A stretch of DNA of 52,508 bases, from the NCBI GenBank assembly GCA_001789205.1, contig MFYT01000028.1:8575-61082 (forward strand), written 5' to 3'. Shown piece after piece: positions 1 through 52,508 of the stretch. How positions within the stretch are numbered: position 1 is the stretch's first letter; each line of letters opens with the position of its first letter. The stretch is from Candidatus Raymondbacteria bacterium RIFOXYA2_FULL_49_16. Lineage in GTDB: Bacteria; Fibrobacterota; OXYB2-FULL-49-7; XYB2-FULL-49-35. A program made the position numbers and the translations under genes. The notes beneath the pieces are model-generated. The model made no database searches. It had not been told where the DNA came from and saw only the letters and a program-made list of their open reading frames with translations.

Positions 1-1
1 C

Positions 2-3000
2 AAAGCGGACCAGACCATTACCTTTGGCGCCCTGGCCGGTAAAATGTATGGTGACACTGCTTTTACGCTCACGGCAACAACATCGTCCGGTCTGGCTGTT
101 TCGTATGCCAGTTCCGATACAAACGTAGCCAAATTTTCCGGCTCTTGGGTAACAATCACCGGGGTTGGAACAGCGACAATCACCGCGTCACAAAACGGAA
201 ACACCAACTACAACGCCGCCACGAACGTGCAGCAGACATTGACGGTTATTAAAGGCAACCAGACAATCACCTTTGATCTGGTTCCCAACTGTGCGTTCGG
301 CGCACCTTTCGTGCTCACGGCCACGGCATCGTCGAACCTGCTGATTTCGTATGTCAGCACCAACCCGGCCATTGCAACAGCCAACGACAGCATTTTAACC
401 ATGCGTGCTGTGGGAACAACCACCATCATCGCCAAACAGGGTGGAAACGCCAATTACAATGCCGCGCCGGATGTGGAGCGGACGTTTACGGTTGTCAAAG
501 GCAGTCAAACCATCACCTTTGACACGATCCCGGATAGAAAATATGGCGACGCGCCCTTTTCGCTCGAGGCCACGACATCGTCGCACCTGCCTGTTTCCTA
601 TGCCAGCTCCAACACCGCAGTAGCCACAATTTCAGGCTCTTCCGTAACCATTGCGGAGGTTGGAACAGCTACGATCACCGCTTCGCAAGCCGGAGACGCC
701 AATTACAACGCCGCCACGATTGTACAACAGGTCCTGACGGTGAACAAAGGCGACCAGACCATCAACTTCGCCGCGCTTCCGATAAAAACCATCGGCGATG
801 CCGCCTTCCCGCTCACAGCCACGGCAACGTCGGGCCTGGCGGTCTCGTACGCCAGTTCCAACACGGCCGTTGCAACGGTTTCAGGAACAATAGTGACAAT
901 CGTCGGAGTAGGAGCAACACTCATCACAGCTTCGCAAAGCGGTGACGCCCGGTACAACCCAGCGCCCGATTCGAGCCTGACACTGACGGTCAACAAGGCC
1001 AGCCAGACAATCACCTTTGCCGCGCTTCCGGATAAACTGCCGAGTGACAATCCTTTCAAATTGACGGCCACAGCATCATCCGGCCTGACAGTGACCTACG
1101 CCAGTTCCAACACGGCCGTGGCAACGGTTTCCCACGATACGGTGACCATTGTCGCGAAAGGGACAACCATCATCACCGCTTCCCAAAGCGGAGACGACAC
1201 CTACTATCCCGCGCCAGACGCGGCGCAGTCATTCCGCGTTGGCAAGACTGACCAGACAATCACCTTTGGCCCGCTTCCGATCAAATGGGTGAACGACCCT
1301 GCTTTCGCCCTCTCAGCCTCGGCCTCCTCCGGCCTGGCGGTGACCTACGCCAGTTCCAACACGGCCGTGGCAACGGTTTCCGGAAATACCGTTACCATGC
1401 TTACGGCGGGTACGACCATACTCACCGCATCGCAGATCGGAAACGCCACGTACGATTCGGCAGCATCGGTTGCGCAGACGCTGACGGTTGCCCCTGACGC
1501 TCAGACCATCACCTTCAATGCCATTCCGGCCAAGGCGGTTGATTCTCTTCCTTTTGCACTCACGGCCACAACAACCTCAGGGCTGACCATTTTTTACACC
1601 AGTTCCAACACTGACGTTGCCACTATTTCGGGTACCGTTGTGACCATTATCGGTGCGGGAACAACAACGATCACCGCTTCTCAGAGCGGAAACACCCAGT
1701 ACGCTCCCGCGGCGGACAAGTACCAGACACTGACGGTGAACAAGGCCGGACAGACCATCACCTTTGACGCGCTTGAAGACAAAACAGTTGATTCCCTTCC
1801 TTTTACACTCGCGGCCACGGCCTCCTCGGGACTCACTGTTTCGTACGCCAGCTCCAATACCTCGGTGGCGACCGTTTCCGGCACTATCGTGACCCTCACC
1901 GGCGCGGGCACAACCACCATTACCGCTTCACAGGCCGGGAACACCAACTGGAATGCGGCAGCCAATGTGCCGCAGACACTGACGGTAGGCAAGGGCAACC
2001 AGGTAATCACCTTCGGCCCCCTTCCAGACTCGGTGGTCGGTGGCGCAGCCATTGAACTGACGGCCACGGCATCATCCAGCCTGGCGGTTTCGTACACCAG
2101 CTCAGACACAGCTGTGGCGAAAATTTCAGGTTCTTTTGCGGTCCTGAAGGGTGTGGGCACAACCACCATTACCGCTTCGCAAGCCGGAAACACGAGCTGG
2201 AACCCGGCAACCGACGTACAACAAACACTGACTCTTGGCAAGGGCCACCAGACAATAACCTTCGGCGCTCTTCCGGATAAAGTGGTGGGTGACACTCCCT
2301 TTGCACTCACCGCCACGGCAACGTCCAATCTGACAGTGACCTACGCCAGCTCAGACCCGGCGGTGGCAACAGTTTCCGGCGCTATAGTGACAATACATGG
2401 CGCGGGAACAACCACCATCACAGCGTCGCAAGGCGGAAATGTCAACTGGAACCCGGCAATCGACGCGGAGCAGACGTTGCGCGTCAAACGCAGCCAAACA
2501 ATCGACTTCGTCATTTCAACGGATTTTAAAACCGCCGGTGATCCCGCTTTTCAAATCAGCGCCACGGCCACATCCGGCCTGACAGTGGAGTTCTCCAGCA
2601 CCGATACAAGTGTTGCCACAGTCTCCGGCGTTTGGGTGACCATCGTTGGGGTGGGTACAACGGACATCATTGCCAGCCAGGATGGAAACGACGAATACGC
2701 GGCCGCGGCCCAAGTGCCGCGTTCGTTCACTGTTCTCGACACAATAGCAACGCAAATCATCACTTTTGACTCCCTTTCAGAAAAAACAGTCGGCGAGGAC
2801 CCTTTCAAACTGACCGCCTGGGCCACCTCCGGGCTCGCGGTGAGCTATACCAGTTCGGACACAACAGTGGCTAAAATTTCAAACGATACCCTGTTTTTCG
2901 TGGGTGCGGGAACCTCGGTCATCACAGCGTCCCAGGGCGGAGACATTCATAATTATCCCGCCACTCCGGTGGACCGGCCGCTGACGGTGCTTCCCACAAT

Positions 3001-3325
3001 GGGCACGGTTGACAATGCTGAAAAGGCCATTCCTCACGCCTTCGCATTTTTGGGCGGCAGGCCAAATCCGTTCAATCCATCAACATCCATAGCCATCGCC
3101 GTGCCGCCGGTTGGTACAAAAACAAATCTGGTAACGTTGCGAATATATGACATCAATGGACGAATGGTACGGACGCTGTTGAATAATCCAATGGCGCCAG
3201 GATATTACAGTGTTCTGTTTGACGGCAGGTCGGACAAGGGCGTTGCAATCAGTTCTGGCGTGTATGTATGCACAATGAGAGCAAGCGGATTTGAGGCGAC
3301 AAAAACAATTTTAATGATGAAATAA
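2..3325 (+). CDS. Repeat-rich T9SS-exported adhesin-like protein (5' truncated)
   Basis: The reading frame is open from the window edge, so the true start lies upstream; 1107 residues are visible. Twelve tandem bacterial Ig-like units of about 81-83 residues each begin with a QTITF-type strand, carry a YASSNTAVATVSG-like core and end in an ITASQ.GN..Y.AA segment. They fill residues 1 to about 1000. The C-terminus (about 1010-1107) is a FlgD-Ig-like T9SS sorting domain with PNPFNPSTSIAI, a LRIYDINGRMVRTL segment and a terminal lysine. The family logic is export across the outer membrane by T9SS followed by surface attachment or release. The repeats suggest a stalk or adhesin, but no ligand-binding or catalytic domain is visible. 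It stands alone on the plus strand and ends close to the convergent GGGP-synthase gene. Repeat number may vary between strains. Function is inferred; domain type is fairly sure. Confidence 0.85.
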   Translation, partial: KADQTITFGALAGKMYGDTAFTLTATTSSGLAVSYASSDTNVAKFSGSWVTITGVGTATITASQNGNTNYNAATNVQQTLTVIKGNQTITFDLVPNCAFGAPFVLTATASSNLLISYVSTNPAIATANDSILTMRAVGTTTIIAKQGGNANYNAAPDVERTFTVVKGSQTITFDTIPDRKYGDAPFSLEATTSSHLPVSYASSNTAVATISGSSVTIAEVGTATITASQAGDANYNAATIVQQVLTVNKGDQTINFAALPIKTIGDAAFPLTATATSGLAVSYASSNTAVATVSGTIVTIVGVGATLITASQSGDARYNPAPDSSLTLTVNKASQTITFAALPDKLPSDNPFKLTATASSGLTVTYASSNTAVATVSHDTVTIVAKGTTIITASQSGDDTYYPAPDAAQSFRVGKTDQTITFGPLPIKWVNDPAFALSASASSGLAVTYASSNTAVATVSGNTVTMLTAGTTILTASQIGNATYDSAASVAQTLTVAPDAQTITFNAIPAKAVDSLPFALTATTTSGLTIFYTSSNTDVATISGTVVTIIGAGTTTITASQSGNTQYAPAADKYQTLTVNKAGQTITFDALEDKTVDSLPFTLAATASSGLTVSYASSNTSVATVSGTIVTLTGAGTTTITASQAGNTNWNAAANVPQTLTVGKGNQVITFGPLPDSVVGGAAIELTATASSSLAVSYTSSDTAVAKISGSFAVLKGVGTTTITASQAGNTSWNPATDVQQTLTLGKGHQTITFGALPDKVVGDTPFALTATATSNLTVTYASSDPAVATVSGAIVTIHGAGTTTITASQGGNVNWNPAIDAEQTLRVKRSQTIDFVISTDFKTAGDPAFQISATATSGLTVEFSSTDTSVATVSGVWVTIVGVGTTDIIASQDGNDEYAAAAQVPRSFTVLDTIATQIITFDSLSEKTVGEDPFKLTAWATSGLAVSYTSSDTTVAKISNDTLFFVGAGTSVITASQGGDIHNYPATPVDRPLTVLPTMGTVDNAEKAIPHAFAFLGGRPNPFNPSTSIAIAVPPVGTKTNLVTLRIYDINGRMVRTLLNNPMAPGYYSVLFDGRSDKGVAISSGVYVCTMRASGFEATKTILMMK
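11..2990 (+). repeat. 12 tandem Ig-like coding repeats of about 245 bp
   Basis: Successive units start with codons for (D/N/S)QTITF. The first two starts lie at 11 and 260, a spacing of 83 codons, and later units are 81-83 codons. Conservation is high at the DNA level in the core (cagttccaacacggccgt-type stretches recur), which suggests expansion by unequal crossover. Unit 11 is the most divergent. Confidence 0.85.
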
Positions 3326-3328
3326 GTT

Positions 3329-3361
3329 CAGATGTGTCCGGTTAAAGCCAATGCACGTCTG
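3329..3361 (+). terminator. Weak hairpin after the adhesin gene
   Basis: CAGATGTG (3329-3336) can pair with CACGTCTG (3354-3361) with one G-U pair on the plus-strand RNA, four bases after the stop codon. No U-tract follows, so intrinsic termination is uncertain. Confidence 0.3.
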
Positions 3362-3400
3362 AGATGATCCAACGGGATTAGCCAGGTTTTATTCGCTTTT

Positions 3401-4129
3401 TTATCGCACGGCCTGGACGAATTCGCGGAGCAGCCTGGCAGACCCGGTTGCTTCGAGCACGTTGCCCGTGACAATGACATTGGCCCCGGCTGCGACCCGT
3501 TCCGCGGCATCATCCGGCGATTTTATGCCGCCACCCACAATAAGAGGAATGGAAATCCCCTGCCGGACATGTCGCACCATCTCAACCGGCACTGGGAGAC
3601 CAACACCGCTGCCGCCTTCAAGATAGACCGCGTCCATACCAAAGTACTGGGCAGCAAGCGCATGGGTAAGCGCGCAATCGTTATCGTCCCGGCCAATGGG
3701 TGTGGTCTGACTGACGCGCTCCACTGCCGATGGTTTGTCCGATGCAACAAGAAGATATCCCATGGATATGGTTTCAAGACCATATTCCCTTATGCGCGGC
3801 ACGCCTTTGAGTTGTTCCTCTATCAGGAAACGCGGATTGCGTCCGCTGAGGAGCGACATAAAGAGCACTGCGTCCGCTGACCGGACAATCTGGTGCGCAT
3901 TGCCGGGAAAAATAATGACCGGAATTGAGGACGTGGATTTGATGGCTGTTACGACCCGTTCAAACTGCGCTTCGTCGGACGTGCTGCCGCCGACAAAAAG
4001 CGCGTCTACGCCAGCCGCTGAACACCGGGAGGCAGTTTCAGCGCCCGTGGCCTGGTCGAGTTTTTCAGGGTCGATGAGTACCACGTACGAGGCGCCGGAT
4101 TTCCGGAAGAGACGTTCCTTGACGCTCAT
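3401..4129 (-). CDS. Geranylgeranylglyceryl/heptaprenylglyceryl phosphate synthase family (PcrB-like)
   Basis: This 242-residue TIM-barrel protein belongs to the GGGP synthase/PcrB family, which joins a polyprenyl diphosphate to sn-glycerol-1-phosphate in the first ether-lipid step. Visible family features are VVLIDPEKLDQ near the N-terminus, the GGSTSD segment, IIFPGNAHQI, YLEGGSGVGLPVP and the phosphate-binding VGGGIKSPDDA and ANVIVTGN segments. I chose the ATG at 4129 because MSVKERLF begins just before the first barrel strand and forms an ATGA overlap (4126-4129) with the alaS stop; longer frames upstream only read alaS out of frame. The overlap implies translational coupling to alaS. Homologues are known from archaea, Bacillus and FCB bacteria. 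Prenyl chain length and any glycerol-1-phosphate dehydrogenase partner cannot be judged here. Confidence 0.88.
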   Translation of the reverse strand: MSVKERLFRKSGASYVVLIDPEKLDQATGAETASRCSAAGVDALFVGGSTSDEAQFERVVTAIKSTSSIPVIIFPGNAHQIVRSADAVLFMSLLSGRNPRFLIEEQLKGVPRIREYGLETISMGYLLVASDKPSAVERVSQTTPIGRDDNDCALTHALAAQYFGMDAVYLEGGSGVGLPVPVEMVRHVRQGISIPLIVGGGIKSPDDAAERVAAGANVIVTGNVLEATGSARLLREFVQAVR

Positions 4130-6741
4130 GCCATGCTTTCTACAATGGGGCCAATGGCAGCGTACGCTTCGGGGACCTTTACCGCATCCTTGCCGCCGGC
4201 TTGTGCGCGGTTGGGTTTGCCGCCGCCTTTGCCGCCCACAATCACGGCAATCTTGTTTACAATGGCGCCCGCATTGAGTTTTCGCGAAGCCACCAAGTCG
4301 TCGGAGACTGCGGCAAACACCATGACCTTGCCCTCTGAGGCCGCGATTGCCGCAGTGACTGCTGATCCGGCCTTTGCGGCAAGAGCATCGCAAAACAGGG
4401 CAAAGGTGTCTTTGTCAGCGTTGTCGAGACGCGCCCTGACCACGCGTATGCCTTTGACCTCAATTGCCTGGGCAAGAAAAGTATCGAGTTCCTTGAGCGC
4501 CTGCTGCTGTTTTACCTGTGCAAGCTCTTTTTCAAGGCCCCGCATGCGTTCGCCCATTTCGGCGATGCGGTCCAGGACCTTGATAAAAGGCGTCTTGAAC
4601 GAAAGCGAAAGAGACCGCATGGCTGCCGCCTCGGCCCGGAAAAGGTCGCCGAATGCGCGGCCCGTTACCGCCTCAATGCGGCGAATACCGGTCGAGACGC
4701 TGCTTTCAGAAAGAATACGGATATACCCGATCTCGCCTGTGCGGGCCGCGTGGGTGCCGCCGCATAGTTCCACGGACGTGCCAGGTATAGACACCATGCG
4801 TACCTTGTTGCCGTATTTCTCGTTGAAAAAGGCGAGTGCTCCCTTTGCCTGCGCCTCTTCGGGAGAGGTGACCTCTGTGACAACCGGCAGGTCGGCCAGA
4901 ACAGCGCTATTGGCGGCCTTTTCAACAGCAGCTATTTCAGAATCGGAAAGCGCTTGGAAATGGGTAAAGTCGAACCTGAAACGGTCGGGGGTCACTGACG
5001 ACCCAGACTGTTTAACATGGTCGCCGACAGCCTGCCGAAGCGCAGTCTGGATGATATGCGTTGCAGTGTGGTTCCGTCGTATATCTGCCCGGCGGTCAGC
5101 ATCGACCTGGAGGTTTGCCGTGGTAGATCTGGAAAAATCGATTTCACCTTCACACCGCGCCTTGTGGACAATATCCTCGCCCTCTTTTCGCGTATCATAA
5201 ATCTCGATAACGCCCTCTTCAAACGTAGCTATGCCGCTATCAGCGCATTGACCACCGCCTTCGGGATAAAAAGGAGTTTTTTCAAAAACAAAATCATATC
5301 CCTCTTTGGTCTTGCGTACCTTTCTCACTGGTGTATCGCACGATAAAAGATCGTAGCCTGCAAAGAGTGAACCAGGACCTTCAGAAACAGCGGTCCAGAC
5401 ACCGCCTTCCTTGGCCATGTCCTTAAATTTTGAAGCGCTGCGGGCCCGTTCTCGCTGGGCCTCCATTTCCTTTTCAAACCCCGGTTGGTCTATGGAAAGA
5501 CCCGCTTCTTCGGCAAGCTGCGCCGTAAGGTCGGGCGGAAACCCATAGGTGTCGTAGAGCATGAATACATCACTTCCTGCCACAACTTTCGAAGCCGCTT
5601 TTTTCGCAATTTCCTCGAAAAGCAACAATCCTTTATCGAGGGTCTTTTCAAACGACTGCTCCTCGGACAGCAGAATTTTCTGAACAAAATCAGACCGTTC
5701 TTTGAGTTCCGGGTATGCATCGCCCATGATTGAAACAACCGTTGGCACTAGCGTGTGCAGAAAGGGGCCGTGGAAACCCAGCTTTCGTCCGAAGCGGTAG
5801 GCCCTGCGCAGCAACCTGCGCAATACATAGCCGCGGCCCAGATTTGACGGCAGAGCGCCATCGGCTATGGCAAAAATGAGCGCCCTGATGTGGTCGGCAA
5901 TGACCCGAAACGGGGTGCCCTCGTCCCCATGCCCATAGGATTTGCCTGTCATCTTTTCGAGCTGGTCAATGATGGGACGAAAGACATCAGTGTCGTAGTT
6001 TGAATGCTTGTCCTGAAGAACAGCGAGCAGGCGTTCAAAGCCCATCCCAGTATCGATATTCTTGCTGGGTAATTCAGTGATGGTCCCGTTTTTGTCCTTG
6101 TTGTTCTGCATGAACACAAGGTTCCATAGTTCGACAAACCTGCCGCACCCTGAAGCGCCCACGCCGCAGACATGGCCGGGCTTGTGTTCGTTTACGCAAT
6201 GGCCCGCGCCCCGGTCAATATGAATTTCAGAACAGAATCCGCACGGCCCGGTATCTCCCATTTCCCAAAAATTTTCCTGGAGATGGGAAATATGATCGTG
6301 GAGAACGTCGGTATGGTCCTTCCAGAAAAGGTCAGCCTCGTCGTCAGTCGTATAGACTGTCACGTAGAGCGCTTCCCGGGGAAGTTTCCAGACGCGCGTA
6401 AGAAGCTCCCACGCCCAGACAATGGCGTCTTTCTTGTAATAATCACCAAACGACCAATTTCCCAGCATTTCGAAAAACGTATGATGGTGGTGGTCGCGGC
6501 CAACCTCCTCAAGGTCGTTGTGCTTGCCCGACACGCGCATGCATTTCTGGGAATCGACCGCGCGTCTCAGATGTTGTTCGTTGGATATGCCCAGAAAAAT
6601 GTTCTTGAACTGGTTCATGCCCGCATTGGTGAAGAGCAGCGAGGGGTCGTCCTTGGGAAAAATAGGCGCTGACGGAACAACCGTGTGGCCGCGCTCTTTG
6701 AAATAATCGATGAACGTCTGGCGTACGTGTTTTGAATTCAT
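4126..6741 (-). CDS. alaS: Alanyl-tRNA synthetase
   Basis: This 871-residue protein is full length for AlaS, the class II enzyme that charges tRNA-Ala. The N-terminal catalytic domain shows SAPIFPKDDPSLLFTNAGMNQFK (motif 1 region), the histidine-rich RDHHHHTFFEMLGNWSFGDY (motif 2 region) and GMGFERL (motif 3). The editing domain carries the zinc-binding HTATH and the CGGTH motif. A C-terminal DHHA1/C-Ala domain ends with GGKGGGKPNRAQAGG. The start at 6741 gives the conserved N-terminus MNSKHVRQTFIDYF. It is the first gene of a two-gene unit with the GGGP-synthase-family gene and diverges from ilvC across a 104-bp AT-rich spacer. Nothing in the catalytic or editing motifs looks impaired. Confidence 0.98.
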   Translation of the reverse strand: MNSKHVRQTFIDYFKERGHTVVPSAPIFPKDDPSLLFTNAGMNQFKNIFLGISNEQHLRRAVDSQKCMRVSGKHNDLEEVGRDHHHHTFFEMLGNWSFGDYYKKDAIVWAWELLTRVWKLPREALYVTVYTTDDEADLFWKDHTDVLHDHISHLQENFWEMGDTGPCGFCSEIHIDRGAGHCVNEHKPGHVCGVGASGCGRFVELWNLVFMQNNKDKNGTITELPSKNIDTGMGFERLLAVLQDKHSNYDTDVFRPIIDQLEKMTGKSYGHGDEGTPFRVIADHIRALIFAIADGALPSNLGRGYVLRRLLRRAYRFGRKLGFHGPFLHTLVPTVVSIMGDAYPELKERSDFVQKILLSEEQSFEKTLDKGLLLFEEIAKKAASKVVAGSDVFMLYDTYGFPPDLTAQLAEEAGLSIDQPGFEKEMEAQRERARSASKFKDMAKEGGVWTAVSEGPGSLFAGYDLLSCDTPVRKVRKTKEGYDFVFEKTPFYPEGGGQCADSGIATFEEGVIEIYDTRKEGEDIVHKARCEGEIDFSRSTTANLQVDADRRADIRRNHTATHIIQTALRQAVGDHVKQSGSSVTPDRFRFDFTHFQALSDSEIAAVEKAANSAVLADLPVVTEVTSPEEAQAKGALAFFNEKYGNKVRMVSIPGTSVELCGGTHAARTGEIGYIRILSESSVSTGIRRIEAVTGRAFGDLFRAEAAAMRSLSLSFKTPFIKVLDRIAEMGERMRGLEKELAQVKQQQALKELDTFLAQAIEVKGIRVVRARLDNADKDTFALFCDALAAKAGSAVTAAIAASEGKVMVFAAVSDDLVASRKLNAGAIVNKIAVIVGGKGGGKPNRAQAGGKDAVKVPEAYAAIGPIVESMA

Positions 6742-6845
6742 AGTACGGTAAATATAATTTAACTATATAAAACAATTAAAGAAAGTGCGTAAAAATTATT
6801 ATATTATACCTTCTTACAGGAAACATCAATTAAAAGGAGATATGC
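6742..6845. promoter_or_regulatory. Divergent alaS/ilvC promoter region
   Basis: This 104-bp AT-rich spacer must hold promoters for both divergent genes. For ilvC, TTAAAG followed after 18 bases by TATATT is a weak candidate, and a clear Shine-Dalgarno (AAAAGGAGA) precedes the ATG at 6846. No leader peptide or attenuator hairpin is visible, unlike the ilvD operon. Confidence 0.4.
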
Positions 6846-7946
6846 ATGGCAAAGATCAATTTTGGCGGCCACACGGAAACCGTGGTCCTGCGCAAGGAAT
6901 TCCCCCTTGAAAAAGCGCGCAAAGTGCTTAAAAACGAGACTATCGCGATCATCGGTTATGGTGTCCAGGGCCCGGCCCAGGGACTCAACCTGCGCGACAA
7001 CGGGTTTAACGTGATCGTAGGTCAGGCGCCCTCGTTCAAGAAAGACTGGGACCGCGCTGTCGCCGACGGTTGGAAGCCCGGCAAGACCCTCTTTCCCATT
7101 GAAGAAGCGTGCGAACGCGCCACTATCATTCAGTATCTTGTTTCCGACCCTGCCCAGCGCGCACTCTGGCCCACAATCAAACCCTATGTGACCAAGGGCA
7201 AGGCGCTCTATTTCTCGCACGGGTTTTCAATTGTGTACAAGGCCCAGACAAAAGTCATTCCACCCAAGGATGTTGATGTGATCATGGTCGCGCCCAAGGG
7301 CTCGGGCCTCAATGTGCGTCGTAATTTCCTTTCAGGAGCTGGCATCAATTCCAGCTTCGCCGTGTTCCAGGACGCAACGGGCCGAGCCAACGAACGCTGC
7401 CTTGCCCTGGGCATTGGTATTGGTTCAGGCTATCTCTTTCCCACCACCTTTCAGAAAGAGGTGTACAGCGATCTTACGGGCGAACGCGGGGTGCTCATGG
7501 GCGCTCTCGCTGGAATCATGGACGCGCAGTACGCTACGCTGCGCAAAAACGGCCACAGCCCATCCGAAGCTTTTAACGAAACCGTTGAGGAACTTACCCA
7601 GAGTCTCATCCGTCTGGTCGATGAAAACGGCATGGACTGGATGTATCGCAACTGCTCGGTTACCGCGCAGCACGGGGCGCTCAAGTGGAGGCCTATTTTC
7701 AAGAAGGCGACGCAGTCCACCTTTGACAAACTCTATGCATCGGTCAAACGCGGACAAGAGACGCGCGAGGTTATCCGCGACTGCGGTAAAAAAGACTATA
7801 ATAAATATCTCGATAAAAAACTCGCGGAAATCGCGACCAGCGAAATGTGGCGCGCTGGCGCCGCAGCCCGCGCATTGCGTCCCAAAGAGCTGTCCAAAAA
7901 AATCACATCAACGACAAAAGGCGTGGGCGGCAGAGCAGCCAACTAG
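6846..7946 (+). CDS. ilvC: Ketol-acid reductoisomerase
   Basis: This 366-residue enzyme performs the NAD(P)H-dependent isomerisation and reduction of acetolactate or acetohydroxybutyrate, the second common step of valine and isoleucine synthesis. The N-terminal Rossmann domain carries IGYGVQGPAQGLNLRDNGFNV, the form typical of the short Bacteroidetes-like KARI group. The C-terminal knotted domain shows DLTGERGVLMGAL and ETVEELTQSLIRLVDENGMDWMY. The start follows AAAAGGAGA with good spacing. It is monocistronic, diverges from alaS, and is followed by a strong intrinsic terminator. Its product acts between IlvBN and IlvD, which are encoded in the opposite-strand operon 9-14 kb away, so it is physically separated from the attenuator that appears to control the other ilv genes. 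Confidence 0.97.
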   Translation: MAKINFGGHTETVVLRKEFPLEKARKVLKNETIAIIGYGVQGPAQGLNLRDNGFNVIVGQAPSFKKDWDRAVADGWKPGKTLFPIEEACERATIIQYLVSDPAQRALWPTIKPYVTKGKALYFSHGFSIVYKAQTKVIPPKDVDVIMVAPKGSGLNVRRNFLSGAGINSSFAVFQDATGRANERCLALGIGIGSGYLFPTTFQKEVYSDLTGERGVLMGALAGIMDAQYATLRKNGHSPSEAFNETVEELTQSLIRLVDENGMDWMYRNCSVTAQHGALKWRPIFKKATQSTFDKLYASVKRGQETREVIRDCGKKDYNKYLDKKLAEIATSEMWRAGAAARALRPKELSKKITSTTKGVGGRAAN

Positions 7947-7960
7947 CAGATACAAATACC

Positions 7961-7998
7961 AAGGCCCCTTGTCCGTTACCGGATAAGGGGCCTTTTCT
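7961..7998 (+). terminator. Intrinsic terminator of ilvC
   Basis: AAGGCCCCTT (7961-7970) pairs perfectly with AAGGGGCCTT (7985-7994). The inner TCCG (7972-7975) pairs with CGGA (7980-7983), leaving a four-base loop. A T-rich tail (TTTTCTTT) follows on the plus strand. It lies between the convergent ilvC and penicillin-binding-protein genes; the minus-strand reading lacks a good U-tract. Confidence 0.93.
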
Positions 7999-8017
7999 TT
8001 GCTTTCAATAGTAAAAA

Positions 8018-11000
8018 TTATCGGGAGATACTGCGCGCCAGATCCGTCATCGCGGCACTATAGGCGGCTTTCAGATAGGGGTTGACCACGGGAATGGCTT
8101 TCAGCTGGTCCACCAAAGGCAGGATTTCTTCCCGTGTGCGCGCGGCATCCAGGTCCTCAATCAACCGATAATATGACGACGCATTTTTTCCAAAATAGGG
8201 AGAAAAACTTAGCAGCCGGCTATAACTTTCATTGCTTAAGCACAAGCCGAAGAAAAACCGTTTCGCAATGTATATGCTGTCGGTCGCACGCGTCTCCCGT
8301 GTCTTTTCTTTAATCTCGGCGAGGACCGAAGGCTCTAGGTCGGGCGGTTCATCGGGGTTAAAAAACCGGATGCTGTCCGGAGTATTTTCCTCAATATACC
8401 GTTCATATTCCCGGTAAAAACCCGAATCAACAGGCGTGCCGTATCTTTGGAGCAAACCCGCGGACACGTATTTGTGGAGCGATTTCCCGTCGCGTGCACC
8501 CGTGTTTCTCTCATTACATTCACCCACGCAGGCGATTGTCACGTCCATTGTTTCGCTCTCAGGAATAGAATCGACCAAATCCGTTGTAAAAGCGGACAAC
8601 AGAAATTTCGAGGGCAGGCTGTCGTATTCCTGGCGCGGCAGTGTGAGCCGCAACACCGCGTTCCAGAGGCCGTAATTGGCCCTTTGCCGGGTGACAACGT
8701 CCTGGTTGTAGGGCCGTATAATATCGTCTGTTGTGCCGCTTTTAGCGAAATTGCTCAACGGTTCGGGAAACACGCTGTGCTCAAGATCAACGTTGTCCGA
8801 CGCAATATCGTATTTTCCAAGGTTGTCCGCGGGATTGGAAACCAACCGTTTGTGGAGCCCAAGCCGGATTGGCGCGATATTCCGCATGTCCACGAAAAGA
8901 TGCCGTTTTTCCACGTTGTGTGGAACAGCGATAGGCGATCCAGACATGACAATGTCCTTGATCACCAATCTGGGACACTGTTCCGGGTTAACAATGAGTT
9001 CGTTGCCATAGAGAACGTTGAAAAGGTGCATCTGCTGATACAGGGACAATTCCAGCGTGCCCAGCGCCACGGAATAATAATCAGAGGGAAAAGGAATTGT
9101 TCCCTGGCGATCGCGAATGGAATCAGCGTTGACGCCGGCAACGCCGGCAATGCGGGCGTATACCTGCGGTCCGGTGACCGACACCGGACGGTCTTGTCCG
9201 CTGAGCAGCACAGTATCGCCGATCCTCGCAAGCAGCGCAGCAATGGGATTGGACAAGGGGGATGAGCCTATAGCAGATCCACTGATCTCGGTATTAAGGC
9301 GGTAGATCATTTCAACGCACAGTATATTGTTTGATTCAGTCAGATGATTGAACAGATAATCATACCCTTCAAATCCCTTATTATGGTTGCTGACCGGATA
9401 CCCTCCTTTGGCAGAGGTATTCAGATATACCATGCCGGTCCTCCGGTCTTTTTCCGAAAGAAAGGTGCGCGCCCAGGTGAAGGGAGGCGTCACTTCCACG
9501 CTGTCAGTCTCCATGGAAAATGGGGTAAAATGTCCCATGTCATAATTCAGCGCGTATAGAATCGGCTTTGCGACGCTTGAACCATTTGGCGTCTTGTTCT
9601 TCAGTAGGGACGAGAGCCTGCTGCCAATGCCGTCACGCGAATAGTATGCAAGCAATTCGCCGGTGCGGGAATCTATGGTAGCATAGGCGAAATACTGGCC
9701 TGGAACATGCAGGGTATCGCGGCAATAGAAAAAAAGGGAGCGGCGATACGCGTTGCCACCCAGGCGCCTATAGCGGATATTGGTGACCAGCGTATCGCCC
9801 GCATGGAGCATGACTTTAAAACCGCTACCTGGTTCGGAAAACACAGAATCAGCGCCCATCACCTGCTTTTTGCGGAATATATCTGATGGGGGACGCGTGC
9901 GCACAACATCGCTTCCCTGGCTGCCAATGCGAACATCGGTATATATTGTCGTATCGCGGCCAAAACCCCTTTGCCGCACCAATCGCTCAAGCTGCCGTTG
10001 CAGCCGCATGTCGATGGTCAGCCGGATCTTCAGATTGCCTTTCCTGCGGATCATGGTGTTGGGCTGTGAGAAATCCATGTCATTGATTTCGTCGCCAGGT
10101 ACGCCATTCTGTTTGCATACGGTAAGCCAAAATTCGTTGGCCAGATCTATTAAAGGATCGTGCTCGGAAACAATGCGTACTGGTTTCAATATCTGCAGGG
10201 AATCCATCGCAGCTTTCAAGGAATCCTGCGTGCGCGTGTCCCACCCCATTGCAGGGGCGATCCGGGGAAGATCGATTTTCACCTGGGCGATGATCTTGCA
10301 CCGGATGTTCCTGTTCCATTTCACTAGGCGGGCAAGATACAGGCTTTCGCAGATATCAAGGTCGGCGGGGTTTTTCCCGAACAGCCCCTTGCTAATATCG
10401 TAATATCCGGTCATGCCGTATCCGGCGTTCACACAGTGGTTGAGGTATATCTGGAGCAATTCATCCTGTGTGCAATACATCTTCAGGGCCTGCGCGAGTT
10501 TGAGCTCCTGCATTTTCCGGCATACGCTTCGTTCCGCGTATACATACCCATTAGCATCAAAGGTGGAAAGCATATATTTGGCGACCTGCTGGTGGATGGT
10601 GCTGGTGCCGCGGGGCCGGTGGATTCTCAGATGCATGAGAGAACGGCCAAGTGACTGGAAAAACGCTCGCACGAACGATTTGTATTCATATGCGAGCGAA
10701 CGGTACCGGAAGTTCTTGTCTTCGGCATAGATGATCGTGTTGACCAGCACATCGTTGAACTCGTTAAGCCGTAATTGCGTCTGCGTGGTCTTTATCTGGG
10801 CCAGGGGAAAATCATGGCGGTCCGTAATAAGGATGAAATGCGGCACTTCACGTATGGTGTTCAGTTCCCGTACTGCGGAGAGCGACGGCATGGTACGGTC
10901 GATATGCCGAGAACCGGCTTGGAGTGCGGGTTCTTTGGGCACCAGGCTGTCGCTCGAATCATGATGTGTTATCTCACCCGTGACCTGAACCATCTTTTTT

Positions 11001-11224
11001 GCCAGGTTAATCTCGGACCATACATACCCGAAATGGCGGGATAGTTCGCCCCTTTTTTCCTTTTCAATGATAGTTTTGGCGGAGTGAATAATATACCATT
11101 GGCTGAACCACTCAAGGCCGTAATACCCGATGATCAGGGCCGCCAAAGCCGCAAGGCAGCCAATGCCCGCTTGTAATAGGTGTTTCTTAACAGATGGCGC
11201 TATAAAGTATCCCATGATATGCAT
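8018..11224 (-). CDS. Class A penicillin-binding protein (GT51 transglycosylase/transpeptidase), divergent
   Basis: At 1068 residues this is long for a class A PBP. A single N-terminal membrane anchor lies at about residues 17-38. The GT51 domain (about 160-330) has EDKNF with catalytic Glu168, RGTSTIHQQVAK, RKMQELKLAQALK and LLQIYLNH, all consistent with an active glycosyltransferase. The transpeptidase part keeps the serine motif SVAK (Ser550), an SNN motif and KSGTT in place of the usual KTGT. A C-terminal extension of about 200 residues has no recognised domain. I chose ATG 11224; ATG 11215 is equally possible, and neither has a clear Shine-Dalgarno. Longer frames read into hisD out of frame. 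It is the last gene of the amino-acid directon, 62 bp after hisD, so it may be co-transcribed. Substrate role: peptidoglycan polymerisation at the cytoplasmic membrane. Confidence 0.85.
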   Translation of the reverse strand: MHIMGYFIAPSVKKHLLQAGIGCLAALAALIIGYYGLEWFSQWYIIHSAKTIIEKEKRGELSRHFGYVWSEINLAKKMVQVTGEITHHDSSDSLVPKEPALQAGSRHIDRTMPSLSAVRELNTIREVPHFILITDRHDFPLAQIKTTQTQLRLNEFNDVLVNTIIYAEDKNFRYRSLAYEYKSFVRAFFQSLGRSLMHLRIHRPRGTSTIHQQVAKYMLSTFDANGYVYAERSVCRKMQELKLAQALKMYCTQDELLQIYLNHCVNAGYGMTGYYDISKGLFGKNPADLDICESLYLARLVKWNRNIRCKIIAQVKIDLPRIAPAMGWDTRTQDSLKAAMDSLQILKPVRIVSEHDPLIDLANEFWLTVCKQNGVPGDEINDMDFSQPNTMIRRKGNLKIRLTIDMRLQRQLERLVRQRGFGRDTTIYTDVRIGSQGSDVVRTRPPSDIFRKKQVMGADSVFSEPGSGFKVMLHAGDTLVTNIRYRRLGGNAYRRSLFFYCRDTLHVPGQYFAYATIDSRTGELLAYYSRDGIGSRLSSLLKNKTPNGSSVAKPILYALNYDMGHFTPFSMETDSVEVTPPFTWARTFLSEKDRRTGMVYLNTSAKGGYPVSNHNKGFEGYDYLFNHLTESNNILCVEMIYRLNTEISGSAIGSSPLSNPIAALLARIGDTVLLSGQDRPVSVTGPQVYARIAGVAGVNADSIRDRQGTIPFPSDYYSVALGTLELSLYQQMHLFNVLYGNELIVNPEQCPRLVIKDIVMSGSPIAVPHNVEKRHLFVDMRNIAPIRLGLHKRLVSNPADNLGKYDIASDNVDLEHSVFPEPLSNFAKSGTTDDIIRPYNQDVVTRQRANYGLWNAVLRLTLPRQEYDSLPSKFLLSAFTTDLVDSIPESETMDVTIACVGECNERNTGARDGKSLHKYVSAGLLQRYGTPVDSGFYREYERYIEENTPDSIRFFNPDEPPDLEPSVLAEIKEKTRETRATDSIYIAKRFFFGLCLSNESYSRLLSFSPYFGKNASSYYRLIEDLDAARTREEILPLVDQLKAIPVVNPYLKAAYSAAMTDLARSISR

Positions 11225-11286
11225 GCGACCAGAGACAATAATGCAGTAAAAAACGAACGGAAAGACGAATGACAGGAACGCTGCAC

Positions 11287-12561
11287 CTAGCCCATTCTCA
11301 CTCGCACTGACTCGGCATGGTATTGCATGCCCTCTTTTTCCGCCATGGCAATGATCTTGCTTCCAGATTTTTTCAATGCCCTGTCCGAGTACTTGATGAC
11401 ACTCTGGCGTTTGACAAAATTGTACACACCCAGCGGCGAATAGAAGCGTGCAGTGCCGTTGGTAGGCAGCACATGGCTTGGCCCGGCAAAATAATCGCCA
11501 ATGGATTCGCAGGTGGCGTATCCGAGAAAGATTGCACCCGCGTGCCTGATTTGCTTCAGCGCAATTTCCGGCTGCTTCACCATGAGTTCTAGGTGCTCGG
11601 GGGCAATGGTATTTGCCACTGCACAGCATTCGGCAATATCCTTGAGGACACAGATAAGGCCATAGTTGTTGAGCACCCTGGTAATAACCGGATTACCAGA
11701 GGCTAATGTGTTGATTTCTTTCTGCACTGCCTTTGCCAATTTCATGCTCGGGGTCAGCAATACCGACGATTCGAGGCCTGTACCATGTTCGGCCTGCGAC
11801 AGGAGGTCGCGCGCCACATACGCGGCCGGCGCACCCGCATCGGCAATGACACAGACTTCACTGGGGCCAGCGATCATATCGATATCAACAATACCATAGA
11901 GTTGCTTCTTGGCCAGTGACACGTAGATATTTCCCGGTCCCACAATTTTATCGACCTTGGGAATGGAGCACGTGCCAAACGCAAAGGCCGCAATGGCCTG
12001 CGCACCGCCAATACGATAGACCTCGGTGACCCTCAGGGCCATAAGCGCATAGGCAATGGCCGGATCAAGCCCGCCCGAGACCGGCGGCGTGGCAACTAAA
12101 ATACGCCGAACACCCGCGATCTGCGCGGGAATAACGGTCATAAGAACAGTTGAAAAAAGCGGCGCCGAACCCGCGGGAATATAGATGGCAACGCTGTCCA
12201 CAGGCAGGACCCGCTGGCCAAGGACTACGCCGTCACCCATGTGCGCGGAAAAGCCGGCCTGCCGCTGGAGCAGATGATAGCGCTTGATATTGCGAATGGC
12301 CGCATTGATGGCGACCCTGATCCTGGGTTCGCACAGCATTGCGCGCGCTTTTAGGCCGGGAAAGGGCAGTCTGACCGTGCGGCCGTTTATGACTGTCCGG
12401 TCAAACTTCTTTGTGAGTCTGAAAAGCGCCTGGTCACCCTCCTCACACAGGGCGGCAATGATCGCGGCAACGGCCTTTTCCTGCTTCTCAAACCGAAGAT
12501 TTCCGCGCCCAAGTATTTTCGCCAGGGCCGCTGATCCCGTTCCTTTGGCAATTCTGATCAT
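11287..12561 (-). CDS. hisD: Histidinol dehydrogenase
   Basis: This 424-residue, full-length HisD catalyses the two NAD-dependent oxidations of histidinol to histidine, the last step of the pathway. Family signatures are DSVAIYIPAGSAPLFSTVLM, RIGGAQAIAAFAFGT, KIVGPGNIYVSLAK, the IDMIAGPSEV segment, LLSQAEHGTG and TIAPEHLEL with the catalytic Glu-His pair. The ATG at 12561 overlaps the cimA stop as ATGA, so translation is probably coupled to cimA. No other his gene is in the window, so hisD sits apart from the rest of its pathway inside a branched-chain operon. The conserved motifs are intact. Confidence 0.96.
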   Translation of the reverse strand: MIRIAKGTGSAALAKILGRGNLRFEKQEKAVAAIIAALCEEGDQALFRLTKKFDRTVINGRTVRLPFPGLKARAMLCEPRIRVAINAAIRNIKRYHLLQRQAGFSAHMGDGVVLGQRVLPVDSVAIYIPAGSAPLFSTVLMTVIPAQIAGVRRILVATPPVSGGLDPAIAYALMALRVTEVYRIGGAQAIAAFAFGTCSIPKVDKIVGPGNIYVSLAKKQLYGIVDIDMIAGPSEVCVIADAGAPAAYVARDLLSQAEHGTGLESSVLLTPSMKLAKAVQKEINTLASGNPVITRVLNNYGLICVLKDIAECCAVANTIAPEHLELMVKQPEIALKQIRHAGAIFLGYATCESIGDYFAGPSHVLPTNGTARFYSPLGVYNFVKRQSVIKYSDRALKKSGSKIIAMAEKEGMQYHAESVRVRMG

Positions 12562-14156
12562 TGAAATAATTTCATCTCCTTTGCGATTTTATACTCCAAC
12601 GAGTCGATGAGCGCGATCCACGACGCCTCGATGATATTGGACGAAACGCCTATGGTGCCCCAATACTCGCCGCCATCGGTCGAGGTGATGAGCACGCGCA
12701 CTTTGGCATTCGTACCATCACGTCCGTCGAGCACGCGCACCTTGTAATCAACCAGGCGCACCTGGGTAAGCTCCGGATAAAAGGTACTCAGGGCCTTGCG
12801 CAGGGCATGGTCAAGCGCCGATACCGGTCCATTGCCATCGGCCGCCGTGTGTTCGATACGTTCGCCCGCCTCCACTTTAACCGTGGCCTCGCTAAACAGT
12901 TTACCTTCGGTAAGTTCCTCGGTGATGCGGCACCCTAAAAACCGGAACTTGTCCGTAAAAAGGCCTAGTTCCCTCAGCATGAGCAACTTAAAAGACCCTT
13001 CCGCCGCCTCAAACTGGTACCCCTGGTGTTCCATGTCCTTGACACGGCTCAGCAGCCGCGCCACTGCCGGGTCTTTTTTCGAGACATCCGGTTTAAGCCT
13101 CTGGAGCTTCTCGACTACCGCCGATCCTCCGGACTGGTCTGAAAGAATATAAAGCCGGGTTGCGCCCACGAGATCCGGATTGACATGTTCAAACGACCGC
13201 GCTACCTTCATGACCCCGTCGATGTGCGCGCCGCCCTTGTGGGAAAAAGCGGCATCGCCCACATAGGGCTGCCGCTGGTCGTGGGCGATATTGGCCATCT
13301 CGGAGATAAAGACAGCCACGTCGTGAAGCTTTTTGAGCTGTTCGCCGGACACTACATTGAGGCCCATCTTTATCTTGAGATTGGGGATGATTGTCGAGAG
13401 ATTGGCATTGCCGCACCGCTCACCGAATCCGTTCATGACGCCCTGTATCTGCACCGCTCCCAGCGACGCGGCAATCATGGTATTTGCCTCGGCGCAGCCC
13501 GAATCATTGTGGGTGTGCACGCCCAGGGGCGTTTGCACCCGCTGCTGCACCGCTTCGAAGATTTTCTGAAAATCCATGGGAAGGCAGCCGCCATTGGTGT
13601 CGCAGAGGACAATGCAGTTTGCACCGCCCTTTTCCGCGGCCAAAAGCGTCTTGATCGCGTAATCGGGATTGTTCTTGTACCCGTCGAAGAAGTGTTCGGC
13701 GTCATAGATCACCTCTTCGCACTGCGTCTTGAGATAGGTCACGGTCTCGGAGATCATGCGAAGGTTCTCCTCAAGAGTGGTCTTGATGACTTCGAGCACA
13801 TGCAGGTCCCAACTTTTGCCGAAGATAGTGATGACCGGCGCCTTGCTTTCGACCAGGGCCTTGACAATGGCGTCGTCTTCGGGTTTTGCGCCCGGACGGC
13901 AAGTTGAACCAAAAGCCGCTATCCGGCTGTTCACCAGCTTTTCTTCGCGGATCTGCTCGAAAAACTTCACGTCAGTGGGACTGGTGGGGTTTGGCCACCC
14001 GCCTTCAATGTAGTGGACGCCCAATTCATCAAGTTTTCGAGCGATCTGGAGCTTGTCTGTAAGAGAGAGGGAGATACCACTGGCTTGATTGCCATCGCGC
14101 AGCGTTGTGTCGTATAGCGCGGGCGCAGCACCCAGCGAAAGTCGTGATTGTTGCAT
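12558..14156 (-). CDS. cimA: (R)-citramalate synthase
   Basis: This 532-residue protein condenses pyruvate and acetyl-CoA into citramalate, the threonine-independent entry to isoleucine. The N-terminal HMGL-like TIM barrel shows ALYDTTLRDGNQASGISLS, the metal-binding GVHTHNDSGCAEAN and NGFGERCGNANL. The C-terminal LeuA-type allosteric domain (about 390-532) probably senses isoleucine. The sequence pattern (YIEGGWPNPTSPTDVKFF, AFGSTCRPG) and length fit the CimA group of geobacteria and other anaerobes better than LeuA. The start at 14156 follows AAGGAA. It lies 13 bp after leuB and is coupled to hisD. Its products feed LeuC/LeuD and LeuB encoded just upstream in the same operon. Confidence 0.93.
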   Translation of the reverse strand: MQQSRLSLGAAPALYDTTLRDGNQASGISLSLTDKLQIARKLDELGVHYIEGGWPNPTSPTDVKFFEQIREEKLVNSRIAAFGSTCRPGAKPEDDAIVKALVESKAPVITIFGKSWDLHVLEVIKTTLEENLRMISETVTYLKTQCEEVIYDAEHFFDGYKNNPDYAIKTLLAAEKGGANCIVLCDTNGGCLPMDFQKIFEAVQQRVQTPLGVHTHNDSGCAEANTMIAASLGAVQIQGVMNGFGERCGNANLSTIIPNLKIKMGLNVVSGEQLKKLHDVAVFISEMANIAHDQRQPYVGDAAFSHKGGAHIDGVMKVARSFEHVNPDLVGATRLYILSDQSGGSAVVEKLQRLKPDVSKKDPAVARLLSRVKDMEHQGYQFEAAEGSFKLLMLRELGLFTDKFRFLGCRITEELTEGKLFSEATVKVEAGERIEHTAADGNGPVSALDHALRKALSTFYPELTQVRLVDYKVRVLDGRDGTNAKVRVLITSTDGGEYWGTIGVSSNIIEASWIALIDSLEYKIAKEMKLFQ

Positions 14157-14169
14157 GAGGTTCCTTTTC

Positions 14170-15231
14170 TTATTTTACGAGCGAGGCCACAAAATCACCG
14201 ACCTCAGACGTGGACATACCCATCCGGCCCGCGGCCAGACTCTTTATCCGGCCCGAGGCCAGGACGTCGCTTACGGCCTTGTCTATGGCGCGCGCCGCCT
14301 TTTCCTCACCCAGCGAATCGAGCATCATGCCCGCGGCGCTTATGGCCGCAAGCGGGTTTATTACGTTCTTGCCCGTATATTTGGGGGCGCTTCCGCCCAT
14401 GGGCTCAAACATCGAAACGCCTTCGGGATTGATATTGCCGCCCGCGGCAATGCCTAGCCCTCCCTGGATAATCGCGGCAAGGTCGGTAATAATGTCGCCG
14501 AAAAGGTTTTCGGTGACAATCACATCATACCATTCAGGCTGTTTGACAAACCACATGGTGCATGCGTCGACATGATTGTAGTCCTGCTTGATGTCGGGAT
14601 AGTTCGCGTCGCCCATCTCCTTGTGCACGCGCACCCAAAGGTCGCCGCAATGGGTAAGCACGTTGCATTTGTGCACAAGGGTGAGCATTTTCTTCGCGCT
14701 GTTGCGCTTGCGTGTAAGTTCGTAGGCGTACTTCATGCAGCGTTCGACCACAGGACGGCCATAGACCATGACCTGCGTGGCGATTTCCATGGGTGTGCCT
14801 TTCTGGACCACACCGCCTAGACCCGTGTAAATACCGCCGGTATTCTCGCGCACAACGACAAAATCGATGTCCTTTGGGCCTTTGTCCTTGAGTGGCGTTT
14901 CCACACCCGGATAAAGTTTCACAGGCCTGAGGTTAATATATTGGTCAAGGGCAAAACGCATTTTAAGAAGAATGCCGACTTCCAGTATGCCGGGTTTCAC
15001 GTCCGGATGGCCGATAGCGCCAAGATAAATAGTATCAAATTTTTTAATGTCCTCTATGGCCGCATCGGGCAGGGTCTCCCCTGTCTTCATGTACCGTTCG
15101 CCGCCGAAGTCGAAATTGACGGTCTCGTATTTGAAGCCGTATACTTTGGCCGCCGCATTCATGACTTTGAGACCTTCGTTGACGACTTCCGGACCGGTCC
15201 CGTCTCCGGGGAGTACTGCGATCTTGTGCAT
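14170..15231 (-). CDS. leuB: 3-isopropylmalate dehydrogenase
   Basis: This 353-residue enzyme oxidatively decarboxylates 3-isopropylmalate (leucine) and, in a citramalate pathway, 3-methylmalate (isoleucine). Family features are the N-terminal IAVLPGDGTGPEVV, VVRENTGGIYTG in the active site, the CDACTMWFV-like substrate region, and the NAD-binding EPMGGSAPKYTGKNVINPLA. The start at 15231 follows AGGAGA. It lies between leuD and cimA with short spacers. A broad substrate range is plausible because the operon pairs it with CimA and no LeuA, but that is inference. Confidence 0.95.
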   Translation of the reverse strand: MHKIAVLPGDGTGPEVVNEGLKVMNAAAKVYGFKYETVNFDFGGERYMKTGETLPDAAIEDIKKFDTIYLGAIGHPDVKPGILEVGILLKMRFALDQYINLRPVKLYPGVETPLKDKGPKDIDFVVVRENTGGIYTGLGGVVQKGTPMEIATQVMVYGRPVVERCMKYAYELTRKRNSAKKMLTLVHKCNVLTHCGDLWVRVHKEMGDANYPDIKQDYNHVDACTMWFVKQPEWYDVIVTENLFGDIITDLAAIIQGGLGIAAGGNINPEGVSMFEPMGGSAPKYTGKNVINPLAAISAAGMMLDSLGEEKAARAIDKAVSDVLASGRIKSLAAGRMGMSTSEVGDFVASLVK

Positions 15232-15277
15232 TGTGTGTTTCTCCTGTTGGTGCGGTCAGTAAACCGCCCTGTATAAG

Positions 15278-15799
15278 TTAATATCTCTTATCGGCGAACT
15301 CGACCCATCCTCCGGCTTCAACGAGCGAAGCGTCAAAGGGCGAAAGGAAAAAAGTTATTTCTTTTCGGCCATGCGAACTTGTGACGGTAATTCTCCTGGC
15401 GCTAAAATCAATGTCCATTACCGCATCATCCGCTTTCAGCGCGAAAACCCCTTCTATGTCTTCTTTTTTCAATTCAATGGCCAGCAGCCCGCAGTTGAAC
15501 ATGTTCTGCCTGAAAATACGGGCATAGCTCTCCGCAATGACCGCGGTTATGCCGTTGACCTCAAGGACCCACGGCGCATGTTCCCTGCTCGATCCGCACC
15601 CGAAATTCGCCCGGGTAATAATGACGCTTTTTCCCGCGCAATCAGCGGGCCCTGAAAAGCTGGGCAATTTCAGGTCTTCGAGAATATGGGGCTTCAACGC
15701 CTCCTTTGAGACCTCGGTCAGATATTTTGCTGGAATAATTTCATCCGTATTAATATCCGATCTGTCGAGAAACAACACACGTCCTGAAAAATTCTTCAT
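15278..15799 (-). CDS. leuD: 3-isopropylmalate dehydratase small subunit
   Basis: This 173-residue swivel-domain subunit forms the heterodimeric isomerase with LeuC that interconverts 2- and 3-isopropylmalate, and the citramalate equivalents. Visible motifs are DINTDEIIPAKYL near the N-terminus and the substrate-loop NFGCGSSREHAPW, followed by VIAESYARIFRQNMFNCGLL. The ATG at 15799, preceded by AAAGG, starts the conserved MKNFSGRV segment; the longer upstream frame only overlaps leuC out of frame. The gene follows leuC by 11 bp. Confidence 0.96.
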   Translation of the reverse strand: MKNFSGRVLFLDRSDINTDEIIPAKYLTEVSKEALKPHILEDLKLPSFSGPADCAGKSVIITRANFGCGSSREHAPWVLEVNGITAVIAESYARIFRQNMFNCGLLAIELKKEDIEGVFALKADDAVMDIDFSARRITVTSSHGRKEITFFLSPFDASLVEAGGWVEFADKRY

Positions 15800-15810
15800 A
15801 TATACCTTTC

Positions 15811-17094
15811 TTACAGATATTTCCTGGGATCGGTGATGACACCCGTAATGGCGGTCGCGGCCGCTGTTGCCGGACTCATGAGATGCACCATGCCTCCCTT
15901 GCCCATGCGTCCGAAAAAATTCCTGTTTGTTGTGCTCGCGCATACTTCGCCCGATGCGAGCACCCCGTTGCTCATGCCCAAACAGGCGCCGCACGTGGGA
16001 TTGGTGACGCACATTCCCGCTTTCATGAACGTATCGATATAGCCGCGCTTGAGCGCTGCCGCGAATACCGCAGGAGTGGCAGGTGACACAATACCCCGTA
16101 CTGTGGGAGCTATTTTTTTCCCTTTCAGCATTTTCGCGGCAATGGCCAGATCTTCGAGCCTGCCGTTTGTGCACGATCCCAGGTATACCTGATCGACTCG
16201 TGTTCCTTTAACCGCGCTCACCTCTTTGCTTTCGTCGGGCTTGTACCCGACCGTTACCCGAGGAGCCGATTTCGATACGTTGATGTCTAAGACTCGGACA
16301 TATTCGGCATCAGGATCTGAGTGCCATTTTTTAAAGGCCTGTACTGCAGCACCGGTGCTCGCATACTGTTTTTTTATAAAAGGCCAGAGATATTTTACCG
16401 TGACCAGATCGGGCATGCAAATCCCGCTGGTGCCGCCAGCCTCAATTGCCATATTGCACAGAGTCATGCGTGAATCCATGGTCATGGCCGCTACCACGGG
16501 TCCATGGAACTCAATGACGCAGTCCGTGGCCCCCTTGACCGTCAGTTTGTTTATAACTTCAAGGATAAGATCCTTTGCATAGACGCCTTTTCCCGGCTTG
16601 CCCGTAAGATTGACTCTGATTGTCTGAGGCTTTCGGAATGCACACACGCCTTTGAGTATGCCCACTTCGAGGTCAGTAGTGCCCACGCCAGCGGCAAACG
16701 CCCCAAAGGCGCCATGCGTGCAGGTATGTGAATCGCCCATGATGATCGTATATCCCGGACGCACAAAGCCCTTTTCAGGAAACAGGGCATGACAGACGCC
16801 GTTGCTGCCCACATCGAAGAAGTCCTTGATCTTGTGGCGGCGCGCCCAGTCGCGCATTATTTTTCCCTGCTCGGCTGTTTTGCTGTCCTTTGCCGGCGTT
16901 ACGTGGTCTATAACCGCCTTTATCCGGTTCCGGTCAAACACCCGGTCTTTACCGCGCCTGACAAGGTCGTTTATGGCAATGGGCGTGGTGATCTCGTGAC
17001 AGAATACCGCGTCCAGTTTCAGCACATAGGTCCCCGTAAATGGTTCATCCGTGCAATGCGCGTCGAATATTTTCTCAGTTATCGTCTTTCCCAT
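15811..17094 (-). CDS. leuC: 3-isopropylmalate dehydratase large subunit
   Basis: This 427-residue aconitase-family subunit carries the 4Fe-4S cluster. Its cysteines are visible in LGSCTNGR (near residue 307) and in NPTCGACLG (near 367 and 370). IIMGDSHTCTHGAFGAFAAGVGTTDLE is the substrate-binding region. The length matches the shorter anaerobe/archaeal LeuC type (about 420 aa) rather than the 470-residue enterobacterial form. A strong Shine-Dalgarno (AAGGAGAGG) precedes ATG 17094. It partners LeuD, encoded immediately downstream, and serves leucine and probably citramalate-route isoleucine synthesis. Confidence 0.96.
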   Translation of the reverse strand: MGKTITEKIFDAHCTDEPFTGTYVLKLDAVFCHEITTPIAINDLVRRGKDRVFDRNRIKAVIDHVTPAKDSKTAEQGKIMRDWARRHKIKDFFDVGSNGVCHALFPEKGFVRPGYTIIMGDSHTCTHGAFGAFAAGVGTTDLEVGILKGVCAFRKPQTIRVNLTGKPGKGVYAKDLILEVINKLTVKGATDCVIEFHGPVVAAMTMDSRMTLCNMAIEAGGTSGICMPDLVTVKYLWPFIKKQYASTGAAVQAFKKWHSDPDAEYVRVLDINVSKSAPRVTVGYKPDESKEVSAVKGTRVDQVYLGSCTNGRLEDLAIAAKMLKGKKIAPTVRGIVSPATPAVFAAALKRGYIDTFMKAGMCVTNPTCGACLGMSNGVLASGEVCASTTNRNFFGRMGKGGMVHLMSPATAAATAITGVITDPRKYL

Positions 17095-17109
17095 AAATAC
17101 GTCCTCTCC

Positions 17110-17592
17110 TTAGTTCTCCGAAACCGCGACCTTACCGCTCCTGACAAATTCGTGTATGCCGTAGGGCCGCAGCAGTTCTATAAACCGTTCAATCTTGTGT
17201 GAAGGCCCCGAAAGGTCAATGATGATGTGGTTCTTCGTGACATCTACGACCTTTGCCCGAAACACGTCGACCAGTTCAAATATCTCGGAACGAGCATTGC
17301 CCGCGTTTACCTTGATCAGAATGAATTCGCGCACAATATAGTTCCGTTTGTGCGATATGTCCTGGATTTTGATGGTATCAACCAGTTTGTTCAGCTGTTT
17401 GGCCACCTGCTCCACTTTTTCATCCGTGCCATGCACCACAAGATGGACCTTGTAGATGTCCGGGTTTTCAGTGGGTGCGGCAATGATGCTTTCGATGTTG
17501 TACCCACGCGCCGACAGAAGACCGGTGATACGGGCAAGCACGCCCACACGGTTTGCGACCGTGATTATTATGGTATGTTTGTCTTCCATCAT
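17110..17592 (-). CDS. ilvN: Acetolactate synthase regulatory (small) subunit
   Basis: This 160-residue subunit has an N-terminal ACT domain (HTIIITVANRVGVLARITGLLSARGYNIESI) and the C-terminal half typical of IlvN/IlvH (NYIVREFILIKV, ARSEIFELVDVFRAKVVDV, RFIELLRPYGIHEFVRSG). It binds the catalytic subunit and confers activation and valine feedback inhibition. The start at 17592 has a good AGGAGATGC site and overlaps the ilvB stop (ATGATG at 17587-17592), implying coupled, near-stoichiometric translation. Full length; no oddities. Confidence 0.97.
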   Translation of the reverse strand: MMEDKHTIIITVANRVGVLARITGLLSARGYNIESIIAAPTENPDIYKVHLVVHGTDEKVEQVAKQLNKLVDTIKIQDISHKRNYIVREFILIKVNAGNARSEIFELVDVFRAKVVDVTKNHIIIDLSGPSHKIERFIELLRPYGIHEFVRSGKVAVSEN

Positions 17593-19322
17593 GCATCTCC
17601 TGTTATTATTTCGTTAATCGACTTTCCGGCCGGCACCATGGGATAGACGTTTTCCATGGACTTGACCACGAATTCCATGAGCACCGGCCCCTTGGTCTTA
17701 AACCCTTGTTTGAGCACCTTGTCCACATCAGAGGGTTTCTCCGCCCGCAGACCCAGGAGCCCGTTGGCCTCGGCAACTTTGACAAAATCGGGCCAATAGA
17801 CGCCCTTGCATTTTTTTCCCGGCCCTTTGCATTGCGGCGGACACTGGGGTCCCTGCCTCAGACAGGTACTGGCATAGTTCTCTTTCCAGAAAAGCTGCTG
17901 CCACTGACGCACCATGCCAAGGTATCCATTGTTGAGCACCACGATCTTGACCGGAATTCTGTTTACCGCGCAGGTGGCAAGCTCCTGTATGTTCATCTGA
18001 ATGCTGCCGTCTCCAGAAATATCGATGACCTGCCGCTTGGGAAACGCCATGGCCGCTCCCATAGCAGCCGGCAGGCCGAACCCCATGGTGCCAAGGCCGC
18101 CTGAACTCAGGAACGACCGCGGCTGCCGGTGTCTCAGAAAAAGAGCGCTCCACATCTGGTGCTGGCCAACGTCAGTGACCAGAATAGCATCGTCTTTCAT
18201 GAGATGGCTTATACGGTCGATCACGTATTGGGGCACAATGGGTCCGTCTTTCTCCTGTTTGTAAGCCAGCGGGTGCTTGGTCTTCCATTCGTTGACCGTC
18301 TTGTTCCATTCATCGGGCTTGCGGGCTGCGACCTTCTGAATGAGTTCAGCAAGCACATTCTTTGCATCACCCACCACCGGAATGTCGGTCTTCACGTTCT
18401 TGCTTATCTCGGCAGGGTCGATGTCCACATGGGCCACGATGGCCTGTTTGGCAAAGGTTTGCAAATTGCCCGTGACCCGGTCGTCGAAACGCGTGCCCAC
18501 AGCAACCAGAAGGTCGCACTGCATGAGCGCGTAGTTCGCGGCAACGCGGCCATGCATTCCCGGCATGCCCAGAAAGAGCTGATGGTCTGCAGGAACGCTG
18601 CCCAGACCCATAAGCGTAATGACAACAGGGATGTTCGTCTTGTTGATAAACTTGACCAGTTCGGGGCTCGCGTTTGAGCTGATGATGCCGCCGCCTGTAT
18701 ACAGCAATGGCCTCTTGGCATTGGCAATGGCATGGGCAAGCCGTTCGATCTGGCGCGCATTTCCCTTGAGCGTGGGTTTGTAACCTACCAAGTCAACGGT
18801 CTTTGGGTACATGTAGTTCTTCAGCGACGCGTTGATGATGTCAGCCGGAATGTCGAGCGAGACCGGCCCAGGCCTGCCTGTGCTGGCGATATGGAACGCC
18901 TCTTTGATGATGCGCGGCAGTTCCTCAATGTTCTGCACCAGATAGTTGTGCTTGCAGATTGAACGGGTGAGTCCCACCACGTCCGCTTCCTGGAACGCAT
19001 CGGTCCCAATGACCGGGCTGCGCACCTGTCCTGAAATGACCACTATGGGTATTGAGTCGAGTTGGGCGTTCGCGATGCCCGTGACGGTGTTGGTCGCGCC
19101 CGGACCCGAAGTGACCAGGCAGACGCCCACCTTGCCTGTGGCGCGCGCATAGCCATCGGCGGCGTGCGTCGCACCCTGTTCGTGGCGCGTGAGGATAAAC
19201 CTGATCTCCCTGGTGCGGTTGAGCACATCGAAAATGGGGATGACTACGCCGCCCGGATACCCGAACATAACGTCGACCCCTTCCTTTTTCAATGCATCGA
19301 TGAGTATTTCTGCGCCTGTCAT
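17589..19322 (-). CDS. ilvB: Acetolactate synthase catalytic (large) subunit with a four-cysteine insertion
   Basis: This 577-residue ThDP enzyme makes acetolactate or acetohydroxybutyrate, the first common step of valine and isoleucine synthesis. Domain features are MFGYPGGVVIPIFD and RHEQGATHAADGYARATG with the catalytic Glu of the N-terminal PYR domain, GTRFDDRVTGN in the central FAD domain, and the ThDP/Mg motif GDGSIQMN through NNGYLGMVRQWQ in the PP domain. I chose ATG 19322 because of AAAGGAAT upstream and the canonical MTGAEILIDALKKEGVD start; the longer frame overlaps ilvD out of frame. Directly after the NNGYLGMVRQWQQLFW motif an extra loop carries Cys487, Cys494, Cys498 and Cys505 (C-X6-C-X3-C-X6-C), absent from the E. 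coli enzymes. It follows ilvD by 34 bp and is coupled to ilvN. Confidence 0.96.
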   Translation of the reverse strand: MTGAEILIDALKKEGVDVMFGYPGGVVIPIFDVLNRTREIRFILTRHEQGATHAADGYARATGKVGVCLVTSGPGATNTVTGIANAQLDSIPIVVISGQVRSPVIGTDAFQEADVVGLTRSICKHNYLVQNIEELPRIIKEAFHIASTGRPGPVSLDIPADIINASLKNYMYPKTVDLVGYKPTLKGNARQIERLAHAIANAKRPLLYTGGGIISSNASPELVKFINKTNIPVVITLMGLGSVPADHQLFLGMPGMHGRVAANYALMQCDLLVAVGTRFDDRVTGNLQTFAKQAIVAHVDIDPAEISKNVKTDIPVVGDAKNVLAELIQKVAARKPDEWNKTVNEWKTKHPLAYKQEKDGPIVPQYVIDRISHLMKDDAILVTDVGQHQMWSALFLRHRQPRSFLSSGGLGTMGFGLPAAMGAAMAFPKRQVIDISGDGSIQMNIQELATCAVNRIPVKIVVLNNGYLGMVRQWQQLFWKENYASTCLRQGPQCPPQCKGPGKKCKGVYWPDFVKVAEANGLLGLRAEKPSDVDKVLKQGFKTKGPVLMEFVVKSMENVYPMVPAGKSINEIITGDA

Positions 19323-19356
19323 ATAATTCCTTTCTTTTCTGTGTACGTTGCCATTC

Positions 19357-21018
19357 CTATTCCAGGACCGCACCCTGGCTTGCTGATCCCACGAGCCGTG
19401 CATACCGGCCTAGCGCACCGTAGTCTACCCGCGGCTTGCGCGGCTTCCACGACTTTGCGCGCTTTTTCAGCTCTGCTGCAGATACTCTTACTTCTATTCT
19501 CCCCTTGGGAATATCGATGAAAATCCTGTCTCCTTTTTTCACAAGCGCAATGGGGCCGCCGGTTGCAGCTTCGGGTGCTATGTGGCCAATGCAAGCGCCA
19601 CGCGTGCCGCCGGAAAACCTGCCATCGGTAATGAGCGCCACGCTTTCGCCAAGCCCCCGGCCCATGATATAGGACGTAGGAGAGAGCATTTCCTGCATGC
19701 CCGGTCCCCCGCGCGGACCTTCGTACCGTATGACCACCACGTCTCCTGACTTTACTTTGCCGGAGAGTATTCCTTCGCACGCCTCTTCCTGGCTTTCAAA
19801 AATGACCGCGGGCCCCTCGAAGACCCGCATAGCGGGAGCAACACCGGCAAATTTGACCACGCTGCCTTCGGGCGCAAGGTTGCCGTAGAGCACCGCAAGA
19901 CCACCTGCCTGTGAATAGGCCTTTTCCACCGTATGAATGACCTCGCCATCAGCATCGGGCGCTGCTTTGATATTTTCCCCCAATGTTTTTCCCGTGACCG
20001 TGTCACACGACAGATCAAGAAAACCGTGTTTTCCTATCTCCTTGAGTATGGCGCTGATGCCGCCAACGCGGTCCACGTCTTCGATGTGCCAGTGGCTCGA
20101 TGGCGCGACCTTGCAGATATTCGGTGTCTTTTTGCTCAGGCCATCGATTCTCTTTAGACTATAGGCAAGGCCTGCCTCTTTGGCAATGGCAAGCGTATGC
20201 AGCACAGTATTTGACGAACCGCCCATGGCCATATCAAGGACAATAGCATTGTCCAAAGACTTTTTCGTTATGATGTCACGAGGCTTTATGTCTTCTTTCA
20301 CCAGCTGCACTATGCGCTGGGCAGCGGTCTGGTACAGAACCTTTCTTCGTTCATCGGTTGCCAGAACCGTTCCATTGCCAGGCAGGGCAATGCCAATGGC
20401 CTCGCACAGACAATTCATTGAGTTTGCCGTGTACATACCCGCGCAACTGCCGCACCCGGGACAGGCAAAGTCTTCTATGGCTTTGAGCTCCTGTTCGCTG
20501 ATCTTCTTTTCCGTGAGCTGGGCAACACCCTCGAACACTGCGGTAAGATCGAGCACCCGGCCGTCAGCACCCTTTCCCGCGCGCATGGGCCCGCCAGAGA
20601 CAAAAATTGTGGGGATATTGACCCTGACTGCGGCCATAATCATACCCGGAACAATTTTATCGCAGTTGGGAATACAGACCATGCCGTCGAAACAGTGGGC
20701 ACGGAGCATGGTTTCAACCGCGTCGGCAATGACTTCGCGCGACTGGAGCGAATAGCGCATGCCCATGTGGCCCATGGCAATGCCGTCGTCGACCGCGATG
20801 GTGTTGAAAATAAAAGGCATGCCACCGGCCTGATATACAGCTTCTTTGACCATTTGGCCAACTTTGTCGAGGTGTACGTGGCCGGGAACTATGTCGGTAT
20901 ATGAATTCGCGATGGCAATGAAAGGCCGGTTCATGTCCTCATCTTTTACGCCGCACGCTTTCAGGAGCGAACGATGGGGCGCACGTTCAAATCCTTTTTT
21001 AATGGTATCGCTTCTCAT
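19357..21018 (-). CDS. ilvD: Dihydroxy-acid dehydratase
   Basis: This 553-residue Fe-S enzyme dehydrates dihydroxyisovalerate or dihydroxymethylvalerate, the third common step of branched-chain synthesis. Cluster and active-site motifs are [29 protein letters not shown] and [34 protein letters not shown] is also conserved. The ATG at 21018 follows AAGGGAAGAG and gives the canonical [23 protein letters not shown] start. It is the first structural gene of the ilv-leu-cimA-hisD directon and sits directly behind an attenuator leader, so its expression should respond to charged branched-chain tRNAs. Full length and intact. Confidence 0.97.
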
Positions 21019-21083
21019 AACTCTTCCCTTGTTAAGTTAATGAATTTAATGCATTAAAATAGCCATTTCCACATTCTCATTTC

Positions 21084-21126
21084 AAAACAATAAACCCCCC
21101 TCCGCTGGTGCGGAAGGGGGTTTATT
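21084..21126 (-). terminator. Attenuator terminator of the ilv-leu operon
   Basis: On the minus-strand RNA, AATAAACCCCCTTCCGC pairs with GCGGAGGGGGGTTTATT (21089-21126), a 17-bp stem with one T-G pair and a 4-base loop. TTTATTGTTTT follows. It stands about 65 bp before the ilvD start and about 30 bases after the leader-peptide stop. The plus-strand reading is also terminator-like but no plus-strand gene leads into it. Confidence 0.88.
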
Positions 21127-21154
21127 TTTCTTTTGGTATTTGGGAACTAAACCC
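21118..21154 (-). promoter_or_regulatory. Antiterminator pairing in the ilv leader
   Basis: GGGTTTA (21148-21154), which begins in the last base of the leader stop codon, is fully complementary to TAAACCC (21118-21124), the 5' arm of the terminator. A further leader element, CTCTCG (21210-21215, inside the Leu/Val codons), pairs with CGAGAG (21159-21164) next to the antiterminator strand. A ribosome stalled on the Ile/Leu/Val codons would mask CTCTCG and free the antiterminator strand. Confidence 0.65.
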
Positions 21155-21234
21155 TACCCTCTCGCACCTCTACATTGGGGTACAATAAGTACTACTGTAA
21201 TAAGCGATACGAGAGAATGGATTCTGTATTTCAT
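21154..21234 (-). CDS. Branched-chain leader peptide of the ilv operon attenuator
   Basis: This 26-residue reading frame is too short for standard gene calling. It starts MKYRIHS, and residues 7-18 read SLVSLITVVLIV. Ten of the fourteen residues 5-18 are Ile, Leu or Val. It ends 28 bases before the terminator hairpin. Its role would be to sense charging of tRNA-Ile, -Leu and -Val by ribosome stalling. It has no evident Shine-Dalgarno and lies only about 6 bases after the predicted transcription start, so translation may be near-leaderless. The position between a strong promoter and an attenuator terminator upstream of ilvD makes chance occurrence unlikely. Confidence 0.82.
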   Translation of the reverse strand: MKYRIHSLVSLITVVLIVPQCRGARG

Positions 21235-21246
21235 AATCTACATAAT

Positions 21247-21275
21247 AAGATAAACAAAATTTTTATAAATGTCAA
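21247..21275 (-). promoter_or_regulatory. Sigma70-type promoter of the ilv-leu operon
   Basis: On the minus strand a perfect -35 TTGACA (21270-21275), a 17-base spacer and -10 TATCTT (21247-21252, four of six matches) lie in an AT-rich stretch. The predicted start is near 21240, just before the leader peptide ATG. Confidence 0.75.
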
Positions 21276-21394
21276 ATATTTTTTTCTCCACCTAACGTAA
21301 GCTAGTCCCGCGCCTTTACATTCCACAAGGAAGGGGACAACATCAAGGCAATAATCGTTTTGCTAGAAAAAAAAATGCTTTTTAATCATAGTGG

Positions 21395-21424
21395 TTGAGT
21401 ATGGCACAGTTAAATACATATATT
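21395..21424 (+). promoter_or_regulatory. Candidate promoter of the beta-phosphoglucomutase gene
   Basis: TTGAGT (21395-21400) and TATATT (21419-21424) are spaced by 18 bases, 27 bp before the ATG at 21451. The match is moderate. The rest of 21276-21394 shows no further feature beyond AT-rich sequence. Confidence 0.4.
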
Positions 21425-21450
21425 ATAACAAATTACAATAGCATACTTTT

Positions 21451-22116
21451 ATGGACCAAATAAAACCGCACAAAAAACTGGGGGCTGTTCTCTTTGACCT
21501 TGATGGTGTTCTGGTTGATACTGCGAAATGCCATTTCCTGGCATGGAAAAAAATAGCCGAACAACTCTCCATCACCATTGATGAGAAAGTGAATGAAAAG
21601 CTGAAAGGCGTTGACCGCCGCGATTCATTCCTGATAATTACAAGAGGCCGCGCCTTTTCAGAGCCTGAAATACACCAGTATTGCACATTGAAAAATGGCT
21701 ACTTTCTCGAATTCATTTCGCGTCTGACTGCAGAAGACGTATTACCGGGAGTCCGCCCCCTTATCAAATCGCTCGATACCCAAGGAATAAAGAAAGCTGT
21801 CTGCTCGGCAAGCAAGAACGCACGGACCATTCTGGCAAATACCGGGCTGATAAAATATTTTGATATTGTGATAGACGGCCATGCTATTGAAAGGGGGAAG
21901 CCCGATCCCCAAGTTTTTCTTGCGGCTGCGCGTGCCTTGGCCGTTAATCCTGCAACGTGTATTGTCATCGAAGATGCGCAGGCGGGTATTGAAGCCGCCC
22001 GTCGCGCGGGCATGAAGGCCGTTGGCGTGGGTGAACGCCATGTGCTGGCGCACGCTGATACGGTTATAAAAACGCTGGTTGAACTTTCCGTAAAGACGCT
22101 TCAGTCGCTGCTCTGA
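21451..22116 (+). CDS. pgmB: Beta-phosphoglucomutase (HAD superfamily)
   Basis: This 221-residue HAD phosphotransferase closely fits beta-PGM, which interconverts beta-glucose 1-phosphate and glucose 6-phosphate after maltose or trehalose phosphorolysis. HAD motif I is LFDLDGVLVDT (nucleophile Asp and acid-base Asp). The cap segment CHFLAWKKIA and KLKGVDRRDS matches the beta-PGM substrate-sensing cap. Motif II is SASKN, the motif III Lys is in GKPDPQVF, and motif IV is IEDAQAGIEAARRAG. The start at 21451 lacks a clear Shine-Dalgarno. It is a lone plus-strand gene with no neighbouring glycoside phosphorylase, so the physiological sugar source is unknown. A generic HAD phosphatase is the alternative but less likely. 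Confidence 0.88.
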   Translation: MDQIKPHKKLGAVLFDLDGVLVDTAKCHFLAWKKIAEQLSITIDEKVNEKLKGVDRRDSFLIITRGRAFSEPEIHQYCTLKNGYFLEFISRLTAEDVLPGVRPLIKSLDTQGIKKAVCSASKNARTILANTGLIKYFDIVIDGHAIERGKPDPQVFLAAARALAVNPATCIVIEDAQAGIEAARRAGMKAVGVGERHVLAHADTVIKTLVELSVKTLQSLL

Positions 22117-22138
22117 ACCTGTTGTACAAATAGACCAA

Positions 22139-22222
22139 TCATATTCTGGTTTGAATGGCTTTTTTTAATTCTTCAAGTGCGTGTCCCTTTAAAAGCAAAA
22201 TGTGGCTGTCCGTAAATAACGC
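22139..22222 (-). other. Short protein-like frame after the nitroreductase gene
   Basis: Immediately after the nitroreductase stop, another frame reads 27 sense codons including LLLKGHALEELKKAIQTRI and then a stop. There is no ATG start or ribosome site. It may be a decayed gene end or chance. Confidence 0.25.
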
Positions 22223-22223
22223 C

Positions 22224-22781
22224 TTAGGTCTGCTTGTTGTTGCCCCAGCTGTCCCAAAAGACAATCTCTTCCAGGGCCTTGCGGTTTTTCTCCCGGATTA
22301 TCCGCTCTTTGGGATATCCGACGGTCAAAAGGCAGAGCACTTTTACATTGCGGGGAATATTCAGAATTTTCTTCACGCTCTTTTCGTCAAACCAACCGAT
22401 CCAGCAGGTACCCAGACCCAATTCGGTCGCCTTGAGGACCATATGTTCCATGGAAATGCCAAAATCTATCTGATGGTAATCGGTCCCGGTGACCAGGGTT
22501 CCCACGCCATTTGCCAGCAGGTCGAGTTTCGCACACCCGGCAATGACCACAGACGCGTCGCGCATCCAGGGATTGCGCACAACAGCCCTGCTGCCTTCGT
22601 CACTGATCCGGTGGATGGTGTCCCTGTTTGCGACCACCACGTAACGCCAGGTCTGACTGTTGCATGCTGATGGCGCAAGCCGGGCAGCCTCGCAAATGGC
22701 ACGGATGTCCCCGGGCCGTACCGGCCCAGAATTGTATGAACGGCATGAGTAGCGGGCCTGGATGATTGCGTCAAGATTCAT
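22224..22781 (-). CDS. Nitroreductase family protein
   Basis: This 185-residue FMN-binding oxidoreductase belongs to the nitroreductase superfamily. The N-terminal ARYSCRSYNSGPV with its basic FMN-phosphate contacts, the RLAPSACNSQTWRYVVV segment, the central DYHQIDFGISMEHMVLKATELGLGTCWIG dimer/FMN region and the C-terminal LTVGYPKE are characteristic. The substrate is not predictable from sequence; family members reduce quinones, flavins or nitro compounds. The start at 22781 is preceded by AGAGGCG. It lies 25 bp from the downstream end of the HAD phosphatase gene on the same strand and may be co-transcribed with it. Confidence 0.92.
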   Translation of the reverse strand: MNLDAIIQARYSCRSYNSGPVRPGDIRAICEAARLAPSACNSQTWRYVVVANRDTIHRISDEGSRAVVRNPWMRDASVVIAGCAKLDLLANGVGTLVTGTDYHQIDFGISMEHMVLKATELGLGTCWIGWFDEKSVKKILNIPRNVKVLCLLTVGYPKERIIREKNRKALEEIVFWDSWGNNKQT

Positions 22782-22806
22782 ATCGCCTCTATTTCTATTG
22801 CCTCAG

Positions 22807-23469
22807 TTACGCCAAAATAAACTTTAATATCTCTGCAGGCGCAGCGACCAGTTGGCGTGCTCCGTATTGAAGCAACTCGTCCGCCCCTCTGAAGCCCCAC
22901 AGCACACCAAGGGGAAACATGCCCGCAGAAATTGCTGTTCGCATATCTGTGCTTGTATCGCCGACATACAAAAAATGGTCCGGACGCACATTCATTTCAT
23001 GGGCAATGGCCAAGGCTGCCTGCGGATCGGGTTTATGGGGAACACCTGCGCGCGCGCCATATGCTGCGGCAAAGGAAATGTGAGGGAAAAACCGGCACAC
23101 CATGGCCTTGGTGAAATCATCGGGCTTGTTTGAGAGAACCGCACAGGGTATGCCACGGCTGGCCAGGTCTGCTAAAAGTTCTGGAATTCCCTGATAGGCA
23201 TGCGTTTTGTCCGCCCAATGCGCTGCATACTCAACGCGCATATCTGCAACGATTTCATCGAGCATGGCTTCGGACCGATGCTCAGACGACAACGCACGCA
23301 TGGCAAGGTTGCGCACACCATCGCCAACAAAGAGTTTGTATGCATCGTATCCGTGTTCCGCAAAACCGCGCTTGTTCATGCAACGGTTCATACAGTCCGC
23401 AAGGTCTTCGATGGTGTCGAGTAGAGTACCGTCGAGATCGAAGAGGATGGCGTCGAAACGGGGATTCAT
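22807..23469 (-). CDS. HAD-family phosphatase, phosphoglycolate phosphatase-like
   Basis: This 220-residue HAD hydrolase has motif I LFDLDGTLLDT, an alpha-helical cap with VGDGVRNLAMRAL (the Gph-type VGxGxxxLxxxAL signature), motif II VLSNKP, the motif III Lys in PHKPDP, and motif IV YVGDTSTDMRTAISAG. The best family match is phosphoglycolate phosphatase, which clears 2-phosphoglycolate, but related pyrophosphatases share these motifs. The start at 23469 has no Shine-Dalgarno; a REP-like palindrome lies 20 bp upstream. It precedes the nitroreductase gene on the same strand. Confidence 0.85.
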   Translation of the reverse strand: MNPRFDAILFDLDGTLLDTIEDLADCMNRCMNKRGFAEHGYDAYKLFVGDGVRNLAMRALSSEHRSEAMLDEIVADMRVEYAAHWADKTHAYQGIPELLADLASRGIPCAVLSNKPDDFTKAMVCRFFPHISFAAAYGARAGVPHKPDPQAALAIAHEMNVRPDHFLYVGDTSTDMRTAISAGMFPLGVLWGFRGADELLQYGARQLVAAPAEILKFILA

Positions 23470-23488
23470 TGGAAAGGAATATAAAAAA

Positions 23489-23525
23489 TTACGTCCCTGG
23501 TACCAAAATGGTACCAGGGACGTAA
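23489..23525. repeat. REP-like perfect palindrome
   Basis: TTACGTCCCTGGTACC (23489-23504) and its exact reverse complement (23510-23525) flank a 5-base AAAAT loop. A 16-bp perfect stem in a spacer, not followed by a T-tract, fits a repetitive extragenic palindrome. The rest of the 23470-23756 spacer holds the gene remnant and paired sites listed below. Confidence 0.7.
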
Positions 23526-23559
23526 CCTAACCTGACCTAACTTAATTCGTTAAGTTTCG

Positions 23560-23628
23560 TTACTTCGCGAATACCACCTTCTGTTGCAATACCTTGTTAC
23601 CCACACGGGCGCGGATGATATTGGTATT
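23560..23628 (-). pseudogene. Remnant of a T9SS-exported protein C-terminus
   Basis: On the minus strand this reads NTNIIRARVGNKVLQQKVVFAK followed by a stop. That is the final strand pair of a T9SS sorting domain as seen in the intact neighbours (terminal VVVK, LLK, IVK, MMK). Upstream the frame closes within about 15 codons and no FNPST motif remains, so this looks like the last piece of a deleted exported-protein gene. Confidence 0.5.
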
Positions 23629-23693
23629 AGTATCATTGCAATTTGCATGCCATAAGTTTTAAGCTATTAAAAAGCGTTTTTTAAAGCATGCCC

Positions 23694-23750
23694 CTGACAT
23701 TTATGTCAAAATCTTAAAAATGTGGGGATCTACGCTGATATTTATGTCAG
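23694..23750. repeat. Paired short palindromes with TTTATGTCA
   Basis: CTGACATTTATGTCA (23694-23708) and CTGATATTTATGTCAG (23735-23750) are near-identical inverted-repeat sites 41 bp apart, just past the stop of the T9SS gene at 23757. They could be regulator sites or transcription-end structures; nothing decides. Confidence 0.35.
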
Positions 23751-23756
23751 AGTCGG

Positions 23757-24797
23757 TTACTTCAGAAGAATCAATGCTTTGGAATAGACCCTGCCGTCGA
23801 TAACGGCTTTAGCGATGTAGGTCCCGGACGGAAATGCCGAAGCGTCCCAAATGAATTCAGCTGGTCCGCCTGAGGCGGAGCAGCGGGCAGCGGGCAGTTT
23901 TTGGATTAGTTTCCCGTACAAATTCAAAATTTCTATAGTCACATCATCGCTGCCTTCAGCCTGCGGCATCCTTACTGCAATCCGGGTAAATGGATTAAAC
24001 GGATTGGGGCTGATAGAAATCTCAGGTTCTTCATTCTTAAAAACTTTCTGTTCGCTTTCCGTTGCTATGTCTCCTCCGGCCAAATAGAGCGAATCGAGAA
24101 AATACCGCATGGTCGCATACCCCTTGCCATTGTCGCTCTGATATCCGTTCATGGCAGCGGTAAAATAATCAATCCCAAGATACGCGTACGAAGATACTGT
24201 GTATGGAATCTGAAGCGTCATCAAGGCGATGTTTGTACACCCATCGCGCAACTTCGCGTACAGAACCGATCCGCTCGATGAAGTTGAACAGACAATCGCA
24301 TAGGAATGGCCCTCGCTGAGCAGTCCTGTCTGTACTGTATCCTTGGAATTGTAGATGGTTCCATTCGACGCGTAGATGCCAAAAATTGGGCCATCGTAGG
24401 TGCGTCCAAAACCAACCATGATACCGGTTGAACCATTATTACCATAGGGAGTTGCAAAGCCATAACTGGTAAGGCCAATAAATGCCATGGAATACAAGTC
24501 AAGTTTATTGATCGTGACTTTTGCATTCATAAAAAAATGCGGATTTCCTGACATGTTAAATCCATAGGTAAAAAGATCCGCGTACAAATAGGAACTGTCG
24601 CCCACAACTGTGATAATTTTATACACATCGGAACTGGCGCAGGATGAAAGATCGGAAAACGCGGTATCTATCCACCGTGCAGCCTGAGAGCCACGCGAGA
24701 TCCAGTAGGGATTTGAAGCTAAACCCCATGAATAGTCGTACTGCGCAAAACTCAGGACTGCGCAGCTAAGAATGAGGAAAAGCGCCAATTTTTTCAT
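23757..24797 (-). CDS. T9SS-exported protein with a lectin-like beta-sandwich core
   Basis: This 346-residue protein has a signal peptide (MKKLALFLILSCAVLSFAQ), a central region of about 230 residues rich in beta strands and aromatic residues, and a C-terminal T9SS sorting domain (SPNPFNPFTRIAV, VTIEILNLYGKLIQKL, SGTYIAKAVIDGRVYSKALILLK). The core alternates strand-like segments such as YLYADLFTYGF and GIMVGFGRTYDGPIFGIYAS, resembling a LamG/concanavalin fold, but this is inference. I chose ATG 24797 for the signal peptide and the GGGGTGG site. It is the last gene of the kinase-led directon, 28 bp after a lipoprotein gene. A surface or secreted carbohydrate-binding role is possible. Confidence 0.75.
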   Translation of the reverse strand: MKKLALFLILSCAVLSFAQYDYSWGLASNPYWISRGSQAARWIDTAFSDLSSCASSDVYKIITVVGDSSYLYADLFTYGFNMSGNPHFFMNAKVTINKLDLYSMAFIGLTSYGFATPYGNNGSTGIMVGFGRTYDGPIFGIYASNGTIYNSKDTVQTGLLSEGHSYAIVCSTSSSGSVLYAKLRDGCTNIALMTLQIPYTVSSYAYLGIDYFTAAMNGYQSDNGKGYATMRYFLDSLYLAGGDIATESEQKVFKNEEPEISISPNPFNPFTRIAVRMPQAEGSDDVTIEILNLYGKLIQKLPAARCSASGGPAEFIWDASAFPSGTYIAKAVIDGRVYSKALILLK

Positions 24798-24825
24798 AGT
24801 CCACCCCACGGGAAAAGACCGCAAT

Positions 24826-25527
24826 TTACATGCCATTATTACGCACAAGAACAGATCTCTCTATGCAATCAGCAATAACCTCATGATACTTCTCTAAATG
24901 CAGAAAAAGCCTGAAATAAGCGCGAATTTCAGGCCCAATCACCTTGGTACAGGAAGTCACATTGATTTGATTGTCCGAATAAACCACTTCACCGCTATTC
25001 AACGCAGAATTAAAATCATCGCTTATTCGAACCGTATCAAATACAAGTACATAGCTGAATCTGCCCTCGAAGAATTCAAGTGAGTCTTCGTACGGAATCC
25101 AGGTAATGGTGTATAAACCAGCTGTGGTATCGGTATATATTTCAATACCTGCTGGTCTGCAATTTGAGGAGGGAGGAAGATCCACGGGCATAAGACGCAT
25201 GGAGACCGTAAGCGGAGTATCGTCCTCAAGGTCAAAACGGGTGTTTCCCGTATATTTCAGCATGCTTCCCCGATAGAGTGAAATGGTGAGGGTCAGGTTT
25301 TCACCTGCGGGAATACCGTCTACAAGGCCCGAAACCGTTGAATCTGTGACATGCAACTGGGCTCCGGTTATCTGCATGCTACTTCCCGCAACCTCAGCAA
25401 GGCCACTGTCGGCCCCTGAAAAATCGCCCGCAAGATCTATTCGTACCTCTCCTGTGAGCATTGGTTCAACAGCCTTCTGACAGGAGAGTGCGCACAGGCA
25501 TAAAAGATAAAGTGCAATTATTTTCAT
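24826..25527 (-). CDS. Predicted lipoprotein of unknown function
   Basis: This 233-residue protein starts MKIIALYLLCLCALSC, a lipoprotein signal with a probable lipidated Cys16 (ALSC, a slightly unusual lipobox). The mature part begins with an acidic, beta-rich domain (VRIDLAGDFSGADSG, GENLTLTISLYRGSMLKYTG) and has Cys pairs that could form disulfides. I recognise no family. The start overlaps the upstream gene as ATGA (25524-25527), indicating coupled translation, and a T9SS-exported protein gene follows after 28 bp. Likely location: periplasmic face of the outer or inner membrane. Confidence 0.7.
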   Translation of the reverse strand: MKIIALYLLCLCALSCQKAVEPMLTGEVRIDLAGDFSGADSGLAEVAGSSMQITGAQLHVTDSTVSGLVDGIPAGENLTLTISLYRGSMLKYTGNTRFDLEDDTPLTVSMRLMPVDLPPSSNCRPAGIEIYTDTTAGLYTITWIPYEDSLEFFEGRFSYVLVFDTVRISDDFNSALNSGEVVYSDNQINVTSCTKVIGPEIRAYFRLFLHLEKYHEVIADCIERSVLVRNNGM

Positions 25528-26216
25528 TTGTATAGATAAACATTGTCCAGATAAAATTCAATATATGTCCCAATGCCGCGTATAGCGACAAACTGCGGCA
25601 CATTATCCTGTTGGACCAGCAGTTCAATGTCCTGCGGCAGCACATTCCGTACGCTTTTATTTTCCGAGAACACCAGCCGGTTATTGGCAAAAGTCAGCAG
25701 GTACGAAACCCATTCATTATCAAAATGGATGAGCGAAACAGAGGTGTTTGGCCCCCACTCTCCCTCTGAAACCAGGGCAAAAAGCAGTGAATCGGGTGTG
25801 TGGCGTTCAATGGCAATGCCCGTAAAATCCATTGCGCCGTGCACGGCAGTATCGCCGGTAAAACCAATATAGAGCATGGCGCCAGTGTCCCACGTGGCCA
25901 CCTTCAGGTCGAATTTTAAAAGAAACGAAGGCAAGACCATGTCAGCGTCCCGATACAGACAGGAATGGGTTGTGGAAAAGTTGACCCTGAAATCGCTGTG
26001 GTTCCAGAAAGTAAAAACATTGTAAGCAGTATCGGTAAAGAACTTGCTCTCGCCAACCCCGAATCCCGTGCCATCGACCAGTGTCCAGGGAGTCATGGCA
26101 ACAGTGACCTTTTTCTCAGGAGCAACCGGAGTGATTGTTTCGAAGCGGACACAATTGGCAAAAAACAAAAGTATGATCCCCCCGAACGAAATCATTCGAC
26201 GGCAGTACGAGACCAT
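25524..26216 (-). CDS. Predicted lipoprotein, beta-sandwich, unknown function
   Basis: This is about 230 residues. The frame is open upstream to 26336, but that stretch contains a REP-like hairpin and repeats such as SLRLRSANGA, so a start at 26216 is preferred: MVSYCRRMISFGGIILLFFANC gives a basic n-region, a hydrophobic core and a lipobox-like Cys. The ATG at 26195 is the alternative but lacks positive charge. The mature part (FLLKFDLKVATWDTGAMLYIGFTGD, GIAIERHTPDSLLFALVS, YIEFYLDNVYLYK) looks like a LamG/concanavalin-type sandwich and resembles the layout of the T9SS protein two genes downstream. No family is recognised. It is coupled to the next gene by ATGA overlap and follows the FHA-sigma54 regulator. 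Confidence 0.65.
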   Translation of the reverse strand: MVSYCRRMISFGGIILLFFANCVRFETITPVAPEKKVTVAMTPWTLVDGTGFGVGESKFFTDTAYNVFTFWNHSDFRVNFSTTHSCLYRDADMVLPSFLLKFDLKVATWDTGAMLYIGFTGDTAVHGAMDFTGIAIERHTPDSLLFALVSEGEWGPNTSVSLIHFDNEWVSYLLTFANNRLVFSENKSVRNVLPQDIELLVQQDNVPQFVAIRGIGTYIEFYLDNVYLYK

Positions 26217-26254
26217 AGCACCGTTCGCTGAGCGCAGTCGAAGCGAATGGTGCT
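26217..26254. repeat. REP-like hairpin touching a start codon
   Basis: AGCACCGTTCGCT (26217-26229) pairs with AGCGAATGGTGCT (26242-26254) with one G-T pair around a 12-base loop. The core GTTCGCTGAGCGCAGTCGAA has the form of a widespread intergenic palindrome family. It abuts the preferred start codon of the lipoprotein gene, so the ribosome site would lie in the stem. Confidence 0.65.
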
Positions 26255-26301
26255 GGCCGCGCGCTTCGGCTTCACTCACCGTGCGGCCCTTGACAGAGAA
26301 T

Positions 26302-28020
26302 TTAATCCACATACCGGTATATTGTCCTTGGATCAATGCCCAGGTCCTGGGCCGCCTTGGTCTTGTTGCCGTTATTCAATGCCAATACTTCGCTGATATA
26401 GTTCTTCGTGAACCGCTCTTTTGCTTCGCTCAAGGGAAGGATCGCAGTCTCGGCTCCTTCGCCCAGTTCAAGGTCCTTGTCCGTGATATCCTGGCCCGGG
26501 CAGAGGGTTGCGGCGCGTAAGATGCGGTTCTTGAGTTCCCGGACATTTCCCGGCCATGGGTATTTCAAGATTGCGCTTTCAGCCTCTTTTGAATAATGCA
26601 TTGGCTGTTTTCTGCCAGCATTGATCTTCTCGAGCAGGCTACGCGCGATATACAGGGAGTCGAGCCCCCGGTCGCGAAGCGCTGGCAAACGTATCTCGAG
26701 TCCGGCAAGCCGGAAATAGAGGTCTTCCCTGAAATTACCCGCCTTGAGGTCCTTGTTGGTCGCGGCAATGACCCGTACATCGACCTTCCGTACCACGGTG
26801 TCGCCGACCATCTCGATCTCACCGGTCTCCAGGACGCGCAGCAGCTTTGATTGGGCAGCGGCGGGCATGTCGCCGATCTCATCGAGAAATATGGTCCCTT
26901 TGTCAGCTGCCTCGAATTTGCCCTTCCTGTCCGAAAAGGCGCTGGTAAAAGACCCTTTTTTGTGGCCAAAAAGTTCTGATTCAACCAGACTTTCCGGGAT
27001 TGCGGAACAATTGACCGTTATGAATGGCTGGTCCTTGCGTGAACTCATTGCATGTATCTGCCGCGCGGCAAGCTCCTTTCCCGTGCCCGTCTCACCAAGG
27101 ACAAGGAGCGCCATGTCGCTTGGCGCAGCCTTCCTGATCATGCGCATCACATTTTCCATGGAGGTGTCTTTGTAGACCACATCATTGCCGACCAGGGTCT
27201 TCAGATGCTCGTTCTCGTCCTTGAGGCCAGAGACAAGCATAAGATTCTTGAGCATGAGCGATGCCTGGGCCGCAAAAACCGACACGACCGCAAGGTCTTC
27301 TTCGTCAAAGAGATTGGACATTTTCTCGCTGCCCACGCATATGACGCCAAGCAGCTCGTTCCCGAGCACAAGCGGCACTCCCATAATGGAACGCAGTTTG
27401 AGATCAATAATACTCTGCGATCGCCCCAGGTGGGTGTCCTGCGGCGCGTCGGAAATAAGAAGCGGTTTTTTCGTTGCCGCAATCTCCCTTACCATGCTGT
27501 CGCTGATCTGATCAGCCTGGGCCAGTTCGCTGCCTGCAATGTTTCTTGCTGTCTTTATCGAAAAGCACCCCTCTTCTTTGAGAACCAGAAACGCCCTGTC
27601 CGCATGAGTTATCGCAATAATATGGTCGATAAGCTGTTCCAGAAGCATATCGAGGTTTGCCGCAGTCATAAGCGCATTGCTGAAAGCGCGCATGCTTTCG
27701 AGGGCACCTGCCTGCGACTCTTCCTTGCCCGAGGCGCGCGCATCAGCAAAGAGCGTAAACACAAAGGAACAGTCCCCGATGTCCAGCACATCGCCTTCGG
27801 AGAACTCGACCCTGCGCACGTTCTTGCCGTTGAGAGACAGGGCGCAGTCGTTTGCGCACACTTCAATAAAAAACCGGTTTTTCTCGAACGTAATGCGCGC
27901 ATGTTCGGACCGTACACTTTCGCTGCGTAGCCGGATATTGTTGTCTGCTGACGACCCAATCGTGGTAATCCGATGCAGCAGGTATACCGCTGAACTGTTC
28001 TTGTCTTTTAAACACGCCAT
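26302..28020 (-). CDS. FHA-GAF sigma54-dependent transcriptional activator
   Basis: This 572-residue protein has four parts: an N-terminal FHA domain (about 10-95, with IGSSADNNIRL and SVRSEHARI, the phosphothreonine-binding Ser/Arg/His pattern), a GAF domain (about 110-260), an AAA+ domain (about 280-510) and a C-terminal Fis-type helix-turn-helix (NGNKTKAAQDLGIDPRTIYRYV). The AAA+ domain has Walker A GETGTGKE, Walker B GTIFLDEIGDMP, and the sigma54-contact loop as GSFTSA (356-361) where most activators have GAFTGA. It would bind upstream of sigma54 promoters when its FHA/GAF input is engaged. It starts one base after the stop of the small membrane protein gene and lies two genes downstream of a Ser/Thr kinase, which could supply the phosphothreonine ligand. 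The target promoters are unknown. Confidence 0.93.
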   Translation of the reverse strand: MACLKDKNSSAVYLLHRITTIGSSADNNIRLRSESVRSEHARITFEKNRFFIEVCANDCALSLNGKNVRRVEFSEGDVLDIGDCSFVFTLFADARASGKEESQAGALESMRAFSNALMTAANLDMLLEQLIDHIIAITHADRAFLVLKEEGCFSIKTARNIAGSELAQADQISDSMVREIAATKKPLLISDAPQDTHLGRSQSIIDLKLRSIMGVPLVLGNELLGVICVGSEKMSNLFDEEDLAVVSVFAAQASLMLKNLMLVSGLKDENEHLKTLVGNDVVYKDTSMENVMRMIRKAAPSDMALLVLGETGTGKELAARQIHAMSSRKDQPFITVNCSAIPESLVESELFGHKKGSFTSAFSDRKGKFEAADKGTIFLDEIGDMPAAAQSKLLRVLETGEIEMVGDTVVRKVDVRVIAATNKDLKAGNFREDLYFRLAGLEIRLPALRDRGLDSLYIARSLLEKINAGRKQPMHYSKEAESAILKYPWPGNVRELKNRILRAATLCPGQDITDKDLELGEGAETAILPLSEAKERFTKNYISEVLALNNGNKTKAAQDLGIDPRTIYRYVD

Positions 28021-28021
28021 A

Positions 28022-28702
28022 TTAATTTGTAATCAGGGCATCGACGAAACTGATAAAGCCGATCCCCAAAAACCCTCCGTAAAATGATCCAACCTGAATA
28101 TTATACAACCCCACGGCCGAATCAAGGTCGTCCGGTGCATAGCGGCCATTGGGACTTTCGAGCAATTTTCGACTATTGTATGAAACAATGTTGATTCCCA
28201 GACATACCGCGGCAGCAGCCGCATAGGAAAAGCCCCTGAAGTATTTTTTCTCCCTGATATGGCCCGCGCCAAAAGGCAGCAGGCGCAGCGCGCTCTTTTT
28301 CGGGACTGGCGGGGCAAGTGTAATAAGTGGGTGTTCCTGTTCAAAGGCGGATTTCTGGCGCTTGTAAAAGGCCAGTATCTCTGGCGGAACAGTGACTGGA
28401 TCGGGTTCGGCAAACCGGTCCATGCCAAGAATGTCCCTAAAATACACATTTGCATTGTCATAGTCGTCTAAAATGTAGCAGAGCATGCCCGCCAATTCAA
28501 ATGCTTTGAAACTATCGATCCGCGTTGTCACGCGGCCCGAATCGAGTTGCCCGCGCACGCACGAAAGCGCTGCCGTGAATTCCCGGTTATCGTACATATT
28601 CTGGCACAGCGCAATTGGGTTCTCCTGGGAGAATGAAAATGTCCGGATAAGCAGACAGATCATTATCAAAAACCGGATAAGACTTCCAGTCTCGCGCCTC
28701 AT
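28022..28702 (-). CDS. Exported membrane protein with a DUF5683-like C-terminus
   Basis: About 226 residues from ATG 28702; an earlier ATG at 28741 would overlap the kinase gene and add a polar stretch before the signal. The signal peptide is MRRETGSLIRFLIMICLLIRTFSFSQ. A helical, TPR-like region follows (ALCQNMYDNREFTAALSCV, DDYDNANVYFRDILGMDRF), then LRLLPFGAGHIREKKYFRGFSYAAAAAVCLGIN, which matches the PFGxGQ...KG-type pattern of DUF5683-like proteins with two membrane or hairpin segments. The function is unknown; such proteins often accompany envelope assembly genes. It lies 19 bp after the kinase gene and 1 bp before the FHA regulator, so it belongs to the signalling operon. Confidence 0.72.
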   Translation of the reverse strand: MRRETGSLIRFLIMICLLIRTFSFSQENPIALCQNMYDNREFTAALSCVRGQLDSGRVTTRIDSFKAFELAGMLCYILDDYDNANVYFRDILGMDRFAEPDPVTVPPEILAFYKRQKSAFEQEHPLITLAPPVPKKSALRLLPFGAGHIREKKYFRGFSYAAAAAVCLGINIVSYNSRKLLESPNGRYAPDDLDSAVGLYNIQVGSFYGGFLGIGFISFVDALITN

Positions 28703-28721
28703 ACCTCGTGTCTCGTTTCCT

Positions 28722-30275
28722 TTATTTCTCTCGCAACTCATATCTTTTCTCTGTTACCGAATCTCCCGCGATCATGATTGAATCTTCGAACGCCGTGCAA
28801 AAAGGGTTCACCAATCTGACCGCGTGTTTCCCCGCAGAAACAATCACCGTTCCTAAAAACGGCGTGTTTCCCTTATACTCACCGTCAATATATATTTTCG
28901 CCCAGGGCTTGGTGAAGAGCTTGAACGTGCCAAACCTGCCCACCTCTGACTTCACGGATATTGCCTGAACAATAACCGTATCTTGCTTTTTTGGCATTAG
29001 CGCTGCCATCAGTCGCGCTGTTTTCGAAACAACAGGCTCTTGCGTACTCAATGGCGGAGACTCCTCCACGCTATCAGAGGTGGCCAACATTGTATCGGGC
29101 AAAGGTACTGACACGGAGGGCGGTGCTTGGAGCGGATTTGGCGTATCTCGATGCAGCACGAAGAACAGCCCGGCTGCTAAAAGAAACACACACAGACCAA
29201 TACCAGCAAAAAACTTCAGTGAGCGCTTCCGTGACATGCGTTTGTAAAGCCGCAGTGCTTCACGGTCAGCCGGATTAAGACAAAGAAGATGGTTGAGTAG
29301 AGCAAGGGCGCGCGCAGTGTTCTTTTTCGCCAGGTCCGAATGCGCCTGTTTGAGCAGGGCTGCGCTCAGCGAACCGGCAAACCCTTTCAGATACGCCATG
29401 CGCTCCATTGAAAAGAAACGCCGCAATTCTTCGGCAGGGTCAGAAAAACCAAAACACTCGTTCAGGCTTGCAAGGGCCTGCAGCAGTTTTTCGGCCGACC
29501 CATAGCGTTCCGCTGGGTCCTTGCGCAGACAGGTATCAACAACCCGTGATGCAAGCAGGTTTACTCTACGGTTCGCTGTTTCCGCGGGCGTATAGCTGCC
29601 AGTCATGATATTCCTGATAATTTTCGCGTGCGACGGCCCGCTGAACGGATGTTCGCGGGTCATCATGTAATAGAGAAGCACACCCACGGAGAAAATATCA
29701 GCGGTTCGACCCACTTCCCCGCCTTCCACCTGTTCGGGCGACATGTAGTTGGGCGAACCCATAAGCGCGCCGGTGAGGGTCATGCCGTCCATTTCGAGAA
29801 AGCGGGCAATGCCGAAATCCGTGAGCTTTACCCTGCCGTCGCGGGTAAGCAGAATGTTCTCGGGTTTGACATCACGATGGATAATATTGACATCGTGGGC
29901 CGCCTTGAGCGCCCGGCAGACTTCAAAGGCGATTGGCACGGCCAGTTCGGGAGGAAAGTCCTTTTCTTCCGCCAGCCGCTCCTTCAGCGTTGTGCCTTCG
30001 ATGTATTCGAAGATGATGTACGAATTCCCTTTTTCAACGACGAAATCGTAGATGCGGACAATATTCTCGTGGTTGAGCGAGGCGATTGCCTGGGCCTCAC
30101 GCCTGAACCGTTCGAGGCTCTTGCTGTCGGCAAGCAGGTGGCTGTGCAGGACCTTTATGGCGGCTTTACGGTCTATGGAGACATGGTGGCAGAGATACAC
30201 GGTCGCGGTCGCGCCCGAGCCGATTTCGCGTACAATCCGGTGGTTGCCGATTGTCTTTCCGATGAGCGATTCCAC
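28722..30275 (-). CDS. Membrane Ser/Thr protein kinase with a C-terminal PEGA domain
   Basis: This 517-residue PknB-type kinase has the glycine loop IGSGATATV, AIKVLH lysine, catalytic HRDVKPENILL (near residue 130), DFGIARF and GSPNYMSPEQ with RTADIFSVGVLLYYM. A transmembrane helix lies at about 355-377 (FFAGIGLCVFLLAAGLFFVL). A Pro/Ser-rich linker and a PEGA domain (about 440-517, KIYIDGEYKGNTPF) follow on the outside. The start is GTG at 30275, decided by an in-frame stop 24 bases upstream and by the usual MxxLIGKTIGNHRI start of the family. A 20-bp palindrome sits just before it. It heads the directon whose third gene encodes an FHA regulator, suggesting kinase-to-FHA signalling. Confidence 0.93.
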   Translation of the reverse strand: MESLIGKTIGNHRIVREIGSGATATVYLCHHVSIDRKAAIKVLHSHLLADSKSLERFRREAQAIASLNHENIVRIYDFVVEKGNSYIIFEYIEGTTLKERLAEEKDFPPELAVPIAFEVCRALKAAHDVNIIHRDVKPENILLTRDGRVKLTDFGIARFLEMDGMTLTGALMGSPNYMSPEQVEGGEVGRTADIFSVGVLLYYMMTREHPFSGPSHAKIIRNIMTGSYTPAETANRRVNLLASRVVDTCLRKDPAERYGSAEKLLQALASLNECFGFSDPAEELRRFFSMERMAYLKGFAGSLSAALLKQAHSDLAKKNTARALALLNHLLCLNPADREALRLYKRMSRKRSLKFFAGIGLCVFLLAAGLFFVLHRDTPNPLQAPPSVSVPLPDTMLATSDSVEESPPLSTQEPVVSKTARLMAALMPKKQDTVIVQAISVKSEVGRFGTFKLFTKPWAKIYIDGEYKGNTPFLGTVIVSAGKHAVRLVNPFCTAFEDSIMIAGDSVTEKRYELREK

Positions 30276-30279
30276 GTCC

Positions 30280-30299
30280 TGATAAAATACATTTTATCA
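30280..30299. promoter_or_regulatory. Palindromic operator-like site before the kinase gene
   Basis: TGATAAAATACATTTTATCA is a 9-2-9 inverted repeat ending four bases before the GTG start of the kinase and next to its AGGA ribosome site. It could be a repressor operator, or an RNA hairpin limiting kinase translation. Confidence 0.55.
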
Positions 30300-30379
30300 A
30301 CACCCGGACACAGTATAAACGAACCGGCTGGCGCGGCGGCGCGACATTGTACTATTTTTATTTGCGGAGGAACGAGCAC

Positions 30380-32593
30380 ATGACAAAACAGACCACCGCG
30401 TACGATCCCTGCGCCTTGCCAGGCGATATTTTCGGCGGCCTGGCGTCCATGCTTGTGGCACTGCCCTCGGCCATCGCCTTTGGCCTTGTCATTTATTCCG
30501 CCATTGGTCCCGAGTTTGCGGCCCAGGGCGCGGCAGCGGGCATTATCGGCACAATTGCCCTTGGCCTGGTAGCCCCGCTCTTTGGCGGTACCAGCCGTCT
30601 GATAACCGCTCCCTGCGCTCCGGCCGCGGCAGTTCTTGCAGTCTCAGTCAAGGAGATGATTGGCAAAGGCGCTGATCCCTGCCAGGTGCCTCTGCTTCTG
30701 GTGCTGGTCGCGCTACTGGCTGGTCTTGTTCAAGTCGCGGCAGGCCTGCTCAAAGGCGGCCGATTCATCAAATATATTCCCTACCCCGTGGTTGCGGGAT
30801 ATCTGTCGGGCGTTGGCACGCTCATTATTATTGCCCAGTTTCCCAAACTTCTGGGCCTGCCCAAAGGATATACCTTTCTGACAGCATGGGCATCGCCAAA
30901 CGCCTGGGCCTGGCAGAGCATTGCCATAGGCATCACTACCATCGCCGCCATGCTCCTTGCCCCCCGCTTTGTCAAAAAGGTCCCCGCGGCCATCATTGCC
31001 CTTGCAGCGGGCATTGGCGCATATTTTGCCATCGCAGCGGTTAATCCTGCGATGCGCGTACTTGAGGGTAATTCTTTTGTCATCGGCGCTATCAGCAGCA
31101 ATGCAAATTTCATTGGCGCCATTGCCGCGCAATGGAAGGGCATGCTGGGTATCTCAGGACCTGCACTGGGGCTGATTGTTGTTCCTGCCCTTACCCTTGC
31201 GGCCCTGCTTTCAGTCGACACTCTGAAAACCTGCGTGGTGCTCAATGCCCTCACCCGCACCAGAAGTAACTCGAACCGTGAACTCATGGGACAGGGCATC
31301 GGTAATATCGCGGCAGGGCTCGTGGGCGGAGTGCCCGGAGCAGGCACCATGGGTCCCACAATAGTGAATGTATCAAGTGGAGGCCAAACCCGTTTCTCCG
31401 GCCTTGTCGAAGGCGTTTCAGCGCTCCTGGTGCTACTGCTCCTGGGAACCTATATCGCCTGGATCCCCATTGCCTCGCTGGCCGGCATTCTCATTGTCGT
31501 TGGCGTGCGCATGATAGACAAAAAGAGCTTTAAGCTCCTGAAACAGAAGTCGACACTGGTCGACTTTTTCGTCATTCTCGCGGTCGTTGTCGCCGCTGTC
31601 AGTTTAAGTCTCATCTGGGCCGCGGCCGCGGGCATTGCCATGGCCATTCTTCTCTTCCTGCGCGACCAGATCAGCCGTCCTGTGGTACGCAGGACATTCA
31701 CCGGAGACCAAGTCTTCTCAAAAAAGAAACGGCTCCCGGCTGAAATGGAGGCCCTGGTGCGTTCTGGAAAGCAGACCGCCGTGTTCGAGCTGCAGGGTCA
31801 GCTCTTCTTCGGCACCACGGACCAGCTTCTCCTCGAAATTGAACGCTCGCTTGCTGGCGTGCACTTTGTCATACTCTGCATGCGGCGCGTACAGGCCGTG
31901 GACTATACGGCCGCCTATGTGCTGGCGCAGATAGAAGCGCGCGTGGCCCAGACCGGCGGCACGCTTGCCTTTGCCGCGGTCCCCGAGGATGTGAGCAGCA
32001 GGGTCAGCATACGGCAATATCTCGAGGACCTTGGATTTGAGACAGGCAAAAAAGAGGTGCGGTTCTTCGATTCTCTGGACGCGGCCCTTGCCTGGGCCGA
32101 GGACGAGATTCTCAAAACCATGTTGTCCTCTGATGGCAGAAACGACGAACCCCTCGCACTTGCACATATCCCCTTTTTCGAGCGGGTGGACACACGCGGG
32201 CTTGCTGTGCTGCAGGGCCTGGTGAAGGAACGGACCTATGCCGCGGGCGAGGCCATATTCAGGAAAAACGATACGGGCACCGAGATCTTTTTCATACGCA
32301 AAGGGGCTGTCCGTATTTTACTGCCAGTGTCCCAGGGATACTCCCACCACCTCGCCACCTTTGGCCGGGGCGATTTCTTCGGCGACATGTCGTTTCTTGA
32401 TAAAGAAACACGCTCGGCAAACGCGGTTGCCGACGAACCGGCAATGCTCTATGTGCTGACGCGGGATGACTTTGACCGTATGTCAAAAGAGCACATGGAG
32501 GTTGCGTCAGTGGTCTTTGAAGGGCTTGCGCGCATGCTCGCGCTCAGACTGCGTCATACTAATATTGAACTCGAGGCGCTGGAAAAAGCGTAG
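30380..32593 (+). CDS. SulP-family anion transporter with STAS and cyclic-nucleotide-binding domains
   Basis: This 737-residue protein has about 430 N-terminal residues of membrane helices with SulP features (DIFGGLASMLVALPSAIAFGLV, GPEFAAQGAAAGIIGTIALGLVAPLFGGTSRLITAPCAP). A STAS domain follows (about 440-580) and then a cyclic-nucleotide-binding domain (about 592-735) with the phosphate-cassette-like FGDMSFLDKETRSANA. The substrate may be sulfate, bicarbonate or another anion and cannot be told from sequence. The cNMP domain suggests direct second-messenger gating, with Arg and Ala of the cassette kept and Glu replaced by Asp. The start at 30380 is fixed by GGAGG ten bases upstream; an earlier ATG at 30347 has none. 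It diverges from the kinase gene and converges on the giant protein gene. Confidence 0.92.
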   Translation: MTKQTTAYDPCALPGDIFGGLASMLVALPSAIAFGLVIYSAIGPEFAAQGAAAGIIGTIALGLVAPLFGGTSRLITAPCAPAAAVLAVSVKEMIGKGADPCQVPLLLVLVALLAGLVQVAAGLLKGGRFIKYIPYPVVAGYLSGVGTLIIIAQFPKLLGLPKGYTFLTAWASPNAWAWQSIAIGITTIAAMLLAPRFVKKVPAAIIALAAGIGAYFAIAAVNPAMRVLEGNSFVIGAISSNANFIGAIAAQWKGMLGISGPALGLIVVPALTLAALLSVDTLKTCVVLNALTRTRSNSNRELMGQGIGNIAAGLVGGVPGAGTMGPTIVNVSSGGQTRFSGLVEGVSALLVLLLLGTYIAWIPIASLAGILIVVGVRMIDKKSFKLLKQKSTLVDFFVILAVVVAAVSLSLIWAAAAGIAMAILLFLRDQISRPVVRRTFTGDQVFSKKKRLPAEMEALVRSGKQTAVFELQGQLFFGTTDQLLLEIERSLAGVHFVILCMRRVQAVDYTAAYVLAQIEARVAQTGGTLAFAAVPEDVSSRVSIRQYLEDLGFETGKKEVRFFDSLDAALAWAEDEILKTMLSSDGRNDEPLALAHIPFFERVDTRGLAVLQGLVKERTYAAGEAIFRKNDTGTEIFFIRKGAVRILLPVSQGYSHHLATFGRGDFFGDMSFLDKETRSANAVADEPAMLYVLTRDDFDRMSKEHMEVASVVFEGLARMLALRLRHTNIELEALEKA

Positions 32594-32635
32594 GGCAGCA
32601 ATCAGAATTGTCTATGGCCTATTTTAGCAAGTATT

Positions 32636-32682
32636 GGGGCGTCATTCGTGTATATCGGGTATCTATTGAAGAATGACGCCCC
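32636..32682. terminator. Hairpin between convergent sulP and giant-protein genes
   Basis: GGGGCGTCATTC (32636-32647) pairs perfectly with GAATGACGCCCC (32671-32682) across a 23-base loop. No clean T-tract follows on either strand, so it is a transcription-end candidate rather than a classic terminator. Confidence 0.5.
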
Positions 32683-32690
32683 TGCACATA

Positions 32691-35600
32691 TTATTTTACT
32701 ACGACCATTTTCCGGGATTTCACGTATTCCCCGCCAATCTCAATCTTGTATACGTACATGCCACTCGCGGCCACACGGCCGCTGTTTTCCCTGCCGTCCC
32801 AGACGCGCGTATAGCGTGCGCCCGGTTTAAGGGGTGATTCTTCGAGCGTCCGTACCAGCCTGCCTCTGATATCAAATATCTTCAGAGAAACCTGCTGCTT
32901 CTCAAACAAAGGTTTGCCAGCAGCGGTAAAAGCAAGCGGCACTGAAAAACCGATGTTTGTTGACGGATTGAACGGGTTGGGCCAGTTCTGCGCAAGATCA
33001 TATGACAGGGCAAGGTGTGCAATAAAATCCGGGTCATCGGTGATCACAAGGCTGTAGTAGGCCTTTGCGCGCTGGTTCACGGTAATGGCGGAAGACTTCC
33101 TCAGGTCTGTATAACTGCCTTTGCAGCCGAAATAAACGCCAAGGTTTTCTGGCAGGGATTGGACCCCTTCAAATGAAAGCTCTATTGCGCCTTTGTCCGC
33201 GCCTGGATCGACACCCAGCACCCACCATTGCGTTCCTTTGGCCGGGCCGCGCAGGTCGCGGGCAAGCATATCGTTTGTACCGGGCGCCTCGAACCACGCG
33301 GCAACGCCGCCATTGGGGGAGCAAGGAGGTTCATGCTGGTCAAAAGCGTCGATCGCGGCTTTTGCGGCCGGGAACACGCCCGCATAGTTGCGATTGTCTG
33401 AGGAGCGCGACCCTGCAACCGAAACCTTGATCGTAAAGTCATTGACACCGGTAAAGAGCGGTTTGGCAAGCAGCCGCTGCTTTGCCTGCTTCGCGTCCGG
33501 ATTGTAGGGCTGTCCGTCAAAGATCACGGCGCCGTTTCCAGGCGCATAATAAAAATAACTCTTCCACGGAGTCAAGATCGAATCCTCCACGTATCCGGAA
33601 TCAGTCCAGTTCCAGACAATGTCGCCAAAATTGACAGCATAGGGATAGGGCGAAGTGATCATGTTCCAGCCATACATGAGGGAGAGAGAACAGGTATCGC
33701 CCCCAGGCATGCGGAACGACACGGGAATGGTCACGGGAAGCGCCTGGTCGGCCATGAGCCAAAAACCCAGGCCGCGTTTGTTCCATAGCGCGGTATCACC
33801 CGCGCTTGCCGGAATATAGGCCTCGGCATTGGCGTCCCACGTGTAGAGCAGCTTTGTGGAATCCGCGACCGGTACCACACCCGTGATCGCACGCGCAGGC
33901 AGCGCAACCATCTGCCACGTATTGGCGCTGAAGGTCCGTTTTACCACTGACTGGCCCGCGGCCCCGACAATGATCGTGTCCTTGAATGTTCCAGCGGCAA
34001 TCCCGTCATGAGCGCTGCCGAAAAAGACCAGCGTGTCGTCGTAGAGCGGGAAAATCTCGCCCACAAGCGCGCTGTCTTTTGCACGGGCATTGCCGGACAG
34101 TTGTGCAACAGTATCGGTGCGCGCACGGAGCCGGTACACGCCGAACCGGTAGCCAAGGGTCTCATTGAACCCGTTGACGCGGTCAACATCATCCACGCGG
34201 AATTTGACTTTGAGCGCGCCGTAATAGATATAGAGATCCTCTATGAGCGAAAATACCGGCGTATCGTTGGTGTTTTTGACCACCAGGACAAAGGAGAGCG
34301 TATCAAAGGCGCCGATACGGTCGCGCACCCGCAGCCTGATCGCATGCGTGCCCACATCGTTGTTACGGGGCGCGCTCCAAACCAGGGTATCTTTCCTGAA
34401 AATCGCGGCCGCAGGTCCTGCCAGCTTATCGTATATCAGAGTATCGCCTTTATCAACGTCGGTTGCGGTAACGCGCAGCCGGTAGACCGCGTCCTCGTCC
34501 ACCGAATCACGGGAAAGTACGAGTGTGATGTCAGGCGCGTCGTTCACATTGATGACTTTAAAGGGGAAAACAATGGTGTCAGAAGCGCCCGCAGGATCCC
34601 TGACCAGCACTCTGACCACAGTGTCGCTCACATTACTGTTGGTGGGGTTCCAGCGCAGCTGTCCCGAAACGCTGTCAATGGTCATGCCCGAGGGCAGGGC
34701 GATCTTTTTCCATCTGAGCTTGATTGAATCGCCCAGGTCAGCATCCGTGGCAGCCAGGGTACGCAAATAGGGCGAATCTTCGTACACCGAGTCCTTTACC
34801 AGCACAGTACTGATAATTGGCGCGTCATTCACATTAATGACCCGCAACGAATAGGCCAGTGTATCGGAAAGACCTGCCTTGTCTCTGACCATGACTGAAA
34901 TAACCCGAGTACCCACCTCGCTATTGGACGGGGTCCAGAGTATGGAGCCTGAGACGGAATCAATGGTCATGCCGGTTGGTGCGATAACCTTTGACCAACG
35001 CAGGGAATCGCCCAGCACCCAGTCTTTGTCATAGGCTGCAAGTGACCGCGTATAGGCCGCATCTTCAAACGCGCTGTCCACTGTGAGCGCAGTAAGAATG
35101 ACCGGCGCGTCGTTGGTGTTTCCAGCAGTAATTGTAAATGAAAGAGTGTCGAGTCCTCCCCTGCTATCCGAGACCTGTACCAGCACCGTGCCGGTCCAGC
35201 CGATGAGGGTTGAGTCAACCGTCCACGCGAGCATGCCGCTGGTAAGTCCAATGGTCATTCCCTGGGGATGCGCAATAAGATAATAATAGAGGGAATCGTT
35301 GTCCGGATCGATTGCGGCAACAGTATCGCTCCATGCCTGATATTCATAAATACTATCGGCAATATCGTTTGCTATTGTCGTAAAAGCAGGCGCCTGGTTG
35401 ACCACCACTGAATGAACAGTGAACATGAGCGTATCGCTGCCGCCTTTGCCATCAGAGGCCAGGACACTCACGGCCACTTGAGTGTCCACCACGCTTACCG
35501 TCACGGTCCATATCATGACACCAGCACTGCTGATCGTCATTGCCGGGGGCGCCGCGAGCAGACTGTAGGTGATCGTGTCGTTGTCAGGGTCTGTGGCAAC

Positions 35601-38600
35601 TACTGTGTCGCGCCAGATACCGGTGCCGAAAATAGTGTCCGTGATCTGCGCAATGGTTGTGGTGAACACAGGGGCATTGTTGACAGCGACCGAATGAAGG
35701 GGGAATGTGAGTGTATCACTGCCGCCTTTGCCATCAGAAGCCATGACACGCACAGTACCCGAATAGCCCAGCAGCGCTGTGGTCACGGTCCATGCCATGA
35801 CACCAGCGTTGCTGATGGTCATGGCCGGGGGCGCCGCGAGCAGGCTGTAGATGATCGTGTCGTTGTCAGGGTCTGTGGCAGCCACTGTGTCGCGCCAGAT
35901 GCCAACCCCATGAATGGTGTCTGTGATCTGCGCAACGGTTGTGGTAAAAACCGGGGCGTTGTTAGTAATCGGGACCGCATGAACAGTAAACGACAACGTA
36001 TCACTGCCGCCATTGCCATCAGAAGCCATGACACTCACTGCGTTCGACGATCCGAGAGCGCCCGTTGTCACGGCCCAAATCAGGATACCGGTGGACGAGT
36101 TAATAGTCATGCCCGTTGGACCGGCTATCAAGCTGAACACTACGGAATCACCGTCAGGGTCTGCCGCGGCAACAGTATCGCTCCATATGCCAACGTCGTG
36201 GATGGTGTCTGTGATCTGCGCTACGGTTGTGGTAATTCCGGGCGCGTTGTTGACGCCAGCTGCCGTGTAGGTGAACCCATTGATAAGCGTGTCTGATAAC
36301 GTGCCGTCAACGACAGAAACATCAACCGTACCCGCAGCTTGAGGCGGGACTGTGGCGCTCAGGGTTGTGGCATTTCCAAAAGTGACATTCGAAGACGCAA
36401 TGGCGCCAAAACGTACCTGAGTACCTGACGTGAAATTAGATCCGGATATGGATACGTCGTATCCGCCGTTTACACTGCCAGAAGCCGGGGAAACGCTCAG
36501 AATAACCGGTGCCACTGACATAAAAGCGGGCGTGCGCACCGTGTCCTGCGCTTTGCCCGTTGCCGTATCACAGAAGTTGTTTTGATATATCGTAAACGCG
36601 CTCAGGTAATATTTCGTATTAGGCCGCAGACCGCTGAATACCATGTCAGTATCGCCCGCAACCACGCCATTCCATCCCTTCTGAACAACTGAAGCAAAGG
36701 TATATGGATTGTTTTTATAACTTCCGGTATCGACTCGAACAAGTATTGAATCGACCCAGGCTGGCGGATTGTTCCACCAGACACGAATGCTTGTTGAATC
36801 TATTGCAGCCGCATCGAGACCTGTTACATTCTCGGGGATTGGGATATATGAGGGTGTCCGTATTGTATCACGCACCTTGCTCGCCGTGTCGTTCCATACG
36901 CCCATGGAGCTCGTGAAAACGCTAACATAATACTTTGTCCCAGACCTCATGCCGCTGAACTGGCTCGCTGGAGAGGTATAAGGAATATTGCTTGCCGATA
37001 CGACAGCAAGCGCATAGTTCTGCGGCGTGCTGCGGTACATGCCGGTATCGACCACCAGCATGACCGTGTCAGTCGGCGGCGGCTGGTTCCACGACGCAAT
37101 GATGGTATTCGAATCTGGTGCGGTGAGTCCAAATCCTGTCACATTCGCGGGAATGGGCACATATGCGGGCGTCCATATGGTGTCGCGCACTTTGCTCGCC
37201 GTGTCGTTCCATATACTCTTGGAACTCGTGAACACGCTGATATAGTACTTTGTCCCAGACCTCATGCCGCTGAACTGGCTCGCTGGAGAGGTATAAGGAA
37301 TATTGCTTGCCGATACGACAGCAAGCGCGTAGTTCTGCGGCGTGCTGCGAAACGCACCGGTATCGACCACCAGCATGACCGTGTCGGTCGGGGGCGGCTG
37401 GTTCCACGACGCAATGATGGTATTTGAGTCTGGTGCGGTGAGTCCAAAGCCAGCCACGTTCGCGGGAGGATTTGCCTGCGTGGACACGCTGCACCGGGCA
37501 GTGGCGCCAAAGGCGGACCAGTTACCCGATGAATCGCGCACAGCCATGGCAAAGTAATACGAAGTATACGCGGCAAGCCCAGTTGCAACCACCGTGGTAT
37601 CCGCGCAAGGTACTGTTACGGCCAGCACAGCCGCGGTGTCTGTTTGCGACGACGGATACGAACCAACCTTCTGCCAAATTCCGACAGAATCAACGTCAGT
37701 TCCGGTAAACGACTGCCTGGTCCAATTGAGGACAATTGACGAAGCGCTGGAGCTTGCGCCCGAAGCAGTGAAAACAGGGTTTGCCGGGGCCGTGAGATCC
37801 GGGGTTTTCACCGAGCACCGCGCCATGGGAGCGATATTGGACCAGTTGCCCGCGGAATCGCGTACGGCAAGGCCGAAATAATAGAGCGTCTTTGCCGCCA
37901 GGCCTGTTGAAGTACAGACCGTGGCCGCTCGCACCAGTTTCTTTACCAGCACTGCGGCTGTGTCGCTTATGCCCGACGGATATCCGCCAACCTTGCGCCA
38001 TATACCCATACTGTCAACATCCGTGCCCGCGAACGCCGTGGAACCATCGTTCGTAAGCCGGACCGACGTTTCCCCAAGCGCCGTGGCAGACAGCGTTGCC
38101 GTGTTTGCCGGCGTGGTCAGGTCAAGGGTCTTTGCCGTGTCTTTTGCGTCAACACCGACAGTTGACCAGTTGCCCGAAGAGTCGCGCACCTCCATGATGA
38201 AGTAATAAAGGGTTTTTGGCACAAGACCGCTGACAGTTATCGTTGAATCACGTAAGGCCTTTTTCCCTATAAACACAACACCAGAATCAGTGACTGAAGC
38301 GGCATAACTTCCGGTTGTATAGGCAAGGCCAATGCTGTCCGCGTCAACGGCTAGGCCGCCGCCGTGCGTCCAGCCTACGGAAATTGCGCTGTCGCTTATG
38401 GCTGTTGCCGTGAGCGTGTAAATATTGGAGGGGCCAAACACATCGTTCCATACCGTGATACTGAACTGCTGATAGACCGTATCTGCTCCATCAGACACGC
38501 CGATCTTCACGATCTGCGTCTCGGCGATGGCTGTTGTCCATTGTACAAGCCCTGACGCGTTTACCGTCATGCCTCCAGGCTGCTGAAAAAGATGATATCT

Positions 38601-41600
38601 GAGACTATCGCCGCCATTGGGGTCTGTTGCAGTGATCTGGTATTGATAGGTATAGCTACGTTTGACTGAATCAGCCGGTATTGAGGTGATCGCAGGCGGC
38701 ATATTGACTGTTGGACCCGCGTAGAACCCTGAGTAATTTACGGTTCCATTGCCCGCGTTTTCGTACTTATCGTAAATGGCTGAAATGTTTTTCGGGTTTG
38801 CGCCGCTGTTCATCTGCGCGGTGGCCGCAGAGCCCCAGTAGTTATACTGCGCGTCCTGGTTATAGCTGTTGCTGCAAAAGAAAGCGTATTGCGACGCGTC
38901 GCCAAAACTATTGTAATGGTACACATTTTGCGAATTCCACTGGGCGTTGACGCTGTAGGTACTCCCGAGTATGCGGTTGTACGTCAGGATATTGCCCGAA
39001 TCGTCGGAAGCATTGTATCCCCAGGTGCAATTCTCAATGTTATTGTACGAAATGGCCAGCCTGTCCGATCCGTAGTTGTAGATACCTGAAGATTGTGACG
39101 CGCCCTGGTCCGCATGAATCCGGTTACGATAGATGCTGCCGGGCAGGGTCCTGTAGCTAACAGACACGCCTTTGAACCTGGGCAAGTTGAATCCACTGTT
39201 CCTGAAAAGAATCTTATTGTCCGAAATGCTAAAGCTGTCGAGTACGCCATTGCCGTACCAGTAAATACCGGCATATAGGGTTGAATCGTTGACCGGCGGT
39301 GTTACTGTGATCGTATTGCTGTCGATATACGCCGTGCCCATATCAGAAAAGGTATCGTAGACATACACGCCATAATTCTGGTTGTTTCTGAAAGTGCAGT
39401 GCTTTATTGTCAGTTTAAGAGGGGTGAATTGGTCGTTGACCTGCGCATAAAGTCCGTATTGCGCGAACTGGACCGAGCAGTATCGCATGGTTACGTCGGC
39501 ATTATACGAATAAATACCAAACCAATCCTTCATATGGGGCAAGGCGCTGTTGACTGAAAAGACAATGCTGTCGTTTGAGGCGCCGTTGGCTATGAGAGTA
39601 CCCATCACCTTGAACGAATCAGTGGTCATCCAATACTGATCAGGAGGGAACAACACACGAACGCCAGGCTCAATGGTGAGCGTGTCGCCTGCCTGGATGG
39701 TCACGGTACCGGTAAGGACATAGGGGCTGTTAGCCTTGTACCAGGTGCCGCTTACAAGACCAGCGACCGCGCTGTTTGAATAGGCTGCCAGGGCATTGAG
39801 CGTATCGCGGCTTCCATAGGCATTGAGCGTATCAATATACCGGGCAATGATACTCTCGCCCAGTTGTGCCTGCAGCTTGCCATCGGCAGCAGGCGTTGCA
39901 CTCGTTTGAGTCACGATAAAACCTTTAAAAACAGCGGTATCTATACCCATTTCAGTCAAGGTCACACTCTCGCCGTTGCTTTCGGTCCCGCTGGTGACCA
40001 GGGCAGTGATGGTTTGCGCCGCGCCCGTATTTGTATTCAGGTCAGGATCGGTAATAAATACATACACGGTTTCCGCTGCGGCAAAGACGTTCTTTAATCC
40101 ACCCCAGTAATCAGCGATACAAACCTGTCCGTTAACGCCTGAAGGCGTGGCACTGCCGCTGGTATCAGAGAGCCAGCCCGCATATTTCACCTTTCCGCGT
40201 CCGGGATTATCATAATAATCGTAAATAACAGGGATATTCTTGGGGTTGCCGCCCGCGTTCATTTGCGCTGTTGCTGTTGCGCCCCAATAGTTGTTGGAAA
40301 CGTCGAGCGATTCGACATCTGCGTTGTAGAACGCATAGCCCGCAGGATTCACAAAGGCGTTGTTTTGAATGGTTGATCTACTGCTGTAACCGACATTGAA
40401 GTCTGTGCTGCACGCGGAGATCACGTTGTACGTATAGTGGTTGCCTGAATCGCTGGACGTATAGACGCCCATATTGAATTTGCTAATACGGTTATGACTT
40501 ACGGACAAATCATCGCCATTGTAAACATATAACCCGTATGTGTTCCGTTTCAAGGTATCAGCATCAATGGTGTTGTAGTCAAACACGCCCCGCTTGTGCA
40601 CGCCATAAAAATACCTGCTTGATAAATATATGCCATAGACCCAGTTATTCCCTGCAACCAGCGCGGTATTCTTCAGATTGATGTCGTTCGCGCAGATCCT
40701 GAGGCTGTCTCCGGAACTTTCGCTCCAATAATAGACATGAATGCCGTTATATTCGCCGGAATCATTCTGACTGATATCGATCCGATTACTGTCAATGATC
40801 GTGGTCGCAAAAGGCGTATTATAAAAAACGATGTACGCGCCGCACTTGTTCGCGGTAAATGTGCTGCGCTTTATGGTCGCGCTCACATTTTGGCCCACGT
40901 TGTAGTAATACAGGTATACTCCATGCCGCGCATGGCGCACTGCACAGTAGCGCATGGAAAGGTTGCCGCCGGGCTGCAGAAAAATTCCCTGCCAGTCGCT
41001 GTTTTTTGGGGTGGAGGCGTTGCTCATGAAGGTGATGCTGTCGCTGACAATACCTTCGGCAATAAGCACACCGGAAACCGTGAGCGAACAGAGATTCCAC
41101 GATTGGCCAGTAGCAATTGCCTTGACCACAACGCCCGGTTCAATAGTCAAAGTATCGCCAAAGGGAACTGTCACACTTCCGGTCATGATATACGGGCTGT
41201 TTGCCTTAAGCCAAGTAGTATTGCCGGTAAGAGCGCCGCTGACGGTCATGGATGCATACACTGCGGACGACTGAAGGGTATCATGGCTGCCATAAAGATT
41301 CAAGGTATCGGCATATATGGCGAAAATAGCATCGCCAATCTGGAGTTGGAGCTTACTGTCTGCTGACGCAGGGGTCGCGTTGGTCTCAAGAACGATATAG
41401 CCTTTGAAGGTGGTGGTATCAACACCAGTTTCCGTGAGGACAATGTTCTCACCCGCGCTTTCTGTTGTGCTTTTTACCTTCACACTGATTAGCTCGGCAG
41501 CGCCAACATTTTTATTCAGGTCCGGGTCTGTGACCACAACGTACAGGGTCTCGCCAGGCACATAGACGCCTTTATAGCTGTAACCTCCCGCATTAGTAGT

Positions 41601-43157
41601 CATCACTGCGCCGCTGGTTCCTGAAAGCGCGGGAACACCTGCTGTGTCGGAAAGCCATCCAGCATAGATAACCGAACCAACATTCCCGGAATCGAACACA
41701 TCGTAGATGACCGAAATATTCTTTGGATTCGCGCCAGCATTCATCTCTGTGGTGGCAACCGCGCCCCAATAATTATTGCGCGCGTTAATCGGCATTGAAT
41801 ACATGTTATACAAAGAATATGCCACGGGTGCGACAAATGCATTGCCGGAAAACACGCCCTTTGTATTATACTCGGCCATGACATTGAGCATGCACTTGGA
41901 GATGATATTTCCCGTATAGCTGCAGGCTGAATCGCTGCTGGTTGAAATTCCTTTGCCGAATCCTGATATCCTGTTGGAGAGAACCTGAACATCGTATGAA
42001 TTATTGACCTTGATCGCTCCCGAGCTCATAATCGTAGTATCGCAATCCAAAACATTATCGGCAATAATCATCCGCCGGTGAGTGGCGGAATAGTACCTGT
42101 TCGAAACATTTATTGCCTGGATTCCGCTCATGGAAGATATGACAGTATGGGCTGCGTGGATGATATTACGCCTAACGCTCACGGTATCATCGGCATTGTC
42201 GCCGCCATAATACAGGTCGAGGCCCAGTACGTTTGTGGTATCGTCCTTGACAAGGTATATGGTATTGCTGTCCACAAAGGTCGCAAGCATGGTGTTAGAT
42301 CCATAGATCTGCTGGTAATATGGGGCGGAGAGATTGCGGAACGTGTTCTGGCGTAATGTGTTTGTCCGCGAAGCACCCAGACTGCTGTAATAAGCGTACA
42401 CACCATACATGGCGTCCTGTATACGGCAATAACGCATATTCAATTGCCCATTGAAGGTGTACATGCCAAACCATTGGCCTTTCTTTGGTGAAGACGAGGC
42501 GCTTTTGAATACAATGCTGTCGTTTACCAGACCAATGGCATCGAGATATCCCTGCACATATATGGAATCCCTGGTCCAGTAGCCCGTGTCCGGAAGAAAC
42601 AACACAGTGACGCCCGCTTCAATGCTCAGTGTAAATCCGCTTTGAACCGTGACCGTACTGGTCACCAGATAGGGACTATTGGCCTTGTACCACACTGTAT
42701 TGCTGGCAATGGTGCCTCCGGCAAACTGACTCGCGTATGCAGCCTCGATTGTGCGCGTAACCTGACTATTGTATGAATTGGATGAATCCACGTAGGCGGC
42801 GATAATATTATTACCAAGGGAAAGCTGCAGTTTTCCATCGCTGGCAGTGGGACTGCCGGCGGTCTGAGTCAAAAACCAACCACGGAATGTATCAGCGGCC
42901 GCCGACGCTTCGGTAAGGGTGACAATTTCACTGGTAAGTTCAATCTGGCTTGTAACGTTAATTGTCATGGTTTCCACTGTCCCGGAATTTTTATTCAGGT
43001 CAGGATCGCAAACCGCAACATATACGGTCTCTGAAGGAGCATAATAAGGTTTAATACTGCCGTAGGCATCGGTAAGCCGTATGCTGCCGTCAGAACCGGC
43101 AAACACCGTACCCGCGAACAACGCTGCAAAAGGAAGTATTAAATTCTTGATTTTCAT
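32691..43157 (-). CDS. Giant modular T9SS-exported surface protein with three beta-helix cassettes
   Basis: This 3488-residue protein has a signal peptide (MKIKNLILPFAALFAGTVFA). Three cassettes of about 490 residues fill 20-1480. Each has an 85-residue beta domain with a D-P-D-L-N-x-N motif, then a right-handed beta-helix of NxI/NxF-type coils ending in NYWGA. After these come a putative Ig domain, three fibronectin-III-like units with GNWS, two near-identical 105-residue units plus a diverged third (about 1890-2210), an IPT/TIG domain (about 2215-2300), about five putative-Ig/cadherin-like units, four EDxxYxRxLAA-type units (about 2690-2970), a spacer domain, and a T9SS sorting domain (about 3385-3487, WPNPFNPSTNIGF, terminal VVVK). 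I chose ATG 43157 for the signal peptide and AGGAG. Beta-helices suggest polysaccharide binding or cleavage, but no catalytic triad is identified. Confidence 0.87.
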   Translation of the reverse strand: MKIKNLILPFAALFAGTVFAGSDGSIRLTDAYGSIKPYYAPSETVYVAVCDPDLNKNSGTVETMTINVTSQIELTSEIVTLTEASAAADTFRGWFLTQTAGSPTASDGKLQLSLGNNIIAAYVDSSNSYNSQVTRTIEAAYASQFAGGTIASNTVWYKANSPYLVTSTVTVQSGFTLSIEAGVTVLFLPDTGYWTRDSIYVQGYLDAIGLVNDSIVFKSASSSPKKGQWFGMYTFNGQLNMRYCRIQDAMYGVYAYYSSLGASRTNTLRQNTFRNLSAPYYQQIYGSNTMLATFVDSNTIYLVKDDTTNVLGLDLYYGGDNADDTVSVRRNIIHAAHTVISSMSGIQAINVSNRYYSATHRRMIIADNVLDCDTTIMSSGAIKVNNSYDVQVLSNRISGFGKGISTSSDSACSYTGNIISKCMLNVMAEYNTKGVFSGNAFVAPVAYSLYNMYSMPINARNNYWGAVATTEMNAGANPKNISVIYDVFDSGNVGSVIYAGWLSDTAGVPALSGTSGAVMTTNAGGYSYKGVYVPGETLYVVVTDPDLNKNVGAAELISVKVKSTTESAGENIVLTETGVDTTTFKGYIVLETNATPASADSKLQLQIGDAIFAIYADTLNLYGSHDTLQSSAVYASMTVSGALTGNTTWLKANSPYIMTGSVTVPFGDTLTIEPGVVVKAIATGQSWNLCSLTVSGVLIAEGIVSDSITFMSNASTPKNSDWQGIFLQPGGNLSMRYCAVRHARHGVYLYYYNVGQNVSATIKRSTFTANKCGAYIVFYNTPFATTIIDSNRIDISQNDSGEYNGIHVYYWSESSGDSLRICANDINLKNTALVAGNNWVYGIYLSSRYFYGVHKRGVFDYNTIDADTLKRNTYGLYVYNGDDLSVSHNRISKFNMGVYTSSDSGNHYTYNVISACSTDFNVGYSSRSTIQNNAFVNPAGYAFYNADVESLDVSNNYWGATATAQMNAGGNPKNIPVIYDYYDNPGRGKVKYAGWLSDTSGSATPSGVNGQVCIADYWGGLKNVFAAAETVYVFITDPDLNTNTGAAQTITALVTSGTESNGESVTLTEMGIDTAVFKGFIVTQTSATPAADGKLQAQLGESIIARYIDTLNAYGSRDTLNALAAYSNSAVAGLVSGTWYKANSPYVLTGTVTIQAGDTLTIEPGVRVLFPPDQYWMTTDSFKVMGTLIANGASNDSIVFSVNSALPHMKDWFGIYSYNADVTMRYCSVQFAQYGLYAQVNDQFTPLKLTIKHCTFRNNQNYGVYVYDTFSDMGTAYIDSNTITVTPPVNDSTLYAGIYWYGNGVLDSFSISDNKILFRNSGFNLPRFKGVSVSYRTLPGSIYRNRIHADQGASQSSGIYNYGSDRLAISYNNIENCTWGYNASDDSGNILTYNRILGSTYSVNAQWNSQNVYHYNSFGDASQYAFFCSNSYNQDAQYNYWGSAATAQMNSGANPKNISAIYDKYENAGNGTVNYSGFYAGPTVNMPPAITSIPADSVKRSYTYQYQITATDPNGGDSLRYHLFQQPGGMTVNASGLVQWTTAIAETQIVKIGVSDGADTVYQQFSITVWNDVFGPSNIYTLTATAISDSAISVGWTHGGGLAVDADSIGLAYTTGSYAASVTDSGVVFIGKKALRDSTITVSGLVPKTLYYFIMEVRDSSGNWSTVGVDAKDTAKTLDLTTPANTATLSATALGETSVRLTNDGSTAFAGTDVDSMGIWRKVGGYPSGISDTAAVLVKKLVRAATVCTSTGLAAKTLYYFGLAVRDSAGNWSNIAPMARCSVKTPDLTAPANPVFTASGASSSASSIVLNWTRQSFTGTDVDSVGIWQKVGSYPSSQTDTAAVLAVTVPCADTTVVATGLAAYTSYYFAMAVRDSSGNWSAFGATARCSVSTQANPPANVAGFGLTAPDSNTIIASWNQPPPTDTVMLVVDTGAFRSTPQNYALAVVSASNIPYTSPASQFSGMRSGTKYYISVFTSSKSIWNDTASKVRDTIWTPAYVPIPANVTGFGLTAPDSNTIIASWNQPPPTDTVMLVVDTGMYRSTPQNYALAVVSASNIPYTSPASQFSGMRSGTKYYVSVFTSSMGVWNDTASKVRDTIRTPSYIPIPENVTGLDAAAIDSTSIRVWWNNPPAWVDSILVRVDTGSYKNNPYTFASVVQKGWNGVVAGDTDMVFSGLRPNTKYYLSAFTIYQNNFCDTATGKAQDTVRTPAFMSVAPVILSVSPASGSVNGGYDVSISGSNFTSGTQVRFGAIASSNVTFGNATTLSATVPPQAAGTVDVSVVDGTLSDTLINGFTYTAAGVNNAPGITTTVAQITDTIHDVGIWSDTVAAADPDGDSVVFSLIAGPTGMTINSSTGILIWAVTTGALGSSNAVSVMASDGNGGSDTLSFTVHAVPITNNAPVFTTTVAQITDTIHGVGIWRDTVAATDPDNDTIIYSLLAAPPAMTISNAGVMAWTVTTALLGYSGTVRVMASDGKGGSDTLTFPLHSVAVNNAPVFTTTIAQITDTIFGTGIWRDTVVATDPDNDTITYSLLAAPPAMTISSAGVMIWTVTVSVVDTQVAVSVLASDGKGGSDTLMFTVHSVVVNQAPAFTTIANDIADSIYEYQAWSDTVAAIDPDNDSLYYYLIAHPQGMTIGLTSGMLAWTVDSTLIGWTGTVLVQVSDSRGGLDTLSFTITAGNTNDAPVILTALTVDSAFEDAAYTRSLAAYDKDWVLGDSLRWSKVIAPTGMTIDSVSGSILWTPSNSEVGTRVISVMVRDKAGLSDTLAYSLRVINVNDAPIISTVLVKDSVYEDSPYLRTLAATDADLGDSIKLRWKKIALPSGMTIDSVSGQLRWNPTNSNVSDTVVRVLVRDPAGASDTIVFPFKVINVNDAPDITLVLSRDSVDEDAVYRLRVTATDVDKGDTLIYDKLAGPAAAIFRKDTLVWSAPRNNDVGTHAIRLRVRDRIGAFDTLSFVLVVKNTNDTPVFSLIEDLYIYYGALKVKFRVDDVDRVNGFNETLGYRFGVYRLRARTDTVAQLSGNARAKDSALVGEIFPLYDDTLVFFGSAHDGIAAGTFKDTIIVGAAGQSVVKRTFSANTWQMVALPARAITGVVPVADSTKLLYTWDANAEAYIPASAGDTALWNKRGLGFWLMADQALPVTIPVSFRMPGGDTCSLSLMYGWNMITSPYPYAVNFGDIVWNWTDSGYVEDSILTPWKSYFYYAPGNGAVIFDGQPYNPDAKQAKQRLLAKPLFTGVNDFTIKVSVAGSRSSDNRNYAGVFPAAKAAIDAFDQHEPPCSPNGGVAAWFEAPGTNDMLARDLRGPAKGTQWWVLGVDPGADKGAIELSFEGVQSLPENLGVYFGCKGSYTDLRKSSAITVNQRAKAYYSLVITDDPDFIAHLALSYDLAQNWPNPFNPSTNIGFSVPLAFTAAGKPLFEKQQVSLKIFDIRGRLVRTLEESPLKPGARYTRVWDGRENSGRVAASGMYVYKIEIGGEYVKSRKMVVVK
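36626..37470 (-). repeat. Near-identical 315-bp coding repeats in the giant gene
   Basis: Units of 105 codons recur at a 315-bp spacing: TGTCCCAGAC occurs at 36936-36945 and again at 37251-37260, with long near-identical flanks. They encode ANVTGFGLTAPDSNTIIASW through RSGTKYY. A third, diverged copy lies upstream in the same frame (36530-36830). The identity suggests recent duplication. Confidence 0.85.
38700..43090 (-). repeat. Three diverged beta-helix cassettes (about 1470 bp each)
   Basis: The motif pairs DPDLN and NYWG recur in order: cassette 1 about 43090-41620, cassette 2 about 41620-40130, cassette 3 about 40130-38700. NYWG occurs near residues 462, 959 and 1439. Each keeps the same domain order but differs in sequence, so the duplications are old. 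Confidence 0.8.
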
Positions 43158-43297
43158 ATGGGCTCCTGGAAAAATATCCACTTTATAATTTTTCTGATTT
43201 TTATTAATTTATAGAGCATTCCAACTGTATAATAAATATATATCTAATATTAAAATATATCTATACTTTTAATAAAATATAATTGAGGATAAAAGTC

Positions 43298-43313
43298 TGT
43301 GATCTGGGTCACA
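43298..43313. promoter_or_regulatory. CRP-type palindrome upstream of the giant gene
   Basis: TGTGATCTGGGTCACA fits the TGTGA-N6-TCACA cAMP-CRP consensus exactly. It lies 141-156 bp before ATG 43157 on the minus strand, in the 166-bp AT-rich spacer (43158-43323) that must hold the promoter. Flanking GTCTG/CAGAC and a following TTTT on the minus strand mean it could instead be the terminator of the gene ending at 43324. Confidence 0.5.
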
Positions 43314-43323
43314 CAAAGCAGAC

Positions 43324-43836
43324 TTATTTAACAATAATCATCTTTTTGGCATCAACAAATAGGCCCATACGGATACGGTAACAATACGTTCCCGATGGCA
43401 GGCCTCGGCCGCTGAACACGGCACGGTAACGGCCTGGAGTATAGATCTTGTCGATAATACGCCCAACCTCCCTGCCCTGTACATCGTATACATTCAGCTG
43501 CACCCTGCATGGCTCCTGAACTGAAAACGGGATGCAGGTCGATGGGTTGAATGGATTGGGAATGTTTTGGCCAAGGGAATATTCCTGTTTTCCATCAAGG
43601 ATGACCGGCGTCTCAATGGCTACAGTAATTTCAGAAAGCGTGTACCAAAAACCCGCCTGTACCGTTGAACTCCCATGCGAAATCCCTATGGCTTGCTGGT
43701 CAGCAGTGCCGGCAATAGTATAACTGACACTAGTGAAGATGCCTCCTGCAGTTCCCAATACATGCGGAGCAACTGAATGCTGGCCATACACCGCGACCGC
43801 ACAGAGGACTAACAGTGCGTGATGAAGTTTCCTCAT
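43324..43836 (-). CDS. Small T9SS-exported protein
   Basis: This 170-residue protein has a signal peptide (MRKLHHALLVLCAVAVYGQ), then about 60 residues containing GGIFTSVSYTIAGTADQQAIG and STVQAGFWYTL. This resembles the short GG...SY.L.....Q pattern often placed before sorting domains. It ends with a T9SS domain (NIPNPFNPSTCIPF, VQLNVYDVQGREVGRII, LPSGTYCYRIRMGLFVDAKKMIIVK). Almost no cargo is left, so it may be a structural or anchoring component. The start at 43836 follows AGGGATG. It starts 9 bp after the 404-residue gene and precedes the giant protein gene; all read on the minus strand. Confidence 0.82.
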   Translation of the reverse strand: MRKLHHALLVLCAVAVYGQHSVAPHVLGTAGGIFTSVSYTIAGTADQQAIGISHGSSTVQAGFWYTLSEITVAIETPVILDGKQEYSLGQNIPNPFNPSTCIPFSVQEPCRVQLNVYDVQGREVGRIIDKIYTPGRYRAVFSGRGLPSGTYCYRIRMGLFVDAKKMIIVK

Positions 43837-43845
43837 GCGACATCC

Positions 43846-45060
43846 CTATGGCTGATAAATGATAAAGGAAAATGGTCTTTTGCCGGGAATATAACCCCCA
43901 TCAGAGGGGGTCGCTATTTGAACCCGAAGCTTGCCGTTTTCTGAACCCGTTGTTGTAAAATATCCCGCGGTGTTTGGAATGGTATAAAATGTTCCAATGC
44001 AGGTAACGCTTGTGATGAAATCAGACGCATTATAGGTGAGTCCCGAGAAGGCCACCTCGAATTCACGATCCGTTGTGTCGTACACACAGCTTACGACGTT
44101 AGGCGAACCCTTTTTGATGACGCCATTTTCATCAATGATCCCAAAGGCCACGGGGGAGATGTTAAATGTGCTTGTACCATATGTCTTGGTCAGGGTCCCG
44201 GTTATATGCACATTGCCATTAAATTCCCCTGCCCTCCCTGTACCCGTATTAGTCGCCTTTAGTGCCGATCCCGTACCATTGGTTGTCCCTTCGAGCGCGG
44301 GACCGCTGTTTGAGGCATTGTTCACTCCGAACCAGCCCGCCTGCCCCGTGCCTGTTGTATATGCGTCCACAGCGGGCCTGTTGTTCGAAGCATTGAGCAC
44401 CTGGAAATGGCCTGCCCGTCCCGTGCCCGTTGCCCGCCCGTCAATAGAAGCGCCGATTCCGTTGGAGGACGCAAAGACAGCCGAACCGGCACCGGTCGCA
44501 TTGCGCAGGTAGAAAGCGCCTACATTCGCTGTACCTCCATGGGTGATGGTAAGTGCATTTACACCACCGCCCGCGCTGTCTGCAAACGGAAGGTCCAGGC
44601 CATCCTTTCCCGTGTCCGCAGGGATCACTGAAAAGGGAAACTTGCCCTGGTCATCGAGCGCGAGGAGCTTCATGGGCTCGGCCGTGCGCGACGCCTCGAT
44701 GCTGTTCACGCGCTCGGCGTTCGACGCCTTGAGGCTGTATGGCGTACTGGTGAGCTGCTGCCTGGGCCTGAGGGTGTCCGATCCCATGGCTATTTCAAGG
44801 TAATACGTGGTGTCAAACGCAGGCCACAACTGCCTGAGGATAGTGTTGAAGATCCCATTGACAACGGTAACGCTGTCCGACATCCACCAGATCGCAGTAT
44901 CCCCTGTTGCGGCACAATACAAACGGAACGTCATATAATACTTTCCATCCGCGACCGGACCGCCTGCGGCGTCGCGCAATACGCCCTGATAGCTCATGGT
45001 ACGCGGCGCAAGCGAAAATGCCGCACCTGCGCACAAAAGCATGACAGCCAGATATTTCAT
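43846..45060 (-). CDS. Exported fibre-like protein with glycine/asparagine-rich repeats
   Basis: This 404-residue protein has a signal peptide (MKYLAVMLLCAGAAFSLA). An N-terminal domain (about 20-130) begins APRTMSYQGVLRDAAGGPVADGKYYMTFRLY, recurrent in proteins that carry tail-fibre-like trimer domains. The middle (about 190-300) has repeats such as TGTGRAGHF, NASNNRPAVDAYTTGTGQAGWF, NASNSGPALEGTTNGTGSALKA, typical of a trimeric beta-fibre. It ends in an unassigned domain (300-404) with no T9SS motif. ATG 45060 is preferred for the signal peptide and the AGAGGAGGCGGT site. A surface fibre secreted with the neighbouring T9SS proteins is the likely role; phage-tail similarity of the fold does not imply a prophage. 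Confidence 0.75.
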   Translation of the reverse strand: MKYLAVMLLCAGAAFSLAPRTMSYQGVLRDAAGGPVADGKYYMTFRLYCAATGDTAIWWMSDSVTVVNGIFNTILRQLWPAFDTTYYLEIAMGSDTLRPRQQLTSTPYSLKASNAERVNSIEASRTAEPMKLLALDDQGKFPFSVIPADTGKDGLDLPFADSAGGGVNALTITHGGTANVGAFYLRNATGAGSAVFASSNGIGASIDGRATGTGRAGHFQVLNASNNRPAVDAYTTGTGQAGWFGVNNASNSGPALEGTTNGTGSALKATNTGTGRAGEFNGNVHITGTLTKTYGTSTFNISPVAFGIIDENGVIKKGSPNVVSCVYDTTDREFEVAFSGLTYNASDFITSVTCIGTFYTIPNTAGYFTTTGSENGKLRVQIATPSDGGYIPGKRPFSFIIYQP

Positions 45061-45140
45061 ACCGCCTCCTCTTTTCAAACAGAAGATAAAATGAATAATT
45101 TTAGTGCTTGCTGTCAACAGTGAATGTTATGAAAAGATGT

Positions 45141-45174
45141 GGGTACGGCACGCGCATGACCGTATGCCGCACCC
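45141..45174 (-). terminator. Terminator of the second giant gene
   Basis: On the minus-strand RNA GGGTGCGGCA pairs with TGCCGTACCC (one G-U pair) across a 14-base loop, starting 17 bases after the stop at 45192. ACATCTTTTC follows. It separates the second giant gene from the 404-residue gene. Confidence 0.65.
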
Positions 45175-45191
45175 GCCCTAGAATAAACTTA

Positions 45192-48100
45192 CTATTTAAC
45201 CACAACCATCTTCCTGCTCTTCACGAATCCGCCTGCGGCAGAGCCAATCTCAACCTGATACACATACATGCCGCTTGCAACAAGCCTACCGTTGTTCGCC
45301 TTGCCATTCCATGTTTTGATATACTTCCTGCCAGGCTGGTACGCGTCATCTGTCACTGTCCGGACAAGCCTGCCGCCAAGGTCAAATATCTTGAGTGTCA
45401 CACGCTGCTTGTCGAACACAGGCCTGCCTTGGACCGAGAAATTGACCGGCACGCTGAATGAAAGGTTCGTGGTTGGATTAAACGGGTTTGGCCAGTTCTG
45501 CGTAAGATCGTACTGTGTCACAAGGTTGGCCAAAAAGTCCTGATCATCAGTGACAACAAGGCTATAATATTTCCTCGCCTCAGCCTTAACCGTGACCTCA
45601 GCTTTCTTTGTTAGATCAACAAACTGCCCCTTATCGCCGATATAAACGTACATACCTTCGGGCAAACCCTCAAAAGAAAGGGTCGTGGGGCCTTTGTCAC
45701 CGGCAGGATCAACAGCCATAACCCACCAATTGGTGCCAGACTGTGCGCTCTTAAGATCGCGCGAGAGCCTGTTCGTACTGTCGCCGACGGATTCAAACCA
45801 GACAGACACGCCACCCAAAGGCGAAGCCGGGGGTTCAAACTGATCCAGCGGGTCTACTGCCGTTTTGGCGGCACTATGTACGCCTGCGTAGTTGTTCCTG
45901 TCTGCGGAGAACGACCCGGTTGCGCTCACGCGTATGCGCCAATCAGCTCCATCCACATACAGAGGTTTTGCCAATGCGCGCGCAGCAACCTGTTCCTTGT
46001 CGGGATTATATGGTTGGCCGTCAAAGACAATGTATCCTGTGCCCGGCGCATGGTAGAAATAGCTCTTCCATGGCTCAAGCACATTATTGCTTACATATTG
46101 GCCGTTGTTCCAGGTCCACAAAGTATCAGCGTATTCGGGGCTGAACATGACCGCATAGGGATACGGTGAAGAGATCTGGTTCCATCCCTCTATCACTCGA
46201 ATGGAACAGGCAATACCACCAGGCAGGCGTTTGGCAGACGCGACATTCATGGGAACAGGATTGTCCGTCAGCATCCAGAATCCAGTGCCCGGCAGGTCCC
46301 ACGCGGAAGTATCACTGGGTTCGGTATAGACATTGCCGCGCGGATCCCACCGGTAGATCCGTTTTGCCGAATCAGACGTACCAACCGCCTGGGCCAGGTC
46401 GGTCGTGGGAATTGACATCATGTGCCAACTGCCCGCGGTAAACGTCTGTTTTACCACCGACTGCCCATGCGCGCCGATAATGATGGTGTCCTTGAATACA
46501 CCAGCGGCAACACGGTCGTTCGCTTCACCAAAAAGGATGAGCGTATCGTCGTAGAGCGGATAGATCTCTCCCACAAGAATGCTGTCTTTCAGCAGAGCGG
46601 TCCCGTCAAAAACAATGGAATCAGTCCTGGTCCTCACCTTGCACACGCCAAACCTGTACAAAAGCGTATCATCAAAGCCGTTTACGCGGTCAGCGTCGTT
46701 CACGCGGAATTTTACCTTGAGTGCGCCATAATAGACATAGGGCTCCTCGATCAGCGTAAAGACCGGCGTGTCATTGATATTGCGCACCAGCAGCACAAAC
46801 GAGAGCGTGTCGGCAGCGCCCGCCCTGTCTGAAACACGGATGCTTATGGCGTAGCTTCCGACATCGCTGTTCAACGGCGTCCAGGACAAACGGTTGCCCG
46901 CCATCACAGCGCCCGCGGGCCCCTGTATCTTCGCGTATCTGAGCGAATCACCAACATCCTGGTCTGTTGCGGCAACAGTGATCCGGTAAAGCGTGTCTTC
47001 AAAGGCAATGACCGTGTCAGCAACGGTCGAGACAATGACCGGCGCGTCGTTCGTATTCACGACCAAAACCTGATATGCAAGCGTGTCGCTGGCGCCCGCA
47101 AAGTCGCGCACCATGACGCGTACCAGCGTGTCGCCAACCTGGCTGTTCGCGGGGACCCAGCGCACCATGCCAGAGACACTGTCAATGGTCATGCCCTGCG
47201 GCATAGTGATTTTCCTCCAGCGCAGGGTAAGAGAATCGCCCATATCCATGTCTGAGGCAGCCAGCTGACGCTGATACTGCATGTCCTCGAACACGCTGTC
47301 GCGCACCACCGCAGTGGCAATGACCGGTGCGTCGTTTGTATTGAGCACACGCACCATGAACTGCAGAGTATCGGCCAAACCGCCCGCATCAACAACTCTG
47401 ATGCTCACCACCCTGCTCCCCACATCGCTGTTGCCCGGTGTCCAGAAAAGGTTGCCGCTCAAAGAATCGACCGTCATTCCCGCTGGCCCAAGGACTTTCC
47501 GCCACCGCAGTGCGTCATTCGCATCCTTGTCGTAGGCCGCAAGCGAGCGTGAATACGGGCTGTCCTCGAGTACCGTATCGATCGCAGCCGTTGTCAGGAT
47601 GACTGGCGCGTCGTTCACATTGCCTGCGGCAATCGTAAAGTCGAGCGTATCTGACCCGCCGCGCGTGTCAAAAACAATGACTCGCGCACTGCCCGACCAG
47701 CCAACCATGGAAGAATCAACGCTCCACGTAAGCATGCCCGTGGCAGCATCAATGGCCATTCCCACCGGATGAACTGGCAGGAAATACCAGACTGAGTCGC
47801 CCTTGGCGGAATCAGCGTCAGTGGCGCGGACCGCGTACTGCCACGCCTGATACTCGAACACTGTGTCTGGAATGTCAGCGGCTGCAGTGACAAAAACCGG
47901 CGCTTTGTTCACCATATGCACATGCAGCGCATAGGTGAGTGTATCGCTCAGGACCCCGTCCGAAGCAGTAATACTGACCACAGTGTCCCCTATCTGGGCC
48001 GTGGAAGGCGTCCAGGAAACAATACCCGTTATTGAAACAATAGTCATGCCAGCCGGCGCTGAAAGCAGCGCAAAGGTCACGGAACCGTTGCCCGCAACCG

Positions 48101-51100
48101 TGGCATTCACGTCAAGCGTATAGAGACTGTCTTCATATGCGTTGGTATCGCCTGCTATGGTAATGACCGGGTACGACACCATGGCTGTGTCGCGCGCGGC
48201 CGCGCCAAGCGCGGACCAGTTGCCCGCGGCATCGCGCAGGAAAAGGCCGAAGAAGTACTTCTGGCCCAGCGCAGGATTCTGGAGCGTGTCGGCGGTTTTT
48301 ACCGTGGTTCCGCGCGAAACCAGAATGGCTCCGGTATCATTGGCCACAGTGGGATACCTGTCTGTACGATACCAGACTGCAACGCTTTCAACATCAGCCG
48401 GATTGAGGGCAACCCCGCCCCAATAGAGGCGGACCATTGCCTGCGGGGTGACCGATGCGTCGAGTACAGCGCTGTTTATTGGCGGGGTAGCGTCGAGTGT
48501 CATAGTGTCTGACACCTGGGCCGACATGTTACCTGCCTTGTCTTTAAACGTAGCATAGATGCGTTTGACGCCGTCTGCTACACCTGCATTGAGACCGCTC
48601 TTTGCGCTTGCCGCCATTTCCCATACACCCCATGCGCCTGTGTTGACCTTGAAGCGCATGCTATCCGCGCTGGTTGCCGTAAGCGACAGATTGACCAACG
48701 GGCTTGAGGTCAGCCTTTGCGAGGTAACACTAAGTGAAACGCCTGAAGGCGGCGTAACATCGAGGGTCACTGTCGCAGGTATCCAGGCAGTGGCATTGCC
48801 CGCCCTGTCCTTGTACATCACAGCCACAGTGCGAAGTCCTTGACCATTCGCGGATATATTCAGATTGCTCTTTGACGTACCAAACGCCTCGTACGCCGTT
48901 GCCGTAAGAGTATCGACCTTGAAGCGCATGGAATCCGCGTCTGTTGCGGCAAGGATGAGCGCTGGCGTTGAATCATTGGTAAAACCGCCATTGCTGGCAA
49001 TTGTGATGCTGCCGCTTGTTGGGGCGGTCAGATCGAGCAAGGTCGTATCAGCGGCTGTTGCGCTGTTACCCGCCAGGTCCCTGAATTGTGCCGTGACGAT
49101 CTTTGCTCCAGCGGTTGCGCCAAGGCGTATGCCTGAAGCGATCGTGTCTGACCGCAGCCACGCGCTCCATGCACCCGCATTGACCTGGAAGCGCATGCTG
49201 TCAGCGCCGGTCGCAATGAGTTTGAGCGCAGCCAGCGTGTCTTTGGTGACTCCCGCGTTGTCCTGGATGACAACGGAAAGCCCAGAGGGCGCAGTGGCAT
49301 CGTAGATGGCCGTGTCAGCAATACCTGAAGATACATTACCCGCAAGGTCTTTGAACGCGGCAATAACGATCTTCTGGCCGTCGCCTCCCGCGCTGATCGA
49401 CAGCGTTGATTTCACCGCAGCGTAGGTTTCCCACGCGCTCCACGCGCTGCCATTGACCTGGAAGCGCATGCTGTCCGCTGACCCTGCGGAAAGGGTTATG
49501 ACCGGGGCCGCGTTGTTCGTATACCCGGCATTGCCGGTTATGGCAAGCGTGCCTGGAGCAGGCGCGGTCACATCGAGTATGGTGCTATCGTACACAGAGG
49601 CGGTGATATTGCCGACCGCGTCTTTGTACTGCGCATAGACCCGCTTGAGACCTTCGCCGCCAGCGCTGACATTAAAATTCGCGTTCGAAGCGTTCATGAA
49701 TTCCCACGCGCTCCACGCGCCGTTGTTCAGGTTGAAGCGCATGCTGTCCGCACCTGTTGCCGCAAGCATCAGTGTTGGCGTGGAATCATTGGTAAAACCC
49801 TGGTTGTCCGTAATTATGATTGAGGCTCCGGTTGGTGCTGATCCGTCGTAGTTCACGCTGAACTGCGATGCGGCCGGATTACCATTACTCGCACTGTCCG
49901 TGACCGCTCCTCCGGCAACATTGACCGTTACAGACCCGTCCGCTGTTGGTGTAATATCCGCGGTCCAGGTGGTCGCATTAGTATTGACCAGATTGCCCGC
50001 CGTACCATTACCGGCGAGAACTTTTGAAAGGTTCATGCCAAGCACAGACTCGCTGAAGGTGATAGTCACTGGGATGGGACTGACGTTGGTGGTGCCTGAA
50101 ACACCAGAGGTTATCATGACCGTGGGCGCTGAAACATCCATCCTGAACTGCATGCCAGCGCCAATGGCCTCGGCATTGCCTGCGGAATCCCACGCCCGCG
50201 CGGTTATCTCATACACGCTGCTTGTCCACACAGGAAGATAGGCATATGCCCACGCGGTTGTGCCAAAGGCGGTAATCCATTGTTCGGTCGCGCTCCACGA
50301 CGCGCCGGTCCAGAAGGTGCTGTCTATTTTATTAAAAAGGCGTATCTTGGTGCTCTGCACGCCCGAATGAGCGTCAGAAGCCGTGCCTTTGATGGTATCG
50401 AGAACGCTGAGCAATACACCTGAGGCCGGTGCAATTATTGCGGACACGGGTTTTGTTGAATCAGCGAGCATCCGGAATCCCGTGGGTATGGTGTACATGT
50501 TTCCCGAGGAATCGCTTGCCCGCGCTTTAACAATATAATACCCGGTTGTCCAAATTGAAGGTTGGCCCACAACCCATGACCCGAGGCCCGAAGCAGTGAC
50601 CCAATTGACGCCCGCGCTCCACGAAGAGTCGTTCCACGACAGAGTGTCGCTCTCACGCGTGATGTTCACCTGCACCTGCGCAAGGCCTGTGCCGCTGTCC
50701 GAGGCTGTTCCGGAAATAGGCGGCAGGCCATTCCATACACTGTTGTCCGTGGGCGATGTAATGGCAAGCGTGGGCGCTGTACCATCAATCTTAAACGCCG
50801 CATTGCTGGTATCGTACGAGGAATTGCCCGCTGAGTCAGTGACAACAAACCGTACACGCACCGTATTCAACGTGATCGAAGGAAGCGTCCAGTTATATAA
50901 TCCGCTGTTTGATATCCCGGAAACAATGCTGTTTGGAAATGTCGCGCCATTGTCCGTTGAATATTGCAGCGAAATTGGAGCTGCCTTGAGCAGGGCGTCG
51001 CTAAAAGCGCCAATGTTCCAGGTAATGGGATGCGTTGAACCCGCGACCCACTTCTCCCCTCCATTAGGCGAGGTAACCGCAGTGTCGCCAACCTGCGGCG

Positions 51101-52508
51101 CGGAAAAGTCGATGGTGAAATTCGTGTTTGACGTATCGTACGATACATTGCCCACGGAATCCGCCACAGCGATCTGCACGCGTACCTGGTTGTTATCGAT
51201 CGACGGCACGGTCCAATTGTACGAACCGCTGTTGGTCATGTTCGATACAATCGCGTTGGGGAAGCTCGCGCCCCCGTCAGTCGAATACTTCAGACTGATG
51301 GGCGCTGCCTTGAGCTTCACGTCGCTGATGGAACCCGTGGTCCAGGTGATGTTATGGCTGGTACCGCCGCCCCATGTCTCGCTGCCATTTGGCGCGGTTA
51401 TGGCGCCTGATCCGACAACTGGCGCCGCATTGTCTATGAAAAAATAGGCGTCCGAGGTATCGTACGAGGTCAGGCCAATGGAGTCGGTCACTGCAATGCG
51501 CACCTTTACTGTGGCGCTGTTCACCGAAGCGACTGTCCACAGGTACGAACCGTCATTGGCCTCGTTCGACGCTATGTTGTTCCATGTTGAGCCGTCAATG
51601 GTATATTCAAGTGTAATGGGGTTTGCCTTGAGTGCAAAATCCGAGATGCTGCCATTACTCCAGGTGATTGAATGACTTGTTCCTGCCTGCCACACTTCCC
51701 CATTGTTGGGCGCAGTGAGGGCGTTTGACGGTACTGAAGGCGCTGCATTGTCCACGATGAACGTGGCGTTACACGTATCGTATGCTACATTGCCCGCGCT
51801 ATCGGTAACTACAATACGCACCCAGACCGCCGGATGGTTAAGCGTTGGTGTCCACGAGCACACACCATCATTGGCCTCGTTCGAGGCAATGGTGTTCCAC
51901 GAACTGCCACCGTCGTTAGAAAATTCAAGGGCGATTGGATTGGCCTTGAGTTGCGCGTCGGAAATAACGCCTGTGTTCCAGGTAATGTTGTTGCTGATGT
52001 TTGTTTGCCACACCTCTCCCCCATTGGGCGATGTAATGGCTGCTGAAGAAACCGTGGGTTTGGTATTGTCGTACGTAACACTCACCTGCGTCGCTGCCGT
52101 GTTTGTATTACCCGCAAGGTCTATTGTCACTGACGCATTGACGTCTATGGTGACTAGGCCGTCAGATGTTGGCGTAACATCAGCTGTCCACACACGATTT
52201 GGCGTGGTGTTAGAGAAATTACCGGCCGTACCATTGCCAACCGAGATATTGCCGACAACAAAACTGGAAACATCCTCATTAAAAGTAATTGTAACGCCAA
52301 ATGGGGACACGCTGGTCGGGCTTGATGCACCTGTGGTAATCATGACAGTAGGCGCTGCGGCATCGTAGATAATTATAGCCTGGGCAGCCGCTGAATTACC
52401 ATTTGAAGCAGTGTCTACGCATACTGCACCAGCGACATCGATGGTGATGTTCCCCGCGCCTGTGGGCGTGATATCGCAGGTATAGGTATTGCCGTCAACA
52501 ACAGAAAA
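45192..52508 (-). CDS. Giant modular T9SS-exported protein (5' truncated by the window)
   Basis: The frame stays open to the window edge (2438 residues visible), so the start lies beyond. From the edge: a partial and a complete Big-type Ig unit (one reads ITFNEDVSSF, a second copy ITFSESVLGM), four units of about 112 residues with (A/T)SPNGGEVW and I-x-W motifs, two SGTASD units, the second Big-type unit, five units with GFTNDS / GADSMRF / WSAWE, a fibronectin-like GNWS unit, one or two putative-Ig units, four EDxxYxRxLAA cadherin-like units, a spacer domain (YYGALKVKFRVNDADRVNGF) and a T9SS domain (WPNPFNPTTNLSF, terminal VVVK). The last 750 or so residues parallel the giant gene at 32691. 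An adhesin or matrix protein is likely; no catalytic domain is visible. Confidence 0.87.
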   Translation of the reverse strand, partial: FSVVDGNTYTCDITPTGAGNITIDVAGAVCVDTASNGNSAAAQAIIIYDAAAPTVMITTGASSPTSVSPFGVTITFNEDVSSFVVGNISVGNGTAGNFSNTTPNRVWTADVTPTSDGLVTIDVNASVTIDLAGNTNTAATQVSVTYDNTKPTVSSAAITSPNGGEVWQTNISNNITWNTGVISDAQLKANPIALEFSNDGGSSWNTIASNEANDGVCSWTPTLNHPAVWVRIVVTDSAGNVAYDTCNATFIVDNAAPSVPSNALTAPNNGEVWQAGTSHSITWSNGSISDFALKANPITLEYTIDGSTWNNIASNEANDGSYLWTVASVNSATVKVRIAVTDSIGLTSYDTSDAYFFIDNAAPVVGSGAITAPNGSETWGGGTSHNITWTTGSISDVKLKAAPISLKYSTDGGASFPNAIVSNMTNSGSYNWTVPSIDNNQVRVQIAVADSVGNVSYDTSNTNFTIDFSAPQVGDTAVTSPNGGEKWVAGSTHPITWNIGAFSDALLKAAPISLQYSTDNGATFPNSIVSGISNSGLYNWTLPSITLNTVRVRFVVTDSAGNSSYDTSNAAFKIDGTAPTLAITSPTDNSVWNGLPPISGTASDSGTGLAQVQVNITRESDTLSWNDSSWSAGVNWVTASGLGSWVVGQPSIWTTGYYIVKARASDSSGNMYTIPTGFRMLADSTKPVSAIIAPASGVLLSVLDTIKGTASDAHSGVQSTKIRLFNKIDSTFWTGASWSATEQWITAFGTTAWAYAYLPVWTSSVYEITARAWDSAGNAEAIGAGMQFRMDVSAPTVMITSGVSGTTNVSPIPVTITFSESVLGMNLSKVLAGNGTAGNLVNTNATTWTADITPTADGSVTVNVAGGAVTDSASNGNPAASQFSVNYDGSAPTGASIIITDNQGFTNDSTPTLMLAATGADSMRFNLNNGAWSAWEFMNASNANFNVSAGGEGLKRVYAQYKDAVGNITASVYDSTILDVTAPAPGTLAITGNAGYTNNAAPVITLSAGSADSMRFQVNGSAWSAWETYAAVKSTLSISAGGDGQKIVIAAFKDLAGNVSSGIADTAIYDATAPSGLSVVIQDNAGVTKDTLAALKLIATGADSMRFQVNAGAWSAWLRSDTIASGIRLGATAGAKIVTAQFRDLAGNSATAADTTLLDLTAPTSGSITIASNGGFTNDSTPALILAATDADSMRFKVDTLTATAYEAFGTSKSNLNISANGQGLRTVAVMYKDRAGNATAWIPATVTLDVTPPSGVSLSVTSQRLTSSPLVNLSLTATSADSMRFKVNTGAWGVWEMAASAKSGLNAGVADGVKRIYATFKDKAGNMSAQVSDTMTLDATPPINSAVLDASVTPQAMVRLYWGGVALNPADVESVAVWYRTDRYPTVANDTGAILVSRGTTVKTADTLQNPALGQKYFFGLFLRDAAGNWSALGAAARDTAMVSYPVITIAGDTNAYEDSLYTLDVNATVAGNGSVTFALLSAPAGMTIVSITGIVSWTPSTAQIGDTVVSITASDGVLSDTLTYALHVHMVNKAPVFVTAAADIPDTVFEYQAWQYAVRATDADSAKGDSVWYFLPVHPVGMAIDAATGMLTWSVDSSMVGWSGSARVIVFDTRGGSDTLDFTIAAGNVNDAPVILTTAAIDTVLEDSPYSRSLAAYDKDANDALRWRKVLGPAGMTVDSLSGNLFWTPGNSDVGSRVVSIRVVDAGGLADTLQFMVRVLNTNDAPVIATAVVRDSVFEDMQYQRQLAASDMDMGDSLTLRWRKITMPQGMTIDSVSGMVRWVPANSQVGDTLVRVMVRDFAGASDTLAYQVLVVNTNDAPVIVSTVADTVIAFEDTLYRITVAATDQDVGDSLRYAKIQGPAGAVMAGNRLSWTPLNSDVGSYAISIRVSDRAGAADTLSFVLLVRNINDTPVFTLIEEPYVYYGALKVKFRVNDADRVNGFDDTLLYRFGVCKVRTRTDSIVFDGTALLKDSILVGEIYPLYDDTLILFGEANDRVAAGVFKDTIIIGAHGQSVVKQTFTAGSWHMMSIPTTDLAQAVGTSDSAKRIYRWDPRGNVYTEPSDTSAWDLPGTGFWMLTDNPVPMNVASAKRLPGGIACSIRVIEGWNQISSPYPYAVMFSPEYADTLWTWNNGQYVSNNVLEPWKSYFYHAPGTGYIVFDGQPYNPDKEQVAARALAKPLYVDGADWRIRVSATGSFSADRNNYAGVHSAAKTAVDPLDQFEPPASPLGGVSVWFESVGDSTNRLSRDLKSAQSGTNWWVMAVDPAGDKGPTTLSFEGLPEGMYVYIGDKGQFVDLTKKAEVTVKAEARKYYSLVVTDDQDFLANLVTQYDLTQNWPNPFNPTTNLSFSVPVNFSVQGRPVFDKQRVTLKIFDLGGRLVRTVTDDAYQPGRKYIKTWNGKANNGRLVASGMYVYQVEIGSAAGGFVKSRKMVVVK

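Follow-up and report, generated by a model that had tools for sequence, protein, structure and literature searches.

The region upstream of ilvD in the window (the whole 52,508-nucleotide stretch of DNA that we analysed) raises the question of how a long branched-chain amino acid operon is controlled. An earlier note, made from the letters alone, had proposed a complete attenuator controlling an ilv-leu-cimA-hisD operon, and NCBIfam models indeed identified eight closely spaced genes on the minus strand, where all features described below lie unless stated otherwise. The first gene is ilvD (dihydroxy-acid dehydratase; 19357–21018, TIGR00110), followed by ilvB and ilvN for the large and small subunits of acetolactate synthase (17589–19322, TIGR00118, and 17110–17592, TIGR00119). 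Next are genes for a leuC-type isopropylmalate/citraconate dehydratase large subunit (15811–17094) and a leuD-type small subunit (15278–15799), then leuB (3-isopropylmalate dehydrogenase; 14170–15231), cimA ((R)-citramalate synthase; 12558–14156, TIGR00977, well above cutoff) and hisD (histidinol dehydrogenase; 11287–12561), giving the order ilvD-ilvB-ilvN-leuC-leuD-leuB-cimA-hisD. The gap between ilvN and leuC leaves no room for ilvC. The last gene identified in this branched-chain operon, hisD, belongs to the histidine pathway and overlaps cimA by 4 nt. In G001, a genome of the same order, the operon reads ilvD-ilvB-ilvN, a 1.17 kb gap with space for ilvC, and leuC-leuD-leuB-cimA-hisD. Because hisD follows cimA there as well, we regard it as part of the operon in this order.

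A promoter scan located the sigma-70-like promoter that had been claimed for this operon, TTGACA-N17-TATCTT, at 21275–21247, with the -35 hexamer TTGACA at 21270–21275 and the -10 hexamer TATCTT at 21247–21252, separated by a 17-nt spacer. From the position of the -10, the transcript is predicted to start at approximately 21241–21239. Thus, the leader would have a 5' UTR of only ∼5–7 nt before its ATG, and use of an overlapping weaker -10 (TATTAT, 21247–21242) would render the mRNA leaderless. The leader ORF itself, MKYRIHSLVSLITVVLIVPQCRGARG, has 26 codons (21154–21234; ATG at 21234, stop TAG at 21156–21154) and lacks a Shine-Dalgarno sequence. Its control block, codons 5–18 (21181–21222), carries Ile, Leu or Val at 10 of 14 positions, as the earlier note had stated, and it is the only ORF of 10–60 amino acids with such a 10/14 block on either strand of the 52.5-kb window. 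Most related leaders are preceded by TTGACA-N17-TAAAAT-like promoters. The distance from the -10 to the ATG in relatives is mostly ∼22–35 nt, and a Shine-Dalgarno sequence is likewise mostly absent.

Between the leader and ilvD, and on the same strand as both, lies an intrinsic terminator hairpin (21089–21126) of 17 bp with the loop ACCA and a predicted stability of -30.1 kcal/mol. Its arms, 21126–21110 and 21105–21089, contain one G-T among the 17 bp, in agreement with the terminator originally described. On its 3' side is a U-rich tract, TTTATTGTTTT (21084–21094), whose run of U is interrupted (UUUAUUGUUUU) and where an attenuated transcript is predicted to end. The adjacent upstream gene (21451–22116) is on the opposite strand; since it is divergent, the hairpin is not the terminator of any upstream gene. 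RNA folding gave two alternative pairings that involve the leader. Strand 1, the 5' arm of a protector hairpin (21204–21224), pairs with strand 2 (21148–21168, GGTGCGAGAGGGTAGGGTTTA), which holds the stop codon; the core of this pairing is the CTCTCG at 21215–21210 against CGAGAG that had been noted as a competing pairing. Strand 2 can alternatively pair with strand 3 (21107–21124, TAAACCCCCTTCCGCACC), which otherwise pairs with strand 4 of the terminator. While the antiterminator pairing GGGTTTA/TAAACCC held up, its extent of 7 bp did not: the antiterminator comprises 18 bp (21168–21148 with 21124–21107), in which the blocks GGTGCG, GAGGG and GGGTTTA of strand 2 are each paired with strand 3. 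The paired region takes in the terminator loop, and its predicted stability is about -26 to -28 kcal/mol. The antiterminator overlaps the end of the leader and its stop codon, and it excludes the terminator. Folding gave a z of -7.1, with 0 of 200 shuffles as stable.

ILV-rich ORFs are common in AT-rich DNA, and one might lie beside an unrelated hairpin by chance. When the 400 nt preceding ilvD were dinucleotide-shuffled 1500 times, an ORF with 8/14 ILV codons indeed appeared in 230 of the shuffles, and one with 10/14 in 12. However, an ORF followed by a terminator appeared in only 2 of the 1500 shuffles even at the looser 8/14 threshold, and the ilvD leader region is the sole such composite on either strand of the window. 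Together with the conservation and co-varying pairings described below, which contradict a chance origin, these counts leave it a probability close to nil.

The arrangement very probably works by ribosome-mediated transcription attenuation of the classical type, with charged tRNA-Ile, tRNA-Leu and tRNA-Val as the signals sensed, and the downstream genes ilvD, ilvB, ilvN, leuCDB and cimA make the amino acids concerned. We infer that RNA polymerase starts just upstream of the leader ORF and that a ribosome translates the leader. When Ile-, Leu- and Val-tRNAs are scarce, the ribosome would stall within codons 5–18 and cover strand 1, the 18-bp 2:3 antiterminator would form in place of the terminator, and read-through in vivo would allow transcription of ilvD-ilvB-ilvN-leuCDB-cimA-hisD. 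When these tRNAs are plentiful, the ribosome would reach the UAG inside strand 2 and cover that strand, so that strands 3 and 4 could pair as the terminator and the transcript would end near 21084. On an untranslated leader, strands 1 and 2 could pair first, resulting in termination by default.

To relate ribosome position to RNA structure, we used a masking model that hides the RNA as far as 13 nt past the A-site codon's first base. All 18 antiterminator pairs are left with the A-site at any codon through Val18, the last control codon, and 16 are left at codon 19. With the A-site at codons 22–23 this falls to 7, and from codon 24 to the stop no pairs are left; once masking removes all of them, formation of the terminator is still possible. 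In this model the position of the ribosome selects between the two structures, which agrees with classical attenuation geometry. At full equilibrium the terminator is always the winner, indicating that the choice must fall during RNA synthesis, as in known attenuators. For untranslated RNA, before strand 4 exists, the equilibrium fold prefers 2:3 over 1:2, and termination by default in the absence of translation therefore depends on 1:2 forming first.

The title of the earlier note called this a translational attenuator, in which the leader would govern ribosome access to the ilvD start and not termination. Such a reading gains something from the related ilvD leaders of Calditrichota and some other groups, which lack terminators, and from the ilvD start region being half paired on average (mean 0.56) in the full-length fold. 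However, the ilvD Shine-Dalgarno region lies ∼60 nt past the terminator and is paired with neither strand 2 nor strand 3 in the predicted fold, the ilvD start region as a whole pairs with none of strands 2–4, and a 17-bp intrinsic terminator with a U tract is present here, as are terminators in the closest relatives. Because of the intrinsic terminator, we assign the locus to transcription attenuation, and control at the ilvD start is extremely unlikely.

The earlier note had proposed asking whether relatives with ilvD conserve the leader frame and hairpins. Within the class, the comparison consisted of one other genome, G001, which carries the leader MNYSVHLSLIIGILVITPYKAEG and a terminator ahead of ilvD; most of the evidence for co-variation is thus drawn from another phylum. 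The closest IlvDs outside the class, up to 75% identical to that of the window, belong to this second phylum, which was reached through JAHJGX010000084.1. There, 25 analysed loci have an ILV-rich leader of 17–35 codons and a terminator before ilvD. Across 29 leader/terminator sets (the window, G001 and 27 from the second phylum), the spacing from the stop to the terminator is 20–30 nt in 28; in the window, 27 nt separate the end of the leader ORF from the hairpin. The relatives that keep an ilvD-headed operon keep both the leader frame and the hairpin pairings, and the pairings change together.

Two of the 25 second-phylum loci have tandem pairs of leader and terminator units: in L120/L182 (G100) and L128 (G139), two ILV leader-plus-terminator units lie within the 400 nt upstream of one ilvD. 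Each unit of G100 has its own antiterminator, while in the second unit of G139 the terminator begins 1 nt past the stop and no clear antiterminator is seen. Additionally, an Anaerolineae MAG (L045) carries the leader MSYTSLALISLNLISLILLIGIKEIPRVWVQAKVLSK and a terminator upstream of ilvD (3510), in an operon of ilvD-ilvB-ilvN plus leuCD and cimA-like genes.

Pairing co-variation was measured by testing each locus's own duplex against swapped duplexes. Column-wise pair counts were rejected, as a MAFFT alignment of 20 leader-terminator regions put the hairpin arms out of register. For strands 2 and 3, own duplexes had a mean of -17.1 kcal/mol compared to -13.4 kcal/mol for swapped ones (p = 5e-5), and p = 5e-5 was obtained again with 13 dissimilar loci. 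The cores of these strands differ among loci, for example GAAGGGG, GAAGAGGC, CGAAAGGG, GGGGGGAGC and AGGGU. Strands 1 and 2 behaved in the same direction, less strongly (p = 1.5e-4). Among 28 leaders, the ILV fraction was 0.49 in the leader frame, whereas the other two frames had 0.24 and 0.09 and base shuffles gave 0.25. ILV codons were specific to the frame in 28/28 leaders, and stops were frequent in the other frames. Between closely related leaders, 64 of 81 changes preserved ILV codons compared to 53.8 expected, an excess that is weak and comes from pairs that are not independent. At the level of sequence, then, the parts of the attenuator, their order and spacing and their exclusive pairings are established, and strands 2 and 3 are shown to be conserved and to co-vary along with the leader frame.

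These data also bear on whether the terminator is set by some other sensor, such as a riboswitch, a T-box or an RNA-binding protein, with the ILV-rich ORF being incidental. Intrinsic terminators in 5' UTRs frequently serve such sensors, and ilv operons elsewhere are under T-box or ppGpp riboswitch control. Nevertheless, no Rfam family matched the window or 13 related loci at gathering level, and neither a T-box nor a ppGpp riboswitch was found at that level or in a permissive covariance-model scan. The in-frame ILV codons of 28/28 leaders, the fixed stop-to-terminator spacing and the overlap of the antiterminator with the leader end and stop codon likewise speak for a translated leader as the sensor, making a different one very unlikely.

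Judging by the groups to which its relatives belong, the window's phylum is tentatively Fibrobacterota. No leader-terminator combination was found at the 27 ilvD loci examined from other classes of this phylum, where IlvD is ∼41–52% identical to that of the window, while in one IlvD clade of the second, uncultured phylum almost every member has the attenuator. In the IlvD tree, the window and G001 fall inside a fully supported clade of 26 rows, the rest of which is the second phylum. The negative result for the 27 relatives and this grouping of IlvD suggest that the regulated operon head may have moved between phyla. Furthermore, in G136 of the second phylum, ilvB and ilvN are 74% and 79% identical to those of the window, whereas cimA and leuC are only ∼50% and ∼46% identical; with the IlvD clade, this difference suggests that the attenuator moved jointly with the ilvD-ilvB-ilvN head. 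In AU tests, a tree placing the window IlvD and the remaining IlvDs of its phylum in a single clade was not rejected (p = 0.15), and a tree with the second phylum's attenuated IlvDs as a clade without the window fit equally well (p = 0.65), so neither horizontal transfer nor its direction is proven. Judged from sequence comparison, the regulated operon head may have been transferred between phyla, with vertical descent not rejected.

Long ILV leaders without an intrinsic terminator were found upstream of ilvD in Calditrichota (L145–L159), one Ignavibacteriae (L047), one CSSED10-310 (L039) and part of the second phylum (L139–L141, L165–L178 and L184). These leaders mostly have 40–60 codons and end in an ILV block 108–163 nt before ilvD; DILLLIGIIIISLIIIIG and SLIIDLLILVIIGLAVQVA, each directly before the stop, are examples of such ends. 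The alternative, co-varying pairings of Calditrichota involve CUCGGGAUUA within the ILV block, AAUCCCGAG past the stop and, farther along, CUCGGGAUUGAC. For the Calditrichota-type set, own-versus-swapped tests of the pairings around the stop gave p = 5e-5 for 2:3 and p = 1e-4 for 1:2, and in the terminator-less set of the second phylum only 2:3 co-varies. We tentatively propose, with somewhat less than even confidence, that the leader, switch and ilvD-ilvB-ilvN head are a module that moved between phyla as a unit, and that the terminator-less form of Calditrichota and other groups shares the ILV-leader logic through an undescribed mechanism. The terminator-less leaders point to a separate question of mechanism, and the system allows a test of whether attenuators travel with operons or arise anew.

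How does this attenuator compare with known systems? Leader-peptide attenuators control ilvGMEDA and ilvBN in Enterobacteriaceae, and the window shares their ILV-rich leader, their mutually exclusive protector, antiterminator and terminator, and a terminator before the first ilv gene. It differs from them in lineage, in lacking a Shine-Dalgarno sequence, in its very short predicted 5' UTR and in heading ilvD-ilvBN-leuCDB-cimA-hisD, and it has no Rfam match. Control of ilv genes by leader peptides has been established for Enterobacteriaceae and for Corynebacterium, and for further Actinobacteria it is predicted (PMC10272879, PMC11857589, PMC1262725), with the E. coli precedent cited in PMC10272879. 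According to a terminator survey of 2010, leader-peptide systems had, to its authors' knowledge, been demonstrated in no groups other than Proteobacteria and Actinobacteria, to which the survey added Firmicutes (PMC2965389). In the literature covered, which was partial, we found no description of such attenuators for the window's lineage or the second phylum, though Lopatovskaya et al. 2010 (doi 10.1134/S0026893310010164), the broadest of the surveys cited, could cover related phyla. The locus had been called little described, and this agrees; it is no isolated curiosity, as leaders of this kind, placed before ilvD operons that contain cimA, are widespread in uncultured groups.

An ILV-rich uORF, a terminator and an alternative antiterminator are also shared with the ilvB-II motif or ilvBNC attenuator of Corynebacterium (PMC10272879, PMC11857589) and with the ilvB leaders of Actinobacteria (PMC1262725), but the gene order there is ilvBNC, and lineage and RNA sequence differ. 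According to the title of Morbach et al. 2000, as PMC10272879 cites it, the C. glutamicum leader is formed without a ribosome binding site. The ILV-codon ORFs of Actinobacteria overlap the terminator hairpin (PMC1262725), whereas the window's ORF ends before it. Structured RNAs also precede ilv genes in the Leptospira ilvB (WRC-14-1) and Veillonella ilvD (WRC-18-2) motifs (PMC8632094), which are restricted to those genera and were compared with the window by their descriptions, and the ilvB-OMG and ilvB motifs of other lineages seemingly carry uORFs (PMC10272879). Thus, the kind of attenuation is known; new, as far as we found, are the lineage in which it occurs and how often uncultured relatives have it. 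These loci provide dozens of comparative examples of an attenuator without an Rfam model, and they extend branched-chain attenuation, whose documented cases come chiefly from Proteobacteria, Actinobacteria and some Firmicutes, to bacteria that are largely known through metagenomes.
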